The notes below the pieces were generated by a model that had not been told where the DNA came from, did no database searches, and was given only the letters and a program-made list of their open reading frames with translations. Below, piece after piece: positions 1 to 64,000 of a stretch of 64,000 nucleotides of DNA; the stretch's first letter is position 1; each line of letters begins with the position of its first letter. The DNA is from a virus: IMG/VR virus record IMGVR_UViG_3300029309_000018, positions 1 through 64,000 of that record. One strand, written 5' to 3'. The position numbers and the translations under genes were made by a program.

Positions 1-188
1 ATCCACCATGAAAATGTACCGAGAGCCTGACTATCACCATCTCCAGAAAAACTTATGTCAAGTCTGCCGGGATCTCCTCTTTCTACTGTTAGAGACCCAT
101 CGATGGTGTGACTATAAAACGAACCTAACGGACCGCCCGAATCACCCGCGCCACCGAGTCCCGCACCTACACCTGATATTATAGACAT
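1..188 (-). CDS. Partial virion protein, N-terminus only
   Basis: Reading the minus strand from 188, an ATG opens a frame that stays open to the window edge, giving about 62 visible residues. It begins MSIISGVGAGLGGAGDSGG and is rich in Gly and Ser, as in phage tail or fibre proteins. Its ATG overlaps the TAA of the upstream fibre-like gene by one base (TAATG), so the two are probably translationally coupled. It lies last in the visible late operon. The C-terminus lies outside the window, so no function is assigned. Confidence 0.6.
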   Translation of the reverse strand, partial: MSIISGVGAGLGGAGDSGGPLGSFYSHTIDGSLTVERGDPGRLDISFSGDGDSQALGTFSWW

Positions 189-1561
189 TAGGTCAAAGCT
201 CCTGATACCGAAACAAGTATCGTATTATTTCCTGATGCAGCAGTGCAGTAATACGTTAAAAAGTATACTCCAGCAGTGCTAAGTGAGGTTAAGGCTGCTG
301 CGTTTATAGCCACTGATGCGTGTGCCGCTGAGACTGTAGCACCTGCTGAATTATCGAATAACACATTACCGCTTTGACCAGCAGTAGGATTGCTGAATGT
401 TAATGCACTAACGGTACTTGTTGGAGTAGCTTTAAAGTTATTGCCATCTGCTAAATCAAAGACTCCAGAGTTGCCCTCATCAACAATACTTCCGCTGATC
501 GCTCTGTTGTGAACAGTAACAATTAGATTTTCATCAACGGATATTGCTGGGGTGGTGCCTAGGGCAGATCCTTTGCCTATAACCAGATCATCTGCGCTGT
601 CATCCAGTCCAACATAAAAATCTTGTGCGTTACCATCGAATACAATTTTTGTATCCTCCTCTCCCGCGTCACCTATTGTAATGGCTGGATTGGTGCCGCC
701 CACTATAAGGCCAGCATTGTGATTGTGAGTTAGGGTAACATCCCCATCCACTCCGAAGTGAATCACAGAAGAGTCACTAATAAGTTTTATATCATTTCCA
801 ATTACTGTATCCTTGGCAACGGATAAGCCTCCATCAGTTTGCAGTGAACCGTCTGTTGTGCTTGTTGCGTCTGTTGCATCATCTGTTTTTAATATACCGC
901 CTGCTGTTAAAGCACCCGCAACTGTGACATTGGTTGTGCCAGTTGGTATCTCTATTACATCTGCATCAGCGTCATTTTTAATTGTCACATCGTTTGTTGA
1001 GCCTTGCCCTGTAATTATTATTCCCTCTGTTGAGGTAAATCCTATGGCGGCTGAGTCACCTGTAGAGGTGTCTCCTGTTGCTCCTAATGTGCCAGTGGCA
1101 GTTATATCACCTGCAAGAAGTGGGTTTGTAAGAGCATTAACAACTGCTGCACCACTACCAGCCCCATCAAGATAAACAACGGCAACCTTACCATTACCTA
1201 TTGTCACATTAGCTCCAGAGCCTTGACTAATAATAATATTGTAAGGACCAGAGCTTCCACTGTCTGTGGTTGCGTTTTCAATAAAATGAACTCTACTTAC
1301 GTCATTTGGAGCAATAGTTATGGTGCAGTCTGAATCCAAAGCGCCCGTATATTTGATATACATATTACGAGCGGGATCTGAAGCGCCATCAGCTATTGTG
1401 CTTGTATGTGTATTTGCATTTGTGGTTATAGCTTCAGTGCCAAAACCGAACGCTTCTGCAATAAGTTCAAAATTAGTATTAGTGGTGGTTCCCCAAGTGC
1501 CAGCGCCATCGCCAGTACCCAGCTCATTAAGTCTTAGATCATTTACATAGGTGCTTGCCAT
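188..1561 (-). CDS. Tail fibre or spike-like virion protein
   Basis: A 457-residue protein rich in Gly, Ala, Thr, Asp and Ser with no obvious catalytic motif. It starts MASTYVNDLRLNELGTGDGA, an N-terminus of a type seen in phage fibre proteins, and its middle holds short hydrophobic strands separated by Gly/Asp turns (for example TNPAITIGDAGEEDTKIVF), as in beta-helical or trimeric fibre shafts. The last 60 residues look like a compact beta domain. It lies in the late minus-strand operon, 10 bases after the cupredoxin-like gene. Call: receptor-side virion protein, inferred from composition and context. Confidence 0.55.
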   Translation of the reverse strand: MASTYVNDLRLNELGTGDGAGTWGTTTNTNFELIAEAFGFGTEAITTNANTHTSTIADGASDPARNMYIKYTGALDSDCTITIAPNDVSRVHFIENATTDSGSSGPYNIIISQGSGANVTIGNGKVAVVYLDGAGSGAAVVNALTNPLLAGDITATGTLGATGDTSTGDSAAIGFTSTEGIIITGQGSTNDVTIKNDADADVIEIPTGTTNVTVAGALTAGGILKTDDATDATSTTDGSLQTDGGLSVAKDTVIGNDIKLISDSSVIHFGVDGDVTLTHNHNAGLIVGGTNPAITIGDAGEEDTKIVFDGNAQDFYVGLDDSADDLVIGKGSALGTTPAISVDENLIVTVHNRAISGSIVDEGNSGVFDLADGNNFKATPTSTVSALTFSNPTAGQSGNVLFDNSAGATVSAAHASVAINAAALTSLSTAGVYFLTYYCTAASGNNTILVSVSGALT

Positions 1562-1571
1562 TTTACTGTCC

Positions 1572-2390
1572 TTACGCTGCTATATCTATCCAGTTTGGTG
1601 TTTGTGAGGGGACTATTTCTTGCCATAAAATTTCCTCTCCTACACTTCCCGTAGCCGATACCCCTGTCACAGGGATACCTATAGTCAATATTGGAGCTAC
1701 AACATTTATACCTATTGCGCCTGTTGCAGATACACCAGTAACAATGGTTGTAGATCCAGCCGCCGCCGATGTAGCAGTTCCAACGGCAGCAGTTCCAACA
1801 ACTCCCGTAGGAATGTTATGGAATGTCAGAATTGAAGGGGTATTTGCTTGCCACCCCATAGCACTATGATTTGTACAGTAATAATATAAGGTGGGTGCGC
1901 CCACCTCAACTGTGATTTGAGTATACGCCCCAGAACTTCCGGGGGTGCCGTTAGTAGTTACACCAGTTGTATACTGAGACCCCCCGCCATGTGTGCCATT
2001 AGGTGTTTCACTAAATCGTAGAGGATGTCCTGAATTAGAAGAATCACTCTGATCAAATCTGTACGTGTTTCCTTCAACTAGATCCAGAGTAACGTCAGCC
2101 GTGGCTGTTGAGCCATTTATGGCGTATTTATTTGTTGAACCTACGTTGTAATACGGATGATTAGAAGGATTGCCACCAACAACTGTTACCGTTTTTGTTA
2201 TAATATCAGGACTAAACTGACTTAAACTGACTGTAGAGGCTACACCAGTTACACCAAAAGTGATTCCTGTATCAGATACTGCTGCGCCTAAAGATGTGGT
2301 AGCGGAAAGGCCAGTTACGGCAACAGCAACAGGGCTGTTCCACGCACCTTCACCCCAAGTTCCTCTTCCCCATCCGGTAATATTAGACAC
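1572..2390 (-). CDS. Virion protein with cupredoxin-like copper-binding domain
   Basis: A 272-residue protein. The N-terminus has a Trp-Gly motif (GWGRGTWGEGAW, residues 6-17). Residues about 76-180 resemble a small blue-copper (plastocyanin/azurin-type) domain: His122 in GHPLRF and a C-terminal loop YYYCTNHSAMGW supplying Cys172, His175 and Met178, the full type-1 ligand set in the usual order. The rest is repetitive Val/Thr/Gly sequence (TGVSATG repeated), as in fibre or decoration proteins. In the virion the domain could bind copper or simply serve as a stable beta-sandwich. The ligand pattern is seen directly; fold and metal binding are inferred. Confidence 0.6.
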   Translation of the reverse strand: MSNITGWGRGTWGEGAWNSPVAVAVTGLSATTSLGAAVSDTGITFGVTGVASTVSLSQFSPDIITKTVTVVGGNPSNHPYYNVGSTNKYAINGSTATADVTLDLVEGNTYRFDQSDSSNSGHPLRFSETPNGTHGGGSQYTTGVTTNGTPGSSGAYTQITVEVGAPTLYYYCTNHSAMGWQANTPSILTFHNIPTGVVGTAAVGTATSAAAGSTTIVTGVSATGAIGINVVAPILTIGIPVTGVSATGSVGEEILWQEIVPSQTPNWIDIAA

Positions 2391-2401
2391 AATTTACTCC
2401 A

Positions 2402-2854
2402 TTAAGCTATTCTTATAATAGCATTACTTGCATCTGCCGTAGGAAACTGAATAGTAAAAGTTCCCGAAGTAGATGTTTTGTTAGAAGTGAAATCTAAAAC
2501 AGCTACAGCTTTATTGCTGTTGGTACTGTTATATATTAAAGCACCCATAGCGGTGATCGTTGCTGTGGTAAAACTTATATCAGCAAAATCGGTCAACGCT
2601 GTAGTGCCGGATGTGCTTGGCGCTACCTTTGTCAGTGTACCACCACCAGTAGCATATGTGCCGCTAGAAGCAATCTCACCTGTGGTGGTAAATGCTGTAG
2701 TAGTGGCCCCTAAAGTTGCCGTTGTGCTTGACTTTCCACCACCACTCTCTGCGTAAAGAGCCAGCTTGAAAGCATTGCCATTTGTGGCAAAGTTGTGTGT
2801 ACCCAACAGTAGCTCTTGTTTGAAAGATGTACACATTGCTTGTGCTATTGCCAT
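2402..2854 (-). CDS. Small virion protein
   Basis: A 150-residue, Thr/Ser/Ala-rich protein with one Cys near the N-terminus and alternating short strands, consistent with a beta-rich tail or decoration protein. It overlaps the upstream gene at base 2854 and ends 12 bases before the cupredoxin-like gene. No motif pins down its role. Proteins with similar starts (MAIAQAMCTSFKQELL) recur in marine phage late operons, from memory. Call rests on composition and position. Confidence 0.5.
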   Translation of the reverse strand: MAIAQAMCTSFKQELLLGTHNFATNGNAFKLALYAESGGGKSSTTATLGATTTAFTTTGEIASSGTYATGGGTLTKVAPSTSGTTALTDFADISFTTATITAMGALIYNSTNSNKAVAVLDFTSNKTSTSGTFTIQFPTADASNAIIRIA

Positions 2855-3147
2855 TATATTCTCCTTATAGCATCTGCTAATTCCAGTTGACCCGCTTCAC
2901 GAACCTTCGCACATATTGTAGCACGTTCCTCCCTCCTCGCCAACTCCACGTAGTATTGTAAAATATTTCTCACTTTGTCTTTGAAAGCCTCTGCTTGAAG
3001 CCTTATCTCCTCTGGAGAGTCTTCGGAAACATATACGATTTTGTTAGTAGCCATTTCTGATATTTGATCATTTGAAAGCCCTCCCTCATTAGATGTCATA
3101 ACACTAACCGGACCCAGTCCCGTTGCCCCTGTATTAAACATTATCAT
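2854..3147 (-). CDS. Conserved small helical phage protein
   Basis: A 97-residue protein. The first 30 residues are Gly/Ser-rich; residues about 27-97 are helical (EEIRLQAEAFKDKVRNILQYY then ARREERATI, with a Leu/Ala-rich end). It overlaps the preceding gene by 14 bases in another frame and the following gene by one base, so translation is probably coupled. Its place between neck and fibre genes would suit a tail assembly chaperone or minor virion component, but no diagnostic motif is present. Confidence 0.5.
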   Translation of the reverse strand: MIMFNTGATGLGPVSVMTSNEGGLSNDQISEMATNKIVYVSEDSPEEIRLQAEAFKDKVRNILQYYVELARREERATICAKVREAGQLELADAIRRI

Positions 3148-3811
3148 GTCTCCCGAATATCACTGGTTTTTCATCTTGTGGCTCCGGTGACTCAAACTCT
3201 GACTGCCTCACTATTAACAACGATCCATCTTTCACTGTCTGAACCAAGGGATCATCCAGTCTATGATAACCATATAACTTTTCATTATCTGGAACATTTG
3301 TATCTAAAAGTGTTGAGTTGTGAGCCACTTCTATTTTTATCCCTTTTGACACTGCTACAGCTAACCAAAATTCTACACACGCTCTTCCAGACTCAGCCAT
3401 ATTTACGTTTTTATATGTATAGTCTATGCCATAAAGACATATCGTTTTTACCTTTTTCCATATCGCATACGCTACTGCATAAGCAACGGTGTTGTTGAAA
3501 TAACAAAAACCTAATTCTGTAGCCACCTCTTTCAAAGGAAAAAGTTCTAGGTAACTTATTCTTTCATCTAACTGACAAGTTATTATCGGTTTTTCGTTTT
3601 TGCTTAGAAACTCACGAGCTATATTGGTTTGTGTGCCAGCGGAATCAGTATCCAAAAATCTAGACACAGGGTCCATCATAAATGTTTTATCAACGTGTAT
3701 GATGCCTCCTATGCAATTTATACCCCATATTTCATCAAAACTTTGTGAGGCTATTCTAGCAGAAACATAATCAGAATAACTTCTGCCAAGCCCAACTATA
3801 GCTATTTTCAT
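3134..3811 (-). CDS. Rossmann-like protein of unknown function
   Basis: The start chosen is ATG at 3811 (MKIAIVGLGRSYSDY), 7 bases after the stop of the upstream gene and with AAGGA upstream; the frame is open to 3859 but the extra 16 residues look spurious. The N-terminal beta strand plus GxGxS loop indicates a nucleotide-binding-like Rossmann fold. Later motifs include FMMDPVSRFLD, NNTVAYAVAYAI and GRACVEFWL, and LYGYHRLDDP near the C-terminus. It recalls DUF115-like, glycosyltransferase-related phage proteins, but the substrate is unknown. An enzyme-like gene in a late operon suggests virion or host-surface modification. An 18-bp palindrome lies inside it at 3541. Confidence 0.5.
   Translation of the reverse strand: MKIAIVGLGRSYSDYVSARIASQSFDEIWGINCIGGIIHVDKTFMMDPVSRFLDTDSAGTQTNIAREFLSKNEKPIITCQLDERISYLELFPLKEVATELGFCYFNNTVAYAVAYAIWKKVKTICLYGIDYTYKNVNMAESGRACVEFWLAVAVSKGIKIEVAHNSTLLDTNVPDNEKLYGYHRLDDPLVQTVKDGSLLIVRQSEFESPEPQDEKPVIFGRHDNV
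3541..3558. repeat. Dispersed 18-bp palindrome, copy 1
   Basis: AAAGTTCTAGGTAACTTA, inside the Rossmann-like gene; one end base and part of the centre differ from the common form. Confidence 0.6.
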
Positions 3812-3818
3812 TGATCCG

Positions 3819-4496
3819 CTAAGTCCTTGGCCTTTCTGGAAGCCCCTCTCTGTAAGCATCGGCGTTCTCCCTCGCCTCTGCCAAGTCTTTCAGCCTAGAC
3901 AGACTCTCTGCAAAACGTGACTCGTAAAGACCTATTATATCAGGCTCACCCTTCATGAATGTGTATGCCTCTATTAGAGAACCATACAATAGCGCATTCG
4001 GAGCGTTCTCACTTAACCATGTGTATTCTGTATCTGCCAGCGTTGTAAGGCTCGTAGGTCTGTAGTAATAGTGCAATTCAACTGTATAGTCTGCATTTGG
4101 AGTTGGGCCTAATATAAAGTTAGCATTAACGAGTCCGCTTCCAGTTGTGACAGATGAGTCGAAGAATCCATAGTATAGTGGCTTACCTGTTGACGTAACA
4201 TCAGGAAAAGCCTCTCTCATAAAGTTTACGTCCTTTTCTAGAAGGAAGCCTTCACTTCCAGAAGTTGTGATAAACAAAGAAAATGGGGCGAGAAAATCTG
4301 TCGGAGTTCTAAGAAACTGATTTCCAGTTGACATAACACCTGTTGCATTCTTCCTGAAATTTTCTAAATCAACATTATAAAATATTCTCTGTTCTGCTGA
4401 TTTTATAAAATTTGATATATTAGAAACAAATGTTGTCTCACTGTTGTCAGTGTACGATTGAATAGCAGTTTTTAACTCGCCAAAATTATAAGACAT
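3819..4496 (-). CDS. Probable head-tail connector or neck protein
   Basis: A 225-residue protein: helical N-terminus (FGELKTAIQSYTDNSE), then a beta-rich middle containing LHYYYRPTSLTTL, then a helical C-terminus that includes LYGSLIEAYTFMKGEPD and ESRFAESLSRL. This helix, strand, helix layout with a final helical bundle is typical of phage neck/adaptor proteins that line the portal exit. It lies two genes from the gp4-like protein at 5720-6400, so the two may form successive neck rings. The specific role is inferred. Confidence 0.5.
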   Translation of the reverse strand: MSYNFGELKTAIQSYTDNSETTFVSNISNFIKSAEQRIFYNVDLENFRKNATGVMSTGNQFLRTPTDFLAPFSLFITTSGSEGFLLEKDVNFMREAFPDVTSTGKPLYYGFFDSSVTTGSGLVNANFILGPTPNADYTVELHYYYRPTSLTTLADTEYTWLSENAPNALLYGSLIEAYTFMKGEPDIIGLYESRFAESLSRLKDLAEARENADAYREGLPERPRT

Positions 4497-4500
4497 TACA

Positions 4501-5022
4501 TTATCCTAACGCAGTAACCGGGCCTGCGCTTGCAAAGAAGCCACCGCCAGATATTGAGCCTGTTGTAGCGCCACCAGAAACAGACACTGTATAAGTATCA
4601 TCTGATACTTTTGTTATGGAATAACCAGAAGCAGACTCCATCACCGCTGATGTTATGCCATCAAAAGGTTCTACGGTTCTAAACCTGACAGTATCACCTG
4701 TATCTCTGCCATGATTTATTTCGGTGACTGTTATAGTTGTGTTAGAACCGCCAGAGGCTCCGGTGGTAAAAGGATTATCAGGCAAAAGATTTATCACATC
4801 AGGCTCTGTTCTATTAGGTCTAGCATTAAGAAGAGATTGTGAATCGGTCACCCTAACCCGTCCCACAAAGTTTTGCGGGTGATCCTGATCTGCTACATCT
4901 TTCCCTACACGCATACCTGTTCTGGACCCGTTTTTTACCTCAAAGACAAGGTCAGATAGCTTGTATCTGAACCCTGTCTTATCACAGATCCCATACGCAT
5001 GTTTTCCACTAGCCGTTGGCAT
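4501..5022 (-). CDS. Virion protein, beta-rich
   Basis: A 173-residue protein. The first 75 residues are charged, with two early Cys (YGICDKTGFRYKL would suit a metal or disulfide site with His8) and a segment RVRVTDSQSLLNARPNRTEP. The remainder is Gly/Ser/Thr-rich with regular strands (TTITVTEINHGRDTGDTVRF), as in immunoglobulin-like or fibre domains. It sits between the connector-like gene and the Lys-rich repeat gene with 3-4 base gaps. Structural role inferred from context only. Confidence 0.5.
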   Translation of the reverse strand: MPTASGKHAYGICDKTGFRYKLSDLVFEVKNGSRTGMRVGKDVADQDHPQNFVGRVRVTDSQSLLNARPNRTEPDVINLLPDNPFTTGASGGSNTTITVTEINHGRDTGDTVRFRTVEPFDGITSAVMESASGYSITKVSDDTYTVSVSGGATTGSISGGGFFASAGPVTALG

Positions 5023-5025
5023 TTA

Positions 5026-5718
5026 TTAACCTGCCCTTGTGAAACGCTTACCTCTTACAGCAGCACCCCCGCCTCTTGCCATTCCTTTTTTCTTCATTGA
5101 GCCTCCTCTTTTCATGCCTTTGGACTTCATACGCCTCATTGCACCGCCCATAGCCATGCCCTTCTTCTTCATAGCACCGCCTCTTTTCATACCCTTTTTC
5201 TTCATAGAGCCGCCTTTAGCCATGCCCTTTTTCTTCATAGGGCCACCTTTAGCCATGCCCTTCTTCTTCATCATGCCGCCCATTCTTTTCTTTCTCAAAG
5301 AGTCTAACTTTTTAAACTCCTTCATTATTGGGCTAAGTTCCGAAGGCGTCATATCTTTAAATCCACCTGCATCCAGAAACTTTTTGATGGCAGCTCCCGG
5401 CTTTACAGAACCGCCTTTGGCATAACCCTTCTTCATCATGCCACCTTTTTTCATGCCTTTTTTCTTCATAATGCCTCCTTGACGCATTTTTCCTTTGCCG
5501 TCAACGGCAAACGCTGGAACTCTTTTGCCAGTCTTGGGATCTTTGACCATAGGCATCTTACCACCCTTGGACATACCTTTAGACTTCATTGCACCACCAC
5601 GGCGCATTCCTTTTTTCTTCATTGCACCGCCACGCTTCGCAACCTGTGGTGGGTTCTTCTTTTTCTTTGGTTTAGGTTTCCCTGTCTTGGGATCTAATTC
5701 TCTAATTGCTATTGGCAT
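5026..5718 (-). CDS. Lysine/methionine-rich repeat protein
   Basis: A 230-residue, extremely basic protein built from near-repeats of the type MKKKGMxxGG (over ten copies before and after a spacer at about residues 105-145). The spacer is a helical acidic-basic segment (KKFLDAGGFKDMTPSELSPI). It has essentially no other hydrophobic core, so it is probably disordered and binds nucleic acid or an acidic virion surface. It heads a run of small basic genes (5.0-9.05 kb) within the structural operon, suggesting packaging with the DNA or in the tail. At DNA level the repeats produce many imperfect direct repeats at 5080-5640. Confidence 0.6.
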   Translation of the reverse strand: MPIAIRELDPKTGKPKPKKKKNPPQVAKRGGAMKKKGMRRGGAMKSKGMSKGGKMPMVKDPKTGKRVPAFAVDGKGKMRQGGIMKKKGMKKGGMMKKGYAKGGSVKPGAAIKKFLDAGGFKDMTPSELSPIMKEFKKLDSLRKKRMGGMMKKKGMAKGGPMKKKGMAKGGSMKKKGMKRGGAMKKKGMAMGGAMRRMKSKGMKRGGSMKKKGMARGGGAAVRGKRFTRAG

Positions 5719-5719
5719 T

Positions 5720-6400
5720 TTAACCTCCTAGGAAAAATGTATCATATGGGACGAACTTAATTGCTGACGAGTCTGTATCCTCGTTTGCCGCCAGTTCAAA
5801 CTGGAACTCATATTCCTGTTTCAGGGGGGCAACCCTGTTTGCCACCTCTGGCTTTTTCATGGCTATGTAATACGCCAATCCGGAAACCAAACATGGGACA
5901 AACCTTGGTGGGACAGCGGCGGTGCCTGATATGCCAGACGACACGCCATCAGTCCCTAAAAGATGAAAATGTGCGAGAGTATATGTGTCAGCATCGTCAG
6001 GCACAGGCCACAATGTGACAGTGGTTGATGTGGCTAATCTTTGTACAAATATTTGCGAAGGCTTGCCACGAGTGTTTTTAGCGCTGATTTTGGCAAATGT
6101 AGAAACTGAGATCCTTTGGATGTCAGTGTCAACCTGATTTGCTCCCGTGCCAGTTCTAATCTGATGTTCAAGGATATCAATAGTTCCCGTAGGCATCGTA
6201 TAAGTTGCCGTACCCGCTGTAAGAGAGATTGTGCCAGAGTTGATAGTCCAGAGATTAAGCCCACGATTCTGCCACTCCAATGTTATTAAATTAAAACTTC
6301 TTCTCGCCGTCTTTAGATCATAGCCAGTGGTCATGGATAATCCGGCTCTTTCAAAGGCTTCCTCGAATATCTCTGGTAAATCCGGTGTTACTACAGCCAT
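5720..6400 (-). CDS. P22 gp4-like tail accessory (neck) protein
   Basis: A 226-residue protein. The N-terminus has helices (PEIFEEAFERAG, LKTARRSFNLITLEWQNRGLNLW) followed by beta strands (TATYTMPTGTIDI, TTVTLWPVPDD) and a helical end (LVSGLAYYIAMKKPEVANRV). The FEEAFERAG/LEWQNRGLNLW pattern is characteristic of podoviral gp4-type neck factors that bind below the portal and close the packaged head. The adjacent genes are structural, which fits. Family recognised from sequence memory; the details of assembly are inferred. Confidence 0.7.
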   Translation of the reverse strand: MAVVTPDLPEIFEEAFERAGLSMTTGYDLKTARRSFNLITLEWQNRGLNLWTINSGTISLTAGTATYTMPTGTIDILEHQIRTGTGANQVDTDIQRISVSTFAKISAKNTRGKPSQIFVQRLATSTTVTLWPVPDDADTYTLAHFHLLGTDGVSSGISGTAAVPPRFVPCLVSGLAYYIAMKKPEVANRVAPLKQEYEFQFELAANEDTDSSAIKFVPYDTFFLGG

Positions 6401-6660
6401 TATCTTACTTTCCTATGAGGTTTTACCTTCGCTCGTATTTTTTTAGGCTGCTTTGCAAACTGCTTACCAGCCTTAGTTGCTTTTCTTTTAGCACGGGTGG
6501 TAGCCGCGTATTCTTTCGGCGAAAGCGCCTTGATAGCAGAGGCTGGTAGGTAACGCTCCCCAGTGGCCTTTGGTCCTTGTGTAGAGGGCTTGCCACTTTT
6601 AGTCCTCCATTTTTGTTTGGTCCAAGACTTTAAACTTCTTTGTGACTTTTTTAACGCCAT
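6400..6660 (-). CDS. Small basic protein (DUF5872-like)
   Basis: An 86-residue, Lys/Arg-rich protein with the segment SWTKQKWRTKSGKPSTQG and YLPASAIKALSPKEYA, a pattern I associate with the DUF5872 family of small phage and cellular proteins of unknown function. A perfect copy of the 18-bp palindrome lies directly against its ATG and supplies its likely ribosome-binding bases (AGGTAACTTT then ATG), so its translation could be regulated through this site. Probably a DNA- or virion-associated basic protein. Confidence 0.6.
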   Translation of the reverse strand: MALKKSQRSLKSWTKQKWRTKSGKPSTQGPKATGERYLPASAIKALSPKEYAATTRAKRKATKAGKQFAKQPKKIRAKVKPHRKVR

Positions 6661-6678
6661 AAAGTTACCTGTAACTTT
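6661..6678. repeat. Dispersed 18-bp palindrome, copy 2 (perfect)
   Basis: AAAGTTACCTGTAACTTT, abutting the start codon of 6400-6660 and containing the stop codon of 6665-7180. Confidence 0.75.
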
Positions 6679-7180
6679 CTACATAATTCTGACTATGCGC
6701 TATTGTAATCATTAAACCTATAAAAAGACCAATAGTTAAAATTATAGCCAACAATATCATACAACCCTGTTTGAGATTCTCTTCAAACTCTTTTTGTTTT
6801 TTTATTCTTTCCTTTCTTGCCTGCGCCTCTGCTTCCTTTGCCTGCTGTATTCTTCTCGCTCTTTCGTCTACTATGCCTTTCCATGTGCCGGGACCAAATC
6901 TCAAATCCACCATAGTGGCTATTTCTCTCATCTGCTCTTGAGCTAATCTGGCGTTTATAATCTCTGTTGCTACTGATTTTACACCAAATTGATCGCCTAC
7001 ACTACCAACACCAGCTTTTTTGCTTCTCTCCTGCTGTACCTGCTTTTCGCCTTCAAAAAGATTATCTATGTGTCCAGCTATATCACCTATGTCATTCGCC
7101 GTGCCGATCACACTTTTTATGCCGTCAACAGCACTTTTAAATAAAGCAAATCCTGCCAATGCTGTGCTAATCGGTTCCAT
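6665..7180 (-). CDS. Membrane-anchored coiled-coil protein
   Basis: A 171-residue protein. Residues 1-50 are mildly hydrophobic and Gly/Ala-rich (ALAGFALFKSAVDGIKSVIG); residues about 90-140 form a charged helix (ARRIQQAKEAEAQARKER); a clear transmembrane helix follows (CMILLAIILTIGLFIGLMITI, about 142-162) with a short polar tail. The shape suggests a membrane-interacting protein, perhaps for genome entry or lysis support. It sits among basic late genes. Its stop codon lies within the palindrome at 6661. Confidence 0.55.
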   Translation of the reverse strand: MEPISTALAGFALFKSAVDGIKSVIGTANDIGDIAGHIDNLFEGEKQVQQERSKKAGVGSVGDQFGVKSVATEIINARLAQEQMREIATMVDLRFGPGTWKGIVDERARRIQQAKEAEAQARKERIKKQKEFEENLKQGCMILLAIILTIGLFIGLMITIAHSQNYVESYR

Positions 7181-7182
7181 TT

Positions 7183-7476
7183 CTATGCTTTCTTTTTTCT
7201 AGCTTTTCTTATGCTTTCCTTACCCTGTTTAAATATTCTAGCTACTTCTGTCTTTCCCATAACCTTGGCTCTTTGCTCACCAACAGTTAAAATTTGTATC
7301 TTCCTAGCATAAGGCTTGCTAATTTTTTTTACTTTAGAAACCGTAGCCCTTGCATCAGCGGGTGTAGCAAACTTAATTCTTACGGTATCTTTGGGATTTT
7401 CATCAGTATAAAGCCTTCTACCACTACCTTTTGGCTTTTTTCCCGTTCCCAATTTTGGATCTTTTCTTTTTACCAT
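7183..7476 (-). CDS. Small basic protein, unknown
   Basis: A 97-residue Lys/Arg-rich protein (MVKRKDPKLGTGKKPKGSGR) with one compact beta-alpha-like stretch (DTVRIKFATPADARATVSKVKK) and a basic C-terminus ending in KKK-Ala. The middle segment is regular enough to be folded; the ends look disordered. AGAGA precedes the ATG. It overlaps the 3' end of the small gene 7424-7591 in another frame. Part of the basic gene cluster; nucleic-acid binding is inferred from charge. Confidence 0.55.
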   Translation of the reverse strand: MVKRKDPKLGTGKKPKGSGRRLYTDENPKDTVRIKFATPADARATVSKVKKISKPYARKIQILTVGEQRAKVMGKTEVARIFKQGKESIRKARKKKA

Positions 7477-7591
7477 AGTCTCTAAACTTTTTGTTTTTTA
7501 GCAATGTGCCTAAAGATTGAGCCTGTTTGGCATGTAACTTAGAGGCTTTTTTAAGACCTTTAACAACCTTCTTAACTCTTTTTACATGCAT
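7424..7591 (-). CDS. 55-residue basic protein, partial duplicate of neighbour
   Basis: A short minus-strand frame starting ATG at 7591 after GAGAG, encoding about 55 residues beginning MHVKRVKKVVKGLKKASK. The segment VKGLKKASKLHAKQA is the same as residues about 32-46 of the upstream gene at 7601-7948, so the first 40 residues look like a duplicated piece of it. It overlaps the start of 7183-7476 by 53 bases. It could be a functional small basic protein or a duplication remnant; the ribosome site and clean frame favour the former modestly. Confidence 0.5.
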   Translation of the reverse strand: MHVKRVKKVVKGLKKASKLHAKQAQSLGTLLKNKKFRDYGKKKRSKIGNGKKAKR

Positions 7592-7600
7592 ACCACTCTC

Positions 7601-7948
7601 CTAATTTCTATAACCGCCACCAGCTTTTTTATAAGCCTGCGCCATCATTTGCGCTTTTCTTGCTGACCACTGACCCGGAGCGCCACCTTTTCCACCAGCC
7701 TTAATCCTGTTGAATATTCTTTTTCTTAACGCAGGCTTTGTATAGTTTCCCGCTTCATTAACACGGGACTTTGTCTTTCCACCCTTTTTAAGCTCTAACG
7801 ATGACAATGTCTTGGCCTGCTTGGCATGTAGCTTTGATGCCTTTTTAAGACCTTTAACAACCTTATTAACCTTTTTTGCAGTTTGACCACCAGACTTCAT
7901 GGCAACAGGCTTTTTACGCTTTGCACATAGATTTTTAGCTGCTCTCAT
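7601..7948 (-). CDS. Small basic phage protein
   Basis: A 115-residue, strongly basic protein. N-terminal residues 1-60 are a Lys-rich helix (KVNKVVKGLKKASKLHAKQ); the C-terminal half carries NEAGNYTKPALRKRIFNRIK and APGQWSARKAQMMAQAYKK, a motif I recall in many marine phage proteins of unknown function. It shares one base with the next gene (7948), implying coupled translation. Its first half is repeated in the small gene just downstream. A DNA-associated virion protein is the best guess. Confidence 0.55.
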   Translation of the reverse strand: MRAAKNLCAKRKKPVAMKSGGQTAKKVNKVVKGLKKASKLHAKQAKTLSSLELKKGGKTKSRVNEAGNYTKPALRKRIFNRIKAGGKGGAPGQWSARKAQMMAQAYKKAGGGYRN

Positions 7949-8205
7949 TATGATCTCCTGCTTACTTTGCCCGAAGTAGATGTTCTCCTGAACGATCTGT
8001 TCTTCGCAGCCGATACAACTTTTAAATTAGAACGGCGATTGTCATTCGGGTTGCCGTTCCTGTGAGCCACATCTTTGCCATCACCTTTTCTAACCTTACC
8101 AGCAGCGGTCATCTTTCTTCTGGCTGCATTCCTGCCTGCTCGATTTCTTTTCTGAGAGGCTTTTGATTGATACCTTTTATACTCAGATGAATAGTTCCTT
8201 GGCAT
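7948..8205 (-). CDS. Small basic protein with HNH-like motif
   Basis: An 85-residue Arg/Lys/Ser-rich protein. Residues about 46-70 read KDVAHRNGNPNDNRRSNLKVV then SAAKN, matching the core of HNH-type proteins (His, Asn, and an NL-x-V-V pair followed by Asn). No zinc-binding Cys pairs are present and the protein is short, so it could be a minimal HNH nuclease used in packaging or a non-catalytic DNA-binding relative. It is tightly packed between two other basic late genes. Confidence 0.55.
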   Translation of the reverse strand: MPRNYSSEYKRYQSKASQKRNRAGRNAARRKMTAAGKVRKGDGKDVAHRNGNPNDNRRSNLKVVSAAKNRSFRRTSTSGKVSRRS

Positions 8206-8510
8206 TACTTAGCCCTTGTCTTGCCTCGTTGCGCTATACCATCAATAGATCTTTTTCTTTTGACCATGCCGCCGCCCATCAAAGGTGTTGCCGCTGCCAT
8301 TGGTGTGGCTGTCATGCCTTGAGGTGCTTGCGCTGCCGGAGATGCCGCCCCTTTCTTTTTCTTCTTTAATGCCTTAGCTGCTAATTGCCCCAAACCAAGA
8401 GCGCCGCCTGACATGATGCCCTTGTCTTTCATAAATTTAAGAGACGGACTTGCTGTAAGAAGGCCCATAAACGCCTTGGTTACTGGCTTCTTTTTCATTT
8501 TTTTAGGCAT
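8205..8510 (-). CDS. Small Lys/Ala-rich protein
   Basis: Start chosen at ATG 8510 (MPKKMKKKPVTKAFMG), preceded by AAAGGGGAATAGG and lying directly after the stop of the upstream membrane gene; a longer frame to 8615 overlaps that gene and is less likely. About 101 residues: basic N-terminus, a Gly/Leu-rich middle (SGGALGLGQLAAKALKKKKK) and a Pro/Ala/Met-rich tail with MGGGM. Possibly a membrane- or DNA-interacting minor virion protein. No recognised domain. Confidence 0.5.
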   Translation of the reverse strand: MPKKMKKKPVTKAFMGLLTASPSLKFMKDKGIMSGGALGLGQLAAKALKKKKKGAASPAAQAPQGMTATPMAAATPLMGGGMVKRKRSIDGIAQRGKTRAK

Positions 8511-8511
8511 C

Positions 8512-8775
8512 CTATTCCCCTTTAACTGCTGCTTCATGGTAGCTCGCGAGATTGTCATCGTAGGTTCTCCCTGTAAACTCCTCCCACATTGGTCGGAGCA
8601 TAACGTGAAGTTCATCTATCTTCTGACTGTTAGAATCAACTTTAACAGCTATCACGGCAACATTTTTATCAACCTCTATAAGAGTTGATGATATCCATGT
8701 CATGCCTGTGACACATGCCCCCACTAAAGCAACAAAAAGCGTACCTGCTATAAATTGAGAATTTAGCATTTCCAT
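8512..8775 (-). CDS. Single-pass membrane protein with helical tail
   Basis: An 87-residue protein: short N-terminal segment, one transmembrane helix at about residues 8-31 (FIAGTLFVALVGACVTGMTW), then a heptad-like helix (VDKNVAVIAVKVDSNSQKIDEL) and a polar tail. This layout (membrane helix plus short coil) resembles small holin-like or spanin-like accessory proteins, but the lysis genes here lie at 48.5-50.5 kb. Its last base precedes the next ATG by one base. Role unknown. Confidence 0.5.
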   Translation of the reverse strand: MEMLNSQFIAGTLFVALVGACVTGMTWISSTLIEVDKNVAVIAVKVDSNSQKIDELHVMLRPMWEEFTGRTYDDNLASYHEAAVKGE

Positions 8776-9053
8776 CTTCTCCTAGCTTGACGCAAACGAC
8801 TATTTGGGTTCTTTGCCGCCTTTGGGAACTTCTTCATTTGTCCGGCAGACCTAGCACAGAACGACTTACGCCTTTTTGCCGCCGCACTACCGGGCTTTAC
8901 CTTGCCTGTGACGGCTGTCTTGAGCTTACTTCCGGGGTTTGCCCTTCTGTATGCCGCAACACCCTTGGCAGTCATCCCCGCCCCTTTTTTAGTGGGACGG
9001 AAATTACCTGACTTCACCGATGTTTTTATCGGCGTTTCCTTTTTCCTAGGCAT
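8763..9053 (-). CDS. Small basic protein (DUF6321-like)
   Basis: A 96-residue Lys/Arg-rich protein with GMTAKGVAAYRRANPGSKLK and later SAAAKRRKSFCARSAGQMKK, the pattern I associate with DUF6321, a family common in phage and marine metagenomes. Two Cys (in SFCAR and the C-terminal WKC) are typical of it. It overlaps its neighbours by 13 and 8 bases. Function unknown; the charge suggests nucleic-acid or virion association. Confidence 0.65.
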   Translation of the reverse strand: MPRKKETPIKTSVKSGNFRPTKKGAGMTAKGVAAYRRANPGSKLKTAVTGKVKPGSAAAKRRKSFCARSAGQMKKFPKAAKNPNSRLRQARRRWKC

Positions 9054-9663
9054 AGAACACTGTCATGAAAGCAAAGGTGGCTGATGTGTATGACAAGAAC
9101 GCACCACCCTCAAACAATATTCCATGCTCAGGTACGGTTATGTCTCTTGACGTTTCATCATCCGCTATGCTTCTCAGCTTCAGCTTGCTTGTTCCTGTTA
9201 CAGAACCAGCCACAAAATCCATTGTTCCCGCTGTTGCAGAGTTGACAATCAAAACACCCTTGATTCTTGCCCGTCCAGCAAAGATTACATCCTTAACTGT
9301 GGTGGCAAGGTGGCCTATTTTGATATTTGCTGCTGGCTGTGCAGACAGCTCTGCCCCTGTTACGGTTCTAAAAAACTTTGTACTGGAGTGTCCTGTAGCG
9401 GACCCAGTGAGTGTTATAACCTCTGTTTGTGTATCACCATTAACATCAGTGCCTGTAAGAGTGACGGTCTTGCCGTTATCCCCGGTTCCTGTAGTTGTGA
9501 CATTGATCAACTGCGCTCCGGTAAACGTGGCTACACCCCCACTAGTATCCGCTCCATCAAGAGTCGCTGTCGTATTAGGACGAGCTGCCTCTAGAACGGA
9601 ATCATCATCAGCAGCATTCGCATCTGCTGTTATCATGATGGATTGTATATCTGAATGGCCCAT
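9046..9663 (-). CDS. Virion protein, beta-rich
   Basis: A 205-residue Thr/Gly/Ala-rich protein with many short strands (NVTTTGTGDNGKTVTLTGTD, IKGVLIVNSATAGTMDFV) and few charged helices. It looks like a decoration, tail or head-surface protein. It comes immediately after a hairpin terminator (9684-9703) that separates it from the upstream structural gene, so it may be transcribed at a lower level by read-through or from its own promoter. AAAGGAGATT precedes its ATG as a good ribosome site. Confidence 0.55.
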   Translation of the reverse strand: MGHSDIQSIMITADANAADDDSVLEAARPNTTATLDGADTSGGVATFTGAQLINVTTTGTGDNGKTVTLTGTDVNGDTQTEVITLTGSATGHSSTKFFRTVTGAELSAQPAANIKIGHLATTVKDVIFAGRARIKGVLIVNSATAGTMDFVAGSVTGTSKLKLRSIADDETSRDITVPEHGILFEGGAFLSYTSATFAFMTVFYA

Positions 9664-9683
9664 ATCAATCTCCTTTAAGAAAG

Positions 9684-9703
9684 GAGAGGGGTAGTCCCCT
9701 CTC
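9684..9703 (-). terminator. Hairpin between two structural genes
   Basis: Perfect 8-bp stem GAGAGGGG / CCCCTCTC with a 4-base loop. On the minus strand it is followed by CTTTCTT, a weak U-tract, so partial termination or mRNA end protection is likely. Confidence 0.55.
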
Positions 9704-9711
9704 TGTTAATA

Positions 9712-10446
9712 TTAGCCATTAGCAAAGTCAAAAGCTGCACCGTGGACCTTAATTACAATTTTTCCTGCGGTGTAAGCTGCCTCTGTTGCATCTCCTGATG
9801 TCAGATACAAAAACTTTTTAGTCAAAGCTGCCAGTGTAGATCCTGCGTCTGCTTCGTTATGAAGGCCAAGTGTTAGGTCACCATTATTAAACAGAACTGT
9901 GCCGCTTGTTACAGCAGCGTTTTCTGCCGTTGTGCCTGTTGCAGAACAAACCAGATTAATATCTGGGTCACCGCCAGTTGGAACCTCAAGACAGATAAAC
10001 TCTAACTTGTAAGGTATGCCGTTAACTTCTTTTGTTAACTCTGCGATGTAAGCATTCGCTGCGCCACCATCAGTTCCGATAACATCATCGGCAGTGCCAC
10101 CTGATGCCAATCCACCGTGAAGATCAACAAGAATGGTTGTGACAATGTCTCCACCAATCTTGTTTATAAAGGTGTTGATAGCTGCGTTAGCAATTCCAGA
10201 TCCATGTGCATTTGGTGTGACATTAAAGATTGTAGCTGCTGTGCCTAAGCTGGCGTTGTTTGCGCCAACGGTTGTTCCTGCCGCAACAATGTTATCGCGA
10301 CCAGAAGTTGCAACCTTCTGAACCTCTAAAACACCGCTGCTTGTTGAGTTGATTTGCTCTGTAAAAGCGCCTGTAGTTGCATTCTTAGATACAACTTTAA
10401 ATCCATTTTCGGAACGCACTGCTCCGTTAAAAGTGGTAGTAGCCAT
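9712..10446 (-). CDS. Structural protein next to major capsid gene
   Basis: A 244-residue, Ala/Gly/Thr-rich protein that starts MATTTFNGAVRSENGFKVVS and contains the strand-rich segments KEVNGIPYKLEFICLEVP and KLVTS-type loops. It ends just before a hairpin terminator and begins downstream of a second one (10517-10544), so it forms its own short transcription unit after the capsid gene. Position and composition suggest a capsid decoration or abundant virion protein; there is no catalytic motif. Confidence 0.55.
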   Translation of the reverse strand: MATTTFNGAVRSENGFKVVSKNATTGAFTEQINSTSSGVLEVQKVATSGRDNIVAAGTTVGANNASLGTAATIFNVTPNAHGSGIANAAINTFINKIGGDIVTTILVDLHGGLASGGTADDVIGTDGGAANAYIAELTKEVNGIPYKLEFICLEVPTGGDPDINLVCSATGTTAENAAVTSGTVLFNNGDLTLGLHNEADAGSTLAALTKKFLYLTSGDATEAAYTAGKIVIKVHGAAFDFANG

Positions 10447-10516
10447 GTGAAACTCCTGTCTTGGCTAGTGTCAGCCACAGGATGCGGCTGTCAGGGTTTA
10501 AAACAGTATAACAAAA

Positions 10517-10544
10517 AAAAGGACGACTATGAAGCCGTCCTTTT
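10517..10544 (-). terminator. Intrinsic terminator after major capsid gene
   Basis: Perfect 9-bp stem AAAAGGACG / CGTCCTTTT with a 10-base loop. On the minus strand it is followed by a run of T residues, giving a strong rho-independent terminator about 20 bases past the capsid stop codon. The A/T flanks would also allow function on the plus strand. Confidence 0.8.
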
Positions 10545-10563
10545 AATTTATTGTAAATTCATG

Positions 10564-11472
10564 TTAGTCAGCACCCGGTGATCCATAGATTCCCAAAGGA
10601 TCTGAAACGCCGAAGCTGTAACGCTCACGAGCCTTGTAACGAACATTGCCTGTGTCGAAGTCACCATCCATCATTGTTGACATTGGTGTACGAACAAAAT
10701 GCTTCATTCCGTTTGGCACATCCGTTGTGAGGAAGAATGCATCTGTATCAGTCAGATAGTGATTGACACGATGCCCCTCTGGGATTGAACCGTTATTACG
10801 GATCGCATTCAGGTCGTTATCGGCAGTTCCTGTGCGTAACTCTGTCTGTAGCAAGCGTGTTGCAACAAACATTAACGCTGGTGGAACAATCAGCTTACGT
10901 GGGCGAGCCGCAATCAAAAGACCACGCTCATCTACGAAAGCAGCAATGTTGATAACAGCCTCTTCCAATGATGTCTCATTCAAATCGGCAGCAACCGCTG
11001 GACGGTTAGCATTTGTACCACCAGCAACTGTTGGGTGACTTGCATTAAACAATGTCACGCCATCACCTGATGTGAAGGTATCAAAGCCTGTGTTCAGCAA
11101 TGCAGCAGATTTAGTCTGCTTTGTATACGCCATAGCCCGTGCGAGAGCTTTGGTGTAACGAGCAGAAAGTGCATCATAAAGATTATCTTCCATAGCTTCC
11201 TCTGTAACCGAGAAACCCATTGCAACGGTTTCGTGGTTATATCGGGCTGTGAAAGACTCTTGCGCGGTGTCAAAAGAAATCTGTGCGCCCTCTTGCTTGA
11301 CTGGTGCAGCACCAAAGCCTGAGAGTTTGACTTCTTCCTCAAAGCTGCGCTCTGAGTTTTCAGTCTCATAGATTTCTGCATGTTCGTTTTCGTACTTCTC
11401 GTACTCCAAACCAAACAGTGCATTCAAACCGGGCAGTAGCTCCTTGAGGAGTTGCGCTCTTGAAATAGCCAT
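10564..11472 (-). CDS. Major capsid protein (probable)
   Basis: A 302-residue protein with features of a capsid subunit: an acidic N-terminal helix region (FGLEYEKYENEHAEIYETEN), a central segment ARYTKALARAMAYTKQTKSA and a loop FNASHPTVAGGTNANRP that is common in HK97-fold capsid proteins, then PRKLIVPPALMFVATRLLQTE and a C-terminal YKARERYSFGVSDP. It lies after scaffold- and decoration-type genes and before a strong terminator, the usual place for the capsid gene. Capsid lattice assembly role follows from the family. Confidence 0.75.
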   Translation of the reverse strand: MAISRAQLLKELLPGLNALFGLEYEKYENEHAEIYETENSERSFEEEVKLSGFGAAPVKQEGAQISFDTAQESFTARYNHETVAMGFSVTEEAMEDNLYDALSARYTKALARAMAYTKQTKSAALLNTGFDTFTSGDGVTLFNASHPTVAGGTNANRPAVAADLNETSLEEAVINIAAFVDERGLLIAARPRKLIVPPALMFVATRLLQTELRTGTADNDLNAIRNNGSIPEGHRVNHYLTDTDAFFLTTDVPNGMKHFVRTPMSTMMDGDFDTGNVRYKARERYSFGVSDPLGIYGSPGAD

Positions 11473-11484
11473 ACTTCAATCCTC

Positions 11485-12087
11485 CTAAGCTGACGATGGA
11501 GCGTTGCCAGAAACGACACCGATTCCAAGTTGATGACCAGTGTTGAACTTGCACACCATGATTGGGAACGCTGTTCCCTTCTCATCACCGTCAAATCCAC
11601 CTAAGAAATCTACGATTCTTATTGGCAGAGCTGCGGTAGTTGCTGCTGTGCTAATGTCCAAAGACACACGAGAGATGCTTAGATCTGCTGATGACGTTCC
11701 TTGAACCAGCGCACAGTTAGCTGCGATATCGTCATCATTGACGGTGCCGTCAGCCTGAATTGTGAACAGGATATTTGGATCATCAGCAACATAAGCCATG
11801 CCCTCTGTGTGAGCGGCACCTGACCATTGTTGACTAAATGTAAGCTGCTTTGTGCTTACATCGATGAAACGACATCCAAGAAAGATACCAATCGGGGTAG
11901 CTGAAGTAGTACCCGTATCCTTCTGAATGGTAGTTGTGGTTCCAGCGTCATTTAGTTTGACGATGTCACCATAACAAATCCTTGTGGATTCTGTCGATAG
12001 GATAGGATACTGACGAAAGGAATTGTTGTAATTCCCTGCCAGACTACCCATAGGACGCAATCCAAAGGGAGCAGCGGTAGCAGACAT
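11485..12087 (-). CDS. Capsid-associated (decoration-like) protein
   Basis: A 200-residue protein starting MSATAAPFGLRPMGSLAGN, a common start of a phage virion protein family found beside capsid genes. It is beta-rich with FSQQWSGAAHTEGMAYVADD and a C-terminal IMVCKFNTGHQLGIGV. A strong ribosome site (AAAGGAGGGACAGAA then ATG) predicts high expression, suited to a stoichiometric capsid component. It lies 13 bases before the capsid gene. Decoration or head-stabilising role inferred. Confidence 0.6.
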   Translation of the reverse strand: MSATAAPFGLRPMGSLAGNYNNSFRQYPILSTESTRICYGDIVKLNDAGTTTTIQKDTGTTSATPIGIFLGCRFIDVSTKQLTFSQQWSGAAHTEGMAYVADDPNILFTIQADGTVNDDDIAANCALVQGTSSADLSISRVSLDISTAATTAALPIRIVDFLGGFDGDEKGTAFPIMVCKFNTGHQLGIGVVSGNAPSSA

Positions 12088-12128
12088 TTCTGTCCCTCCT
12101 TTTATCTACGGCAAGCTCCCAGCTCAGG

Positions 12129-12572
12129 TCACTTGCCAAATGTTGTTTTCGTAGTGCGTTCTGGTTTCAGAACAGGCATACGACTATCAGATTGTCTCAG
12201 ATAATTATTGTCCACTGAATCAATCTGCGACTGATTCATTTCTCTGTGGGCTTGCTTACGAGACTCGACATATTCGGTTGAATTTTCGCAAAGCAGCAAT
12301 CCTCCAACCTCAACATTGCCCTGAAATCTAGAATCGATATCAGGTAGCACTTGCAATTCAGGATGATCATCAGCTTTTACAGGTTCCCAGCCTTCACGGA
12401 ACTTGGACGATACATTTGTATTATCACTCTGACCCAATGTTGATGTGCGAATCCAGCGATATTTTACGCCTTCTCTGGGTTCGGGGACAGGTAACGTACT
12501 AGCACGTTGCCAAGTTTTAGGACGCTCGAATTTTTCACGAGACTTATTGTTGCGTGGGCTTCTATCTGACAT
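12129..12572 (-). CDS. Hypothetical head protein
   Basis: A 147-residue, mixed-charge protein. It includes KYRWIRTSTLGQSDNTNVSS and FQGNVEVGGLLLCENSTEYV, with a disordered C-terminus rich in Asp, Ser and Thr. It overlaps the scaffold-like gene by 11 bases and precedes the decoration-like gene. It could be a minor head or maturation component. No enzymatic motif is seen. Confidence 0.5.
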   Translation of the reverse strand: MSDRSPRNNKSREKFERPKTWQRASTLPVPEPREGVKYRWIRTSTLGQSDNTNVSSKFREGWEPVKADDHPELQVLPDIDSRFQGNVEVGGLLLCENSTEYVESRKQAHREMNQSQIDSVDNNYLRQSDSRMPVLKPERTTKTTFGK

Positions 12573-13506
12573 CTGAAGACTCCTTCAAGACTTGTGCAGC
12601 GTATTGCTCAGGGGTGATTCCCATTCTCTTGCAGAGCGCGACCGCTGATGAGGTTAGTTGCACCTTGCGTGGTTTTTTTGCACTCCGGCTTTGGGGGGCA
12701 ACCACGGAACCAGTTTGACGCACAGGTGCTTCTTCCTCTACTTCTTGCACATCAAACTTGTCTGGAAAAGTTTTTCTCATGGCTTCATCGATCTTTTGAT
12801 AATACTCATCACTGGATGTGTGAACGCCTTCTTTTACTAGCTTTTCGTGAACGCCAAAGGCGTAGCCAGTCATTTCAGAATCATTACCAAACCACTCATT
12901 CTTAGCATTCCAGTTCAAAGCCTTTTGATCCGGCTTCTTTATTTGTGGAGTTTGCTCCTGAGATGGTGGTGCCGCAGGTGTTGTGGCCTGTCTTTTCTGC
13001 GGCTTATATGTATCAACTCTATATTTTTCATTTTGTAATTTTGTCAGGCTCTCCTGTGCCGCTATCAAGGCATCCGGATCTCCAGTTTCATAAGCTGCCT
13101 TGTATGCGTTTTTAGCTTTGTCAAGCTCTGCATCAACACGACCACGGGCCTGATCTAACAATACCCCTTCGCCATCTTCTAACGCTTTTTTTAACTTTTC
13201 ATTTTCTTCAGATAATTTTTTAGCGTATGTGATGGCCTCTTCCTGAAGTTTAGAGGCTTCTTCCTTTCGCCTCTTTTCCTCATGATACTCAAACTTTAGC
13301 TTGTTAATCCTTTTCTGAACATCCTTGCTATAGCTTGCCACTTCCTGATCATCGGGAATATTAGACTCATCAGTGGCTTCGGTTCTTGGCTTGTCTTCCG
13401 GGGCAGTATCTTCTACAACCTCGACCTCGAACGCTGAATCTCCAGCCTCTTCAAAGTTAATTTCTTCCTGTAAGTTATCGGTAACTTTTTCTTGTGCTTC
13501 GTTCAT
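12562..13506 (-). CDS. Scaffold-like protein
   Basis: A 314-residue, highly acidic and helical protein. Residues 1-55 are acidic and disordered; about 60-175 form a long charged coil (KRINKLKFEYHEEKRRKEEA and further heptads); a Pro/Gln-rich linker follows; the C-terminus is basic (AKKPRKVQLTSS). Acidic coil plus basic tail located just before the capsid genes is the signature of podoviral scaffolding proteins, whose basic tail binds the capsid. A palindrome copy lies near its N-terminus at 13471. Confidence 0.65.
   Translation of the reverse strand: MNEAQEKVTDNLQEEINFEEAGDSAFEVEVVEDTAPEDKPRTEATDESNIPDDQEVASYSKDVQKRINKLKFEYHEEKRRKEEASKLQEEAITYAKKLSEENEKLKKALEDGEGVLLDQARGRVDAELDKAKNAYKAAYETGDPDALIAAQESLTKLQNEKYRVDTYKPQKRQATTPAAPPSQEQTPQIKKPDQKALNWNAKNEWFGNDSEMTGYAFGVHEKLVKEGVHTSSDEYYQKIDEAMRKTFPDKFDVQEVEEEAPVRQTGSVVAPQSRSAKKPRKVQLTSSAVALCKRMGITPEQYAAQVLKESSDVR
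13471..13488. repeat. Dispersed 18-bp palindrome, copy 3
   Basis: TAAGTTATCGGTAACTTT, in codons about 6-12 of the scaffold-like gene; one arm has a terminal T instead of A. Confidence 0.6.
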
Positions 13507-13871
13507 GCTCTTGAATACCCCCTTGGGTCATCGACAACAGCCTCGACCGTATCATCATTTATAAGACGAAATTCTTGCTTGTCTATCTTAAATCTTGTTC
13601 CTGAGTAAGAACGAAAGATAACAAAGTCGCCTTCCTTGCAGTATGGACCATTAGGAAACTTGTCAGCATCCTTATATGCATCAGGTCCAGCCTTTACGAC
13701 AAAACCAAGCACTGATGCAGTTTGCTCTGCATTTTTCAGCGCATCCGGCATATAAATGCCAGAGTCGGTTTTCTCTTTGACTTCAAGTGGTTTTATTAAG
13801 AGTTTGTACCCAGAGGGTTCTGGGATTTTTAGTGCAACATCTTTGTTGACTTCTTTAATTGCAGAATACAT
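13503..13871 (-). CDS. GroES-like co-chaperonin (Cpn10)
   Basis: A 122-residue protein with the GroES beta-barrel pattern: SGYKLLIKPLEVKEKTDSGI, where the segment before GIYMPD corresponds to the mobile loop, then TASVLGFVVKAGPDAYKD, and YCKEGDFVIFRSYSGTRFKI matching the conserved Gly-Asp-x-Val strand near the C-terminus. The mobile loop is what binds the chaperonin, so it probably redirects host GroEL toward capsid folding, like phage T4 gp31. It overlaps the scaffold gene by 4 bases (ATGA), a sensible pairing with head assembly. Confidence 0.75.
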   Translation of the reverse strand: MYSAIKEVNKDVALKIPEPSGYKLLIKPLEVKEKTDSGIYMPDALKNAEQTASVLGFVVKAGPDAYKDADKFPNGPYCKEGDFVIFRSYSGTRFKIDKQEFRLINDDTVEAVVDDPRGYSRA

Positions 13872-13973
13872 CTGTTTTCCTTTTGCAGCGGTTTATAGGC
13901 TCACAGCGCCTTGCAGGGACATCCCTGTAGATATTCTTCACAATATACTACACACTTTTTAATTTCGGAACCC

Positions 13974-14174
13974 CTAGTCGTTAATGAATCTTTCTTCAAG
14001 GTCAAGAATGTCTCTTTCAACCTGAGCGAGGGCATCAACTTTACCGACCGCTTCTCTATACTCCTCGAAGGATTTGCACCCACCGCAGGCCATATGGTCA
14101 GCGAGAGCATTCATATACTCCCTGACTTTTGCTTTGATGGGTGAATATATCGTATCATTGTTTTCCATTTTCAT
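13974..14174 (-). CDS. Small helical protein
   Basis: A 66-residue mainly helical protein (PIKAKVREYMNALADHMACG, a CGGCKSFEEYREAVGKV motif with two Cys, then a final helix LAQVERDILDLEERF). It overlaps the 3' end of the portal gene by 20 bases. The Cys pair could form a disulfide or a metal site. Function unknown; it lies between portal and GroES genes. Confidence 0.5.
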   Translation of the reverse strand: MKMENNDTIYSPIKAKVREYMNALADHMACGGCKSFEEYREAVGKVDALAQVERDILDLEERFIND

Positions 14175-16605
14175 TGTTACTGTTTGCCAGCTCCCTTGCT
14201 ATTTCCAAACCTATATTTGTCCCTTCGGCGATTTCATCCTGCCTTGCTCTGTCCAGCTCTGTTGCTAACTGAACACCTAGTTTAGCACCAGCCCTTTGAT
14301 CCTCGGACTCAAGACGATCTTTTTGTAGCTCAATGTTTTGAGATTTTGACTGCATATCTGCCTGAAGTTTGGCAATATCCATTTCTTTTCTGTGAACAAA
14401 CTCAGCCTCTTTCAAGGCAATCTCTTTTTGCTGTATCACTGTGAGAGGATCTTGCTGCTTCTTCATGTTTTCTTTTTGCTGCATCTCAGCGATATCTTTG
14501 CGAAGCAGTTTTTCAGCCGCCTGTGAAGCCAGCCTACTCAGCTCTAATTCTACATCTTCCGGCAACTGTGCATCTTCATCCGGCATACCAACGCCAAGAT
14601 TCTTTTCTATCTCTTTTCTATACTGGAACGCCACATGTTCTGTGACGTGGGCGGCTATAGCTGCCTGTATCGCACCAGCAAAAGGTGACTGGCCAACGAT
14701 CTCTTTTAGCTTTGGATCTTGTGCCGCAGCTAAATGCACTGAGATATGCGCCTCGTGATCCTGATACTTGAACGCTTTTACAGGCTCTTGTTTAAGAATT
14801 GCCATGTTTTCCGTCACAGGATCTGATGATTTTACATCATCTGGCAGTTTAATAAGCTCTTGTGCATCCTTGATCCCCAGAACTTCAAGCATTTGCCTGT
14901 GTAATTTGCCCATGTCGTATAGTTGTGGTGCCTGCTGTGCAAGCTGTAATGCTGCCTGATACTGCACAACTCTTTGTGCCATAGTCGCAGCGTTCGGGTC
15001 AGACACAGGTATGACATCAATCCTGCCATCAAAATCATCCTGTCTGTTAAAATCACCATCAAGATCATACGAATACTGAGGCGGCATATAATCCTTGATG
15101 ATCTTTGCAAGAAGTCTTAATTCGTTTTTCAAAGACGCATGTAGTCTTGCCTGCACACCAGACATAACTTTCATGCTTCGCTCCATTAAGGCGAGCGTTG
15201 TTCCTACCGGGGCTTGCGGGTTGAGGTTTCCAACTTGTACATCCGCAACGGAGCCAATCCTTCTCCCCTCTTCAACGATGTTTCCAAGCAACTGGTATAA
15301 CACTGAGGAGGGTTCCTTGTAAGGAAGGAATGCAATCGAATCCCTAATTGCACCACCCGGCACATCCACATCCCTGAACTCACCCGGCATGAGAGGCGAA
15401 TCATCACCTTTAATACGAAGACCGCGAGCTTTGAGACCAGCAGGGAGATTAGATAACGTGCCTGCATCAATAAGCTGACGAAGAATGCTGGTAGCGCTTT
15501 TAGCCAAACCGCCAATAAGATGTATAAGCCCCGTGCCATAGAAGCCAAGACCCGGAAGATACCTGTAATGTACGAAGTGCTGACGCTTTTTCTTTTTTGA
15601 GTCACCCTCATACCAGTTTCTCCTTATGGACAATATGGTTTCTGATGATTTGTCTATGGTGATTATGTATGGTCTTGCTATCTCATCAGGGTCATCAAAA
15701 GGCTCAGGCATGATTACATCGACATGCATCTCCAGTAACGTGTGTCTGTCATCATCCTCGACAACCGCTGTTTCTCCTTCAATCTCATCGTATTTTTCCT
15801 GTATGTCAGAATAGTCAGGCTGCGGCTCTGGAAGATCCACATCCAGATAAAAATTGTTTACCTGTAGCTCTCTGATCTCATTTGGAGTTTTCTTCATCAC
15901 ATGTGTGTAGCGAGGACAGGTCATCAGGTCTGATGCGCCATAAGAAACCACAAAGTCCTCCGCTGGCACAAACATGGCACATGGCCTTTCCATCAGAGGG
16001 TCATAATAAACCTTTTTGAAAGATGATCCTGCAAGCGGCAGTCTGAAGAGCATCTGCTCTGTTTCATCGCGATACTCTGTCATCTCCTCTGTCAGGAGAT
16101 AATTCATTTCATCTTCTATTCTTGTGGCCTGTTTTAGTTTTTCCTGATCTTTTTTACCCATGATCTTGGTGCGAACAGGGCCAGAAGCCGGAAAGATCTC
16201 TCCCATTGCCTGAGCCTGAAATCTCACGGTTGCCTCTGTAAGTATAGGATGAAACACACCTGAAGCTCCTTGCCAAGGCTGTGTTCTCTCTTCGATCTTC
16301 ATGCCTAATAGATCGAGTCCTTTTACATAGGATCTTGCCCAGTCCCTTCTTGACTCCCTGTCTGAGTTGAAATCTTCAATCAGATCTGCTGCAAGTGACT
16401 GTAACTCTGCCTCTTCAAGATATTCAGCTAGGTTAGCATCATGCTCTGGACCCATGATTTCATCTGCAACGTCTCCAGTGAAATCAATCAGCATGGCTGA
16501 ATCTTCTGTTGTTACAGATACAGCCTCCGGGTTTACAACTTCTATCTGCACCTCTTCGGATTCTTCTCCTAAAGGCATTGGATTTAGAGGTTTTTCAACA
16601 GCCAT
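14155..16605 (-). CDS. Portal protein, P22-like
   Basis: An 816-residue protein. After an acidic N-terminus it carries RRDWARSYVKGLDLLGMKIE and RTQPWQGASGVFHPILTEAT, signature stretches of P22-type portals, followed by FPASGPVRTKIMG and LLAKIIKDYMPP in the core. The final 170 residues form long charged helices (MQQKENMKKQQDPLTVIQQK onward), like the P22 barrel. It forms the dodecameric DNA channel and docks the terminase, whose gene is directly upstream. Length is close to that of P22 gp1 (725) plus an extended tail. Confidence 0.85.
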   Translation of the reverse strand: MAVEKPLNPMPLGEESEEVQIEVVNPEAVSVTTEDSAMLIDFTGDVADEIMGPEHDANLAEYLEEAELQSLAADLIEDFNSDRESRRDWARSYVKGLDLLGMKIEERTQPWQGASGVFHPILTEATVRFQAQAMGEIFPASGPVRTKIMGKKDQEKLKQATRIEDEMNYLLTEEMTEYRDETEQMLFRLPLAGSSFKKVYYDPLMERPCAMFVPAEDFVVSYGASDLMTCPRYTHVMKKTPNEIRELQVNNFYLDVDLPEPQPDYSDIQEKYDEIEGETAVVEDDDRHTLLEMHVDVIMPEPFDDPDEIARPYIITIDKSSETILSIRRNWYEGDSKKKKRQHFVHYRYLPGLGFYGTGLIHLIGGLAKSATSILRQLIDAGTLSNLPAGLKARGLRIKGDDSPLMPGEFRDVDVPGGAIRDSIAFLPYKEPSSVLYQLLGNIVEEGRRIGSVADVQVGNLNPQAPVGTTLALMERSMKVMSGVQARLHASLKNELRLLAKIIKDYMPPQYSYDLDGDFNRQDDFDGRIDVIPVSDPNAATMAQRVVQYQAALQLAQQAPQLYDMGKLHRQMLEVLGIKDAQELIKLPDDVKSSDPVTENMAILKQEPVKAFKYQDHEAHISVHLAAAQDPKLKEIVGQSPFAGAIQAAIAAHVTEHVAFQYRKEIEKNLGVGMPDEDAQLPEDVELELSRLASQAAEKLLRKDIAEMQQKENMKKQQDPLTVIQQKEIALKEAEFVHRKEMDIAKLQADMQSKSQNIELQKDRLESEDQRAGAKLGVQLATELDRARQDEIAEGTNIGLEIARELANSNNENGKQ

Positions 16606-16665
16606 TTTGGGTCACCCTTCTAGTGATGTTTGTTTCACTATACCAGCTATGAAGCGTTTGCACCA

Positions 16666-18174
16666 TTAGTAGTATTCAACTGGTCTTCTGTAGCTGGGTT
16701 CATCATCCCATTCATCCATTGATGATCTTATCCAGCCGCCCTGCCTAAATCTAAGAAGAGCCTGTGTTGTGGAGTCAACAAGGTCATCATGATCGCCTGT
16801 TGGAAAAGCCGCACACTCTTCGATAACTTCATCAGCCCATCTTGTTGGAGGACACCATATCACACCGCTGGCAAATAAATCACTTACAGCGTTTACACGA
16901 GCTATCTTATCCTGTCCACGGGAAGGTGTGAACTCTGTAACTGGTATTCCCATAGCCCGAAGCTCAAAAATTAGCGGAGAACCAGCGGCTTTTGCCTCAA
17001 CAATCATCTGATCCGGCTCATATTCCCAGTATTTATCGTAAGCCGCACGTTTTAGATCAGGAAATTCCAGTTTTTCCTTGTATGCATCCAGTAAAATCAG
17101 GTTTGGCTGGCTTTTTCCATCATCATCGGGCCAGTAAAACACGCCCCAAGTGGTACAGGCACTGTAATCTGCCCTTTGTGTCTTCAAAAACGCCGTATCC
17201 CAGCTTTGTATGATGGCTTCGCAGGGTGGTGGGCTGTCTTTTTCCCATTCTCTCCACCATTCACGCTTAATTAGCGCACCTTCTTCGGAAGTTGGGTCTT
17301 GTTGGTACTGTGCAGACCATTTTGCAACAGGAAGTTCAGCTCTCAAGGACTCTAACTGGTCCATAGGCCAGAACTCAGGCCATAAAGGATCTCCAGATGG
17401 CATGATTGCAGGCAGTTCTATGACTTCCCAGTCATCAACGCCTTCTTTTTGCGTCACTGATTTGATAATTTTGCCTGTCAGGTCTCTTGTAGACCATCTT
17501 GTCATCACAATTATGATGGCTCCCCCCGGCTGAAGTCTCTGTCTTGGTCCCGATGTGTACCATTCATAGACTTTGTCATAGACTTCTGGGTTGTAAGCCC
17601 CCAATGCCGCTTCCTGCTCCGAATGCGGGTCATCGATAATGAGGACATCAGCGCCTTTACCAGTAACTGCACCACCCACACCAATAGCAAAATAGTCTCC
17701 GCGCTTGTTTGTGTTCCATCTTCCGGCAGCTTTCGAGTCCGAAGATAGCTCTATGCCCGGAAACACTGCCTGAAAGTCATCCTGACTTATAAGGTTTCTG
17801 ACTTTACGACCAAAGCCTACAGCAAGTTCTGCCGTGTGTGCAGTCTGGATAATCTTTTTTTCTGGATACCTGCCTAAAAACCAAGCCGGAAACAGATATG
17901 ATGCAAACTCTGACTTGGTGTGTCTTGGCGGCATGTTGATTATCAGACGTTTTAACTCACCGTTTGCCACACGCTCAAACGCATCTGCCATAACTTTGTG
18001 GTGCCTACCACCAATAAACGCAGGCCACATTTTTTTGACAAAGGTAAGGAAGTCAGAACGAGAGGCTTCTTTCTCTTTCGCCTCTTCAAGCTCCATGATG
18101 AGATCCAGCATCTCTTTTTGGTCCTGTAACGGCAAAGAACTTATCTTTGCTTTTACCAGAGCCAGATCATTCAT
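16666..18174 (-). CDS. terL: Terminase large subunit
   Basis: A 502-residue packaging motor. ATPase: Walker-A-like MPPRHTKS at about residues 81-88 and Walker B DVLIIDD ending at Asp181/182, followed by an adenine-side motif ITMTRWS-like segment (IIVMTRWSTRDL). Nuclease: IIQSWDTAFLKTQRADYSAC with Asp326 and Asp336, and HDDLVDSTTQAL near the C-terminus, supplying the acidic triad of the RNase-H-like fold. It translocates DNA through the portal and cuts concatemers. The small-subunit candidate is 2 kb away, unusual for this order. Confidence 0.9.
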   Translation of the reverse strand: MNDLALVKAKISSLPLQDQKEMLDLIMELEEAKEKEASRSDFLTFVKKMWPAFIGGRHHKVMADAFERVANGELKRLIINMPPRHTKSEFASYLFPAWFLGRYPEKKIIQTAHTAELAVGFGRKVRNLISQDDFQAVFPGIELSSDSKAAGRWNTNKRGDYFAIGVGGAVTGKGADVLIIDDPHSEQEAALGAYNPEVYDKVYEWYTSGPRQRLQPGGAIIIVMTRWSTRDLTGKIIKSVTQKEGVDDWEVIELPAIMPSGDPLWPEFWPMDQLESLRAELPVAKWSAQYQQDPTSEEGALIKREWWREWEKDSPPPCEAIIQSWDTAFLKTQRADYSACTTWGVFYWPDDDGKSQPNLILLDAYKEKLEFPDLKRAAYDKYWEYEPDQMIVEAKAAGSPLIFELRAMGIPVTEFTPSRGQDKIARVNAVSDLFASGVIWCPPTRWADEVIEECAAFPTGDHDDLVDSTTQALLRFRQGGWIRSSMDEWDDEPSYRRPVEYY

Positions 18175-18271
18175 TCATTAACTCCTGCATAAAATGACGG
18201 AGGGGAGCGGAAAGGACACGCTCTACCCTCCGGGGATGAAGGGAGACTAACATCCCTTCAAATAATATACC

Positions 18272-18442
18272 CTAGTTTTCTTTTTCGCCATCATTATGTT
18301 TTGGCAAATACATGGTTACTTCAGCATTGCAGTCAGGGTTGGGACAGGACAAATTTGTTTCCATACAGAACTCGCTGTCATCTTCACTTATGTCGTTATC
18401 CCCACCCCAGATTAACTCTGTCGAACAATACCAGCAGTTCAT
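18272..18442 (-). CDS. 56-residue zinc-ribbon-like protein
   Basis: A short frame overlooked at ordinary length cutoffs. It starts MNCWYCSTELIWGGDNDISE and later has CPNPDC, giving CxxC and CxxxxC pairs spaced about 28 residues, as in small zinc ribbons. Its ATG overlaps the TGA of the upstream AT-hook gene (ATGA), implying coupled translation, and its coding pattern is clean. It sits between terL and the divergent regulatory region, so it may be a small regulator of packaging or transcription. Confidence 0.6.
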   Translation of the reverse strand: MNCWYCSTELIWGGDNDISEDDSEFCMETNLSCPNPDCNAEVTMYLPKHNDGEKEN

Positions 18443-18630
18443 TTTTTCACTTTTCTTGGTCTTCCACGTTTCTTAGGAGGAGCCTTTCCACCTACCCAAG
18501 CCTCGTTCACGCTTGGAGTTTTTTTATTATCAGCTTTTAGTTTTCCTGATTTATCTCTTGCCCTTTTCGGTTTATTTTCCGTCATGCATTCAGGAAATAA
18601 AAATTTTAAAATTTTCTTGATCATGGTCAT
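18439..18630 (-). CDS. Small AT-hook-like basic protein
   Basis: A 63-residue protein: the N-terminus is a short hydrophobic helix (MTMIKKILKFLFPE), followed by a charged region and a basic C-terminus PPKKRGRPRKVKK. The core RGRPRK is an AT-hook, a minor-groove binder of A/T DNA. It lies immediately beside the ATTATAAT-repeat region at 18655-18716, an attractive target. An alternative is that the tail is a nonspecific DNA-binding patch. Confidence 0.6.
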   Translation of the reverse strand: MTMIKKILKFLFPECMTENKPKRARDKSGKLKADNKKTPSVNEAWVGGKAPPKKRGRPRKVKK

Positions 18631-18654
18631 CCCTTTTCTTGATCTGTAAGCCCT

Positions 18655-18716
18655 TATATTATAATATAATTATATTATAATACATATGACTAGTATATTA
18701 TAATATATTATAATAT
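18655..18716. promoter_or_regulatory. AT-rich divergent regulatory region, four ATTATAAT repeats
   Basis: Four copies of the palindromic octamer ATTATAAT at 18658, 18674, 18697 and 18707, spaced 16, 23 and 10 bp, between a minus-strand start (18630) and a plus-strand start (18737). Each contains TATAAT, so they can act as -10 boxes on either strand, or as a protein-binding array. The octamer recurs at 29424-29463 with the same 16-bp spacing. Confidence 0.6.
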
Positions 18717-18736
18717 GGATTCTTGGGAGACAAAGA

Positions 18737-19432
18737 ATGCCTTTTTTACAAAGCAACATCAATCATTTTAAATGTTGGGTTAGGCGTGAATATACGTGTA
18801 ATCACATGAAGTATCATGGTGAGTTTTTACATGCCATGTGTATTGCTGTGACAACCATGCCTAATCGATGCCTGAGTTTTCAGGTTATTTTCACAGGTTG
18901 TGAAACAGATGACGAAGACGAGCCTAATGTTCACGGCGGTGCAATGTGGGCAAGAATGCCAATAACAGCGTTAGTCGGCGACACACCTTTTGAAGACTGG
19001 CCTGAGCCAATGCCCGTACACTACGCCCAGCCTTGGGACTGTATGTCACACACCCACTCAGTCTACACACTAAACAGAGCAACACCCTGTCCGTGGTTAG
19101 CAAAGGTGGATAGTGATTTCTATCCTGCAAAGTATCTCTTCACGGTAGATTACACAGACAGTGAGATTGCAGATGATCCTGCACAGCACAAACAAAGCCA
19201 TGTCATGGAGTTATTAGACGCAGGTGAATGGACTGGTAATATCATAGCATTGCCCAACAACCGCGTGAGAGTGACACATCCAGCATGGTTTGAAACAGGC
19301 GAAGGCGCACCAGACTTCCTGCCATCGCAGCATATACACTATTCAAAATCAGATTTAGACTATACTCTGGACACTACACAGATATTCAACAACCTGTATG
19401 CAGAGGACATAGATGATGACGATGATGAATAG
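18737..19432 (+). CDS. Conserved phage protein, unknown
   Basis: A 231-residue protein beginning MPFLQSNINHFKCWVRREYT, a conserved start in marine phage proteins, with several Cys, His and Trp residues (FKCWVRREYTCNH, MSHTHSVYTLNRATPCPW) that may form a metal site. The C-terminal 20 residues are strongly acidic (AEDIDDDDDE). GGGAG precedes the ATG. It is the first gene rightward of the divergent regulatory region, so it is probably expressed early. Function unknown. Confidence 0.6.
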   Translation: MPFLQSNINHFKCWVRREYTCNHMKYHGEFLHAMCIAVTTMPNRCLSFQVIFTGCETDDEDEPNVHGGAMWARMPITALVGDTPFEDWPEPMPVHYAQPWDCMSHTHSVYTLNRATPCPWLAKVDSDFYPAKYLFTVDYTDSEIADDPAQHKQSHVMELLDAGEWTGNIIALPNNRVRVTHPAWFETGEGAPDFLPSQHIHYSKSDLDYTLDTTQIFNNLYAEDIDDDDDE

Positions 19433-19478
19433 ACTGATGTTCTGCACAGCCTTCGTTCTCATCTACTGGTACGTATGA
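19416..19478 (+). CDS. 20-residue membrane peptide
   Basis: A tiny frame starting at ATG 19416 and overlapping the end of the preceding gene: it encodes MTMMNRLMFCTAFVLIYWYV, a hydrophobic helix with a positive N-terminal side. Its stop overlaps the next start (ATGA at 19475), typical of coupled phage genes. Could be a leader or a small membrane toxin; low certainty. Confidence 0.35.
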   Translation: MTMMNRLMFCTAFVLIYWYV

Positions 19479-19687
19479 AAGAATTTATACTAGTCATAAC
19501 CATGTGGGGAAATGACGGAAGCACGGATCACTACATAGGGCAGTTGTCTCTACAGCAGCCCATGTCCGAAAAACAGTGCCACTGGATGATCGAGGATCAA
19601 AGATGGGCAGCTTCATACGACAATAACTATTTCATGTTTGCCATGCACTGCTTCCCAAAAGAATGTGCAGGAAAGAAGTCTTGCTAG
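19475..19687 (+). CDS. Hypothetical protein
   Basis: A 70-residue protein with EFILVITMWGNDGSTDHYIG then three Cys in the C-terminal half (KQCHWM, MHCFPKECAG, KSC). The N-terminal strand resembles a short hydrophobic leader, but it is weak for a signal peptide. It is coupled to the preceding tiny frame and followed by another small membrane frame. No recognised family. Confidence 0.5.
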   Translation: MKEFILVITMWGNDGSTDHYIGQLSLQQPMSEKQCHWMIEDQRWAASYDNNYFMFAMHCFPKECAGKKSC

Positions 19688-19695
19688 ATGATGAA

Positions 19696-19767
19696 ATGAT
19701 AATAATGATATCTGTCGTTGTAGTGGTGTGTATATTATCACTAACAGTTCTGGCTATATCATCATGA
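19696..19767 (+). CDS. 23-residue membrane peptide candidate
   Basis: Starts at ATG 19696 and reads MIIMISVVVVVCILSLTVLA then ISS, nearly all hydrophobic, i.e. one membrane helix. It begins 8 bases after the previous stop and ends against a palindrome and T-rich tract that may terminate transcription. Could be real or fortuitous; no conservation could be checked. Confidence 0.35.
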   Translation: MIIMISVVVVVCILSLTVLAISS

Positions 19768-19811
19768 AAAGTTACATGGAACTTTTGAAATATTTTTTAA
19801 AATTTTTTTCA
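19767..19811 (+). terminator. Palindrome plus T-rich tract
   Basis: AAAAGTT / AACTTTT inverted repeat with a 6-base loop, followed by GAAATATTTTTTAAAATTTTTTT. Probable rightward transcription end for the 18.7-19.8 kb cluster. The stem is one member of the dispersed 18-bp palindrome family. Confidence 0.55.
19768..19785. repeat. Dispersed 18-bp palindrome, copy 4
   Basis: AAAGTTACATGGAACTTT, intergenic, forming the stem of the terminator-like element. Confidence 0.75.
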
Positions 19812-20050
19812 CCCACTAGGATTCCTAGACCACTTATATAGCGTTTAATCGCTGTTTAAGCCTCACTGACGCCCCTCAAAGACAAAAAGGGGGGTATACC
19901 ACTAAAAATAACACTAAAGGCACTCTAGGGGCATCCTATGAAGATGTTATGAGATTGTTTGAGCAGATGTTCATGTATATACGACCGTAGTGCCGCGCAC
20001 TGTCATGGGTGGGCGGGGGCAGGTGGGGTCATCGCATCGGCCAAATCAAA
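19812..20050. other. Non-coding gap between convergent genes
   Basis: About 240 bases after the terminator-like element and before the 3' end of the small-terminase-like gene. It holds short inverted repeats (CTAGGATTCCTAG and AGCG-TTTAAT-CGCT) and no frame with a ribosome site. I see no gene in it. Confidence 0.4.
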
Positions 20051-20518
20051 TCACCCCAGCAACCGATCCAATCGCCGCCGGAGATCCGCTTCGATGTCGG
20101 ACGCACTCCGCTCTGTCGTGTCGGTCTGTTCAATACGATCTGCGAACATCGAAACCGTTTTGCCTAACAGCTCAAGACTTCTGACCCTTGCCCCATCGGT
20201 CTCTGCCCTGTCGGCCTCTTCCATCAAGCGTTTCAAAACATGCTCGCGAAGACGCTGGTCTCTCGTCCGCTGACTGGCCTCATTCTCTGCCTGTATGGCC
20301 TTGACCCTTGTGGAGACCTTGGGGTTCTGTGCCAGCTTGCAGGCTTCACTCCAAATGGTACTGTCTCGCATGCCCTCTGCGGCATAGCACTCACGATATG
20401 CATCACTCAGAATGGCACCCCCTGCAACCTGCTTTGCGAATGCCTCTTGCTTTGCTGTTAGTCTGTCTTCCCTTCCCACTATTCTGAGATGGTTACCTTT
20501 GTCCTTGTCCTTGCCCAT
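20051..20518 (-). CDS. terS: Small terminase subunit-like protein
   Basis: A 155-residue protein: basic N-terminus, then LTAKQEAFAKQVAGGAILSD and AYRECYAAEGMRDSTIWSEA, the helix-turn-helix signature of small terminases (the T-x-KQ-x-x-F and A-A-Y pattern), followed by helical oligomerisation segments (LRRRLDRLLG end). It would recognise the packaging site and stimulate the large subunit. It is not adjacent to terL, lies alone on the minus strand amid plus-strand genes, and is visibly more GC-rich than the rest. It may be a transferred or rearranged gene. Confidence 0.65.
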   Translation of the reverse strand: MGKDKDKGNHLRIVGREDRLTAKQEAFAKQVAGGAILSDAYRECYAAEGMRDSTIWSEACKLAQNPKVSTRVKAIQAENEASQRTRDQRLREHVLKRLMEEADRAETDGARVRSLELLGKTVSMFADRIEQTDTTERSASDIEADLRRRLDRLLG

Positions 20519-21117
20519 TACCCTTGACCCTATCGGTTGCCCAGCACCTAGCGGTGGGCTTTCGCGGTTTTGCCTGACGCCAGCCTAGATGATAAAACCC
20601 CAAGCAGTAAAGTTACCTGTAACTTTTTACCTACCCTAAAACACCAATACCCCCTCAATCGCTCTAGGATGGCTCAGGACAGGCTTTAGGGGTTTTTGGG
20701 TACTTTCCCACCTAAAACATGCCAGCGGCGTTTTTAGCTTCCACCCTACGTTACAGACCATATCTGAAAATAATTGGCTTTAAATGTAATTATTTGGTCA
20801 TGGGGGGTTTACTTATACTTCAGACTGTGATCTAACGTGCCTACCGGCAGGGGGGATGCCCCTGTTAACCAATTTCTAGTTAGCCCCAGTTTGGCAATCG
20901 GTATCGTGGTAATCAGCCCCACGTCTTCTATCCCACTGAGTGGCGGGACGATGTCAACCTTCCCACCGATACGGTCAACCAAAAACAATATGCCACTGTA
21001 TCGGGCGGCAATGACAATAAGTCCGGCAGGGCGCGGCACAGGCGTTCCGGCGGAAGGTTCCTGTCGCTGGGGATCGTACCCCAGTTATGAAGAGACACGC
21101 GAAACAGGAGTTGCTTA
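20519..21117. other. 600-base region without a convincing gene
   Basis: Holds palindrome copy 5 at 20609, an inverted repeat AAATAATT / AATTATTT at 20768-20795 separated by 12 bases (possible operator or promoter), and a hairpin CTGGGG-ATCGTA-CCCCAG at 21067-21084 upstream of the next gene. A minus-strand frame at 20809-21039 needs a GTG start and has unusual composition; not convincing. Confidence 0.5.
20609..20626. repeat. Dispersed 18-bp palindrome, copy 5 (perfect)
   Basis: AAAGTTACCTGTAACTTT, identical to the copy at 6661; about 90 bases upstream of the small-terminase-like gene. Confidence 0.75.
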
Positions 21118-21414
21118 ATGACTGCACCACAAATCACAATCAGCCTGCCCATTCATGTTGAGCTAGCCAGACAAGTTCACAAGGCAATGAAGCTGGCCTT
21201 CAAGGTTCGCCGTGACAATCTGGAAACAAACGACAAGCCATATGCTTTGGCTCACAAGATGGCTGGCGAGTTAGCCCATGCAATGTTTGGTCTGAACAAT
21301 TGGAACCCAGAAGATGCTGACCTTTGCAACAAGGTGCATGGCTTTGCTATGGAATTGATTAGTGCTGACATCCGCGAAATCGAGAGAGCAAAAAAGGAGA
21401 CTGCTAATGCTTGA
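21118..21414 (+). CDS. Hypothetical helical protein
   Basis: A 98-residue helical protein (ITISLPIHVELARQVHKAMK and LAHKMAGELAHAMFGLNN) with a charged C-terminus. CAGGAG stands before the ATG. It begins the 21.1-26.9 kb plus-strand cluster, whose genes overlap or nearly abut. Its last codons overlap the repeated ribosome-site sequence GGAGACTGC used by the next gene. Function unknown. Confidence 0.5.
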   Translation: MTAPQITISLPIHVELARQVHKAMKLAFKVRRDNLETNDKPYALAHKMAGELAHAMFGLNNWNPEDADLCNKVHGFAMELISADIREIERAKKETANA

Positions 21415-21550
21415 CTATGTTTGTGATTACTGCGGCGAAGAAAATGACGAGAGTTGTCCGCTCGTTGAAAATATTAAGGGCGATATAGTCTGTGAATGTT
21501 GCATCGGGAGGGATCAAACTACCCCAAAATTGGAGACTGCTAATGCTTAA
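21407..21550 (+). CDS. 47-residue zinc-binding protein
   Basis: Start at ATG 21407, with AAAAGGAGACTGCTA upstream; the frame is open to 21362 but this start has the ribosome site. It begins MLDYVCDYCGEENDESC and ends near CECCIGRD, giving CxxC plus CxxC, a small zinc-finger pattern. It overlaps the previous gene by 8 bases. Possibly a transcription regulator or anti-host protein. Confidence 0.55.
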   Translation: MLDYVCDYCGEENDESCPLVENIKGDIVCECCIGRDQTTPKLETANA

Positions 21551-21803
21551 ACTTACCAAGTCAAAATCAACCGAATGGCTGGGCAATGGCATGGGTACAG
21601 CCGCCGCTGAATGGGTGGTCAAAGGCCATGAGCATATCGAAGTGCGCCAGCTTGGCTATGACTGGATGGCGTTCGATACCAGCAAAAAATTCATTGCTCA
21701 CATCCTAAACGGTGTGCCTGTCATGCGTGATACACGTCTTGCCAGTGCCTACACCAAACGTGATCTGCTTGCGATACTTTCAACCAAGTTGGAGACTGCA
21801 TAA
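21543..21803 (+). CDS. Hypothetical protein
   Basis: Start at ATG 21543 behind TTGGAGACTGCTA; longer frames upstream overlap the zinc protein gene. About 86 residues, with KSKSTEWLGNGMGTAAAEWV and GHEHIEVRQLGYDWMAFDTS, then a helical C-terminus. The C-terminus LSTKLETA again comes from the repeated ribosome-site DNA. No domain is recognised. Confidence 0.5.
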   Translation: MLKLTKSKSTEWLGNGMGTAAAEWVVKGHEHIEVRQLGYDWMAFDTSKKFIAHILNGVPVMRDTRLASAYTKRDLLAILSTKLETA

Positions 21804-21807
21804 CACA

Positions 21808-21822
21808 TGGGGCTTTGCCCCA
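21808..21822 (+). terminator. GC hairpin after 21543-21803
   Basis: TGGGGC-TTT-GCCCCA, 6-bp stem, immediately after the stop codon and without a clear T run; a second stem GTGTC-TGATGCT-GACAC follows at 21829-21845. Possible attenuator or mRNA-stabilising element. Confidence 0.45.
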
Positions 21823-21898
21823 GTGTCTGTGTCTGATGCTGACACACTGATGAGCCGATAGCACGGCGAAACACTCAACCTTAATGGAGACTGCCATC

Positions 21899-22567
21899 AT
21901 GGCTAAAACTTTTATTGACCCTTTCGCGAATAACAATGTTCTTTCAACCGTTGCTGACCTTCAAGGTCAAGTGACTGCCCTACAGGCCAACAAAAAGGCC
22001 GACACTGAGGCCATCAATGGCATGGTAGTTGAGCAATACGCCCAGCTTATACCATGCGCTATTGCGGTTGGCGTTCGCGTCACCAGCAAGGCCGGCATCA
22101 GCAAAGGCAAGCTGGTTGGCGGTGCTGATGTCATCGACAATTTCAAGACAAGCCTGACTACCGAAGGCGGCTTCTCTGAGAGCGTCATGAAGAAACGCTA
22201 TGAAAACACGATCAAAGCTATCGTGTCTTTTGGCTGGGACAAAAACGCCACCAACCTTACCGCTGATGGAGTCAAGGCGGCATTCACTGAGGCTGGTATC
22301 ACCAGTGAGGCCAAGCTTGCGGCGCACGTCAAACAGGCAAAGCCAACGTCTGATATGAGAGCATTGGCTGAAAAGCTGTTTGGCAAGTTCAATGCTGATG
22401 GCGATTTCAAAGCCAGCAAGTATACCGCTGAGGACTGGGCAGAGTTCGACAATGAATACCGCGCTCTGCGTGATGCCAGATTGGCGGCTGACATGGCGGC
22501 AGAACAGGCCAAGGTCAAGGCCGCTGAGGAAAACGAGACTGTCGATAGTGTCGTTGACCAGTTCTAA
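21899..22567 (+). CDS. Hypothetical alpha-helical protein
   Basis: The start chosen is ATG 21899 (MAKTFIDPFANNNVLSTVAD), 5 bases after the shared element GGAGACTGC; an in-frame ATG at 21884 is really part of that element. About 222 residues, with long helices rich in Ala and Lys and an acidic end. It contains VEQYAQLIPCAIAVGVRV and an EDWAEFDNEYRALRDARL segment. It precedes the AAA ATPase gene and could be a substrate or adaptor of that system, which is only a contextual guess. Confidence 0.5.
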   Translation: MAKTFIDPFANNNVLSTVADLQGQVTALQANKKADTEAINGMVVEQYAQLIPCAIAVGVRVTSKAGISKGKLVGGADVIDNFKTSLTTEGGFSESVMKKRYENTIKAIVSFGWDKNATNLTADGVKAAFTEAGITSEAKLAAHVKQAKPTSDMRALAEKLFGKFNADGDFKASKYTAEDWAEFDNEYRALRDARLAADMAAEQAKVKAAEENETVDSVVDQF

Positions 22568-22571
22568 TTAT

Positions 22572-22595
22572 GGGGGCTTTGCCCCCTCTTTTTTT
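22572..22595 (+). terminator. Intrinsic terminator
   Basis: GGGGGC-TTT-GCCCCC followed by TCTTTTTTT, a strong rightward terminator between 21899-22567 and the next small gene. Confidence 0.8.
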
Positions 22596-22606
22596 GGAGT
22601 AATTAA

Positions 22607-22753
22607 ATGATTTGCCAAAACCCATACTGCGAAGAACAGGCCACCCACAAAGCGCCGCACGATGAGCATTATTGCTCTGAGTGCATCCATGAACACGTTT
22701 ATGATGATTGTGACCCTGACCCATCAAAAAGCTACCTGACGAGCGGTGCGTGA
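22607..22753 (+). CDS. 48-residue Cys-rich zinc protein
   Basis: Short frame from ATG 22607, with TTTGGAG upstream. It encodes MICQNPYCEEQATHKAPHDE then HYCSECIHEHVYDDC, containing CxxxxC and CxxC pairs with several His, like a small treble-clef or ribbon. The gene is isolated between a terminator and the ATPase leader. Function unknown. Confidence 0.55.
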   Translation: MICQNPYCEEQATHKAPHDEHYCSECIHEHVYDDCDPDPSKSYLTSGA

Positions 22754-22826
22754 GACACACCCGAAACCCCAGCCCTGCTGGGTTCGTAGCGTCTTGTTAC
22801 ATTTCAACCTTAATGGAGACTGCGTG

Positions 22827-23861
22827 ATGAAATTATCACAAGCTAAGAATATCGTTATGGCTTCAATAGATAGCCAGATCCAGCACGCTGCTGGCCGTGA
22901 TGCCCAGCGTGTTGTCCCTTACCTTATTGGCGGTGCTGGTCTGGGCAAGACCTCAATCGTTCAGCAGATTTCCGAAGAGCGTGAGCATGGTTGCTATATC
23001 CTGTCTCTCGCCCAGTTTGATGCCGCTGAACTGGCTGGCATCATTGCCTTGGTTGATGGTGAGGCCAAGCGCATCATGCCGCACTGGCTTGCAAAGATCC
23101 ATGAGATGGCTTCCAAAATGGAAGCGGTATACTTGTTTGGGGACGAAGTCGTACAATCGCCGGTCAGCAATCAGAACGTGTGGGCGCAGGTAGTGAATGA
23201 GCGGCGCATAGGCGAGTTCAAACTGCCTGACAATTGCGCTATCATTGCCGCTGGCAATCGCACCAGTGACCGCGCTGGCACAAACACGATGCCAACGCAT
23301 CTGCGAGACAGATTATTATTCGTACCTGTCGAAGCCGATCTGGAAGATGTTATCCCATACTGGCTGGCTCAAAATGTCCATGAGGATGTGATCGGTTTCA
23401 ATCGTGCAATGCCTCAACATCTGCACAATTTTGATGCAAAGGCTGACGTTTCATCCAGCCCACGTTCATGGGATCGTGTCAGCACCATTTTATCATGGGG
23501 CTTAGATCCGGTGTGTGAGGCTGAAGCAATAAGCGGCACTGTGGGACGTTCGATATGCGCTGATTTCATGGGCTATCGCAAGCTAAAGGCTCACATGCCT
23601 GATCTGGACAAGATTGTCAGCAACCCTGACAGTGCGGAGATACCCACTGATGCTATGGTGCTGTATGCTTTGGCATCCGGTCTGGCTCACAAGATGAACC
23701 AATCTAACGCTGGCAATATCATCAAGTATCTAAAGCGGCTTGATCAGCAGGAGTTCGCGGCGTTCGCTGTTAAAGATGCGGTCAATCGTGACCCTGAGTT
23801 GAAGAAGTCTGAGGCTGTACGCCAATGGATCATCACTGATGGCAAACAGCTTATCCTGTAA
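22827..23861 (+). CDS. MoxR-type AAA+ ATPase
   Basis: Start at ATG 22827, preceded by the repeated AATGGAGACTGC element. About 344 residues. Walker A GGAGLGKTS at residues 35-43, Walker B region VYLFGDEVV with Asp106-Glu107, sensor-1-like IIAAGNRT at about 139-146, and RDRLLFVPVE as the arginine-finger region. The remainder is helical, as in MoxR-family proteins (RavA, MoxR), which remodel proteins or insert metal cofactors and act with a VWA partner. That partner is encoded directly downstream (23925-25067). Confidence 0.8.
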   Translation: MKLSQAKNIVMASIDSQIQHAAGRDAQRVVPYLIGGAGLGKTSIVQQISEEREHGCYILSLAQFDAAELAGIIALVDGEAKRIMPHWLAKIHEMASKMEAVYLFGDEVVQSPVSNQNVWAQVVNERRIGEFKLPDNCAIIAAGNRTSDRAGTNTMPTHLRDRLLFVPVEADLEDVIPYWLAQNVHEDVIGFNRAMPQHLHNFDAKADVSSSPRSWDRVSTILSWGLDPVCEAEAISGTVGRSICADFMGYRKLKAHMPDLDKIVSNPDSAEIPTDAMVLYALASGLAHKMNQSNAGNIIKYLKRLDQQEFAAFAVKDAVNRDPELKKSEAVRQWIITDGKQLIL

Positions 23862-23869
23862 CACCTTGG

Positions 23870-23888
23870 GGGGCGGCATGACCGCCCC
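23870..23888 (+). terminator. GC-rich hairpin after the ATPase
   Basis: GGGGCGG-CATGA-CCGCCCC, 7-bp stem, between the ATPase stop and a palindrome copy. T-run is weak, so partial termination or separation of expression levels is possible. Confidence 0.5.
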
Positions 23889-23891
23889 TCA

Positions 23892-23909
23892 AAAGTTTCA
23901 TGTAACTTT
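23892..23909. repeat. Dispersed 18-bp palindrome, copy 6
   Basis: AAAGTTTCATGTAACTTT, 15 bases before the ATG of 23925-25067 and directly ahead of its ribosome site. Confidence 0.7.
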
Positions 23910-23924
23910 TTTGGGAGATGCACA

Positions 23925-25067
23925 ATGGATGCAAATCTAAAGATTGCCAGAGCGAAGACACAGTTGGTTATCAAGCACCCATTCTTCGGGTCTGTCGCTA
24001 TGGGTCTCAACTTTGTCGAGACTGACGCGGTTCCGACAATGGCAACCGATGGCAAGTCCATCCTCTGGAATGCCGCCTTTGTCGATAGCTTTGATCAAGA
24101 TGTGATCATGGGCGTGATTGCACACGAGGTGTTGCACGTTGCTTTCAAGCACTGCTTGCGTATCGGTGATCGTGACCACAAAAAATGGAATGTCTGCACT
24201 GACATTGCTATCAATGACATCCTGATATCTGACGGCTTTCAGTTGCCGCCTGATGGCTTGTTCCACACCAGCAAGCCTGAGTGGGAGCAGTACAAAGACT
24301 GGGCGGCAGAGCGTATCTATTCGCACATGCCTGACGATGATATGCCAGAGGACGCACCTACATGGGGCGGCGTTCAGCAGACTGAGGGTGACGATGGTCA
24401 GCCACTATCTGAGGCTGAGGCCAAGCAGATCGAAGCGGAGATGGACATCAAAGTGATGATGGCGGCTGATGCGGCCAAGGCCAAAGGCAACATCCCTGCC
24501 AAGATCGATCAGCTTGTACAGGTGATGCGGCGTTGTCAAATCGACTGGCGTGATGTCCTTAACCGATTTATCGGCGGTGATCAGCCTGACGATTACACAT
24601 GGCGTAGGCCACAAAAGAATGCTTGGTTCAATCAGGGTGTATACTTGCCCAGCGTGGACAAGCTGGGTGCCGGTGATGTGATCGTCTATGTTGATACATC
24701 CGGCTCTGTATCAGGTGGCGAACTATCTCACTTCCTTGGTGAGATGAACGCCATCACTGAAGATCAGAAGCCACGCTCTGTCACGGTGATCACTTGTGAT
24801 ACCAAGGTTGGCACTGTTCACAGATATGAGCAAGGCGAGGTGATTGAGAAGATTGAGATCAATGGCCGTGGCGGCACTAGGGTTACCCCGGTGTTTGACT
24901 ACATCGAAGATCATCAGTTGCCTTGTGACAACTTTGTCGGGCTGACTGACTTGGAAATATCTGACTTCCCCGATGCACCTGACTTTCCAGTGCTTTGGGT
25001 TTCAACCGATATCGGTAGTGACCGCGCCCCTTGGGGTGAGGTCGCTATCCTCAAAATGGGAGATTGA
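23925..25067 (+). CDS. Metallopeptidase-like plus VWA-domain protein (DUF2201-like)
   Basis: A 380-residue protein. N-terminal half: DVIMGVIAHEVLHVAFKHCL with HExxH (His67, Glu68, His71), the zincin-like part of the DUF2201 family. Linker about 135-195 is acidic. C-terminal half: VIVYVDTSGSVSGGELSHFL, a VWA-type metal-ion site (DTSGS, residues 257-261), with strands and ISDFPDAPDFPVLW later. Such proteins pair with MoxR ATPases. Likely a protein-remodelling pair acting on a phage or host complex; substrate unknown. Confidence 0.75.
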   Translation: MDANLKIARAKTQLVIKHPFFGSVAMGLNFVETDAVPTMATDGKSILWNAAFVDSFDQDVIMGVIAHEVLHVAFKHCLRIGDRDHKKWNVCTDIAINDILISDGFQLPPDGLFHTSKPEWEQYKDWAAERIYSHMPDDDMPEDAPTWGGVQQTEGDDGQPLSEAEAKQIEAEMDIKVMMAADAAKAKGNIPAKIDQLVQVMRRCQIDWRDVLNRFIGGDQPDDYTWRRPQKNAWFNQGVYLPSVDKLGAGDVIVYVDTSGSVSGGELSHFLGEMNAITEDQKPRSVTVITCDTKVGTVHRYEQGEVIEKIEINGRGGTRVTPVFDYIEDHQLPCDNFVGLTDLEISDFPDAPDFPVLWVSTDIGSDRAPWGEVAILKMGD

Positions 25068-25069
25068 TT

Positions 25070-25867
25070 ATGACTTACACACAAGATCTGCATAAGTCTC
25101 TTGCCTTTGCGGCAGAGCAAATTGCCAAGGCTCGTAAGGAATGGGGTGCGCCCCATTCCTATATCGAGGCTCTGTCCGAAGGTCGTTCATATCGGATGGA
25201 CGATGATGCCACTGAGTATAAGCGTGGCATTGAGGATCTAAGTTCAAATCTACGCAGGTCGTTTGAGGAGCATATAGAAAATCTGTGTCGGCATATCCGC
25301 AACACTCGCAGGGAGCGCAATGAGCGCAAGCCCTATGATCCTGTTGGCAACATTGGTTCAATCGGTCTTGCCCATGCGGCTCGTGCGCTTGATTATGTGT
25401 ATCAGCGCACTCGCACACAAGTTGATTTGTGCAAGCCTTCTGATGGTCAGAAGGTTGGTGTCGAGAATGATGGCGGCTCGTACTTTGAAAAGGTCTATAT
25501 CACTATCGGTATCGGATGGAAAAAGCTGGTGCATGAACGTGGTCTGGCAATCATCAATTCATCTGCTGGCTTACGCTTTGTCCTGACTGCCAAGCCTCGT
25601 ACCTTCAGCCATATTGATGATGATATGACCAGAGTGTTTGAAGTCAAGGTCGTTGGCATCAAAAGCAAGAAGGGCTTTGTCGAAGATGGCTGGCTGTTAG
25701 TGCATGGTCAGTCGAGTGGTGACGCTCCGGTGTATGACTATAAGCACGATAACAAGCTGGACGCCACCAACAACGTCCACGCCTTTCATCGTTCACTGGG
25801 TGACTGCAAGAAGCTGTTTGATCGTAGGGTCAAGGCTCATGTCCTTAACGAGTTGGACAACGTGTAA
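25070..25867 (+). CDS. Hypothetical third gene of the ATPase-VWA cluster
   Basis: Start at ATG 25070 with GGGAG upstream. About 265 residues: a helical N-terminal region (SLAFAAEQIAKARKEWGAP and RRSFEEHIENLCRHIRNTRR), then a mixed region (YFEKVYITIGIGWKKLVHER) and VFEVKVVGIKSKKGFVEDGW. It begins 2 bases after the VWA gene stop and probably belongs to the same transcript. It is not recognised; it could be the target or structural partner of the remodelling pair. Confidence 0.5.
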   Translation: MTYTQDLHKSLAFAAEQIAKARKEWGAPHSYIEALSEGRSYRMDDDATEYKRGIEDLSSNLRRSFEEHIENLCRHIRNTRRERNERKPYDPVGNIGSIGLAHAARALDYVYQRTRTQVDLCKPSDGQKVGVENDGGSYFEKVYITIGIGWKKLVHERGLAIINSSAGLRFVLTAKPRTFSHIDDDMTRVFEVKVVGIKSKKGFVEDGWLLVHGQSSGDAPVYDYKHDNKLDATNNVHAFHRSLGDCKKLFDRRVKAHVLNELDNV

Positions 25868-25873
25868 AACATT

Positions 25874-25892
25874 GGGGCGGCTCTGCCGCCCC
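25874..25892 (+). terminator. GC-rich hairpin
   Basis: GGGGCGGC-TCT-GCCGCCCC, 8-bp stem with a 3-base loop, right after the 25070-25867 stop. The sequence after it is CTCAACTTGG, not a T-run, so it probably marks an mRNA 3' end rather than a strict terminator. Confidence 0.55.
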
Positions 25893-25911
25893 TCAACTTG
25901 GGAGAGTTGTA

Positions 25912-26028
25912 ATGGAAGATCATATTTTCTGGGTTGTGACGATATTTTTATCGTCATGCCTTTTTTCGGCTTTTGTATTTCACTGCATAGCCATTTTCAA
26001 TCTAATTAGAGAGGATTTAAAAAAATGA
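25912..26028 (+). CDS. 38-residue membrane protein
   Basis: Short frame from ATG 25912 with GGGAGAG upstream: MEDHIFWVVTIFLSSCLFSA followed by FVFHCIAIFNLIREDLKK. One long hydrophobic helix then a basic-polar end. Its stop overlaps the next ATG (ATGA at 26025). Perhaps a holin-like or membrane-targeting small protein. Confidence 0.5.
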   Translation: MEDHIFWVVTIFLSSCLFSAFVFHCIAIFNLIREDLKK

Positions 26029-26240
26029 GATACGAAGATATGTATGATCGTCTGCTTGATGTGACAAAAGAGTTTGACGATCAGGGTGCAACACCGTTTC
26101 ATGTTGCCAATGTGATGTCTAGGTTTGTGGTCGAACTATCCTATGGCTGCGCTCCTAATCCACAACATGCAACGCATCTCTTGTTGGCCGCAATCACTGA
26201 TCGTATTGAGCGTGAGGGTAAGGAGAGTGACAATGATTAG
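26025..26240 (+). CDS. Hypothetical helical protein
   Basis: A 71-residue protein (YEDMYDRLLDVTKEFDDQGA, then PFHVANVMSRFVVELSYGCA) with a predicted all-helical fold and an acidic C-terminus. It is coupled to its neighbours on both sides: ATGA on its start and an 8-base overlap at its end. Possibly a small regulator; no motif seen. Confidence 0.5.
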   Translation: MRYEDMYDRLLDVTKEFDDQGATPFHVANVMSRFVVELSYGCAPNPQHATHLLLAAITDRIEREGKESDND

Positions 26241-26604
26241 TCATAACAATGCACCGAAATTTGGTTATGCTGGATATGAATATAGGCCAGTTATTGAGCA
26301 TGAGGATGAAGAGGGTGTCCGAAAGGTCACCCACTTTGTCCATCTAAACTGTGATGAAGAGCCAGACTTTGTCATTGATGCCAGCCCATACGCATGGCTG
26401 ACACTGGAAGAGTTCCAGTATCACATCGACATGAAACAAGGCGGTGTCGAAAAGATAACCGAAGATCAGATACTGGACAGGTTCCCAGAACTTGGCGGCG
26501 GTTACTCTGCCGTGATTGATATAATCACAGAACTTGCTAACGGTGATTTATCGCCGGAAGAGTTTCGTAAGTTTGTTTTAACTGAGGAGACAGAAGATGC
26601 TTAG
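26233..26604 (+). CDS. Hypothetical protein
   Basis: Start at ATG 26233, with AAGGAGAGTGACA upstream. About 123 residues: KFGYAGYEYRPVIEHEDEEG, then a beta-type region with TLEEFQYHIDMKQGG and a helical end ELANGDLSPEEFRKFVL. The acidic character is uniform. Function unknown. It overlaps the preceding gene by 8 bases and the following tiny membrane gene by 8 bases. Confidence 0.5.
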   Translation: MISHNNAPKFGYAGYEYRPVIEHEDEEGVRKVTHFVHLNCDEEPDFVIDASPYAWLTLEEFQYHIDMKQGGVEKITEDQILDRFPELGGGYSAVIDIITELANGDLSPEEFRKFVLTEETEDA

Positions 26605-26767
26605 ATGGATATGCGTGTTCTGGCTGGGCGTGATGATATGCCTAGCCGCAATCGGTTTTATCGAAGATCCGGCAAACAATGTATTTGTGGGCATCACAGT
26701 GCTATACTGTGGTGTCTTTATATTCGCCGTGGGTGGGATCAAAATTCTTCAGAGGAGTGATTGGTAA
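26597..26767 (+). CDS. 56-residue double-membrane-helix protein
   Basis: Short frame from ATG 26597 behind GAGGAGACAGAAG: MLRWICVFWLGVMICLAAIG, a loop IEDPANN, then VFVGITVLYCGVFIFAVGG and a basic tail. Two clear membrane helices, short loop, basic ends: the form of a small class II holin or an antiholin. It could instead be an immunity or anti-host membrane protein. Its stop overlaps the next ATG (TAATG). Confidence 0.5.
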   Translation: MLRWICVFWLGVMICLAAIGFIEDPANNVFVGITVLYCGVFIFAVGGIKILQRSDW

Positions 26768-26961
26768 TGGATATAGAAAAAGCCAAAAGAGCCTACATGG
26801 AAGAATGCAACAAAGTTGGTGCATTGCCGCGCTTTGTTTCTTACATGACATATGATCAATACAGTGAGCAATACACTATCGGCAACACAACCGATGGTGA
26901 CGTTGCTGACCTACAGCCAAACGGTGCGGTTCTGCGTATGCACTGGAACGCATCAAAATAA
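26767..26961 (+). CDS. Hypothetical protein
   Basis: A 64-residue protein starting at ATG 26767 (MDIEKAKRAYMEECNKVGAL), overlapping the previous stop by one base. Mixed helix and strand, no motif. It ends just before the structured-RNA candidate, so it closes the plus-strand cluster. Confidence 0.5.
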   Translation: MDIEKAKRAYMEECNKVGALPRFVSYMTYDQYSEQYTIGNTTDGDVADLQPNGAVLRMHWNASK

Positions 26962-26962
26962 C

Positions 26963-27125
26963 GAGGGGTGGTTGAACGGCTGTAGAGGAAGCCGCAAGCG
27001 TGACACGCCCCCTCAATCTCTAGTGTGTTACGCACCTCTCCAGTTTCGGTGGGTGCAATACTCCGGCGGTCTTGAGAGTGACCGGACGCCAGACTTACTG
27101 CGCTATGCGTTAAGCCCTCGCACCC
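26963..27125 (+). ncRNA. Structured RNA candidate
   Basis: Two folded modules. First, a three-way junction: GAGGGG (26963) pairs with CCCCTC (27009-27014), enclosing CGGCT/AGCCG and GCGT/ACGC hairpins. Second, GGGTGC (27051) pairs with GCACCC (27120-27125), enclosing a CGGTC/GACCG hairpin. A terminator follows at 27163. There is no ORF with a ribosome site across this stretch. Could be a phage regulatory RNA. It is not a tRNA: no T-arm is present. The RNA identity is inferred from folding by eye. Confidence 0.45.
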
Positions 27126-27162
27126 TTTTGATAACATTGGGGGTAAGTAAGTTAACTCTACG

Positions 27163-27190
27163 AAAAAAGGGCATGTATGGCCTTTTTCTT
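27163..27190 (+). terminator. Intrinsic terminator
   Basis: AAAAAAGGG and CCTTTTTCTT with a 10-base loop, at the end of the RNA candidate and the plus-strand cluster. Confidence 0.7.
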
Positions 27191-27202
27191 AGCCTACAAA
27201 AA

Positions 27203-27238
27203 AGAAAGGGGTGACCTGTCGCGGGTCACCCCAGTTTC
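27203..27238. terminator. Bidirectional hairpin between convergent units
   Basis: GGGGTGACC-TGTCGCG-GGTCACCCC, perfect 9-bp stem, flanked by GAAA on the left and TTTC on the right, between plus-strand genes and the convergent minus-strand unit ending at 27300. Confidence 0.75.
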
Positions 27239-27273
27239 TTGGGAGGAAATCATAATGTAATCATGATTTTCCG

Positions 27274-27291
27274 AAAGTTACATCTAACTTT
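27274..27291. repeat. Dispersed 18-bp palindrome, copy 7
   Basis: AAAGTTACATCTAACTTT, intergenic between convergent units, 9 bases from the end of 27300-27596. Confidence 0.7.
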
Positions 27292-27299
27292 TTTATACG

Positions 27300-27596
27300 T
27301 CAACTACTATCATCAGTTCCGATTTTTTGACGCTCTCCAACTATCTCTGCCATCACGGCAGAATATCCTGCCTTATCAACGAGACTATCCCAATGCTCAG
27401 GCGTGTTGCAAAGCCTCGCCGTTTTAACAGCATCCATACACAACGCCGCTTGCAGTGGTGTTATGTCAGTGTCGAGTATGACGCTCCACAGTCTCGCAAT
27501 CCTAGAAAAATTATCCAGAGGGGTTCCATATTTATCGCCCCTCTCATCTATTGTTTTTGTTGCTTCCTGTAATAATTCTTTTCCCAGCCTGTCCAT
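27300..27596 (-). CDS. MazG-like/DUF6378-type nucleotide phosphatase (probable)
   Basis: A 98-residue helical protein: KELLQEATKTIDERGDKYGT, then a helix FSRIARLWSVILDTDI and a conserved VKTARLCNTPEHWDSLVDKA with AGYSAV. This order (E-A..R.D.YG, then W, then K-R...D...D..GY) matches small all-alpha NTP pyrophosphatases/DUF6378 proteins that clean up dNTP pools. Its ATG overlaps the stop of the primase-helicase gene by one base. Consistent with a replication role. Confidence 0.65.
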   Translation of the reverse strand: MDRLGKELLQEATKTIDERGDKYGTPLDNFSRIARLWSVILDTDITPLQAALCMDAVKTARLCNTPEHWDSLVDKAGYSAVMAEIVGERQKIGTDDSS

Positions 27597-29347
27597 CAGA
27601 ACGGTGTTTCGTATTCTGGCTCTGTCAGATCAGCAAATGGATCGTCACGCTCTGCCGTGTATGTCGATGTGACAGGATTAAAATACAGGCTTGTCTTGCC
27701 CTGTTGCCCCACCCATGAAAAGCGGCACTTCCAGATATGCACTTCACTTTCGTTGCATTCTGGATCTGGTCTATGCACGGTTAGACCAACATCAGCTTTC
27801 GCAAACCATGCCGCACTTCCCGAAATATCATACCCCTTTGGCGCAGGTACGTTACCATTTGCGTCACGCATCATTTTTGTCGGATGCGCTACAAACCACA
27901 GATGGATGCCATGTGACTGAGCGAAAATCCTCAGCTTGGTCAGCATGTCTGATATCCAGTCTGTCTCCGGCACATCTCTGTTTTTTGATATGTAGTTGTA
28001 TGGATCGATGATCGCGCCCTTGATGCCGTTTCGCATCACTGCAATCTTTAATCTTTCAATGATACCGTCAACCGTGGCCATCGAACCGTCTGCTTGATAC
28101 ACAAACGAGAAGTGTTTCTGAATAAATGACTTACCCCGTTCCAATTCACCTTTGGTCATTCTTGGGGTCATGCCCTCAAAAAACGGTTTTTCAAAATATT
28201 TCGATATCAGCTTTGCTATATGCAATCGTGGCTCGTTCTCAAACGAGCATATGCCAAACTTCCAATCGTGCCTAACGGCCAAATTTACCATCAACTGGTC
28301 AATCAGTTCCGACTTTCCGCATGATGGATGCCCAGTGACCACGGTCAGTTGCCCCTCTACGATACTGTAGAGTTCGTCAAGGTTTGGATAGCCCGTTCCG
28401 AGACCCTTTGCCATGCCATGTTCGTAAATATCGTCCAGTTCTTTATAAAAATGCGATGCGTCATACAAACCAGCTACAGGCCACGGCTTACAGAATGCAG
28501 TTATGTCATTTAATTTTTTCTTGCCATGTTTGATAAGAACGTCATTAGCGTCCTTGCAATCATCTGGGTACTCAATCTTCCAGCATCTGTCGCGCCCGAT
28601 GCGTCTGGCTATTTCTTCTGCCATAGCCTGACCGGCACTGTCTGAGTCGGTGGCAATTATTATTTTGTTTGCCTGATCTATTTCGTGTTTAGCGTCCCAT
28701 AAAAATCGAAACTTGTTATCTTCCTCCGGGGTAATGTCGTTATCAACAACTTTCATCACCGCGCCGTTAGGAACCGAAACCACGGAGTTCCATCCTGCCT
28801 CGACAAACGAGCAAGCATCTATCTCGCCTTCACAAATAATGAGATCACCTTCAGCCTCCACGTTATCGATATTAAAAAATGATTGTGGGCTGCCGTTGCA
28901 TGAAAAACCTTTATCACACAAACTTCGTATCTTCGCCGCGTAAGATTGTCCTTGATTCTTATATGGGAACACCACGCATTCTGTTTCTTTATCGACAGAG
29001 CGGATGTATGTGTTGGACGTTTTTAGTTCTAACTTTAATGCGGTTTCTTTTGATATCCCGCGAGACTTCAGCCAAGCTATTGAATTTGCAGAAAGTTCCA
29101 TGTAACTTTCTTTCGGCACAACTCTCAACTGTCTTCTCCTTAACTGAGTCTCTGGCTTTTCTAGCTTTACTTTTCCTGTCTCTTCACAGTGATGACAATG
29201 ATACAAAACATGGTCGCTCTCGACATTTATTGACAGGTCTCTCATGCCCTTCTTTTTTCGTAATGAGGAGCATGACGGACACTGTACTCTGTGTTGCCCA
29301 GAGCCAAGTTTATACGCGGTACTAATAAGGGAATTTTCTATTTTCAT
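27596..29347 (-). CDS. T7 gp4-type primase-helicase
   Basis: Start at ATG 29347 (MKIENSLISTAYK), with GGAGG upstream; the longer frame to 29377 adds 10 dubious residues. About 583 residues. Zinc-binding region: CPSCSS and CHHCEE. Toprim: DLIICEGEIDACSFVEAGWN and IIIATDSDSAGQAM. Helicase: Walker A GHPSCGKSE, Walker B AIIDPYNYISKN, and FVAHPTK as the His-containing switch motif. It makes primers and unwinds the fork; T7 gp4 is 566 aa. Palindrome copy 8 lies inside at 29092. No polymerase gene is in this window. Confidence 0.85.
   Translation of the reverse strand: MKIENSLISTAYKLGSGQHRVQCPSCSSLRKKKGMRDLSINVESDHVLYHCHHCEETGKVKLEKPETQLRRRQLRVVPKESYMELSANSIAWLKSRGISKETALKLELKTSNTYIRSVDKETECVVFPYKNQGQSYAAKIRSLCDKGFSCNGSPQSFFNIDNVEAEGDLIICEGEIDACSFVEAGWNSVVSVPNGAVMKVVDNDITPEEDNKFRFLWDAKHEIDQANKIIIATDSDSAGQAMAEEIARRIGRDRCWKIEYPDDCKDANDVLIKHGKKKLNDITAFCKPWPVAGLYDASHFYKELDDIYEHGMAKGLGTGYPNLDELYSIVEGQLTVVTGHPSCGKSELIDQLMVNLAVRHDWKFGICSFENEPRLHIAKLISKYFEKPFFEGMTPRMTKGELERGKSFIQKHFSFVYQADGSMATVDGIIERLKIAVMRNGIKGAIIDPYNYISKNRDVPETDWISDMLTKLRIFAQSHGIHLWFVAHPTKMMRDANGNVPAPKGYDISGSAAWFAKADVGLTVHRPDPECNESEVHIWKCRFSWVGQQGKTSLYFNPVTSTYTAERDDPFADLTEPEYETPF
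29092..29109. repeat. Dispersed 18-bp palindrome, copy 8
   Basis: AAAGTTCCATGTAACTTT, inside the primase-helicase coding region. Confidence 0.65.
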
Positions 29348-29420
29348 GATTAGGTTCCTCCAAGAACACATAGACAATATTGATCTGGAGAAGCCATGTC
29401 AACAACGCTGTTTGGCGGTA

Positions 29421-29463
29421 TATATTATAATATAATATGATTATAATATATTAAGATTATAAT
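29421..29463. promoter_or_regulatory. AT-rich regulatory region, three ATTATAAT repeats
   Basis: ATTATAAT at 29424, 29440 and 29456, each 16 bp apart, between the end of 29467-29784 and the start of the primase-helicase gene. The same octamer and spacing occur at 18658/18674. Probably drives or controls leftward transcription of the primase-helicase and MazG-like genes. Confidence 0.6.
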
Positions 29464-29466
29464 ATA

Positions 29467-29784
29467 CTACCTTTCCAATAACTGCTTTATTTCTCTTCCC
29501 TCTTCCCTTGCCTCCCCACCTTTACCAGACAAAATTTTGTTAAATATTTTTCTCATCTCGAATATATCCACAAAAGCAAAATCACACACGGTTCTAAAAT
29601 CATTAGAGGCAATCCATTCCACAACGGACTGCCTCTGTTTCTTGTCATTCAGATACGCATCTGAGATAGCTTGGGATAGAACCTGTCTCCAAAGCCGACA
29701 CTCTGATGACTGCTCTGGGTCTGTCTCTGTCAAGCCCCCAGTAAATATGCTTCTGCTTGACCTGTCTGTCATTAATAAAAACAT
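29467..29784 (-). CDS. Small conserved phage protein next to RusA
   Basis: A frame of up to 105 residues; an in-frame ATG at 29772 is an alternative start. It carries CRLWRQVLSQAISDAYLNDK and QSVVEWIASNDFRTVCDFAF, a W-R-x-V...D-F-x-x-V-C pattern I recall in a small family often encoded near replication genes. It overlaps the RusA gene by up to 140 bases in another frame, so the true start may be nearer 29640. Possibly a DNA-binding or replication accessory protein. Confidence 0.55.
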   Translation of the reverse strand: MFLLMTDRSSRSIFTGGLTETDPEQSSECRLWRQVLSQAISDAYLNDKKQRQSVVEWIASNDFRTVCDFAFVDIFEMRKIFNKILSGKGGEAREEGREIKQLLER

Positions 29785-30043
29785 TACCTTGCATACAATC
29801 TAAAATTAAACTTTCATCCAGATCCGGCCTTCTGGTGGCATAATAAATTAGGATTTCTACAGATACGTCACCCTCAAATAACTCGTCAAGTTTTTTGCAC
29901 TGATATAAAAATGACACCGCATATTTTCTTGCCTTCTCAGATTTTATCGATACCGGCTTTCCTCTTATCGTGACTATCTTTCTGCTGTTAGCCTTGCTGG
30001 CTGGCTCCCCCTCAATCGTGAACTGATGTACTTTTATGGTCAT
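29645..30043 (-). CDS. RusA-type Holliday junction resolvase
   Basis: Start chosen at ATG 30043 (MTIKVHQFTIEGEPASKANS); the frame is open to 30079. About 132 residues. The segment TIEGEPASKANSRKIV and the later RRPDLDESLILDCMQG and VFINDRQVKQKH match RusA (conserved Asp-Leu-Asp after the strand, then the D-R-Q motif). RusA cuts four-way junctions during recombination and before packaging. The divergent recombination module starts 70 bases away on the plus strand. Confidence 0.8.
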   Translation of the reverse strand: MTIKVHQFTIEGEPASKANSRKIVTIRGKPVSIKSEKARKYAVSFLYQCKKLDELFEGDVSVEILIYYATRRPDLDESLILDCMQGNVFINDRQVKQKHIYWGLDRDRPRAVIRVSALETGSIPSYLRCVSE

Positions 30044-30056
30044 ATAAAAACACCTA

Positions 30057-30090
30057 TTGACATTCATGAACAATGGCACTATCTATCAAT
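30057..30090 (+). promoter_or_regulatory. Probable sigma-70 promoter
   Basis: TTGACA at 30057-30062, a 17-base spacer, then TATCTA at 30080 (imperfect -10). Lies between divergent RusA and the exonuclease gene and would drive the plus-strand recombination module. Confidence 0.45.
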
Positions 30091-30112
30091 ATGTACTTGG
30101 GAGACTACACAC

Positions 30113-30982
30113 ATGAAGATCACTAACAATTATGACTTGCCTCAGTCTTTTGTCAACTTTGTCAGAAATGACAAGTATTCCAAAGGCGATGCAAACATTT
30201 CAGTGACATCAATAATCGATAGTCCGCGCATCAGACTTATGCGTGACACGCATCGTGACGAGATGACCACGGACGTTAGCGATATGATATGGCCTTTGTT
30301 CGGCACTGCCGTGCATCACGTTCTTGAAAGCGCATCGACTGATGATGGCGTGACCATAGAGGAGAGACTGTTCCACAAGATAAACAAGTGGGTTTTGTCT
30401 GGGGCAATAGACCATCAGAAAGAAGATGGTAAATCAATTAGCATAACTGATTATAAAGTTACCAGTGTCTGGTCCGTCATTCATGGAAAAGTGGAATGGG
30501 AATATCAGCTTAACTGCTATGCGTATCTGATCGACAAAAACAAAGATTTGCCTGTGAAGTCTATACAGGTCGTTGCGATACTTAGGGACTGGAACAGAAG
30601 GGACGCTGAACGCCGCTCAGACTACCCACAAGCCCCTGTAGTGACCATAGACGTACCCCTGTGGCCTAAAGAGGACAGAGAGCGCTATGTGAGCGAGAGA
30701 GTGGCCTTACACCAGTCTGCCCAGATATCCTTTGACCTTGGCAAAGAATTGCCTGAGTGCAGTGACGAAGACAGATGGAAGCGTGGAGAGGCTTGGGCTG
30801 TAAAAAAGAAGGGCAACAAAAGAGCGCAAAGAGTTTTTGATAATGAGATCGCCGCACAGGAATTTATGGGTGATCAAACTAATCTGGAGATAGAACACCG
30901 CGAAGGTGAATATGTCCGATGTAAAGGCAACTACTGCGGTGTTGCCACATTTTGCTCACAGTATAGAGGAGATATAGAATGA
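30113..30982 (+). CDS. RecB/Cas4-like PD-(D/E)XK exonuclease
   Basis: Start at ATG 30113, with TTGGGAGACTA upstream. About 289 residues. Residues about 62-72 LFGTAVHHVLE give the conserved His; AIDHQKED (Asp100) and ISITDYKVTSVW (Asp113, Lys115) supply the PD-(D/E)XK core; EWEYQLNCYAYL matches the Q-x-x-x-Y helix. Cys-rich C-terminus CKGNYCGVATFCSQY suggests an iron-sulfur or zinc site as in Cas4/RecB relatives. Paired with the annealing protein next to it, it would resect double-strand ends for phage recombination. Confidence 0.75.
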   Translation: MKITNNYDLPQSFVNFVRNDKYSKGDANISVTSIIDSPRIRLMRDTHRDEMTTDVSDMIWPLFGTAVHHVLESASTDDGVTIEERLFHKINKWVLSGAIDHQKEDGKSISITDYKVTSVWSVIHGKVEWEYQLNCYAYLIDKNKDLPVKSIQVVAILRDWNRRDAERRSDYPQAPVVTIDVPLWPKEDRERYVSERVALHQSAQISFDLGKELPECSDEDRWKRGEAWAVKKKGNKRAQRVFDNEIAAQEFMGDQTNLEIEHREGEYVRCKGNYCGVATFCSQYRGDIE

Positions 30983-31620
30983 GCAGTACTTGGGAGACCT
31001 TATCTAAAATCGATGTTTCAGATCATACTGAAGAAAAGAATGGTCTGACGTATCTAAGCTGGGCTTGGGCGTGGGGAAAGGTGAAAGACAACTACCCCAA
31101 GGCTAGATATATAAAACGTATCTGGGATACGGAGTTGCCTTACACTAGAGATGATCAGGGTTATGCCTATGTCGAGGTGACGGTTATAATCGGTGATGAA
31201 GAGCAGAGCGAGTTGATGCCTGTTCTTGATTACAAAAATCAGTCTGTAAAAAATCCAAACAGCTTCCAAGTCAACACGGCTTTGCAGAGATGCTTGGCTA
31301 AGTGTTGCGCGATGCACGGTCTGGGTCATTACATCTATGCCGGTGAGGATTTACCGCAAGGTGTAGAAGAGCCTGAGCCAGAGGTATCGATACACCCTGC
31401 TGAGGGCGATGCCAAAGAGGCGAAAGGGTATAAGCTGATATCAGAGATATTCATCACCTTTATACCTGACTGCCAAGATGTTGCCACCCTGCGTTCATTC
31501 TGGGGCAAGAACAAAGATGCTCTGGAAATTTTGAAGAAGGGCAACAAAGAATTGTATGAAAAAGTTCTAGGTAACTTTACTGAACACTCTGAAACTTTGA
31601 AAAAGGGAGAAGCGGCATGA
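30979..31620 (+). CDS. Sak-type (DUF1071) single-strand annealing protein
   Basis: A 213-residue protein. NGLTYLSWAWAWGKVKDNYP followed by ARYIKRIWDTELPYTRDDQG and a conserved SFQVNTALQRCLAKCCAMHG match the DUF1071/Sak family of Rad52-like annealing proteins. Its ATG overlaps the exonuclease stop by 4 bases. The C-terminus is helical and charged and contains palindrome copy 9. It anneals resected single strands in recombination-dependent replication. Confidence 0.75.
   Translation: MSSTWETLSKIDVSDHTEEKNGLTYLSWAWAWGKVKDNYPKARYIKRIWDTELPYTRDDQGYAYVEVTVIIGDEEQSELMPVLDYKNQSVKNPNSFQVNTALQRCLAKCCAMHGLGHYIYAGEDLPQGVEEPEPEVSIHPAEGDAKEAKGYKLISEIFITFIPDCQDVATLRSFWGKNKDALEILKKGNKELYEKVLGNFTEHSETLKKGEAA
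31561..31578. repeat. Dispersed 18-bp palindrome, copy 9
   Basis: AAAGTTCTAGGTAACTTT, inside the annealing protein gene, codons near the C-terminus. Confidence 0.65.
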
Positions 31621-31916
31621 CTGAGTATCCACCATCTGGGGTCTTGTTTGCCAATAAGAAAAAAACAAAACAGAACTCGCCTGATTACACAGGCAATCTG
31701 GAACTGTCTGACGAGGTTGTAAATGATCTGGTCAGTCAAATGGAAAGGGGCGTGGAAAAGCCTAAAATAAATTTGGCCGGATGGAAGAAAGTCGCCAAGA
31801 AGACCGGCGATACATTCCTGTCTCTTCGTGGTTCGGCGTTTGAAGAGAGGGGTCGTCAGTCTGGCGGCTACGCCCCTGCAAAACAGGAACCTCTTGACGA
31901 TGACATTCCGTTCTAA
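31617..31916 (+). CDS. SSB-like protein with acidic tip
   Basis: A 99-residue protein overlapping the annealing gene by 4 bases. The sequence ends DDDIPF, the C-terminal tip characteristic of bacterial single-strand binding proteins, which binds partner proteins. The core (NSPDYTGNLELSDEVVNDLV, KINLAGWKKVAKKTGDTFLS) looks like a small OB-type fold with K/W residues. Its neighbours are recombination genes, so it probably coats single-stranded DNA and recruits host partners through the tip. Confidence 0.65.
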   Translation: MTEYPPSGVLFANKKKTKQNSPDYTGNLELSDEVVNDLVSQMERGVEKPKINLAGWKKVAKKTGDTFLSLRGSAFEERGRQSGGYAPAKQEPLDDDIPF

Positions 31917-32187
31917 AAGAGTTCGGTCAAGTAAATATCTGCGAACCTTGCGGGGGAGTCCATGCTTGGTTTGTGGGTATGGCGCAGAGGCGCACCATAT
32001 CATGTTTGCGGAACCAAATGCCATGAGCATGAAAGTGGGAGATAACTGGTGTGTTCCTCTGTGCCACTCCTGTCATATGAAATTACATCACTATGGTGAT
32101 GAAAGAACGTGGTGGGATCTACAAGGTATAGACCCTATTAAGTGGGCTAGATCCAACTGGGAGAAATTTAATGAAGAATGCCAGTGA
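31900..32187 (+). CDS. HNH-type nuclease-like protein
   Basis: Start at ATG 31900 (MTFRSKRVRSSKYLRTLRGS), overlapping the SSB-like stop. 95 residues. Motif: CLVCGYGAEAHHIMF, then CVPLCHSCHMKLHHYGDE, giving CxxC, HH, CxxC, H as in treble-clef HNH nucleases of the DUF968/recombination-associated type. It could nick DNA for recombination or packaging. The Cys/His set is complete. Confidence 0.65.
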   Translation: MTFRSKRVRSSKYLRTLRGSPCLVCGYGAEAHHIMFAEPNAMSMKVGDNWCVPLCHSCHMKLHHYGDERTWWDLQGIDPIKWARSNWEKFNEECQ

Positions 32188-32365
32188 CATGACTGTGGAA
32201 GAGTTCGCTCTACACCTGCAACAGATGAAAGATAGGGTTTTGAATTTTCATCTTTACGGTGGTTCTAATGTTGGCAAAAGAACAGATCGTTCTTACGCCA
32301 ATCAACAGAGGGGTAACTTTTTTGGAAACGTGTCGCTTTCATCAAAAGGTAAATATGATGGATAA
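32171..32365 (+). CDS. Hypothetical small protein
   Basis: A 64-residue protein: KNASDMTVEEFALHLQQMKD, a helical first half, then YGGSNVGKRTDRSYANQQRG and a Gly/Ser-rich end. Overlaps the HNH gene by 17 bases and the next gene by about 11. No function recognised. Confidence 0.5.
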   Translation: MKNASDMTVEEFALHLQQMKDRVLNFHLYGGSNVGKRTDRSYANQQRGNFFGNVSLSSKGKYDG

Positions 32366-32789
32366 CGTGAGAGATGCGGCTGTAAATTTTGAGGCCGTTA
32401 AAATATCAATGTCGCAAGACAAGAATGGGATAACACTAAGATTATCCCTGCATCCTAACGAGTGTCCACCTAGTCTGCATACCGACTGGGTTGGCTCACG
32501 TTACATGGTGGCAATGGTCAAGCTGAACGATCAGGACGAGCCAGAGATCCCCGATGAACAAAGAGAAATTAAGAAGATGATTGCAAGCGCAGGAATGCTG
32601 TGCAGGAACGATCATTTTGCACTTTTCCTTGGTGTCGAAGGTGGGGAAGATGAGGTGGCTAATATGTTGAGGCAAAAGCTGGGCATAAAATCTAGGTCTG
32701 AGTTTAACAACAACTCAGAGGCAAGACAAAAATTTACAAACCTGATTGAGGATTTTGAAAAATGGAAAAAGCTAGAAACCCGAATGTAG
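32355..32789 (+). CDS. Hypothetical DNA-metabolism neighbour
   Basis: Start at ATG 32355 (MMDNVRDAAVNFEAVKISMS), with AAAAGGTAAAT upstream; the frame is open to 32259 but the upstream part overlaps another gene. About 144 residues: a beta-rich N-terminal half (ISMSQDKNGITLRLSLHPNE, RYMVAMVKLNDQDEPE) and a helical C-terminal half that includes NMLRQKLGIKSRSEFNNNSE. Family not recognised; its place in a recombination-replication operon suggests a DNA-associated role. Confidence 0.5.
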   Translation: MMDNVRDAAVNFEAVKISMSQDKNGITLRLSLHPNECPPSLHTDWVGSRYMVAMVKLNDQDEPEIPDEQREIKKMIASAGMLCRNDHFALFLGVEGGEDEVANMLRQKLGIKSRSEFNNNSEARQKFTNLIEDFEKWKKLETRM

Positions 32790-33022
32790 CCCCAGAGACA
32801 CTGGACGTAAATCACTTGGCTGAGATGCTTGGCATGTCTAGAACTGCGTTGTTCAAGATACGAAAGAACGACAGCACGTTCCCAGAGCCAGCATTCAAAA
32901 GTCCAAAGCGATGGACAAGATCACAGATTATCCAATGGCTAAACTACAAGGCCAACATAGTTGATGACGCTGAACAGGCTGGTAAAGAAGCCTATGGAAA
33001 TGTCATAATTGAAAATAAATGA
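32762..33022 (+). CDS. AlpA/excisionase-like winged-helix protein
   Basis: An 86-residue protein: LDVNHLAEMLGMSRTALFKI, then RKNDSTFPEPAFKSPKRWTR and SQIIQWLNY. The pattern (helix-turn-helix LAEMLGMSRT, P-x-P, wing, then R-W-x-x-S-x-I-x-x-W) matches AlpA/MerR-like small regulators and excisionases. It overlaps the previous gene by 28 bases. There is no visible integrase, so a transcription-control role is more likely. Confidence 0.65.
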   Translation: MEKARNPNVAPETLDVNHLAEMLGMSRTALFKIRKNDSTFPEPAFKSPKRWTRSQIIQWLNYKANIVDDAEQAGKEAYGNVIIENK

Positions 33023-33069
33023 CATTATTTGTATTTTGATGGTTGACATTGTAAATGGGATGATTAACT

Positions 33070-33276
33070 ATGATAGAGAATTACAGAAGAGTTCAAGTGA
33101 AGTTGAAAGATTTGATAGATGAAATATGGAAGCATCCTGAGATTTGTTTATCAGATACAAATAATTTGGATGAATTTGTAAATAGCGTTCTTGAGGCTGA
33201 AAGCAACTTGAACAAATTGATATCATCTTTGGAAATGAAAGGACAAGAAGATGACTGTAACGAAAAAGACTGGTAA
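33070..33276 (+). CDS. Small helical protein
   Basis: A 68-residue, all-helical, acidic protein (MIENYRRVQVKLKDLIDEIW, SVLEAESNLNKLISSLEMKG). Upstream a TTGACA at 33043 could be part of a promoter that also serves the RAMP-like gene, but its -10 is unclear. It overlaps the RAMP-like gene by 26 bases, so the two are coupled and it may be a partner of that system. Confidence 0.5.
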   Translation: MIENYRRVQVKLKDLIDEIWKHPEICLSDTNNLDEFVNSVLEAESNLNKLISSLEMKGQEDDCNEKDW

Positions 33277-34015
33277 TGAAACCATAGAACTACACGCACT
33301 AAAGCAAGGTCGCATCACATTGCGTATGATTGGTCAAACACCATTGTACTTTAATTCGATGTCTGCCAAGTCAAAGCGTGATCTTTTAATTGGTGGTGGT
33401 AAGAAAACTGCCGCACAAAAAAAAGAAATCAAACACAATCCTGAGCAAGAGTTTCAAGATAGTGTTTACACACAATCCAAAGGAGACACTTTACTTTGTT
33501 TTCCTGCGGCTGGTGTTAAACAGGCGATGGCTACTGCGGCACTGGAGACAGGTGGTATCACCAAGTCTAGTGTACAGCGTCTGATTTTTCTTCCACAAAG
33601 TCACATCAATATTTGGGGCAAGCCCTATTTGAAGATGGATGTTGTTCGCTCTGCTGACATGAACAAAACACCTGATGTACGGACAAGGGCATTTCTGCCT
33701 GAGTGGTGTGCAGAGGTTGAGATACGCTTTGTCACCCCAACACTTGGGGGCATGGGTATTACGTCTTTGTTGCAGAACGCTGGAACCATATGTGGCATAG
33801 GTGACTTTCGCCAAGAAAAAGGCAAAGGTGGCTATGGCACATGGACAGTATGCAGTGCTGAAGAGATGGAAGAGTTCCAAGATATCTGGGATCAAATCAC
33901 AAAAGAAGGTCGTGATATCCAAGAGATCGCTATGCAACAGCCTGTGTGTTTTGATGAAGAAACAGCAGAACTGATGCAGTTGTTGCAAGAAGAAAGGATA
34001 CGCCGTGCGGCGTAA
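33251..34015 (+). CDS. RAMP/Cas7-like RNA-binding protein (putative)
   Basis: A 254-residue protein. Three features recall the RAMP superfamily (Cas5/6/7, Csm3): a strand RITLRMIGQTPLYFNSMSAK near the N-terminus; FPAAGVKQAMATAAL at about residues 84-98, resembling the PGSSLKG-type helix; and a Gly-rich loop GIGDFRQEKGKGGYGTW at about 182-198, like the RAMP glycine loop. No Cas nuclease or CRISPR is nearby. AAAGGACAAGAAG precedes the ATG. It overlaps the helical gene before it and ends 9 bases before a hairpin and the repeat array, so it is the likely array-binding protein. Family by motif resemblance only. Confidence 0.6.
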   Translation: MTVTKKTGNETIELHALKQGRITLRMIGQTPLYFNSMSAKSKRDLLIGGGKKTAAQKKEIKHNPEQEFQDSVYTQSKGDTLLCFPAAGVKQAMATAALETGGITKSSVQRLIFLPQSHINIWGKPYLKMDVVRSADMNKTPDVRTRAFLPEWCAEVEIRFVTPTLGGMGITSLLQNAGTICGIGDFRQEKGKGGYGTWTVCSAEEMEEFQDIWDQITKEGRDIQEIAMQQPVCFDEETAELMQLLQEERIRRAA

Positions 34016-34026
34016 TAAAGTGATGG

Positions 34027-34044
34027 GGGCGGTGAAAGCCGCCC
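34027..34044 (+). promoter_or_regulatory. Hairpin between RAMP-like gene and array
   Basis: GGGCGG-TGAAAG-CCGCCC, 6-bp stem right after the RAMP-like stop. Its left arm contains GGCGGT, the array anchor, and the right arm CCGCC is complementary to every anchor. Could be a terminator of the usual phage type or a leader element of the array. Confidence 0.5.
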
Positions 34045-34057
34045 TCTTCAAACGGTC

Positions 34058-34488
34058 AAGGCGGTTGAGTTCTGTTGAGTTAGGGTTTGCTCAGGAAGTT
34101 CTGGTGTGGCAAGGCGTGTTAGGGCGGTTGAGTTCTGGCGAGTTCTGGCGATTTTTGTTTCGTTCTGGCATGGCGGTTTCGGCGGGGCTGGCTGGGTTTG
34201 GTCAGGTGCGTTACGGTCAGTCATGGCGGTCGGGGTTCGGCATGTTTTGGTGTTGTCCGGTTAGTCGCGGTAAGTTTAGGCGGTCAAGTCGGGGTCTGGC
34301 ACGGTGAGTAGAGATATGGTTTGGTATGGCGGTCACGGTAAGATTATCTCTGTTGAGTCGGGTTATGTTGTGGCGTGGCGGTTTCGGCATGGTCAGGTCT
34401 GGCAGGGTTAGACGAGGTTTGTTGTGGCGGTTCTGTTACGGCAAGTTATGGTCAGGCTGGGTATGTTGCGGTGTGGCGGTCTAGTTAA
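34058..34488 (+). repeat. Regular G/T-rich array: 49-bp units, NNGKY pentamers
   Basis: Nine anchors GGCGGTY begin at 34060, 34123, 34172, 34225, 34279, 34328, 34377, 34426 and 34475: gaps 63, 49, 53, 54, 49, 49, 49, 49. Each standard unit is a 9-base NNGGCGGTY plus eight pentamers of form N-N-G-(G/T)-(C/T). Of about 68 pentamers, nearly all have G at position 3, while positions 1-2 use all four bases and positions 4-5 rarely use A. No unit is an exact copy of another. G-rich on the plus strand, no conserved coding frame. Function unknown; an array of short guide- or ligand-like RNAs or a protein-binding array is the main idea. Confidence 0.85.
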
Positions 34489-34505
34489 TTAAGAAAGGAC
34501 GAAAA

Positions 34506-35000
34506 ATGAGTAGATTTAATAAAGCTACAAAACAAAAGATAATTGATGATTATCTTAATAAGACTGGCAGGAACATCTGTATTCCAGATGAACTTGTTGC
34601 GTGGATGAAAACACAGACTGATCATGAGGCTTATGATATCTTCACTTGGGATGAAGAAGAAGCCGCACATGCTCATCGTGTAGATCAGGCTAGGCGTTTC
34701 ATTAGTGGGCTTCGCATAACCATAAAGACTGAGATCATAGAAAGTGAGGTCAGGGCTATCAAGGTGACTGAGTACCCTGCTTTCATATCTCCTCGCTCTA
34801 CTAGGAAGGAAGGCGGCGGCTATGTGCCTTTCAATCCGGATGATGAGATGTCACAGTCGGAGTTACGCAAACAGGCTGGCATAGCACTGGCAGGATGGCT
34901 CAACAGGTATCGTGGATGTGCTGAGAATATCGGCTTGGACATGGATAATGTTGAAGAAATGGTTAGGGTCTTGCGTGATGACAAAGAAGAAGCCGCCTAA
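34506..35000 (+). CDS. Conserved helical protein beside the array
   Basis: A 164-residue protein: KATKQKIIDDYLNKTGRNIC, then YDIFTWDEEEAAHAHRVDQA and RRFISGLRITIKTEIIESEV, then EYPAFISPRSTRKEGGGYVP and a helical end. I recall the W-D..AA..R..QAR pattern and a PxxISP..R..GGGY motif in phage proteins of unknown function. AAAGGAC lies before the ATG. It follows the array at 20 bases, so it is the probable third component of this locus. Confidence 0.6.
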   Translation: MSRFNKATKQKIIDDYLNKTGRNICIPDELVAWMKTQTDHEAYDIFTWDEEEAAHAHRVDQARRFISGLRITIKTEIIESEVRAIKVTEYPAFISPRSTRKEGGGYVPFNPDDEMSQSELRKQAGIALAGWLNRYRGCAENIGLDMDNVEEMVRVLRDDKEEAA

Positions 35001-35250
35001 AGAACTTGGGTATCATTGCTTCATAAGTCTTGATTGCGTTGATATGCCCTTGGCACACAAGTTTAAAATAATAGAAAACTTAGAAAAGTTAGGGGTCGAT
35101 TTGATCCCTAACTTTCATACACAACAATGCAAAGTATGCTATAAGACCTTCATCTCTAAGCGGTCGGACACTATGTATTGTTCTGATGCCTGTAATACTA
35201 GATATCTGAGAAACAAAAAAGTTACAGGTAACTTTACAAATCTTTCATAA
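34978..35250 (+). CDS. Zinc-finger protein
   Basis: Start at ATG 34978 (MTKKKPPKELGYHCFISLDC); the frame is open further upstream but overlaps the previous gene. About 90 residues. CKVCYKTF and YCSDACNTRYL give four Cys in the FCS/treble-clef arrangement. It overlaps the preceding gene by 23 bases and its end overlaps the giant gene's 3' end. Possibly a DNA-binding regulator; the C-terminus holds palindrome copy 10. Confidence 0.6.
   Translation: MTKKKPPKELGYHCFISLDCVDMPLAHKFKIIENLEKLGVDLIPNFHTQQCKVCYKTFISKRSDTMYCSDACNTRYLRNKKVTGNFTNLS
35218..35235. repeat. Dispersed 18-bp palindrome, copy 10
   Basis: AAAGTTACAGGTAACTTT, at the junction of the zinc-finger gene and the convergent giant gene. 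Confidence 0.7.
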
Positions 35251-38200
35251 GAACATTGCCTCGTTGGACAATAGTTTCTACTTGCTCACTCATTCTCTCA
35301 AGTATCTTTTGTTTCTGCTCTTCTGGTATCCTTGGATTGTCCTTGATCTGAGCCATCTTCCGAAGGAGCCTGTTCCGTCCGTTGTTGATAGATTTTATGG
35401 CTCCTGCGATACGCAGCTCGTCTGCATATTTTTCTCTCGCTCTATCAATTAAGGCTCGGTCACCTCTTTCCAGACCATCCATCAGCACTTCTCTTGCTTG
35501 CAGGACTCTGTCTCTCTTGTCTATGTATGTGCTTAAATCTTCTCTGTTAGACACTGAGTACACAACCTTTCTGGTAAAAGGTATTTTTCTGGTCATGTCA
35601 TCTGAGAAGCCCTCTTCCAAAGCCTTTGGCAGTGTGACAGCGGCAAAGTCACCTGTCATTTGAGTAAATCTTCCTATGCCACCTGTTAGATAGCCCACCC
35701 AGAACTCAATAACATCAGGAGATACATCAAGCGTTCCTTTTTCTATGGTAGATCCATCAAGACTATTCAGCCAGTTCGCTATCCACTTGGCCGAAGGGGA
35801 TGTCGTTGACCAGTACAACTGACTATCAGGTGGCGGTGTAGGATCAAATGGAGATGTCTCTTTATATATTGGCTTATTAGCAAAGTCCTCGTTTTGCACT
35901 AAATCAATAAACGGATCTGCTACTGTGGGCGCTACAAAGTTAGCAAAACTTTCTGTGCCACCCAAAGGATTTAGCGTGTCGATCATTGTCATTATGGCTG
36001 AGTCTGCGGCTTCCGATGGAGAGTATCCACCTCTTACCATTCTGCTGAGTGAGCGCCCGATATTTACTGCCATGTTTAAACCATAAGGCATGGGTATGGT
36101 TATGTGAGATCTGTCTGTAACTCCAATTGGGTCACGAAATATTATATTATGCTCTAGTATGTAATCTGGGACTTTGTCATAAACCAACTGACCATCTTCA
36201 TCCTCTTCTGAAAAAGCAGCATTCACCTGATCTAACACAAGACCAGAAACCATTAGGCCAACCCATATCTTGCGAACCTTAGCAGATCTAGTTGCTGCAC
36301 TAAGCATGGCAAACGTGCCTTGGAGAGAAGCATTGTAGAACAGATACATGGAGTTCATGAGGGTTTTGTATTCACCGCCCTTAGCAAAATCCACTGTCAC
36401 ATTACGAGCGGCAAAGGCGGCTCTTTGCTCTCCTATTCTTGGGGCAAGAGCCTTGAAGGTGGCAACACGGATAGCGTTCTCAGCAACGGTGTTGTAATCC
36501 TCTAGAAACTTCAACATGCTCCCGGTCTTTTTGCCTATGAAACTATTTTTAACAGCGTTCCACTGACCCCTTGCACCCTGTTCCGCGATATCATCAGTCA
36601 GCTTTTTAATATTTGCTATCTGATCACTTAGATCGCTGATCTGATTTGTGGCATTCTGACCACCAGCTCTTTGGAATCTTCTGAAAAGAGCCGCGCCTGT
36701 GAGTTCTGATACAGGAATATTAGGATCGTCTTGGACATTCTCGTCATCCCTAATCACTCTCCTCAAAGAGCCAAAAGCCTCTTTCATGTTTCTTGCAACT
36801 TCTGATGTCAGCCCTTTTATTTCATACTGATTTACGTTGACACCTGCTGTCTGTATGTCTCTGAACAAGTTTGTTATAATAAACTCAGGGTTTAGAGATG
36901 TATTAATGTTGGAAAGATATCTGTTTATCTTACCAAGACCTCTAACAACGGCGTTTGATGTCTGTGTCGAGACACCCGTGCTACCCTTCAAAGCATTTGC
37001 CAGTCTTCGATCCCTAACCTCTATGTAAACATGCTTGCCGTTCTCTTTTACGGCAACGATGTTTGGATCGTTCATAGCATTTCTGTCAACTATCGTCCTG
37101 ACAGAACCCTTCACAAGACCTCTTGTAAGAGGGATGCTATCCAACTCTTGTGCAAACTGACTGGTTATTTGCTTGTCTGCTCGCAGTAATTTCAAAAATG
37201 ACAAACCAACTTTATTACGCTCTGATCTTATGACTGCGTTTTGATTTTGCAGGAAGGTAGCGGCTAATATGTTTGTTGCATATTCCTGCCTGCCAAGAGC
37301 CTTTCTGTCTTCCCTGCCCCTTACTGAATATCCTTTGTTAGTGACTGCTCCTGTGTAGTATCCGTCTTCAGACGCTTCGCCATCTGAATCGAATATGCCC
37401 CTGAGAGGTACATAGTTATCGTACTGAGGAGGTTGTTTAACCTCACCACTTTCAAGAGTGATAGGCTCGTTGCTGTTAAAATCAGGTGTCAGACCAGATG
37501 CAACTCTTATAGCGTTCGTATCATCGACTACCTCACGCACACTCTCCCTTATGTTAGAGAGCAGATCCCTGTTGCTTGGATCTAGCGAATCTACCCACGA
37601 CAGGATGTAGTCTGCTTCGGCATCTGTCATGCCTGATCCGTTGTCTAGGTCATTGTTAATGGAGCTTATGTATGCGTTTCTTTCTTTGGCATGTAATGCG
37701 TATAAGAAAGCATCCACCACTGCCATTCTCTTGCTTCCAGTCTCTTTCAATGACTGGGCGGCATAGCTACCCTTGTCAAACTCGTTGCTGAAGCTACGCC
37801 CCTCCAATCTTGCAAAGTCATCATCAGAAACATTTATGTTGCTTACGAGTCTGGCTATAGGCTCGTACATGTCTTTCTGCTTTGAGTTTATTATATCCCC
37901 TGTCTTGCCGTGGAATAATGTCTCTTGAAGATATGTATCCATGCCATCTGCGATGGTCATGCCCTGTTCTTTTAACTTGTCTATCATGATGCCTACAGGC
38001 AGAAAGGCATCTTGGAATTTTGTTATAAATCCCTGAGATATGTCTCTTGCTTTTTGTTCGCTGACCAAGCCACGCAGACCAACAATCTTTGCTATCGTGT
38101 TATATGCAGAAGAGTAGCTTATGTGATTGTTGCTTTCGTTTGCTACAAAACTCGTAGACCCTGTGTCTATCGGTGCGTAAGCTGACCTAGAGAATGATCT

Positions 38201-41200
38201 GCTCAACTTTCTGGCTTTTAAATCTGGATAAGCTGTTCTAACGGAATACACAGGTTGTGGTCTTGTGAATCCAAACTCAGAAAGCACAGCAGGATCTGAA
38301 ACCGTTCCATACTGCAGAGACAGAATTATCTTAGGTGACTTGTGTGTGGGACGAATCCACTCCAGCCTGATGTCTTTGTTGCTTCTGCCCCCATCAGGGA
38401 AAGAAATTACATTCTGACCGTCTTTGTGACCCTGTGAATGCCAAGCAAACATCAACTGTTGTATGGCAGTCTCTACATCTGGAAACTTTGAGTTCTCTGT
38501 TATCTCTTTTTCATGGCCTCTTTCTTGGATGTGATACTTGCCAAATCCAAAAGGTCTACCAGCGGCATCCTCTCCGTGATTACCTGCGAACAACAGCACT
38601 GGCACAGGATTGTTGCCATCTTTGATGACCCCAAACAAAGAGTTGTATCTTTCAAACTTTGGAAACTTCTTCGGTGCCGGTATTGTTGCGAAAGCGTTTG
38701 ATGGAGATGTAGAAAACTTCTTTGTTGAACGCGGCAGCGACTCCAGCATTGACTGTATTTTATCAAGATCCTGAAGCTGTTCTTCGTTTAGATCTCCAAG
38801 AGTAGGCTCATCGTTTTCAAAAAGCTGTATGACCTCAGCTCTGCTGGTGTCTAACTGTCTGTTTACTGAGTTAGGATTAAGAGCCGCTCCATTTTGTGCA
38901 TCAACAGCGTCATCATAATCTAGGAAACGCTCGCCCTCATTGTCTCCATTCTTGTATGTAAACCTTCTTTTCGGGTTGTAATACATGAAGACGACATCAG
39001 GCTCCCCGTTATTGAATGCAGAATACTTTTCTTTATCCCATCCCTCTGGGGCAAACTCGTCATTCCACGATGTTCTTGACCTGATTGTAAAACCATTAGC
39101 GCTGTAGGCACCGGGGAGGAAAGTATCAAATGCATCTAGTTTGTTGCCACCCTCTTCCACAGCCAATCTAATTGCAGAATAGTTAAATCCTGAATGAACT
39201 GGCTTCCTAAGAACGTCACTGATAACTGTTCCTTTTCCACGATCCTGACCCTCTACAAATGGTGTTCTGGGAGTGTTAAAAACAGATACTATGTCTTTCA
39301 CCCCTTCTATTTCACCATCTTTTATTGCAAAGCCAGCTCTGCCATCCTCTGTTAAGAACAGCCTCATGTCAGCATATCCAGTGTCATCCTGATTGGTTTC
39401 TGTAGGATAAACATAAACAGACGCTCCAAGCGGGCCTTGAGCAGTTTTTGCCGCATCTATTGCTTCAGAAAACTGTTGAGCAGATCTTATCGTTTGAGCT
39501 AACTCGTATATCACAGGGACTTTTATTCCCTGTTCGTTATATAATCTTTTTGCAAAGGGTAGTGCTGAATACTCTACAGCTACATCATATCTGCCCACTC
39601 TTCGGCTTGATCTCTGTCTACGCCATACTCGTCCATTATCCCCCGCACCAATCCTGACGGCGATGGTCGCAGCCTTTGCTGGGCTGACGCTGTACTTGAG
39701 GTTTGAGGCGGTATCGACTTCAGCAGACTGTCTGCTAATTCCTCCATCCTCTCGTCCGGCACTTGAGTCAGGGTTGATTCTGTCTCTGTCTGTAGGGGGA
39801 AGTGCTTCTGCAATTTGCTCATCTGTAAATCCTTCTCTTCTGGCGTACTCTATCGCTCCATCAACATAGTCATTATCTGCCCCTGTGCTTTGTGTACCCA
39901 TAGAAGCAAGGAGTCTTTTTTCGTGATACCACATGAGTGCTTGAAAATCGGCATTGTTGATATCTATGCCGGTCTTTTCTTTCAAAAGTTCCCTAGAACT
40001 TTCTGCGGCAAGCCTCATGATATTTCGTTCTGTGCCGTTTCTTGGTGTTGCCTGCTCGAACTTGCCACTTAAATTTTGTGCATGTGTGTCTGCCGCTTGG
40101 AACAAAGGCGTTTTATCTGGTCTCTCATCTGCACGAGCTTTTCCAAATCTATTGAATATCCTTTGGAATTTTGCATTCAAAGCAACGGCAAACTGGTCTA
40201 CATTCTGACCCTCTATTGAGTCAAAACCCTCATCAAGCATTACATCGTCTACAAGGGTTTGCTCAAAATCAGTTAGATCACCCTCAAGAAGATCCTGTAT
40301 TCTTGATCTGTTTTTAGCATTGGTGGCATCTGCGGGTTCTTTGAACGGCTTACCGATGATTCGGTTCCACATACGCATCCACCACATGTCCATAGTGAGA
40401 GCATCGAACTCACCATTTAGATTCATGTAGAAACCGTTGCCTATTTTAGCCCCAAGTATGTGAGCGACTCTGACCTTTGTGTCTTGTAACTCTCCGCTTG
40501 GTATCGTTATGCCAAGCTCTTTTATGAGAGGGTTATTTTTTAACTCTCTTACAGTTGTTTCTTGAGTGAGATAGTTCTGTATTTCTACGTCACTCATTCC
40601 TTTTTTGCTTTTTAGCACGTTATAAAATGCAAATGCCTTACGCATTGCCGCCGCGCCTTTGTCACCGTATCCATCACCCTTGAAGAGACCAGTCTCTTTC
40701 CAGACTTTGTACTCTTCCATAGCACTTACAAAGTTCTGGTTTACAGAGAGTCCATTTGATGTAACAGCCATAGCAAATGTGAATGCTGCCCTAGCTTCCG
40801 GGTCATTTAATATCTGTTGATTGCCGCCCTCAATCTGTCCCATGAACTCAAACATGGTTGCCACTTTATCTTCGTACCAACCGATTGCGTTCTTATCACC
40901 GCGAAGAGCCGCCTCTGCCTCTGCCGCCATGATCATGACTATTTTCTTAAAATCTTTGGGATCTTGAGGATCGAGAGTTATGTTGCCTCGTTCTTCCTGC
41001 AAAAGCCTGAGAGATGTGGCAACTCTTGGCCTTACAACATCACCTCTTTCATTAAAAACCCTAGTGTCGATGAAGTTGCTATTTTCATCAATCCTATGCA
41101 ACACAGATGCTTGCGCCAGCTTTTCACTGATACCCAACTGTGACTTGGCAACATTTGACTTTACCCTTTCAGGAGTTGCCTTGAATGGCTCTATGGAGCT

Positions 41201-41854
41201 TGGAGATGTTGAATATTTGTTGGGACCGTTTACAGGCTTTGTTACAATCCTTTTTCTTGAGCCTAGCTGTTTTGTTCTATCTTCTGTTTTTATGTTTTCA
41301 AATATCGATGCGGCAGAGTCGAAGCCTTCATCGTTATGCGCTCCTGCAATCGCCTTGAAGAACTTTATTATCCTGTCTAAGAGATTCTTTGGCTTACCTG
41401 CAATTTTGAGTCTGCCGTCAGCGTAAGCGCGGAACATTTCAGCAATCGCCTCTTCTTCCAGAAGGCTTTGCATCTGATCTTCGTTAAGGTTTGGATCTGT
41501 CGGGTTTAATAGCTGTGCGCGATCAAAGAACGTGTAAGCTCTTTTCTCCCCTTTGCCCTGTTTAATGGCAACGTACTTTGTATTGCGAGCCGCTTTGACA
41601 AGAGTCTGATATTCTGCATCAGTGAACAGGCCAAGTTCTTTTAGAGCGTGTATGATCTCATGATCCAACACGTTCCTCATGGATGTTACAAACTCATCAT
41701 CAGTCAGGGTGGGGTCATATATTGACATGGCAAGAGATATGGAACGCTTGCTAGGATCAAATACACCCTCAGTATTAGGATCTTTTACTCCTGCCTCTCG
41801 CTCTATGTAGTCATCTACACTAAGAGCAACGTCACCAATACCAAGGCTCCGCAT
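35234..41854 (-). CDS. Giant polyvalent protein, downstream part (zincin and LPD-like domains)
   Basis: 2206 residues from ATG 41854, but the frame is open to 42007 and continues a coiled coil, so this is probably the C-terminal 80 percent of a larger protein. Residues 60-72 hold NVLDHEIIHALK with HExxH at 65-69 (zincin). About 1085-1235 hold GFGKYHIQERGHEKEI, a segment like toxin/nuclease-type domains of polyvalent proteins. Near 1660-1690 INTSLNPEFIITNLFRDIQT resembles the LPD38 domain. Polyvalent proteins are injected with phage DNA. Palindrome copy 11 is inside. Confidence 0.6.
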   Translation of the reverse strand: MRSLGIGDVALSVDDYIEREAGVKDPNTEGVFDPSKRSISLAMSIYDPTLTDDEFVTSMRNVLDHEIIHALKELGLFTDAEYQTLVKAARNTKYVAIKQGKGEKRAYTFFDRAQLLNPTDPNLNEDQMQSLLEEEAIAEMFRAYADGRLKIAGKPKNLLDRIIKFFKAIAGAHNDEGFDSAASIFENIKTEDRTKQLGSRKRIVTKPVNGPNKYSTSPSSIEPFKATPERVKSNVAKSQLGISEKLAQASVLHRIDENSNFIDTRVFNERGDVVRPRVATSLRLLQEERGNITLDPQDPKDFKKIVMIMAAEAEAALRGDKNAIGWYEDKVATMFEFMGQIEGGNQQILNDPEARAAFTFAMAVTSNGLSVNQNFVSAMEEYKVWKETGLFKGDGYGDKGAAAMRKAFAFYNVLKSKKGMSDVEIQNYLTQETTVRELKNNPLIKELGITIPSGELQDTKVRVAHILGAKIGNGFYMNLNGEFDALTMDMWWMRMWNRIIGKPFKEPADATNAKNRSRIQDLLEGDLTDFEQTLVDDVMLDEGFDSIEGQNVDQFAVALNAKFQRIFNRFGKARADERPDKTPLFQAADTHAQNLSGKFEQATPRNGTERNIMRLAAESSRELLKEKTGIDINNADFQALMWYHEKRLLASMGTQSTGADNDYVDGAIEYARREGFTDEQIAEALPPTDRDRINPDSSAGREDGGISRQSAEVDTASNLKYSVSPAKAATIAVRIGAGDNGRVWRRQRSSRRVGRYDVAVEYSALPFAKRLYNEQGIKVPVIYELAQTIRSAQQFSEAIDAAKTAQGPLGASVYVYPTETNQDDTGYADMRLFLTEDGRAGFAIKDGEIEGVKDIVSVFNTPRTPFVEGQDRGKGTVISDVLRKPVHSGFNYSAIRLAVEEGGNKLDAFDTFLPGAYSANGFTIRSRTSWNDEFAPEGWDKEKYSAFNNGEPDVVFMYYNPKRRFTYKNGDNEGERFLDYDDAVDAQNGAALNPNSVNRQLDTSRAEVIQLFENDEPTLGDLNEEQLQDLDKIQSMLESLPRSTKKFSTSPSNAFATIPAPKKFPKFERYNSLFGVIKDGNNPVPVLLFAGNHGEDAAGRPFGFGKYHIQERGHEKEITENSKFPDVETAIQQLMFAWHSQGHKDGQNVISFPDGGRSNKDIRLEWIRPTHKSPKIILSLQYGTVSDPAVLSEFGFTRPQPVYSVRTAYPDLKARKLSRSFSRSAYAPIDTGSTSFVANESNNHISYSSAYNTIAKIVGLRGLVSEQKARDISQGFITKFQDAFLPVGIMIDKLKEQGMTIADGMDTYLQETLFHGKTGDIINSKQKDMYEPIARLVSNINVSDDDFARLEGRSFSNEFDKGSYAAQSLKETGSKRMAVVDAFLYALHAKERNAYISSINNDLDNGSGMTDAEADYILSWVDSLDPSNRDLLSNIRESVREVVDDTNAIRVASGLTPDFNSNEPITLESGEVKQPPQYDNYVPLRGIFDSDGEASEDGYYTGAVTNKGYSVRGREDRKALGRQEYATNILAATFLQNQNAVIRSERNKVGLSFLKLLRADKQITSQFAQELDSIPLTRGLVKGSVRTIVDRNAMNDPNIVAVKENGKHVYIEVRDRRLANALKGSTGVSTQTSNAVVRGLGKINRYLSNINTSLNPEFIITNLFRDIQTAGVNVNQYEIKGLTSEVARNMKEAFGSLRRVIRDDENVQDDPNIPVSELTGAALFRRFQRAGGQNATNQISDLSDQIANIKKLTDDIAEQGARGQWNAVKNSFIGKKTGSMLKFLEDYNTVAENAIRVATFKALAPRIGEQRAAFAARNVTVDFAKGGEYKTLMNSMYLFYNASLQGTFAMLSAATRSAKVRKIWVGLMVSGLVLDQVNAAFSEEDEDGQLVYDKVPDYILEHNIIFRDPIGVTDRSHITIPMPYGLNMAVNIGRSLSRMVRGGYSPSEAADSAIMTMIDTLNPLGGTESFANFVAPTVADPFIDLVQNEDFANKPIYKETSPFDPTPPPDSQLYWSTTSPSAKWIANWLNSLDGSTIEKGTLDVSPDVIEFWVGYLTGGIGRFTQMTGDFAAVTLPKALEEGFSDDMTRKIPFTRKVVYSVSNREDLSTYIDKRDRVLQAREVLMDGLERGDRALIDRAREKYADELRIAGAIKSINNGRNRLLRKMAQIKDNPRIPEEQKQKILERMSEQVETIVQRGNVLMKDL
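39985..40002. repeat. Dispersed 18-bp palindrome, copy 11
   Basis: AAAGTTCCCTAGAACTTT, inside the giant polyvalent gene. Confidence 0.65.
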
Positions 41855-41889
41855 ATATTTGCGTAATCTTCTGGCAACTCTCTTTCGTT

Positions 41890-43749
41890 TTAACTGATAT
41901 TCGTCACGGAACTTTGCAGTTTCTGCTTCTTTGGCAACCTTGCTTGCCTCTTCTGCCTCTTCTCTTTCTGTCTTTGCTTTTTCTTCAGCAACACGAGCCT
42001 TCTCTCCTCAGCATCCTTAATATCAGACTCGGCCTCAGCTAATAGTCTCTTAGGCTCCTCTACAGCCCTTTCTATGGACTCTATTTGTTGATTAGCGCTC
42101 TCTACCGCCACTGGATTATTTTCTTCCAGAGCTTTATCTCTGAGTTCTATAGCGGCTCTTTTAGGAGCTTCTATCTTTTCTATCTCAGCCCGCGCTTTGT
42201 CTCTTTGCTGTTTTTGCGTGTAAAGAGGATCTAATCTTGGATCATCAGGCAGGACGTATCTGCCTCTTTCTTTGTGTACAACAAGCCCCTCAGACTCAAG
42301 ATCTCTAAGTATCTCATCCACAACCTCTGTTGAGTCAGTGTTGATTGCTCTTTTTATTTGACCTTTGTGTACTCTTCCACGTTTAGCTATCTCTTTCTTG
42401 GCATCATCTTTTTGCTTTACAGAAAATATAGGTGCGGCTGGCTTTGGTGATATATCTGGCCTCTGCAAGGCATCAAACTGCTCTGCAACATCCTCTCCAA
42501 ATACTTTTGTTATTTCTTCTTTTGTTACGTCAGCATCAGGGGTTATTCCCGTGCCTTCTCTGGATCGCTGTACTGCGCTTGCGCCTTCTGGGCTTAGTGA
42601 CGTAAGTGGAACAGGCATAAATGGTCTAACAGCCTGCTTTGCCGCCCTTGCAAGACTTAACGCTTTCTGCTCGTCTGTTAGATTAGTATCTTGAACCTCA
42701 GCTTCTGCTGTTTCTATAACCTCTTCTTCTACAGGCTGACGCAAATCAAAGCCAACTTTACCAGCTCTTATTCTTGCATCTGCACGGTCACCTTCTTCAA
42801 CCGCATCTTCTTGTAATTGTCTTTGTGCTTCGGCTATTTCTTTTTTGTTTTTATCACCACCAACAATGTTGGTTGTGCCTCTGACAGTTCCACCGACAAG
42901 ACCAGCGGCGACAGCAACCTCTACATATTCATCTATGGCTTCTTGACTAGTTAAGTCTTTTCCAGCTTGCATACGCTCAAGAAGTTGTTGACCGACTTCT
43001 GTAGGCACTTCTGCGGCGGCACCTATGCCTACACCTTTTATACCTCTTGAGAATATGCCGCCTCCCCCAAGAAACTTGGGGTTTATAACCCTTCCTATTA
43101 AAATTCTATCTGCTATTAAATCTAGCAAGGACTGAGGTATAGCCGTTAGGGCGGCGACACCCTCATCTATCTCTGCTTTACGTCCAGCCTCTACCTCTTC
43201 TTTCTGTGCCTCACGGTTCATGCCGTAAAAGAAAGGTAGATTTGCCGCTAAACCACCCGCCACGGTGCCGACAATCATACCACCGGGGCCAAGGACAGAG
43301 CCTATCGCACCACCAGCCGCACTAGCGCCTATTGTAGATGCCAGTTGTGGGACTTGTTCGCCAAGAGTTTCTTTGAAAAAATCAAACGCACTTCCGATGT
43401 CTTGCACATCGTCAAGTCTTGTAGCATTTGCACCAGATTTCTTGAGATCTTCTTTCTGAGTCTCGACTATACCTTCGCCGACTTCTTCAAGCCATTCTAC
43501 GCCTGTGCTTTTACCAAGACCCTCAACAGCAGAGCCGAGTCCTAACTGTAATGTGTCTATGCCGCCGCCAAGCGCACCAAAAAAGCCTCGACTCTCGTCA
43601 GTCTCCACAAGATCTTCTGTGGGCTGACCGTCAAGTCTAGCTATATTTTCATTGATCCTTTGTAGTTCTTCGGGGGTTGGCTCTACCCCTGCGATCTCAA
43701 AGTTGTAGTATTGACCTGAGTTTGGCGCTTTTGCTTGTATTATAGGCAT
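41890..43749 (-). CDS. Giant polyvalent protein, N-terminal part, frame-shifted
   Basis: 619 residues: N-terminus MPIIQAKAPNSGQYYNFEIA, then amphipathic and Gly/Ala-rich helices (ASTIGASAAGGAIGSVLGPG, GGGIFSRGIKGVGIGAAAEV), then long charged helices. The last 38 residues turn basic and low-complexity (RRLVLLKKKQRQKEKRQKRQ) just where the other frame reads a regular acidic coil (KARVAEEKAKTEREEAEEAS). A -1 shift near 41976-42007 would join it to the 35234-41854 frame into about 2840 residues. Either a programmed shift or an assembly indel. Confidence 0.65.
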   Translation of the reverse strand: MPIIQAKAPNSGQYYNFEIAGVEPTPEELQRINENIARLDGQPTEDLVETDESRGFFGALGGGIDTLQLGLGSAVEGLGKSTGVEWLEEVGEGIVETQKEDLKKSGANATRLDDVQDIGSAFDFFKETLGEQVPQLASTIGASAAGGAIGSVLGPGGMIVGTVAGGLAANLPFFYGMNREAQKEEVEAGRKAEIDEGVAALTAIPQSLLDLIADRILIGRVINPKFLGGGGIFSRGIKGVGIGAAAEVPTEVGQQLLERMQAGKDLTSQEAIDEYVEVAVAAGLVGGTVRGTTNIVGGDKNKKEIAEAQRQLQEDAVEEGDRADARIRAGKVGFDLRQPVEEEVIETAEAEVQDTNLTDEQKALSLARAAKQAVRPFMPVPLTSLSPEGASAVQRSREGTGITPDADVTKEEITKVFGEDVAEQFDALQRPDISPKPAAPIFSVKQKDDAKKEIAKRGRVHKGQIKRAINTDSTEVVDEILRDLESEGLVVHKERGRYVLPDDPRLDPLYTQKQQRDKARAEIEKIEAPKRAAIELRDKALEENNPVAVESANQQIESIERAVEEPKRLLAEAESDIKDAEERRLVLLKKKQRQKEKRQKRQARLPKKQKLQSSVTNIS

Positions 43750-43759
43750 AGGCCATACC

Positions 43760-45814
43760 TCAACTTGTAGAAGCTACATTGATAGCTGGCACTCCTGCCA
43801 TACCTCTTAATTGTGCCGCTCTTGATAATAAAGAATCTCTAGCCTCAAAGTTTTCTGGCTTTTCCGCAGCCAAGAGAAGTTTATTGGCTTCCTGTAAAAG
43901 TGTGTTCTTATCCAACACGTTTGTATCAGCAGATTTTCTTAGCTTGGCTCTGGCGTTGATAAGATCAATGACACCCTCAGAGTAGCGATCCTGCGCTTCT
44001 TTCATAGCTTTGAGTCCTGATATACCAGCCTCACCAACAGCACCCAACAGCCTTGGATTCTTCGATGACATTAGAGCCAGACCAGCCTGAGCCAAGGCCA
44101 GATACTTATCTGTCTCACGATCCTTTTCTAACTTAGATTGAAGGGCAAGTATTTCTCCCTCTAGACCTGTGGCCTCCTGACCTTTGCCAAGAGCATCTTG
44201 TAGTTGCTTTACTAAGTCTGTTGTTTTCTGTCCTGTCGTGGTTTCTGTGGTGGTTTCTTTGCTGGTTCCTGTTGCAACGGACTTTCCTGCTGGTGCCGCT
44301 TCAGTCTCTGTAGTTCTTAATTTTGGTAAATCATCTTTCTTTACAACCCTTTTGTCATCTGTGACGATGTTCCCTCTTCTTATCCCCGGTATGTCCTTCT
44401 CACCAACCCCAACAGTTTTTGTCGTTGCAATTTGATCAGGCGCACCCATACCAACTTCCATAGTTTCATCCAAAAGACCCTGAGACAAATTACCCCTTTG
44501 ACCAGCGACAAGCGCAGGATTTGGCTTCGCATAACCCTTTGCTTCAGGAAGGCTTAGATCATCAGGGATAATGCTTTTTATCATGTCAAAAATATTTCCT
44601 GACTGTCTTTCCTCTCCACCTGTTTTTTCTCTTAAAGCAGGCACCCTTTCGTCAAATACTTCTTTTGGAGTTTTTCTAGCGAGTGACGGGTCATCCTGTA
44701 ACATTTCAACATCAGTTTGTGATGTAACAGGCATCATAGTTGCTGCCTGCGCCGTTGGGATCAAAGCATCCATCAAAGAAAAGTTACTTGTAACTTTTTC
44801 CTGTGGGGCAAGGTCTTCTGCCAGTATCTGCTGGACCATGTCTGGATCATCTGTGCCAGCGGCTCTTATGGCTCTGTCTATCTGTGCCTGAGAAAACGGC
44901 TGTTGACCCTGCTCGAAACCAACTATTGCAGGTATCAAGTCAGACCCTCTGCCTGCAAGATCGATCTCTTCATCCGGCCCTATGCCTGTTTTTTGAGATA
45001 GAAAATCTATATAGCTCTCTGTTGGATTCTCTGACTTAGGCGCATATCTGTTGGCAAGACCTCTGATTGTGTTTAATCCATACTCATCACCATATGTCAT
45101 GAGAAGACGCTGTATCGCTCTTAGCCCTTCATCATCACTGGCAAATGTAGAGTACCCACTGCCTTGGCCTGTCTCACCTATAAATCCAGCGCCGGGGCGT
45201 ATGTTGCCGGGGTTTCTCTGACGCAAACCAAGAGGCAGTCCGTTCTGTGCTTTAATCACACCGCCCTCTTCAAAACCAAGGACATCCCTGATGTTTCCTA
45301 TGATATCCCTGTCACCGCCAAAGCCTATTTTACTGGCAAGAGAATCACCATCATCATCTCTTTCTTTTTTTGTGCCTAGAAAAGTATTGCCTTGGAACAA
45401 GCCTATCTTTCCGCTCTTCATGCGTCTTTCTTCTATTCTTGGCCTGCTTGCTCCACCGGCAGACATAGACATGATACCGCCTTCATACATGGGCATTGCA
45501 CCCATAGGGGCTTTCATGGGAGCGGACATCACAGAGCCTATACCGCCTTCTGCCATAGATGCCTTTGGTGCCATAGCCTCAGACATACCCATGATACCAC
45601 CTTGCGGCACACCAGCGGCGGCAACTGCTTCTTGCGCTACAGTTTGCTCTTTAGCTGCCTGATCTGATTTAAACTGATCGCGCATACGCTTACGGCGTGT
45701 GATCTCACTCAGAACAAGAAACTGAGGGGCATTACCTGAAGGTCTTTGCATCTCGTTAATAAGCTGCTCTTCAGAAAAGTTTTTTAGATTGTCCTGAATG
45801 TCGATTATGTTCAT
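43760..45814 (-). CDS. Virion protein with P5-like lytic domain
   Basis: 684 residues. N-terminal 150 residues are Met/Gly-rich (PMKAPMGAMPMYEGGIMSMS). At about 194-300 a domain with LRQRNPGNIRPGAGF, then GYSTFASDDEGLRAIQRLLM and NPTESYIDFLSQKTG matches the NPGNIR domain found in phage structural proteins such as P5-type lytic transglycosylase-like enzymes. The C-terminal third is helical. It may locally degrade peptidoglycan during entry. Palindrome copy 12 is inside. Confidence 0.6.
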   Translation of the reverse strand: MNIIDIQDNLKNFSEEQLINEMQRPSGNAPQFLVLSEITRRKRMRDQFKSDQAAKEQTVAQEAVAAAGVPQGGIMGMSEAMAPKASMAEGGIGSVMSAPMKAPMGAMPMYEGGIMSMSAGGASRPRIEERRMKSGKIGLFQGNTFLGTKKERDDDGDSLASKIGFGGDRDIIGNIRDVLGFEEGGVIKAQNGLPLGLRQRNPGNIRPGAGFIGETGQGSGYSTFASDDEGLRAIQRLLMTYGDEYGLNTIRGLANRYAPKSENPTESYIDFLSQKTGIGPDEEIDLAGRGSDLIPAIVGFEQGQQPFSQAQIDRAIRAAGTDDPDMVQQILAEDLAPQEKVTSNFSLMDALIPTAQAATMMPVTSQTDVEMLQDDPSLARKTPKEVFDERVPALREKTGGEERQSGNIFDMIKSIIPDDLSLPEAKGYAKPNPALVAGQRGNLSQGLLDETMEVGMGAPDQIATTKTVGVGEKDIPGIRRGNIVTDDKRVVKKDDLPKLRTTETEAAPAGKSVATGTSKETTTETTTGQKTTDLVKQLQDALGKGQEATGLEGEILALQSKLEKDRETDKYLALAQAGLALMSSKNPRLLGAVGEAGISGLKAMKEAQDRYSEGVIDLINARAKLRKSADTNVLDKNTLLQEANKLLLAAEKPENFEARDSLLSRAAQLRGMAGVPAINVASTS
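44780..44797. repeat. Dispersed 18-bp palindrome, copy 12
   Basis: AAAGTTACTTGTAACTTT, inside the P5-like gene. Confidence 0.75.
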
Positions 45815-46806
45815 TAGCCAACAAGCCCTTTATACAAACCAAGACCAGCTATACCCGTGCCAAGAAGTTCCTGTATGGGATTATAAGCCTGAAATTTTTG
45901 TGTTTCTGTAGATGGCTGCACAGGTATGCCTCTTAGTATTGAAGAGAAGAACTGCAACTGTTCTCTTGGGAAATCTCTTTGCCTGACAAAATCTTCGTAT
46001 GCAGTTGTTAGCTGTTGCTGCTCTCTTGCACGTTGTGCCTGACCTATGCCCTCAAGGAGTTGTGCCGCCTCTACATCTCCGGCTCTAGCTCTTTGACCCA
46101 GTTCAGTTAATTGTGCTGCTTGCTGACCGGCAAGCTCTGTAGCTCCCAATCCAAGTTTTTCTGCGGCCTGTCTCTCTGCCGCCTGCGCTTGTTCTACACC
46201 TACCCTTGCCGTTCGGTCTCTTTCAAATTGTTGTTGCGCCTGTTCAAACGCTTGCTGTTGACCAGTTGCCTGTATTTCTGCCAACTGTCTGCCAAGCGCC
46301 TCTTGCGCTAAACCCTCTTGAACGGCCTGCCTTGATCCACCAAAAGCCCCAGCCTGAACCGCTCTGGTATTTCTACCGGCTCTTTGTCTGGCATCGTCCA
46401 GTATCGCCTGCTGCTTTTGCACATCAATAACATTTTGAATATAAGGAGACATGTACTGTTGAGCCGCTGCTGAATCAAACTGACCAGCAGGAGTAAACTG
46501 TGTGGCTTGAAAACCCTGACCTTGAGCGGCTCTCAGTATATTTTGAGCGGTTGTTAACTGTGCCTCTGGAAGCCCAGCTATACCTGCGCCAGCAACATCT
46601 CTTACCTTTTGTTCTGAATCCAGAACATCTTGAGGCGTGGACGCCAGTCTCTGTTGATCATACGGCGTATACCCAGACTTTGACTCAGCCTCTGTTCTTT
46701 CTAACAGACGCTCAAAGTAAGGCTGCACATATTCAGGCAAGTTTGACTGAACAACAGTTGATTCTGTTGGTGGGGCTGGACCGCCCCCGCCGCCGCCTTT
46801 ACCCAT
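45814..46806 (-). CDS. Internal virion protein, Gln-rich coil
   Basis: 330 residues. N-terminus Gly/Pro-rich (MGKGGGGGGPAPPTEST), then a long Gln/Ala/Arg-rich helical coil (EAQLTTAQNILRAAQGQGFQ, QQQAFEQAQQQFERDRTARV and further), ending in a hydrophobic segment (LLGTGIAGLGLYKGLVG). Such helical, low-hydrophobic proteins followed by a membrane-active end are typical podoviral ejection proteins. Shares a base overlap with the next gene. Confidence 0.6.
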   Translation of the reverse strand: MGKGGGGGGPAPPTESTVVQSNLPEYVQPYFERLLERTEAESKSGYTPYDQQRLASTPQDVLDSEQKVRDVAGAGIAGLPEAQLTTAQNILRAAQGQGFQATQFTPAGQFDSAAAQQYMSPYIQNVIDVQKQQAILDDARQRAGRNTRAVQAGAFGGSRQAVQEGLAQEALGRQLAEIQATGQQQAFEQAQQQFERDRTARVGVEQAQAAERQAAEKLGLGATELAGQQAAQLTELGQRARAGDVEAAQLLEGIGQAQRAREQQQLTTAYEDFVRQRDFPREQLQFFSSILRGIPVQPSTETQKFQAYNPIQELLGTGIAGLGLYKGLVG

Positions 46807-47218
46807 TGCTCATCTCCATTCTATAAGCGATATACTCAGGATTCCAACCATATTTTCCAAGCCATCGACCCCATGCCTTACGACCGTAGGCTTCTAGATG
46901 TGTGCATTTGTTGTCTTTTGCAAAACTTTCCATAGTTTTCTGCGCTATCGGCAACCACTCTTTCATTCTAGAACCTCCAAGCCAGTCCATAGCCATAGCT
47001 CTTTTGCCCGGATATTCTATTATTCTTGTGGTTATGGCTGCTATCACTTTTTCTTCTTCCATTATAACCCAGAGAACATATAAATCACTTTGTATGCCGT
47101 GAAATAAATCATCAATATGGTACTTTCCATTTGATGTATCCACAGATTTATTCATCACCCTTGCAACATCAGCCCAAACAGCGCCCACGGCCTCTTTGGG
47201 AACCGCAGAAATCATCAT
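46799..47218 (-). CDS. GNAT-like acetyltransferase fold protein
   Basis: 139 residues: SDLYVLWVIMEEEKVIAAIT, then IIEYPGKRAMAMDWLGGSRM and a C-terminal helix, strand pair FAKDNKCTHLEAYGRKAWGR. The strand and helix order resembles a GNAT N-acetyltransferase fold, but the acetyl-CoA-binding loop (R/Q-x-x-G-x-A) is not clear. Similar proteins occur in podoviral internal-virion clusters. Overlaps neighbours by 4 and 8 bases. Confidence 0.5.
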   Translation of the reverse strand: MMISAVPKEAVGAVWADVARVMNKSVDTSNGKYHIDDLFHGIQSDLYVLWVIMEEEKVIAAITTRIIEYPGKRAMAMDWLGGSRMKEWLPIAQKTMESFAKDNKCTHLEAYGRKAWGRWLGKYGWNPEYIAYRMEMSNG

Positions 47219-48525
47219 GCTGGCAGCATTTTCTCCTGTGGCACTTGATCAGGTTGTGACTCCTTGCCAGTTCTAAGTTTTCTAACTCTATCCATCATTT
47301 CATAAAGAGCATCAGAGCCAGCGTCAGAAGAACCGTTGCCAAGACCACTGACCACATCAGCAGGCACAATAAACTCACCATCTGAAAGAACAACATCTTG
47401 CTCGCCCTCTAGTGTGGCTGGAACCATATCATCCATGCCATCGCCAACGCCTCTTACCATGCCCTCTTCTACCATCGCATCCCTTGCGAACTCACCTCTC
47501 TGAACACGGCCTACAAGATCTCTAAGGGCTTCTTCGCCATATCTTGCTACAAAAGCGGCCAAAGCGATCTCTGGCGACTCAACACGACCTTCGATAGCAT
47601 CTACAGCGTTGCTAATAAGCTCTTTGTCGTTTGGCTCCGGCATCATGCCGCCCTCTTGCCTTCTTAACAGATCTCCAGTAATGCCCGGCCGACTTAATTC
47701 TCTCATAATTAAATCCATTTCTGTTTGCTGGGCTTTAGTTGTATATTCGTCATCTGGCCCAAGCGCCTCCAGCCTATCCATAAGTCCTAATCGTTCCTCT
47801 TTTGTTAATACTTTGCCGCCTCTTCCATATTTAAGAGATGCTAATCCACCGTCTGCAAAATAACTAAACTCTTCATCAAATCCGGGCCTATAATCAGAAC
47901 CCGGATTTTTGAGGTCGTACACAGCAGCCTCTGCCTCTGGTATGTCTCTTCTTGGCTTTTTAGCCAGACCCTCTAACCCCTGTGGTGCTAATAAATTAGA
48001 TCCTGCCAAGGCGGTAGATCCTAGCTGACCTGCTGTAAATGGCAAATTAGCACCTTTAAAACCAGCCGTTAGACTTCCGGGGGTTTGCGTTGCCGCTGTG
48101 GGATCAGAGAATATACCGGTACTAGGTGCAGTAGATGCGGCTGTTGTTGACGCTGTTGGTATGGGAACATTAGTCAACCCAACACCACCTTGAGCAACTG
48201 GACTTCCAAATGACGCTGGCTGAACGTAGGTAGATGGATTTACAAAATCAGCGGCACCCTCTACCCCCATACCAGAAACTGCCTCTGGACCTGCGGTCAA
48301 ACTTTCAACTGCTGTTGGATCGGCTCCACTACCCATCAAAGAGCCTAATGCTTTACCACCAAGATAAGACATAAGACCTGTTTGTATTCCTTGCCCTAGA
48401 TTACCTGTTTGCAAGTATGACCCTAATCCAGATCCGATTGAACCAGCGGCTAATGCACCAAGACCGCCAGCTAAACCAGCACCCCCTAAAGCCGCTCCCC
48501 CTGCTCCTAGTAATAGTGGTAACAT
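47215..48525 (-). CDS. Gly-rich internal virion protein
   Basis: 436 residues. N-terminal 65 residues are Gly/Ala/Leu-rich (LLGAGGAALGGAGLAGGLGA), a membrane-active pattern; the middle is polar and disordered (Thr/Ser/Pro-rich); the C-terminal third is acidic and helical (IMRELSRPGITGDLLRRQEG, ALRDLVGRVQRGEFARDAMV). Structure and position suit a genome-injection or tail protein. No catalytic motif. Confidence 0.5.
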   Translation of the reverse strand: MLPLLLGAGGAALGGAGLAGGLGALAAGSIGSGLGSYLQTGNLGQGIQTGLMSYLGGKALGSLMGSGADPTAVESLTAGPEAVSGMGVEGAADFVNPSTYVQPASFGSPVAQGGVGLTNVPIPTASTTAASTAPSTGIFSDPTAATQTPGSLTAGFKGANLPFTAGQLGSTALAGSNLLAPQGLEGLAKKPRRDIPEAEAAVYDLKNPGSDYRPGFDEEFSYFADGGLASLKYGRGGKVLTKEERLGLMDRLEALGPDDEYTTKAQQTEMDLIMRELSRPGITGDLLRRQEGGMMPEPNDKELISNAVDAIEGRVESPEIALAAFVARYGEEALRDLVGRVQRGEFARDAMVEEGMVRGVGDGMDDMVPATLEGEQDVVLSDGEFIVPADVVSGLGNGSSDAGSDALYEMMDRVRKLRTGKESQPDQVPQEKMLPA

Positions 48526-48534
48526 TACTCGCTC

Positions 48535-48945
48535 CTATATATCTGCATATTCGGCCTTGGCATCAAACGATGGGCAGGCTTTATCAGCAAAATCTCTATG
48601 ACCATATATTACAGAATCTGGATATTTATCCAATAGCTCTGACAGTAAATTTATCATTTCCGCTTTTTGTTCTTCGGTGCGTGTGTCTTTAGGATCTCTG
48701 TCAACGTCAGTACCACCAACATAGCAGATCCCGATGCTATCAGAGTTATGGCCCCTACAGTGAGCGCCAGTGATTTCTTCAGGACGACCCAAATGGCGTG
48801 AGCCATCCAGTTCAATGACCCAATGATAGCCAATATCACTCCATCCGCGTTCTTCAGTGTGCCATCTCTTTATTTCAGTCGTGCTGACATCACGACCCTC
48901 TGGTGTTGCCGAACAATGAACGATGATCTTCTTAATATCTCTCAT
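48535..48945 (-). CDS. T7-type N-acetylmuramoyl-L-alanine amidase (endolysin)
   Basis: 136 residues, the length of T7 lysozyme (151). Zinc ligands His10, His116 and Cys124 (in IIVHCSAT, IYGHRD, KACPS) and catalytic Tyr40 (DIGYHW) and Lys122 match the Amidase_2 set. HLGRP and GAHCRGHNSDSIGICY are also conserved. It cleaves the amide bond between muramic acid and L-alanine. In T7 this enzyme also inhibits the phage RNA polymerase; no such polymerase is visible here. Confidence 0.88.
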   Translation of the reverse strand: MRDIKKIIVHCSATPEGRDVSTTEIKRWHTEERGWSDIGYHWVIELDGSRHLGRPEEITGAHCRGHNSDSIGICYVGGTDVDRDPKDTRTEEQKAEMINLLSELLDKYPDSVIYGHRDFADKACPSFDAKAEYADI

Positions 48946-48989
48946 GAGATTACTGTCTCCTATTCACGATGATTGTATCATCTTTGTGT

Positions 48990-49385
48990 CTATTTCGTAA
49001 GCCCTTTGACCTTTTCCACGGTTCTGAGTCCCCCTAAACCCAACATTCCCAGCAAAACAGTCATGAGACTATCCATATCAAAAGTAGGAAGATCAGGTGC
49101 TTCCATGCCAGCATATGCAAAACCGAAGATAATCATAGGAGCAAAAACAAAATGCCATATCATTGCAAAAGCTAGCCCCCACCCCAAAAACGGCCTCCAA
49201 CCTGCCACAAATATACTTCTGTGTTGGGCCTCTGCCTTATTTATTTCTATTTGGCCCATGTTGGCTTCATGCATCTGCTTTTCAGCCATAGTGGCGATTT
49301 CATGAGCTAACTTATTTTTTTGATCTTTATCTTCTATAAACTTATCTAGAAGACCCGTAACTGGTCCTATTAGCGCTTGTATCAT
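48990..49385 (-). CDS. Holin (GTA_holin_3TM-like)
   Basis: 131 residues. A long amphipathic N-terminal region with coiled-coil character (NKLAHEIATMAEKQMHEANM), then hydrophobic helices: FLGWGLAFAMIWHFVFAPMI (about 75-95) and SLMTVLLGMLGLGGL (about 108-122). The sequence GWRPFLGW followed by the membrane span matches GTA_holin_3TM proteins. Sited directly after the amidase gene in the same direction, it would permeabilise the inner membrane. Confidence 0.75.
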   Translation of the reverse strand: MIQALIGPVTGLLDKFIEDKDQKNKLAHEIATMAEKQMHEANMGQIEINKAEAQHRSIFVAGWRPFLGWGLAFAMIWHFVFAPMIIFGFAYAGMEAPDLPTFDMDSLMTVLLGMLGLGGLRTVEKVKGLTK

Positions 49386-49594
49386 TCGTCCTCCAAAATT
49401 TCTAAAATCTCGCCAGCTTCAAGTCTTACTTTAAGTTGTTTGCATGACCACTTTTTATCAAAGTCAGCAGTATGCCCCACATTTCTTTTTATCTTACGGC
49501 GTATGTTCAGGCATTCAGACAGGTTCTTGTATGGCGTATATTCAACTCGCTCTTCACCTATCATCAACAGCAAAACAAAAGTCATCTCAATCAT
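49382..49594 (-). CDS. Small conserved protein of the lysis cassette
   Basis: 70 residues with a hydrophobic start (MIEMTFVLLLMIG) and CLNIRRKIKRNVGHTADFDK, WSCKQLKVRLEAG. It looks like a small membrane-anchored or secreted protein with two Cys that may form a disulfide. I recall similar short proteins in lysis cassettes of marine phages. Overlaps the holin gene by 4 bases. Possibly spanin-like. Confidence 0.5.
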   Translation of the reverse strand: MIEMTFVLLLMIGEERVEYTPYKNLSECLNIRRKIKRNVGHTADFDKKWSCKQLKVRLEAGEILEILEDE

Positions 49595-49983
49595 TCTTGA
49601 TTCACCAACTTTTCTATGTTGTCTTCAATTTTGGTCAAGCGCCTGTCGTAAAATTCAAGCACCAGCTTTTGCTGTTGATCGTGTGGTGCGTTTCCTGATT
49701 CTATGCTTTCTGCCAGTTTCTCCAACTCACTAGCCAGATGTTCAATCATCATGAATTGTTCAGAGTCTGCGGGCAAACTACCCATTTCGCCTCTAGGCCA
49801 TTTGATACGGAACTCTGTGTTCATGCCTAAATCTGTTTCCATAAGAATAAGTTTATTCTCAATCGTGTTTAAACGCTCAATAACTCCGAAGTATGCCCAT
49901 GTTCCCACTGTTGCCGCTATCAGCAAAGCAATCAGATTACGGATGGGCATCGCAAGTTCGGTGTTTTCACTCAGCTTTGGCAT
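49591..49983 (-). CDS. Single-pass membrane protein with coil, spanin-like
   Basis: 130 residues: short N-terminal segment, one membrane helix (IRNLIALLIAATVGTWAYFG, about 14-33), then coil (FGVIERLNTIENKLILMETD and LASELEKLAESIESGNAPHD). The layout (N-terminal anchor plus periplasmic coil) is that of an inner-membrane spanin. Located in the lysis cassette, overlapping neighbours by 4 and 17 bases. No clear lipoprotein partner is identified. Confidence 0.5.
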   Translation of the reverse strand: MPKLSENTELAMPIRNLIALLIAATVGTWAYFGVIERLNTIENKLILMETDLGMNTEFRIKWPRGEMGSLPADSEQFMMIEHLASELEKLAESIESGNAPHDQQQKLVLEFYDRRLTKIEDNIEKLVNQE

Positions 49984-50146
49984 CTGTGATGATCACCCAT
50001 TGAACCGTATTTGGAGTGCTTTCTGTTCTAAAGTTACCTGCAAGATCCCAGTTTATATTATCTTTTATAACCTCTTGTTTCTCTTCACCTGTAACATGAC
50101 CGTGTATCATTGCGGCCAACATAACTGCTATTATAATATTTTCCAT
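49967..50146 (-). CDS. 59-residue membrane-anchored small protein
   Basis: Short frame from ATG 50146, overlooked at longer cutoffs. MENIIIAVMLAAMIHGHVTG then EEKQEVIKDNINWDLAGNFR and a final strand VQWVIITDAKAE. A signal-like N-terminus could export it. It overlaps the next gene by 17 bases. Its position among lysis genes suggests a small lysis or spanin component. Confidence 0.5.
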   Translation of the reverse strand: MENIIIAVMLAAMIHGHVTGEEKQEVIKDNINWDLAGNFRTESTPNTVQWVIITDAKAE

Positions 50147-50154
50147 AACTCATC

Positions 50155-50475
50155 CTATTTTTTAGACATCCATGCTGTGGTTCCCATATAAGCGCCAACG
50201 ATGCCTGCTCCACTCAAGAAGATAAGGTCTGTGACGGCCCCTAACCCCTGTAGCTTTTCTGGTGAACACCAAGGGGACGCTAAAAATACCGCATAGAAAC
50301 CCATGAATATTAATGTGTATCTAGCCATCCTGAGTTGCGCCAGATTTTTGCGAAGTTCTGTTTCTGTCTTCTTTATTTCTTTGACATGAGAAAGTTCTGA
50401 GTCGCTAACAATGCCATCACCGTCTTCGTCATATTCTGAATATATGCTGTCTTTCTGTAATTTTTTTTGTGCCAT
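50155..50475 (-). CDS. EF-hand membrane protein
   Basis: 106 residues. Residues 13-28 SEYDEDGDGIVSDSELS contain a Ca2+-binding EF-hand-type loop (D-E-D-G-D-G-I-V-S-D-S-E), followed by two membrane helices (YTLIFMGFYAVFLA about 53-66 and VTDLIFLSGAGIVGAYMGTT about 81-100). A metal-responsive membrane protein in a lysis cassette is plausible. A palindrome copy abuts its start. Confidence 0.65.
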   Translation of the reverse strand: MAQKKLQKDSIYSEYDEDGDGIVSDSELSHVKEIKKTETELRKNLAQLRMARYTLIFMGFYAVFLASPWCSPEKLQGLGAVTDLIFLSGAGIVGAYMGTTAWMSKK

Positions 50476-50493
50476 AAAGTTACCTATAACTTT
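50476..50493. repeat. Dispersed 18-bp palindrome, copy 13
   Basis: AAAGTTACCTATAACTTT, directly upstream of the EF-hand gene ATG, the same arrangement as at 6661. Confidence 0.75.
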
Positions 50494-50783
50494 TACGATA
50501 CAGAAACAGAAACAGTGCCTAATGAAACAGTGACTGAAACACTTCCTGAATGTATCTCGTTAGCTCCGATAATTTTTAAAAAACCTCCGTCAGATATAAA
50601 TATATCTCCTTGCGCCAGAAGATTGTTATTACCGTCAGTAGGTATCTCCTGTAAATTTAGTTGTGGATTTTGAGCCTGCCTCAAAAATATTTCTAACGCC
50701 CTTACTAAATCGCTTATGTATTTGGCATCTATCTCTTTTGGTGCGGTTGGCAGTCTTGGAAATGGAGTTACGTTAGTAGCCAT
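50493..50783 (-). CDS. Small virion-type protein
   Basis: 96 residues: KEIDAKYISDLVRALEIFLR helix, a Gly/Asn turn, GDIFISDGGFLKIIGANEIH strand pair and a repetitive Ser/Val C-terminus (SVSVTVSLGTVSVSVS) typical of a fibre tip or a beta-repeat. It adjoins the tail hub gene by a one-base overlap. Structural role inferred. Confidence 0.5.
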   Translation of the reverse strand: MATNVTPFPRLPTAPKEIDAKYISDLVRALEIFLRQAQNPQLNLQEIPTDGNNNLLAQGDIFISDGGFLKIIGANEIHSGSVSVTVSLGTVSVSVS

Positions 50784-52669
50784 TATCTTTTACCATCTTG
50801 CCTGACATCGACTCTAGGACTTCCTAGCCTCCACCTTACACCTATTGTGTTACAGTCTACCTTTATTGAAAAGGCTCTACCCCTGAGTCTAACATCAGCT
50901 TTATTAGTATATTGCTCAAACGGAACAGTCGTAGATGTAGACGTCCTGTCTATTTGACTTATATCCGACTGTAGAAAATTACCGCCGGGAAAGTTGTTTG
51001 CTTGTAAAGTCACATTTACCTTTGGATCTGTTGTAGTTGACCCGTTAAACGTAAAGTCTGGTATTACTCTGGTTATGAAAGAAAATTTATCGCCATCACC
51101 CATATCCATAGGACTAGACTCTATTGATGAAATCATTGCAGAGCCATCATCACTGTATCCGCTCTCGTGATTGTATAAAAATTCACCCTCAGCAGCTATT
51201 GGAAAGTCTCTTATACCCTTATCTATGAATGCAGATCTGTTAAGATTTCCGTAATACCAAGTGCCTTCAGCATAATTATATATTACATATCTATCGTTTT
51301 CTCCCGTTCCACTATTAGCTAATGAGTTTGTGTCAGAAGTGTAAAACCAGATAACCTCGCTAAATTCTGAATTTACTCCGGCGAACACTTTGTCAGCCTG
51401 ATCAAAATCAAAATCAAAGAAAACCCTCTCTCTTACAGAGCATGGCAGTTGTTTTGTTTGACCATCATAAACGTAAAAATTCTGCCTACCCATCCAATAA
51501 ACAGAATCCTCAACGGCTATCGCTGAATTTGGACCCATTATAGTAATATTAGAAGCTATGGGCTGTATGCCAAATGTAAACGGAGCGCCAATAAACTGCA
51601 TAGAATGAACAGAGCTGTCTGTTATAATTATTATTTCTCTTTTGGTTTCTATGGCTTTGACAAACTTGGAACCAGATCCTATGCGAAGATCTCCAGCAGT
51701 ATTTGTTGATGTAGGATTCCAGTCTAGAAAAGACTCTTGATCAGAAAACCTTATCAGAAGAGGATCTTGATCCGACTGACCCAATGGATTAGCGCCAAAT
51801 GCTATTACATGTCTGTCAACATCAGAAACCATAATCTGTTTAGCTATTGTCGGACACTCGTTAGCCCCTGCTATTGATTGTATTTCTACAGCTCTTGTTG
51901 TAACTCCATTGCTTTTATCCCAATGATATATGGAACTATCTCTGGGGTTTATTAAAAGATCCTCACCAAAATTGTCCTGACTCCATATTCTAAGAGATGT
52001 GGTAACATTTATTGTTGTTCCAGAACCCCAAGTGCCTCTGCCCCAAGTTCCGGCTCCCCATCCGTTTCCCCCAACGCCTGTGTTTAGACCAGCATTTATT
52101 TGATAAACGCCATCAACAGCAGCGCCTCCATTTCCAGAGTCACTAGCATTTGCTATGACCGCGTTACCACTCGTATCTTTTGCTGAAATAGTATAAGTGG
52201 TAGCTGTTGGCACAGAAATTATTTCATATTCTTGATTTAGAACTGCTGCCGTTACCAACCCGCCTAGACTAACAGCATCAGCAAAAGTCACAAAATCTCC
52301 GACCGAAGCACCATGACCAGAATCAGTCACGGTTATTGTCGATGAACCGTTTGTCGCAGAAAATGTTACACCGTTTGTTGTTGTTTTTCTAATTGGTGTT
52401 ATATCGTTAAACGCCTGACCCTGTTCTATGTAGTACTTAGACTCTGTCCCAACTCCAAGGAAATCAGATCCGTCCAAGGCAACCCAGTTAAATAATCCTC
52501 TAACGGTGCCTATGTATGTATTCTCTGAATACTTTTCCCAGCCACCAATAACCTCTGGATACCCCTGCCTAAATCTAATTAGGTCACAGTCTACCCATCC
52601 TCCCTCATTAGAGTAAGATGTAATATCCCTGTTTATTCCGGGGGTAAATTGCAGTTTGCTTAAAGCCAC
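50783..52669 (-). CDS. P22 gp10-like tail hub/stabilisation protein
   Basis: 628 residues. N-terminus ALSKLQFTPGINRDITSYSN and RFRQGYPEVIGGWEKYSENT is the signature of P22 gp10-type packaged DNA stabilisation proteins. The middle is rich in beta strands with repeated WG motifs (GWGAGTWGRGTWG), and the C-terminus has LRGRAFSIKVDC and GVRWRLGSPRVDVRQDG. It seals the tail after packaging. The family is common in podoviruses. Confidence 0.75.
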   Translation of the reverse strand: MALSKLQFTPGINRDITSYSNEGGWVDCDLIRFRQGYPEVIGGWEKYSENTYIGTVRGLFNWVALDGSDFLGVGTESKYYIEQGQAFNDITPIRKTTTNGVTFSATNGSSTITVTDSGHGASVGDFVTFADAVSLGGLVTAAVLNQEYEIISVPTATTYTISAKDTSGNAVIANASDSGNGGAAVDGVYQINAGLNTGVGGNGWGAGTWGRGTWGSGTTINVTTSLRIWSQDNFGEDLLINPRDSSIYHWDKSNGVTTRAVEIQSIAGANECPTIAKQIMVSDVDRHVIAFGANPLGQSDQDPLLIRFSDQESFLDWNPTSTNTAGDLRIGSGSKFVKAIETKREIIIITDSSVHSMQFIGAPFTFGIQPIASNITIMGPNSAIAVEDSVYWMGRQNFYVYDGQTKQLPCSVRERVFFDFDFDQADKVFAGVNSEFSEVIWFYTSDTNSLANSGTGENDRYVIYNYAEGTWYYGNLNRSAFIDKGIRDFPIAAEGEFLYNHESGYSDDGSAMISSIESSPMDMGDGDKFSFITRVIPDFTFNGSTTTDPKVNVTLQANNFPGGNFLQSDISQIDRTSTSTTVPFEQYTNKADVRLRGRAFSIKVDCNTIGVRWRLGSPRVDVRQDGKR

Positions 52670-52680
52670 AGATATTCCCC

Positions 52681-53253
52681 TTATATTTCATCAGGCCAGT
52701 CATTTATTTTAGCAATAGTTTTTAAACTACCATCTGAGTTCATTTCATTCTCAAACAATGCCATAAACGCCGCTAGGTCAGACGCACCATTCAAAGCAGT
52801 CTCTATCTCTCCGCATTTAGTGCGAACAGCATCTCTGTATGTAGTAACTGAACTCGGTATGGCGGTAGACTTTTCTGCTTTACGAGTAACATACCAGTCA
52901 TGCACGGCTAGTTTGTTATTTGCTGTTTCTTTTGTCTGTGCGACCCAAATAGACTTGAGGCCAAGCGTTACCATCTGCTTACCAGTCATGGGGTCATTAA
53001 CAGCTTTGCCATCTTCATCAACAACATTCACATCTGTTAGACTTTTTGGGATTAAAGTGCCATCAGTTTCCCTGCCCCAATAAAATTTATTATCATACGG
53101 AGCGGCTGATGCCGGTGAGTCTTCCCATGTAATACCAACAGCTTTCTTTTCGTCAGCGGTCAATCGCATCCAGACTTTTGAGAACTGTTGACCATTTACA
53201 CCAATGAACTCTCGCCCTTCTCTGATCGTTTGTCCGTTATATTTCCACGGCAT
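52681..53253 (-). CDS. Tail-fibre-associated protein (DUF4376-like)
   Basis: 190 residues: a beta-type region (YNGQTIREGREFIGVNGQQF) and a helical C-terminal half that includes WYVTRKAEKSTAIPSSVTTY and FMALFENEMNSDGSLKTIAK, resembling DUF4376-type tail fibre assembly proteins. Sits between the hub and the LamG fibre, which fits. Similarity is from memory. Confidence 0.5.
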   Translation of the reverse strand: MPWKYNGQTIREGREFIGVNGQQFSKVWMRLTADEKKAVGITWEDSPASAAPYDNKFYWGRETDGTLIPKSLTDVNVVDEDGKAVNDPMTGKQMVTLGLKSIWVAQTKETANNKLAVHDWYVTRKAEKSTAIPSSVTTYRDAVRTKCGEIETALNGASDLAAFMALFENEMNSDGSLKTIAKINDWPDEI

Positions 53254-53264
53254 TTTATATTCTC

Positions 53265-55763
53265 CTATCGTGCGTTCGCAAATTTAACTGGTGCTTCGGC
53301 CACTGCATAAAAAATATAGTTAGCAGATTCATTAATTCTATTGGTAGTAGAACCTGCACTATTGCCATGCACCATAAAACCATTGCTAAAAAGTTCTATA
53401 TTTCTGTTTGAACTGTATCCTGTTTCTGCGTGGTTTGCACTCCAGTAAAGTCTAGCCGTATCACCATTGAAACTAGATGCTCTTTTATTATCGGTAACAA
53501 CCCAATCTCCAGTAGTGCTAGAAGCCTTCACCGTGACCAGTGAAGGTCTGAAACCTGTATAGACAAATGTGCCATTGCTATAATTTTGAGCGTTTCCGTT
53601 ATAGGAACCAACCTTGCTGTAGCCTTCAACGCTGTGGAAACAGTACATGATAAAATCATCACCGCTTTCATTTGTGGTGTTTCTTATACTTGTGTTTGAT
53701 CCAATGCCTAGAGTAACAGTAGTAGCATCACCCGATGTGGGCTTCATTAAAGCCGAACCAGTAAATTGTGCTGTTGTCGATAGATAAGCATAATCATCAC
53801 CAACAACTGACGATGATGCCTGCCAATTATTATTGTTACTGTTAGTGTCTCGATCTTTGATGAATATTAGTTCTGGTGCGCTGGACAAACCGTGTTTAAT
53901 TGTCTGACCAGTTATTGCGCCACCATTGCCAGTGTACGAAATTATACTTAATCCAGCGGTAGTGTTTATAGAAGCCCCTGTTGGAGTTATATCACCCCCA
54001 CTGAGACTAGCATCGGATGCAGAACTATAACCAGTGCCATCAATATTAAAAGTATCCGCACCACCACCTGCTTTCCAAGTCCACGCAACGTATGTTGCGC
54101 TGTTGACTGCAAAATCACCTGAAACAAGTCGCAATGAACTACTTGTTGTAACAATGTTTTGACTAGATTGGAAACTGCCGTTATAAGCCTCTGCTCCATT
54201 AGTGCTAGGACTTAATGATTTTGACGCACCAAACCCACGCACTATGTCTTGCACAAAATGCTGGTCAGTTCCGCTTCTTCGCTTCAACCAAACCCAATCA
54301 GCGGCAAATGTATTTGTGACTGTCACATCATTGTCAGCATCACCCGTGTACAATATAATGTTAAAATTATCGTCAGCCTGTTCAGTTTGTCCGGGGCCGA
54401 TTGTTACGTCTGGTAAGTTAGATGTGCAAAGGGCTAGTGCACCTGATGGCGGTTGCCATTTAAAGTCCCCAATGCCATTAGCATCTGAATAACCGCCAGA
54501 TGTTGTTTCGCCAGCAAATGTACCATCTTGCCCAAAATTAAAAAAACCCACCTCACTTGAAGTGCCGCCGCCCATACCAACATATGGTATCCAATCTTTA
54601 TCTGAAACCGACACAGTTGAGCCAAATGCACCACCATTTACAGACCACGAAATAGTATTAGCATCCGCGTCAAATAAAACAGAACATCCTTCATTTTCAT
54701 CCCAACCTGTTATGGAATCGTATGCTGTTCTAGTTCCTTCAACATTCTTTTCACCATTTTTAGAAAAAAGAGTGATCCCGGTGTTATAGCCGCCTCTATC
54801 ACTACCATCTATATCAACAGTCGGTACATTGATGCCCACAGCGTGTATCTCGTTATCAGTAGGGTAGTTAAATGATTTTGACCAATGTTCCCAATACCAC
54901 TTACCAGATTTAGGCAAAAGAAAGTTAGCAACAACACCACGATTATTTGTTGATGTTGAGTGCTTCAAATTTCCCTTACTGAGGGTTAAATTAAGGTGTC
55001 GAAAATTTGCATTTATCGTAGCAAAATTATTAGTCGGACTGTCTGGCACTACATCGCTTGCGACTAGACCACTTACAGTGAAATTATGACTAAGACCTGA
55101 AGAATCAGCACCTATTGAACTGCTATCTGAAAAATTTAAATGAAAACCAGTTGTTCCATAAGATCCAGAGTATGCTTTAGGTATCCACACTCCGTCTTTT
55201 GTTTCGCCAAAAGATGTTGGATCAAGGGCAGAACCATCAACGAAATGAAACTCTGCTAAATACCCATTAAGGTCTTGAGCATGATCTAATCTACCACTGA
55301 TCAATTGCTCTGTGTCTGCGGTTAAATATCCATTTGGGTTAGAGCTAAATGTGGAAGTTGAATACGTTTGTTCTGTTCCATTAACATATATTTTATATGC
55401 CTGACCATTTCTTTGCCAAACTATATGATACCATGCGCTAACATCTCTAAATTTAGCGTTAGTTGTAAAATTCGCTACTGTTGAGTTGCTAACAGTTAAT
55501 ATGGCTCTTAAAGTGTCATCGTTAACAAAACGTATGCCTTCAAAATTATTGCCTCCATTCCACGGACCAGCAGAGAAAATGTATTGATGTGATGTTAATC
55601 CTGAACGCTTTACCCAAAAACTTGTTGTGTAGACTGTTGTGTTTCCAGCTTCGCCTGTGTTTCTGGTTAAGTATCCAACAGCATCAAAACGCAAAGATTG
55701 GTCAATCGTGTGTGGGTAAAACCCAGCGCTAGGGTTTGTGAACCATTTGTCGGGGCTAAACAT
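53265..55763 (-). CDS. LamG/SPRY-like tail fibre
   Basis: 832 residues. Residues 1-200: a concanavalin/LamG-like module (FDAVGYLTRNTGEAGNTTVY, YHIVWQRNGQAYKIYVNGTE). Residues about 250-430: SPRY-like module (KSGKWYWEHWSKSFN, GCSVLFDADANTISWSVNGG). The remainder is a beta-repeat region with WLKRRSGTDQHFVQDIVRGF. Probable carbohydrate-binding receptor fibre. Located next to the T7-type fibre gene. Domain calls are by sequence memory. Confidence 0.65.
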   Translation of the reverse strand: MFSPDKWFTNPSAGFYPHTIDQSLRFDAVGYLTRNTGEAGNTTVYTTSFWVKRSGLTSHQYIFSAGPWNGGNNFEGIRFVNDDTLRAILTVSNSTVANFTTNAKFRDVSAWYHIVWQRNGQAYKIYVNGTEQTYSTSTFSSNPNGYLTADTEQLISGRLDHAQDLNGYLAEFHFVDGSALDPTSFGETKDGVWIPKAYSGSYGTTGFHLNFSDSSSIGADSSGLSHNFTVSGLVASDVVPDSPTNNFATINANFRHLNLTLSKGNLKHSTSTNNRGVVANFLLPKSGKWYWEHWSKSFNYPTDNEIHAVGINVPTVDIDGSDRGGYNTGITLFSKNGEKNVEGTRTAYDSITGWDENEGCSVLFDADANTISWSVNGGAFGSTVSVSDKDWIPYVGMGGGTSSEVGFFNFGQDGTFAGETTSGGYSDANGIGDFKWQPPSGALALCTSNLPDVTIGPGQTEQADDNFNIILYTGDADNDVTVTNTFAADWVWLKRRSGTDQHFVQDIVRGFGASKSLSPSTNGAEAYNGSFQSSQNIVTTSSSLRLVSGDFAVNSATYVAWTWKAGGGADTFNIDGTGYSSASDASLSGGDITPTGASINTTAGLSIISYTGNGGAITGQTIKHGLSSAPELIFIKDRDTNSNNNNWQASSSVVGDDYAYLSTTAQFTGSALMKPTSGDATTVTLGIGSNTSIRNTTNESGDDFIMYCFHSVEGYSKVGSYNGNAQNYSNGTFVYTGFRPSLVTVKASSTTGDWVVTDNKRASSFNGDTARLYWSANHAETGYSSNRNIELFSNGFMVHGNSAGSTTNRINESANYIFYAVAEAPVKFANAR

Positions 55764-57130
55764 TATGCAAACGCCAGTTGTGCTGCGCCAAGTAAAATAC
55801 TGTTATCTGCTTTCACAATATAAGGCAAAACATCATAAGCGTTGTTTGCAGATGACAGAGTGATACCACCAGCCGCAGGGCTTTCGTAATCACCATGCAA
55901 CGACAGCGTTGCAGCAGAACCACTTGACGGTTGAATAAGTATTATAGCGCCTGTTTGCCCAATCTGACTGGCTTCAGTAGTTGGCGCAGCAAGAGTGTTA
56001 GAACCAGAAGCTAGTGTAATTATAAAGTTTTGATATGTATCAAAGTCAAGCACACCGCTAGTTGCTGATAGTGCCGCAGTATAGGTGCTTGGCACTTGTG
56101 CTTTCGTAAACGTGCTTTGTGCGTTTGTTGCTACAATATTCGCGGCAGCTAAACCAGTAAGCTGTGATGCAGCTATGCTTTTGTTTGTGAGTGTTTGCGT
56201 TGCTACAGTGCTGACTAGTTCACCGTCACCGCCGGGCGGTAGCGTAAGGGTATTTGTCACACTGGCAGAGTGCGGTTGCGCCTTGACTGTTTGACCATGA
56301 GTATTTACTTCACAGTTAAATACAATGGTACCGGGGTTTGTATTACCTTTAAGAACAGTTTTACCAGTACCGTTTGGATTCAACTCAATATCAGCATTAG
56401 ATGTGGTGACAATATCTTTGCCATTCATATCTAAATCACCGCCAAGTTGCGGTGTTGTATCTGCAATAAGTTCAGCCAACCCACCACCAGCAGGGCCAGT
56501 TGCGCCTGTTGCACCAGCCGGAATACCCAAAGCTATGGCAAGCGCACCTGTTGCTCCTGTGTATGTGGCTGACGCTGTAGGCGTAGCCCCAGCAGACAAA
56601 CCAGATGCTGACACTGTAACAGAGTCAACCTTGCCCTCAGTGACTGTTAAATCACCACTGCCATCAAAACTCAGTATCTTGTTTGCACGATCAGTTGCAC
56701 CAACTGTAAATTCAGCAGTGGCAATCACATTTGTTTTTGACAGTTTGATTGCGCGGCCAATCTCTTCTTCCAACTCTTGCACAATAAATGTCAGTTTATC
56801 TAAAGCATCTTCATGCGTAGCTGCTGGGAAAGGATCGTTAGCCACATAGTCTGTAAGCTGAGTCCTGGCTGTTGTGCGTAGCAACACAACTGTCTCGCCG
56901 CTTGCTGGTATGTTGCCAGAAGTAAATACAACATTGCCACCACTAGCACTTCCAACACCTGTTACATTGTAGTGAGTTGTTTTAGTCTTAGTGGTTTCCG
57001 CACCTGTCGAGTCAGTACGAATGATGACTGTAATATCATCATCATCAAAGATCTTAAAGTTATACGAAAACGTATCGTTAGATCCGTCACCGCTAGCGCT
57101 TCTTTTGGTTGTTGTGCTACTAACTGTCAT
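55763..57130 (-). CDS. Tail fibre with T7-type N-terminus
   Basis: 455 residues. N-terminus matches the podoviral fibre attachment region (FSYNFKIFDDDDITVIIRTD, THYNVTGVGSASGGNVVFTS, TQLTDYVANDPFPAATHEDA, then a coil LTFIVQELEEEIGRAIKLSK), linking fibre to tail. A collagen-like stretch GATGATGPAGGG is followed by repeats and a beta C-terminus. Receptor binding inferred. Confidence 0.7.
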   Translation of the reverse strand: MTVSSTTTKRSASGDGSNDTFSYNFKIFDDDDITVIIRTDSTGAETTKTKTTHYNVTGVGSASGGNVVFTSGNIPASGETVVLLRTTARTQLTDYVANDPFPAATHEDALDKLTFIVQELEEEIGRAIKLSKTNVIATAEFTVGATDRANKILSFDGSGDLTVTEGKVDSVTVSASGLSAGATPTASATYTGATGALAIALGIPAGATGATGPAGGGLAELIADTTPQLGGDLDMNGKDIVTTSNADIELNPNGTGKTVLKGNTNPGTIVFNCEVNTHGQTVKAQPHSASVTNTLTLPPGGDGELVSTVATQTLTNKSIAASQLTGLAAANIVATNAQSTFTKAQVPSTYTAALSATSGVLDFDTYQNFIITLASGSNTLAAPTTEASQIGQTGAIILIQPSSGSAATLSLHGDYESPAAGGITLSSANNAYDVLPYIVKADNSILLGAAQLAFA

Positions 57131-57162
57131 ATCAATCTCCAGTAGCTATGTAATCTAGCAGA

Positions 57163-59820
57163 TTAAAAGGTATTTGCATATCTGCTTGGTGGAAAATAAA
57201 ACTCTTGCTCCATGTCACGTTTCATGCGCCGTTCCATTCTACGCAAGTAACCAGGGTTTGCTCGTTCCATCAATCCGTAAATAAACAAGTAATCTAAAGC
57301 TGTTTTTGTGTAAAACAAATTATAACCCGGTGTGTTGCTCACTGCAAAACGTGTAGCGTTTCTTGTAATTGCTTCAACATCTCCTGATAATACATTGCTG
57401 TATATTCTGTGTATGTCGTCTATTGACCCAAAGGTAGGGCCAAGCAACCCTTGCGATAAAGACTGACCATATTTGTTGTACTCGCCAAATAAAAAGTCTC
57501 CATATATACCCATACCGCCACCTTGAACCATAGCTTTTGTTAATAATTCTACGTTCAAAGCTGTCTCATCACTAAACACCTCTAACGGCTCTTTGCCTTT
57601 TACAATTTCTTTCAACTGCACTGACAGATAGCCCATCATAGTTGCGCCAACCATCATCTGTGCCAGACCCACCATGCCGCTTGATGAAAACTGTTTCTCA
57701 TTTGGAGCCATGCCAGCTAGTTGCTTTTTTGAATAATATTGACCAGCCATACCCTTTGAAACGATGGTGATTGGGAAACCTTTTAACTGCATCATTGCTC
57801 TCAAGGCTTCGCCGATAATCGTACCTCTCGGTCTGCCTTGATTCATTATCGCACGTTCTTTTGCACCCGGAGTGGGAATAGCAGTATCGGCTGCGTCTGT
57901 AAGATATGTGGCTATCTTTGTTGACAAATCGTCACGGTACTTGTCAATCATCGCCTGTGTGGGCTGTTTTAATTTACGTTTTCTAGTTTCGTTTACCTTT
58001 GCCAACGCCGCTTGTGCTATGCTTGAATCTGACAAAGCATCAACCCCAGAAGATGTCATGTACTTGTTGCCATCAATAGCAGTGAGTTGCATCTGACGCA
58101 TCAAGTTCCATTCTGTTTCGTTGATGCCATACCTTTGAAGATCAAACCTAGTTGCTGCCGGAATGTCACCAAAGCCTGTATCTGCGTATGTTGCGAGATC
58201 AGCCGCAAGCATTTTAGCAACACCAACTTTTTGTGCGTTGTTCCAATAGTTCATGCCATTGAGTCTAAAAAATATATTGTGTGCTTTTGCTAGTTTCCCC
58301 GGCCCACTATCATTTGCACCAAATCTAGCAAACACATCTCCGTTGTACCCATCAACACCCACGCCCAAAAGAAAAGCCAGTCGCTTTTGATCTTTTGAAC
58401 TGTAGTTTCTAAATACATCACTAAACGCTCTGGCATATGATGTGAAAATACCACGATCTGTACGCGAGTTTATAAATGATGCCTTACTCGCTATGTCAGA
58501 AAACGATGTAATCGTTGCCATTCCTAGCTTTGACATGTTCTGCAACATGCGCCAACCAGCCGCTATCCCAGCAAAATCTGCCCCAAACATAACAGGCCTT
58601 GCGGCCCCTCTTGCTCTTGTTGTGCCGTCTAGTTCGCTAAACTGATGATTTATGTTACCGATAAAAGATTCCTCTCTTTTGACAATTTTGTCTATTCGGT
58701 TTGCATTGTTTTTATTTACATCCTTCAAATCTTGTTTGATTCGATCAAACATGGCTCTCGGATTTGTGCCAAACCTTTCCATCAAACCAATAGCTTGAGC
58801 ATCATGTGTGATGCCATTCAATACAGCGTCAGCCAAACTCATTCTGCTATATTTCTTCATGTAAGCATGAGCCGACTTGCCTGTTTTGAAATGTATGATA
58901 CGGCTTTGGCTTAGTTTTTTTGCTAAGTTTGCTGGGCCAGTATATGATGCCAAACTGTCAGGCTGACCGTCATCACCTTTTAGAGAATCAACTTTACTGT
59001 GCTGACCAGACACTAAGTTATCCCACATATCACCTAAAAACTGCTCGTTTGTGTACGGCTCACCATTTTTTGTTGGTGGTTTGTTTTCAAATGTTTTGGG
59101 ATCAAGCACATCTGGCTTTAACATGTATTCAACCCAACTGTCCCTTGCAGCCTTTAACTCCTCATCTGTTTTAGCCCCAGCCCTCAACAATATTGGATCG
59201 TGTGACTGTCTTACGGCGTAGTTTTTCAACTCTGCAATCATTGCGCCTTGCTGGTTTTTGCGCTTCAACATACGTTTTTGTGTAATCTGTATGATCTCTG
59301 CTATACGTTTTGCCTCTTTGCCGCCAGCTACATTGACATCAAATCCCTCTGGGTCAAACATGGCTTCAAAGATCAACGGCTCCAACTCTTTGCTAACAAA
59401 CAGTTTGTCTAATCTTTCATTGGTCAGAGCAGCCAACATCTCCCCAGCGTGTTTGCTCATAATCGCCTGTTGACGCGCATCGACACTGTTCTGACCGCTT
59501 TCAGCGTATCTAAAGCTGCCAACCATTATGGCTGACAAAGCCTCTGCTGGGTCATCAGACTCAGAAACAAATCGCATTATATCAGCGTATGCTTTGGCGT
59601 TTAGCAATCGATTACGCTTCTGCATAACTGCATTGATTCTAGCTTGCTTGGCTATCTCTCTGGCAAGGTTGAAAACTTCTAGTTCTTCACCTTCGCCAGC
59701 GTTGTCAACTCGTTTTTGCAAACGCTCAGTAAGAACATCAAAAACCTCTTGTGCCTCTTCATTATCAAGGACAACTCCGGCTTTCTTTGCGGCATCAATG
59801 ATTTCTTGAACGCAACTCAT
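57163..59820 (-). CDS. Large internal virion (ejection) protein
   Basis: 885 residues, mainly helical: a coil-rich N-terminus (EVFDVLTERLQKRVDNAGEG), then a long helical body and LGPTFGSIDDIHRIYSNVLS near the C-terminus, ending with basic MERRMKRDMEQEFYFPPSRY. No enzymatic motif. One of three long adjacent genes of the ejection type (57.2-64 kb); it overlaps none of them but lies 1 base after the next gene's stop. Confidence 0.55.
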   Translation of the reverse strand: MSCVQEIIDAAKKAGVVLDNEEAQEVFDVLTERLQKRVDNAGEGEELEVFNLAREIAKQARINAVMQKRNRLLNAKAYADIMRFVSESDDPAEALSAIMVGSFRYAESGQNSVDARQQAIMSKHAGEMLAALTNERLDKLFVSKELEPLIFEAMFDPEGFDVNVAGGKEAKRIAEIIQITQKRMLKRKNQQGAMIAELKNYAVRQSHDPILLRAGAKTDEELKAARDSWVEYMLKPDVLDPKTFENKPPTKNGEPYTNEQFLGDMWDNLVSGQHSKVDSLKGDDGQPDSLASYTGPANLAKKLSQSRIIHFKTGKSAHAYMKKYSRMSLADAVLNGITHDAQAIGLMERFGTNPRAMFDRIKQDLKDVNKNNANRIDKIVKREESFIGNINHQFSELDGTTRARGAARPVMFGADFAGIAAGWRMLQNMSKLGMATITSFSDIASKASFINSRTDRGIFTSYARAFSDVFRNYSSKDQKRLAFLLGVGVDGYNGDVFARFGANDSGPGKLAKAHNIFFRLNGMNYWNNAQKVGVAKMLAADLATYADTGFGDIPAATRFDLQRYGINETEWNLMRQMQLTAIDGNKYMTSSGVDALSDSSIAQAALAKVNETRKRKLKQPTQAMIDKYRDDLSTKIATYLTDAADTAIPTPGAKERAIMNQGRPRGTIIGEALRAMMQLKGFPITIVSKGMAGQYYSKKQLAGMAPNEKQFSSSGMVGLAQMMVGATMMGYLSVQLKEIVKGKEPLEVFSDETALNVELLTKAMVQGGGMGIYGDFLFGEYNKYGQSLSQGLLGPTFGSIDDIHRIYSNVLSGDVEAITRNATRFAVSNTPGYNLFYTKTALDYLFIYGLMERANPGYLRRMERRMKRDMEQEFYFPPSRYANTF

Positions 59821-59821
59821 G

Positions 59822-61612
59822 CTATCGCCTCAAAATACAAGCCGCACCAGCGCGACTTATATCTTCATACTTGCTTGCTTTTTCATCTAATATAGCCGTG
59901 TCATCAATAGACTTTTTTAAGTCTGGTGGCAAAACCGCTTGCATCTCTTCATTTTGCAGATCTTCTTGTAATCGTGCGTTTTCAGCCTCAAAATCATTTA
60001 GATCAATCTCTTCCATTACAGGCTTATCAGCCGTCATCTCATCAACAGCGTCTTTGTGTTCGGCTAGTCTGCCAAGATTATCTGGTTGCATTTGTTGGTT
60101 TTCGGCTAAATCGTCTGCTTGTTGAGTCGTGAGAACTCCTTGCTCTGTATCCACAAGGTCAGAGACTTCTTGCAATTGAGTCTTTCGTGTTGCAATCTTT
60201 TCTTGCAGTTCTGCCAACTCCTTCATTTCTTTCATGTTTATTTTGTTCAGTCTTCGTCTTTCTAACGCCCCTTTGACTCCAGATGTTTCTGCTTTTTGTT
60301 GATTTCGTTTTTCTACATCTTGTCTAATTTTTTCAATTCGCGCCTCAAACCTAGCAATGTCATCAGAAAGAGCCTTTTCCATGTCTGGGTCTGCTGGACG
60401 CTCTACGGTTTTTCCATCTTTTCTGTCTATCTCAACTTCAGTTGCTTTTTTTTCTGTCCTAAGTTGCTCTGCCAACTCCATATCGTTCGCAAGTTCAGCA
60501 CCCTCTATTCTTGCGGATAAGTTTTCAGCATTTAACTCAAGTTCTGCTTTGCTTAATGAGGACAAAGCGACAATATCACCAGTCAAAAAATCAACAACCT
60601 CAAAGTCCTCATCAAAAGGTGACTTGCCTCGCAAATCACTAGCATCAAGTATTTTTTCTGTGCCATCTACATCACGCACAGTGATTGTGCCATCTTTGCT
60701 TATATCAACAACATCAACCGCCACAGTCGTTCCGTCAGACTTATAAACAATCTTTTTGCCAGCACGTTCTTCGACCGTTGCCACATTGATTTTTTCTACG
60801 TTGTCTGTTAGAGGTGTTACTTCAATCTCTTTATCTGTTACGGCCTGTGTAATTGAAATCCTTTGCGCTTCATCTCTTGTTGCGGCTGGCAGTTTGTTGA
60901 TCCTGTCAGATATTTTTCCAGCACCCCAATGCAGTCCACCGCCAAGCGCAGAGCCTAGAGCCACGTTTAGAAAGCTGTCCATGAGGGTATAGTCGTCATC
61001 ACCTTCTAAAGCTGCCGCGCCAATAACTAACGGCTCAACCGCCACCGCGCCTATCGCGCCATCTATCGTGCCAGTAGCAAAACGACTGCCAGATGTCTTG
61101 CCATCAAGCCTTTGTCTTACTGCCCTTGCTGCACCAGCAGGTTTTATCTTAGCCGCCATTGTAGCCCCTCTAGCAACCGCTACAGAGGGTATAAAAGCAG
61201 ACGCTATGTTTAGTGGGTCTAAAACGCTACCAGCCAGCGCAACGCCAAACTGTGCAGCGCCAAGGCCAATTCCACCCCTTGATCTACTCAGAGTAGTTTG
61301 AAAAGCAGATCTTTCATCATGTCTCTCAGCAAGCAAAGAAGCCAGGCCCTCAGTGATCCCATCCTGATTGATGTCCATGCCTTCTCTGTAATATTCGCTT
61401 TCTAAATATTCTTCTCTTGTAAGATGGCGGCCTTTTCTGCCTTGCCCTAACTTTTGATCTGCAATACGACCCAAAGCATTGAGAGGGTTGTAATACATAG
61501 TCTCTTCAAAAGTCGCACCCAACACATCTAGCGTGCCAGCCTTGGCGTTATCAAAGTATTGATCATGTACGTTTTGATCAAAGTTTTGCTCTGGAATATA
61601 AACGTCTACCAT
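59822..61612 (-). CDS. Internal virion protein with membrane segment
   Basis: 596 residues. N-terminus VDVYIPEQNFDQNVHDQYFD; hydrophobic segment LGAAQFGVALAGSVLDPLNI at about 120-140 and MDSFLNVALGSALGGGLHWG at about 216-235 could cross a membrane; then an extended helical part with coils (LSKAELELNAENLSARIEGA, FEARIEKIRQDVEKRNQQKA). Consistent with a channel-forming ejection protein like T7 gp15/gp16 neighbours. Role inferred. Confidence 0.55.
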   Translation of the reverse strand: MVDVYIPEQNFDQNVHDQYFDNAKAGTLDVLGATFEETMYYNPLNALGRIADQKLGQGRKGRHLTREEYLESEYYREGMDINQDGITEGLASLLAERHDERSAFQTTLSRSRGGIGLGAAQFGVALAGSVLDPLNIASAFIPSVAVARGATMAAKIKPAGAARAVRQRLDGKTSGSRFATGTIDGAIGAVAVEPLVIGAAALEGDDDYTLMDSFLNVALGSALGGGLHWGAGKISDRINKLPAATRDEAQRISITQAVTDKEIEVTPLTDNVEKINVATVEERAGKKIVYKSDGTTVAVDVVDISKDGTITVRDVDGTEKILDASDLRGKSPFDEDFEVVDFLTGDIVALSSLSKAELELNAENLSARIEGAELANDMELAEQLRTEKKATEVEIDRKDGKTVERPADPDMEKALSDDIARFEARIEKIRQDVEKRNQQKAETSGVKGALERRRLNKINMKEMKELAELQEKIATRKTQLQEVSDLVDTEQGVLTTQQADDLAENQQMQPDNLGRLAEHKDAVDEMTADKPVMEEIDLNDFEAENARLQEDLQNEEMQAVLPPDLKKSIDDTAILDEKASKYEDISRAGAACILRR

Positions 61613-64000
61613 TAAAACAACTTCTTTTGAGAAAATATTTTGTTCAATCTGCCTTTAAGCACCCCCTCCATATCTCTGTATTGATCTGCCAATGGCAGTA
61701 CAGAACTGAACGGAACGGATACAAACCCTGAGAAACCATCCATCCCCTCTGGTGGAATCAAATCATCACTTGGCTTCATTGGCACTAGGTTGCCCAACTG
61801 ATCTACAAGAAACACACCTTTGTTATCTACTGTGGTGCGCCACGATCCGCTGTTTCTCAAGTCCTGCAAGTATTCATTTTGGAAATCTTCTTCACTTCGC
61901 CCCTCTGGGGTTGCCGGAAAGATGATGCGACTTTTCAAATAATCTTGATCCTCAAAAGCACTATGTTGTAACACGGTGCTTATGTCTCTTGCCCGATCAG
62001 ATAGGGCTGTTGGCACTCTCATCTGTGAGTCGTTGATATTTTCAAATACGAAATGATTGCCAATAACAGCTTCGTAAGCAATATTTACAGCTTCTTCTGG
62101 GTCTATTGTTCGTGTAGCCATCAAATGCTTGGCAGTGTTTGCAATCGTGTCCTGCATTTTTATGATATGTGACGTTCTATTGGCATCACCGCCCACACCT
62201 ATAACACCATCTCTAATGCCGCCCATCACACTTGATGCGTAATCATCAACCGTATCACGCACTATTTCATCTACTTGGTTTCTTACATCACTGGTTAATT
62301 TAGCTTTTGCATTACTTATATTAGCTTCTTCGTTTCCATCAACAACGCTTTGCATGTTGATTTGCTCTGGATATGCTGCTCTCAAATGCTCTGAGAAAGA
62401 TATGACGTTTGATGACATCAAATGACGCATCACTCTGTTTTCGTTCTCAACGCCATATTGTTGAACAAACTGATCAAGAACTCTTGCCTTGTCCATAGAT
62501 GTGTTGCCTTCAGCATTGTATTCCGCTTGAAATGCTGCGAGGTCTGCGTTTGATGTAACCCTTACATCCCCCGGCGCAACGCCCATTTGTAACTGCATGG
62601 TAACAAGTTCACTTGGAGTCTTTGGGTCATCTGGGCGTTTTTCATTATAGTAGCCAACAAAATTATCTTTTACAGCTTTGTTACGAGCAGCCAACCTTTC
62701 TTGTAAAATTTCGTAAGTCCTTGCGCCTTGCTCTGTGCCTCTATTAGCTTTGGCTTCATTTATTATTGCAGTTTGTTGAGCAACAGAACCAAACTCGATA
62801 GACAAAAAATCTGCGCCAGCAGACTTCATCGCCGCTAACTCAACTCGCATTTTGTTAGCTTGGTCATATTGTTCAGCATTTTCTAAGCCCACAATAGCGG
62901 CAGCGGCTGCGTCCTCCTGTGCTTGAGTCAGCGTTCCATCTTTGCTTGCGGCTAAGGCGGCTGATGTATCTCTTAATACTTGTTGTGAATCTGCCACCGC
63001 TTTAACGGCCTTGTCACGGATGCTTGCATTTATAAGGCTTTTAATTTTTTGTCTATCTTGGAAATCTGTAATATCTGGCGCAATAAGGAATTTACCGTCT
63101 GGGCCTGTTGCGGTTATTTGATCTTCCATATTTTGTAATTGACCTAAAGAAGATTTGGCTATCTTTTTGTCAATAGAATTTAGGTTTGCACTTAGAGTTT
63201 CTGCTTTTTCGGAGTTTGCCCTCGCCTCAATTCTACTGATAATTTTTCTTCTGTTCTCGGCTTTCATGTTTTGAAAATCAACAGAAACAAGTTCGCCCGC
63301 GTTGTTTTTGACATCTATTACCTTGCCATCCCTGATGTCTTGGATAACTTTGTCAACTTCGGCATCGTCTAAAAATGTTTCTGGAGACTCATTGACAAGC
63401 TGATCCATAATAGCCTGTACCTGTCTATCATCTACAATCTTTTCTTGCGCTGTGATAGCAGCATCCCTCAAAGCGAATTGCTTTGCAGTCATATCAGGAC
63501 GTTCTGCTGCTAGTGTACCGCGCATCCTGTCTATGTCAGCCTGTGTATCCGCTGACTGAATTTGATTTTCAAAGGCACTAGCCGACAGTTCTTTTCGATA
63601 ACCGCCTTTATTATATTTCAAATTCAAACCTTGCGCTGCCCATCTATCAAAGCCATCATCAAGGTTTTGTTGTAACTGTTGATACAGCGCACTTGATTTA
63701 TCAAGTCCACGCATTTGAGACATAGTGTCTTCAATAGTCGTGTTGACCTGATCTGCCCTGATTCTCTGATGTTTTGCAAAAGCCACCTGACTGCCTGTAG
63801 CAACCTTTGCGGCTACCGTCTTGTTAAATTCAGATTCAACCTTTTGAAACTGTCTTTTTGTAAGTTTCTTGCGTAAAGGCTCTAAATTCTCTTGTCTTAG
63901 TTTTTTCTTATACGCTTCTGCATCATCTTGATATTGCTGAACAGTTGTGGCCTCTGATGAATTTGTAAAGTTGTTAAAGTTCTGATTGGTAGATGTAGCT
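61612..64000 (-). CDS. Large internal virion protein, truncated by window end
   Basis: The frame runs to the window edge without a stop, so the GTG at 63786 is not the true start; at least 795 residues are visible. The upstream part reads a basic coil (YKKKLRQENLEPLRKKLTKR) and the body is helical and Gln/Asp-rich (DGFDRWAAQGLNLKYNKGG). No enzymatic motif. Its end overlaps the next gene start by one base. Large ejection protein with unknown 5' end. Confidence 0.6.
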   Translation of the reverse strand, partial: ATSTNQNFNNFTNSSEATTVQQYQDDAEAYKKKLRQENLEPLRKKLTKRQFQKVESEFNKTVAAKVATGSQVAFAKHQRIRADQVNTTIEDTMSQMRGLDKSSALYQQLQQNLDDGFDRWAAQGLNLKYNKGGYRKELSASAFENQIQSADTQADIDRMRGTLAAERPDMTAKQFALRDAAITAQEKIVDDRQVQAIMDQLVNESPETFLDDAEVDKVIQDIRDGKVIDVKNNAGELVSVDFQNMKAENRRKIISRIEARANSEKAETLSANLNSIDKKIAKSSLGQLQNMEDQITATGPDGKFLIAPDITDFQDRQKIKSLINASIRDKAVKAVADSQQVLRDTSAALAASKDGTLTQAQEDAAAAAIVGLENAEQYDQANKMRVELAAMKSAGADFLSIEFGSVAQQTAIINEAKANRGTEQGARTYEILQERLAARNKAVKDNFVGYYNEKRPDDPKTPSELVTMQLQMGVAPGDVRVTSNADLAAFQAEYNAEGNTSMDKARVLDQFVQQYGVENENRVMRHLMSSNVISFSEHLRAAYPEQINMQSVVDGNEEANISNAKAKLTSDVRNQVDEIVRDTVDDYASSVMGGIRDGVIGVGGDANRTSHIIKMQDTIANTAKHLMATRTIDPEEAVNIAYEAVIGNHFVFENINDSQMRVPTALSDRARDISTVLQHSAFEDQDYLKSRIIFPATPEGRSEEDFQNEYLQDLRNSGSWRTTVDNKGVFLVDQLGNLVPMKPSDDLIPPEGMDGFSGFVSVPFSSVLPLADQYRDMEGVLKGRLNKIFSQKKLF

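What the first reader, a model, noticed from the sequence alone, without database searches (positions are those of the whole stretch)
34058..34488. Regular 49-bp array built from NNGKY pentamers
Seen directly: nine GGCGGTY anchors, last four spacings exactly 49 bp, others 49, 53, 54 and 63 (one, or a few, pentamers more). Between anchors the sequence is a run of pentamers with G at position 3, G/T at 4, C/T at 5 and free bases at 1-2. It is neither an exact repeat nor a CRISPR, yet it holds a strict register over 430 bp. A selected architecture, probably read by a protein with a 5-base footprint, explains it better than slippage.
Basis: seen in the sequence. Interest (0 to 1): 0.95.

Follow-up and report, generated by a model that had tools for sequence, protein, structure and literature searches.

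The report
Phage guide-RNA array against rival phages
A marine phage carries a Cas7-like protein gene next to a row of about eight guide RNAs written in five-letter steps, a recently described RNA-guided system called VIPR, and one of the guides matches exactly the DNA-polymerase gene of a different marine phage, so the array looks like a weapon in fights between viruses.

Summary
Nine GGCGGTY anchors at exactly the stated spacings enclose runs of NN-G-K-Y pentamers, far beyond chance. The 254-aa gene directly upstream is a RAMP (Cas7/Csm3-like) protein: the best 50 Foldseek hits in the PDB are CRISPR effector complexes, and a profile of its family finds the solved "SUSP1 Vipr protein" (E 3e-6). 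The array is therefore a VIPR guide (vrRNA) array. VIPR was described in an April 2026 preprint (PMC13142463). Every one of 73 related phage contigs with enough downstream sequence carries such an array, same strand, downstream of the gene, with different guides. The published "1-nt skip" code holds here. Window unit 8 matches exactly the DNA polymerase A gene of rival phage contigs. A guide family of the relatives hits the integrase HDLRH box in 24 of 25 exact matches. Fourteen guide matches on 22.6 kb of rival DNA reach E<0.001, against none in eight control settings. So: a new member of a known, very new kind. The compact, apparently tail-less array cut by a 4-nt register break, and a guide family matching tRNA-Arg genes, may be a variant.

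The parts
33251..34015 (+). vipr: 254-aa RAMP (Cas7/Csm3-like) protein, the presumed guide-RNA-binding subunit
   Evidence: AF2 model pLDDT 78, pTM 0.74; Foldseek PDB best 50 all CRISPR RAMP complexes; family profile vs 36pp SUSP1 Vipr protein E 3.3e-6; glycine-rich G[IL]GDFRQEKG motif conserved in the family
34025..34046 (+). GC-rich hairpin between vipr stop codon and array (end of vipr mRNA or start of the guide transcript); hairpins of different sequence at the same place in most relatives
   Evidence: RNA fold -21.1 kcal/mol, z -4.3; relatives
34060..34481 (+). vrRNA (guide) array: nine GGCGGTY anchors enclosing eight units of NN-GKY pentamers
34060..34122 (+). unit 1, 63 nt, one extra 4-nt step; NN: GA CT GA AG TT CA AA CT GT AA GT AG; target not found
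34123..34171 (+). unit 2, 49 nt; NN: GA CT GA CT GA TT TC CT AT; target not found
34172..34224 (+). unit 3, 53 nt, one extra 4-nt step; NN: TC GG CT TG TT CA GC AC CA AT; shares CT/TT TG TT CA GC AC CA AT with a guide family of relatives; target not found
34225..34278 (+). unit 4, 54 nt; NN: GG TC AT TT GT CC TA GC AA TA; reverse complement under the 1-nt skip reads YFAYGTNMDP, close to the YFAYGSNMD motif of gamma-glutamylcyclotransferase-like genes
   Evidence: sister unit of L022 matches the GGACT-domain ORF of L006 at 17/18; exact scan of the full 20-base pattern found nothing
34279..34327 (+). unit 5, 49 nt; NN: AA GG CT AC GA GA AT TT AT; no exact viral match
34328..34376 (+). unit 6, 49 nt; NN: AC AA TA CT GA GG AT GT GT; no exact viral match
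34377..34425 (+). unit 7, 49 nt; NN: TC AT CA CT AG TA GA TT GT; family whose core equals the 5' end and D-arm of tRNA-Arg genes
   Evidence: family scan: 78 of 80 listed loci have a tRNA-Arg gene starting at the match edge; this window's own version has 2-3 mismatches to them
34426..34474 (+). unit 8, 49 nt; NN: CT AC AA AT CA TG AT GC GT; reads LTKIHCIAV, in the N-terminal (3'-5' exonuclease-like) part of phage DNA polymerase A
   Evidence: exact 18/18 match in four homologous rival contigs; two full-length ORFs are DNA_pol_A at E 1e-46 and 1e-47
34506..35000 (+). vap candidate: 164-aa protein of unknown function, linked to vipr and array in relatives in three gene orders
   Evidence: AF2 pLDDT 83, no significant PDB fold match, best RepE at E 0.18

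Best explanation
This is a VIPR locus. The 254-aa gene makes a RAMP protein (Vipr). The downstream array is transcribed into guide RNAs (vrRNAs). In each guide the GKY triplets are gripped by successive Vipr subunits and the NN pairs base-pair with DNA, skipping one target base between pairs. The RNP would bind matching genes of rival phages and shut down their transcription. Each stretch between GGCGGTY anchors is one guide, mostly of 7-15 NN pairs; the anchor and its 1-base loss of register mark where one guide ends and the next begins. Shown here by computation: RAMP fold and Vipr homology, universal association of gene and array, constraint on GKY and freedom of NN, the 1-nt skip code, and targets in rival phages. 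Inferred: transcription, processing at the anchor, Vipr-RNA binding, repression of the target, role of the 164-aa protein.
For: RAMP fold and Vipr homology. Arrays in 73/73 testable relatives. Family-A guide: 25 exact matches in viral contigs, 24 in the antisense frame of tyrosine integrase genes at L(R/T)FHDLRHEAI or a close variant, with the skipped base at the codon wobble position. Window unit 8: 4 of 5 exact matches in one DNA polymerase family at LTKIHCIAV. Units not used as search queries: 17 matches at E<0.01 and 11 at E<0.001 under skip 1, against 0-4 and 0-1 with skip 0 or 2, reversed or shuffled order. On four rival contigs 14 matches reach E<0.001, controls 0. One guide of L003 matches YKSNRKGTRKPVGY of the rival's exonuclease-like gene at 27/28. 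Published biochemistry of SUSP1 VIPR (PMC13142463).
Against: No expression data for this phage. No 3' tail with a pseudoknot, as in the characterised VIPR clade, was seen. The fourth position is G or T rather than G. Exact scans for units 4, 5 and 6 found nothing, and units 1, 2 and 3 have no target. The four rival contigs were themselves fetched by unit 8, although the other units that hit them were not used in that search.
Confidence: 0.94

Rival explanations
1. A DNA-level structural array: replication origin, partition site or recombination site read by a protein that contacts every half turn of DNA; the NN content does not matter.
For: The locus lies near Sak annealing protein, exonuclease, RusA and primase-helicase genes; intergenic; G-rich strand.
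Against: NN content is conserved in guide families across phages and matches coding motifs of rival genes only under a 1-nt skip. Array is always downstream on the vipr strand. The neighbouring gene is a RAMP.
Confidence: 0.03
2. A guide array of the same general kind that acts on RNA (mRNA or tRNA of rivals) rather than DNA.
For: RAMP relatives in the fold search are type III and type VII RNA-targeting complexes. Some guides match tRNA-Arg genes.
Against: Guides match both the sense strand (unit 8, LTKIHCIAV) and the antisense strand (integrase, GGCT) of genes, which fits DNA rather than RNA targeting. SUSP1 VIPR binds dsDNA (PMC13142463).
Confidence: 0.05
3. Slippage or mutational bias of a simple repeat (neutral minisatellite).
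For: Tandem, G/T-rich, one exact 10-bp duplication.
Against: Pentamer register held in hundreds of units with free NN; unit lengths 5n+4; target matches.
Confidence: 0.005

Closest known systems
VIPR (Viral Interference Programmable Repeat) systems, PMC13142463, e.g. phage SUSP1 and Pseudomonas fulva prophage
   Same: RAMP-fold Vipr with detectable sequence homology; one small accessory gene; phage-encoded; pentamers of G-rich triplet plus variable NN; 1-nt skip decoding with the skip mostly at codon wobble; targets in competing mobile elements
   Different: Compact array of guides separated only by GGCGGTY and a 4-nt step, no obvious 3' tail; GKY instead of GGY; 254-aa Vipr with a C-terminal helical extension; targets are integrase-carrying marine autographivirus-like phages and tRNA-Arg genes. 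The paper mentions staggered arrays with overlapping vrRNAs in its supplement, which I could not read, so this architecture may already be described there.
Class 1 CRISPR-Cas (type III Csm3, type VII Cas7)
   Same: RAMP fold that lines up along a guide RNA; array of guides; changing target set
   Different: No CRISPR repeats, no Cas1-Cas2, no other cas genes nearby; guide is read two bases at a time with gaps, not continuously
TIGR-Tas (PMC12045711)
   Same: Phage-borne tandem guide array with one effector
   Different: From its abstract and prior knowledge: Tas proteins are Nop/box C/D-related, not RAMP, and guides are not pentamer-coded

Membership tests
VIPR | Vipr protein with RAMP fold (RRM core, glycine-rich loop) | tested here: met
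   AF2 model and Foldseek: Csm3/Cas7 chains, prob up to 1.0, E down to 1.6e-4; homology to SUSP1 Vipr E 3.3e-6. The loop around residues 185-194 has pLDDT below 50.
VIPR | ncRNA of tandem pentamers, conserved GGY or related consensus alternating with variable NN, 9-16 repeats | tested here: met
   GKY/NN; 9-12 NN per unit in the window, mostly 7-15 in relatives
VIPR | 1-nt skip rule for target recognition | tested here: met
   with skip 0, skip 2, reversed and shuffled controls
VIPR | small accessory vap gene in the locus | tested here: met
   164-aa gene linked in 66 loci in three orders; its function is not established
VIPR | encoded by a phage and aimed at competing mobile elements | tested here: met
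   Window is a phage (terminase, portal, capsid); targets in other phages
VIPR | invariant 3' tail after the repeat tract (shown for the characterised type II VIPR, not stated for all types) | tested here: not met
   Units are separated only by the 7-nt anchor and the last anchor lies about 25 nt before the vap start codon. The paper states that array architecture varies between types, so this bears on the type rather than on membership.
VIPR | guide transcribed and co-purifying with Vipr; repression of target | not testable with these tools
   needs experiment
CRISPR-Cas class 1 | CRISPR repeats and adaptation or multi-gene effector module | tested here: not met
   No such repeat and no cas genes next to the array

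The most novel reading that the evidence does not exclude
A distinct VIPR architecture: a dense, tail-less guide array in which the GGCGGTY anchor and its one-base loss of register replace the vrRNA tail as the unit boundary, kept in a large group of marine phages as a frequently reshuffled arsenal that concentrates on temperate autographivirus-like rivals (integrase, polymerase, exonuclease) and includes a guide family for tRNA-Arg genes.
Probability: 0.45. Interest if true: 0.82.

Novelty: new member of a known kind. Interest (0 to 1): 0.72.

Why it matters
It independently confirms, on phages far from the two systems studied at the bench and starting from the sequence alone, that VIPR guides are written in gapped pentamers and decoded with a 1-nt skip. 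It shows phage-borne guide arrays whose units are shared and shuffled between related phages, so turnover of guides without a known adaptation machinery can be studied. Because the code is readable, past virus-virus conflicts in the ocean can be read off the arrays. The tRNA-Arg guides raise a new question: blocking a rival's tRNA, its attachment site, or a host gene.

Tried and rejected
CRISPR, iteron/origin and G-quadruplex readings were considered; the target matches exclude them as the main function. Exact viral scans for the full unit-4 pattern, a zinc-finger-like guide of relatives, unit 6 and unit 5 found nothing. An exact genome-contig scan with window unit 7 gave 6 hits, none with a tRNA gene on the fetched stretch, about what chance predicts. 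Among the tRNA-Arg contigs, one group is a podovirus type whose portal resembles flavobacterial phages, so these need not be the real rival. Window units other than 8 gave nothing convincing on the rival contigs or on CRP-804, CRP-403, CRP-125 and KM23-C739. Skip-3 matches are array remnants, not targets. Rfam found no ribozyme in the loci. PADLOC and NCBIfam do not name either protein. The supplement of the VIPR paper could not be read here, so type assignment was not possible.

Full report
The observation. Nine GGCGGTY anchors lie at 34060, 34123, 34172, 34225, 34279, 34328, 34377, 34426 and 34475. Between them run pentamers NN-G-K-Y. Lags 5, 10, 44, 49 and 54 are in strong excess over dinucleotide shuffles, and a chain score of GKY triplets in 5-nt register is 58 against at most 9 in 2000 shuffles. 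Units are mostly 5n+4 long, because at each anchor NNGGC is followed by GGTY and the register drops by one base; units 1 and 3 have one more such step.

Relatives. The gene upstream (33251-34015, 254 aa) has at least 80 relatives in IMG/VR. Of these contigs 73 show a pentamer array, always on the same strand and downstream of the gene; the seven without a detected one end within about 200 nt of the gene, or inside it. The order is vipr-array-vap in most, vipr-vap-array in L064 and L068-L071, and vap-vipr-array in L065 and L067. I parsed 371 distinct units; 302 of the distinct units of at least 34 nt are 5n+4 long. Over the units of that length, positions 1 and 2 of the pentamer carry 0.04 and 0.02 bits, positions 3-5 carry 1.59, 0.67 and 0.84 bits. 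Some units recur in many phages in shuffled company, with the same NN but altered K or Y: selection is on NN, and arrays are reshuffled.

The protein. Pfam finds nothing and PHROGs only a family of unknown function. phmmer gave a weak hit to PDB 36pp, 'SUSP1 Vipr protein' (E 0.029), and a profile of 20 relatives made it significant (E 3.3e-6). AlphaFold2 with 28 relatives gave pLDDT 78 and pTM 0.74. All of the best 50 PDB matches are CRISPR RAMP subunits or complexes, mostly type III-A Csm and type VII (probabilities mostly 0.9 or more, TM 0.30-0.39 on the query). In BFVD the best are phage proteins, one of them annotated 'Cas system-associated RAMP superfamily protein'.

What is known. PMC13142463 (preprint, April 2026) describes VIPR: a phage-encoded ancestral RAMP, Vipr, an accessory vap gene, and vrRNAs of 9-16 pentamers with conserved GGY and variable NN. 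The NN pairs recognise dsDNA with one skipped base between them; skipped bases mostly fall on codon wobble positions; the complex represses genes of competing phages. Seven types exist, with differing array architectures.

Test of the code. I decoded units as NN x NN x NN. Several families conserved across phages read, in one frame, as hallmark protein motifs: [FL][RS][FL][HQ][DE][FL][RS][HQ][DE]A[IM] (fits LRFHDLRHEAI of tyrosine integrases), TT[IM][RS]YAHLAP (also integrase), YFAYGSNMDP (gamma-glutamylcyclotransferase), and others that resemble known motifs (naming of motifs from prior knowledge). Exact scans of 2.9 million viral contigs then gave: (a) the first integrase guide, 25 contigs, 24 of them in the predicted antisense frame at L(R/T)FHDLRHEAI or a close variant, with five ORFs checked as Phage_integrase by Pfam; (b) window unit 8, five contigs, four of them in one DNA polymerase A family at LTKIHCIAV; (c) a guide family including window unit 7, at least 120 contigs, where 78 of the 80 listed have a tRNA-Arg gene, mostly UCU anticodon, starting at the match edge. 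The window's own unit 7 differs at its 3' end and matches these genes only with 2-3 mismatches, so its exact target is not known.

Independent control. I then took the 228 distinct units not used as scan queries and compared them with all DNA held (2.1 Mb). With skip 1 and true order, 17 best matches reach E<0.01 and 11 E<0.001. With skip 0 or 2, reversed or shuffled order the numbers are 0-4 and 0-1. Most significant hits fall on L109, L111, L112 and L113, contigs that unit 8 of the window had found. On those four contigs (22.6 kb), with all units, 19 matches reach E<0.01 and 14 E<0.001, against 0-2 and 0 in eight control settings; the best, a 14-NN guide of L003, matches YKSNRKGTRKPVGY in the rival's exonuclease-like gene at 27 of 28 bases. 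These contigs carry helicase, DNA polymerase, exonuclease and ribonucleotide-reductase-like genes and are nearest to marine Autographiviridae such as Roseobacter phages CRP-804 and CRP-403, which carry an integrase. Guides of relatives also hit CRP-403 directly, one of them in its integrase gene. No window unit tested (2-8) comes closer than 5 mismatches to the window's own DNA outside the array.

Mechanism. Shown by computation: RAMP/Vipr homology, array association, code and targets. Inferred: the array is transcribed on the + strand after a hairpin (34025-34046, z -4.3); Vipr subunits coat the RNA one per pentamer; GGCGGTY marks guide boundaries; the RNP binds rival DNA during co-infection or in lysogens and blocks early and replication genes. 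The 164-aa protein is a candidate vap; its predicted fold has no significant match.

Verdict. A new member of the VIPR kind, in a large marine phage group. What may be new is the compact array with register-breaking anchors and no tail, and the tRNA-Arg guides. Since the preprint's supplement shows staggered arrays that I could not see, I do not claim a new variant.

Noticed in passing
L081:6610-6860 and L082 from about 6580: Cultured Gordonia phages Ecliptus and UmaThurman carry a homolog of the 254-aa protein (28-30% identity, annotated hypothetical) directly followed by a pentamer array (10 of 10 pentamers in the best 50-nt windows), without GGCGGTY anchors in the stretch read; apparently unannotated VIPR loci in cultivated phages.
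   Followed up: partly
window 34377-34425: Guide family of at least 12 distinct units in related arrays whose core equals the 5' end and D-arm of tRNA-Arg genes; purpose unknown (rival tRNA, attachment site or host tRNA).
   Followed up: partly
window 10444-10496 (-): Rfam match to Mu-gpT-DE RNA (73 bits), at the start of the 244-aa ORF 9712-10446 next to the major head protein gene.
   Followed up: no
window 22746-25067: AAA (MoxR-like) ATPase gene followed by a 380-aa gene that looks like a VWA/metallopeptidase partner (PHROGs: ATPase; HNH endonuclease label) on the early-gene strand of the phage.
   Followed up: no
window 35234-41854 (-): 2206-aa ORF, a very long polyvalent-type protein, convergent with the VIPR locus.
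   Followed up: no
L003:3639-4000: In this close relative a small cysteine-containing (zinc-finger-like) ORF sits between vipr and the array; a similar ORF lies downstream of the vap candidate in the window (34912-35250).
   Followed up: no
window 5144-5271: 33-bp tandem repeat inside a coding gene (KKKGM/GGxM-rich protein, 5026-5718).
   Followed up: no
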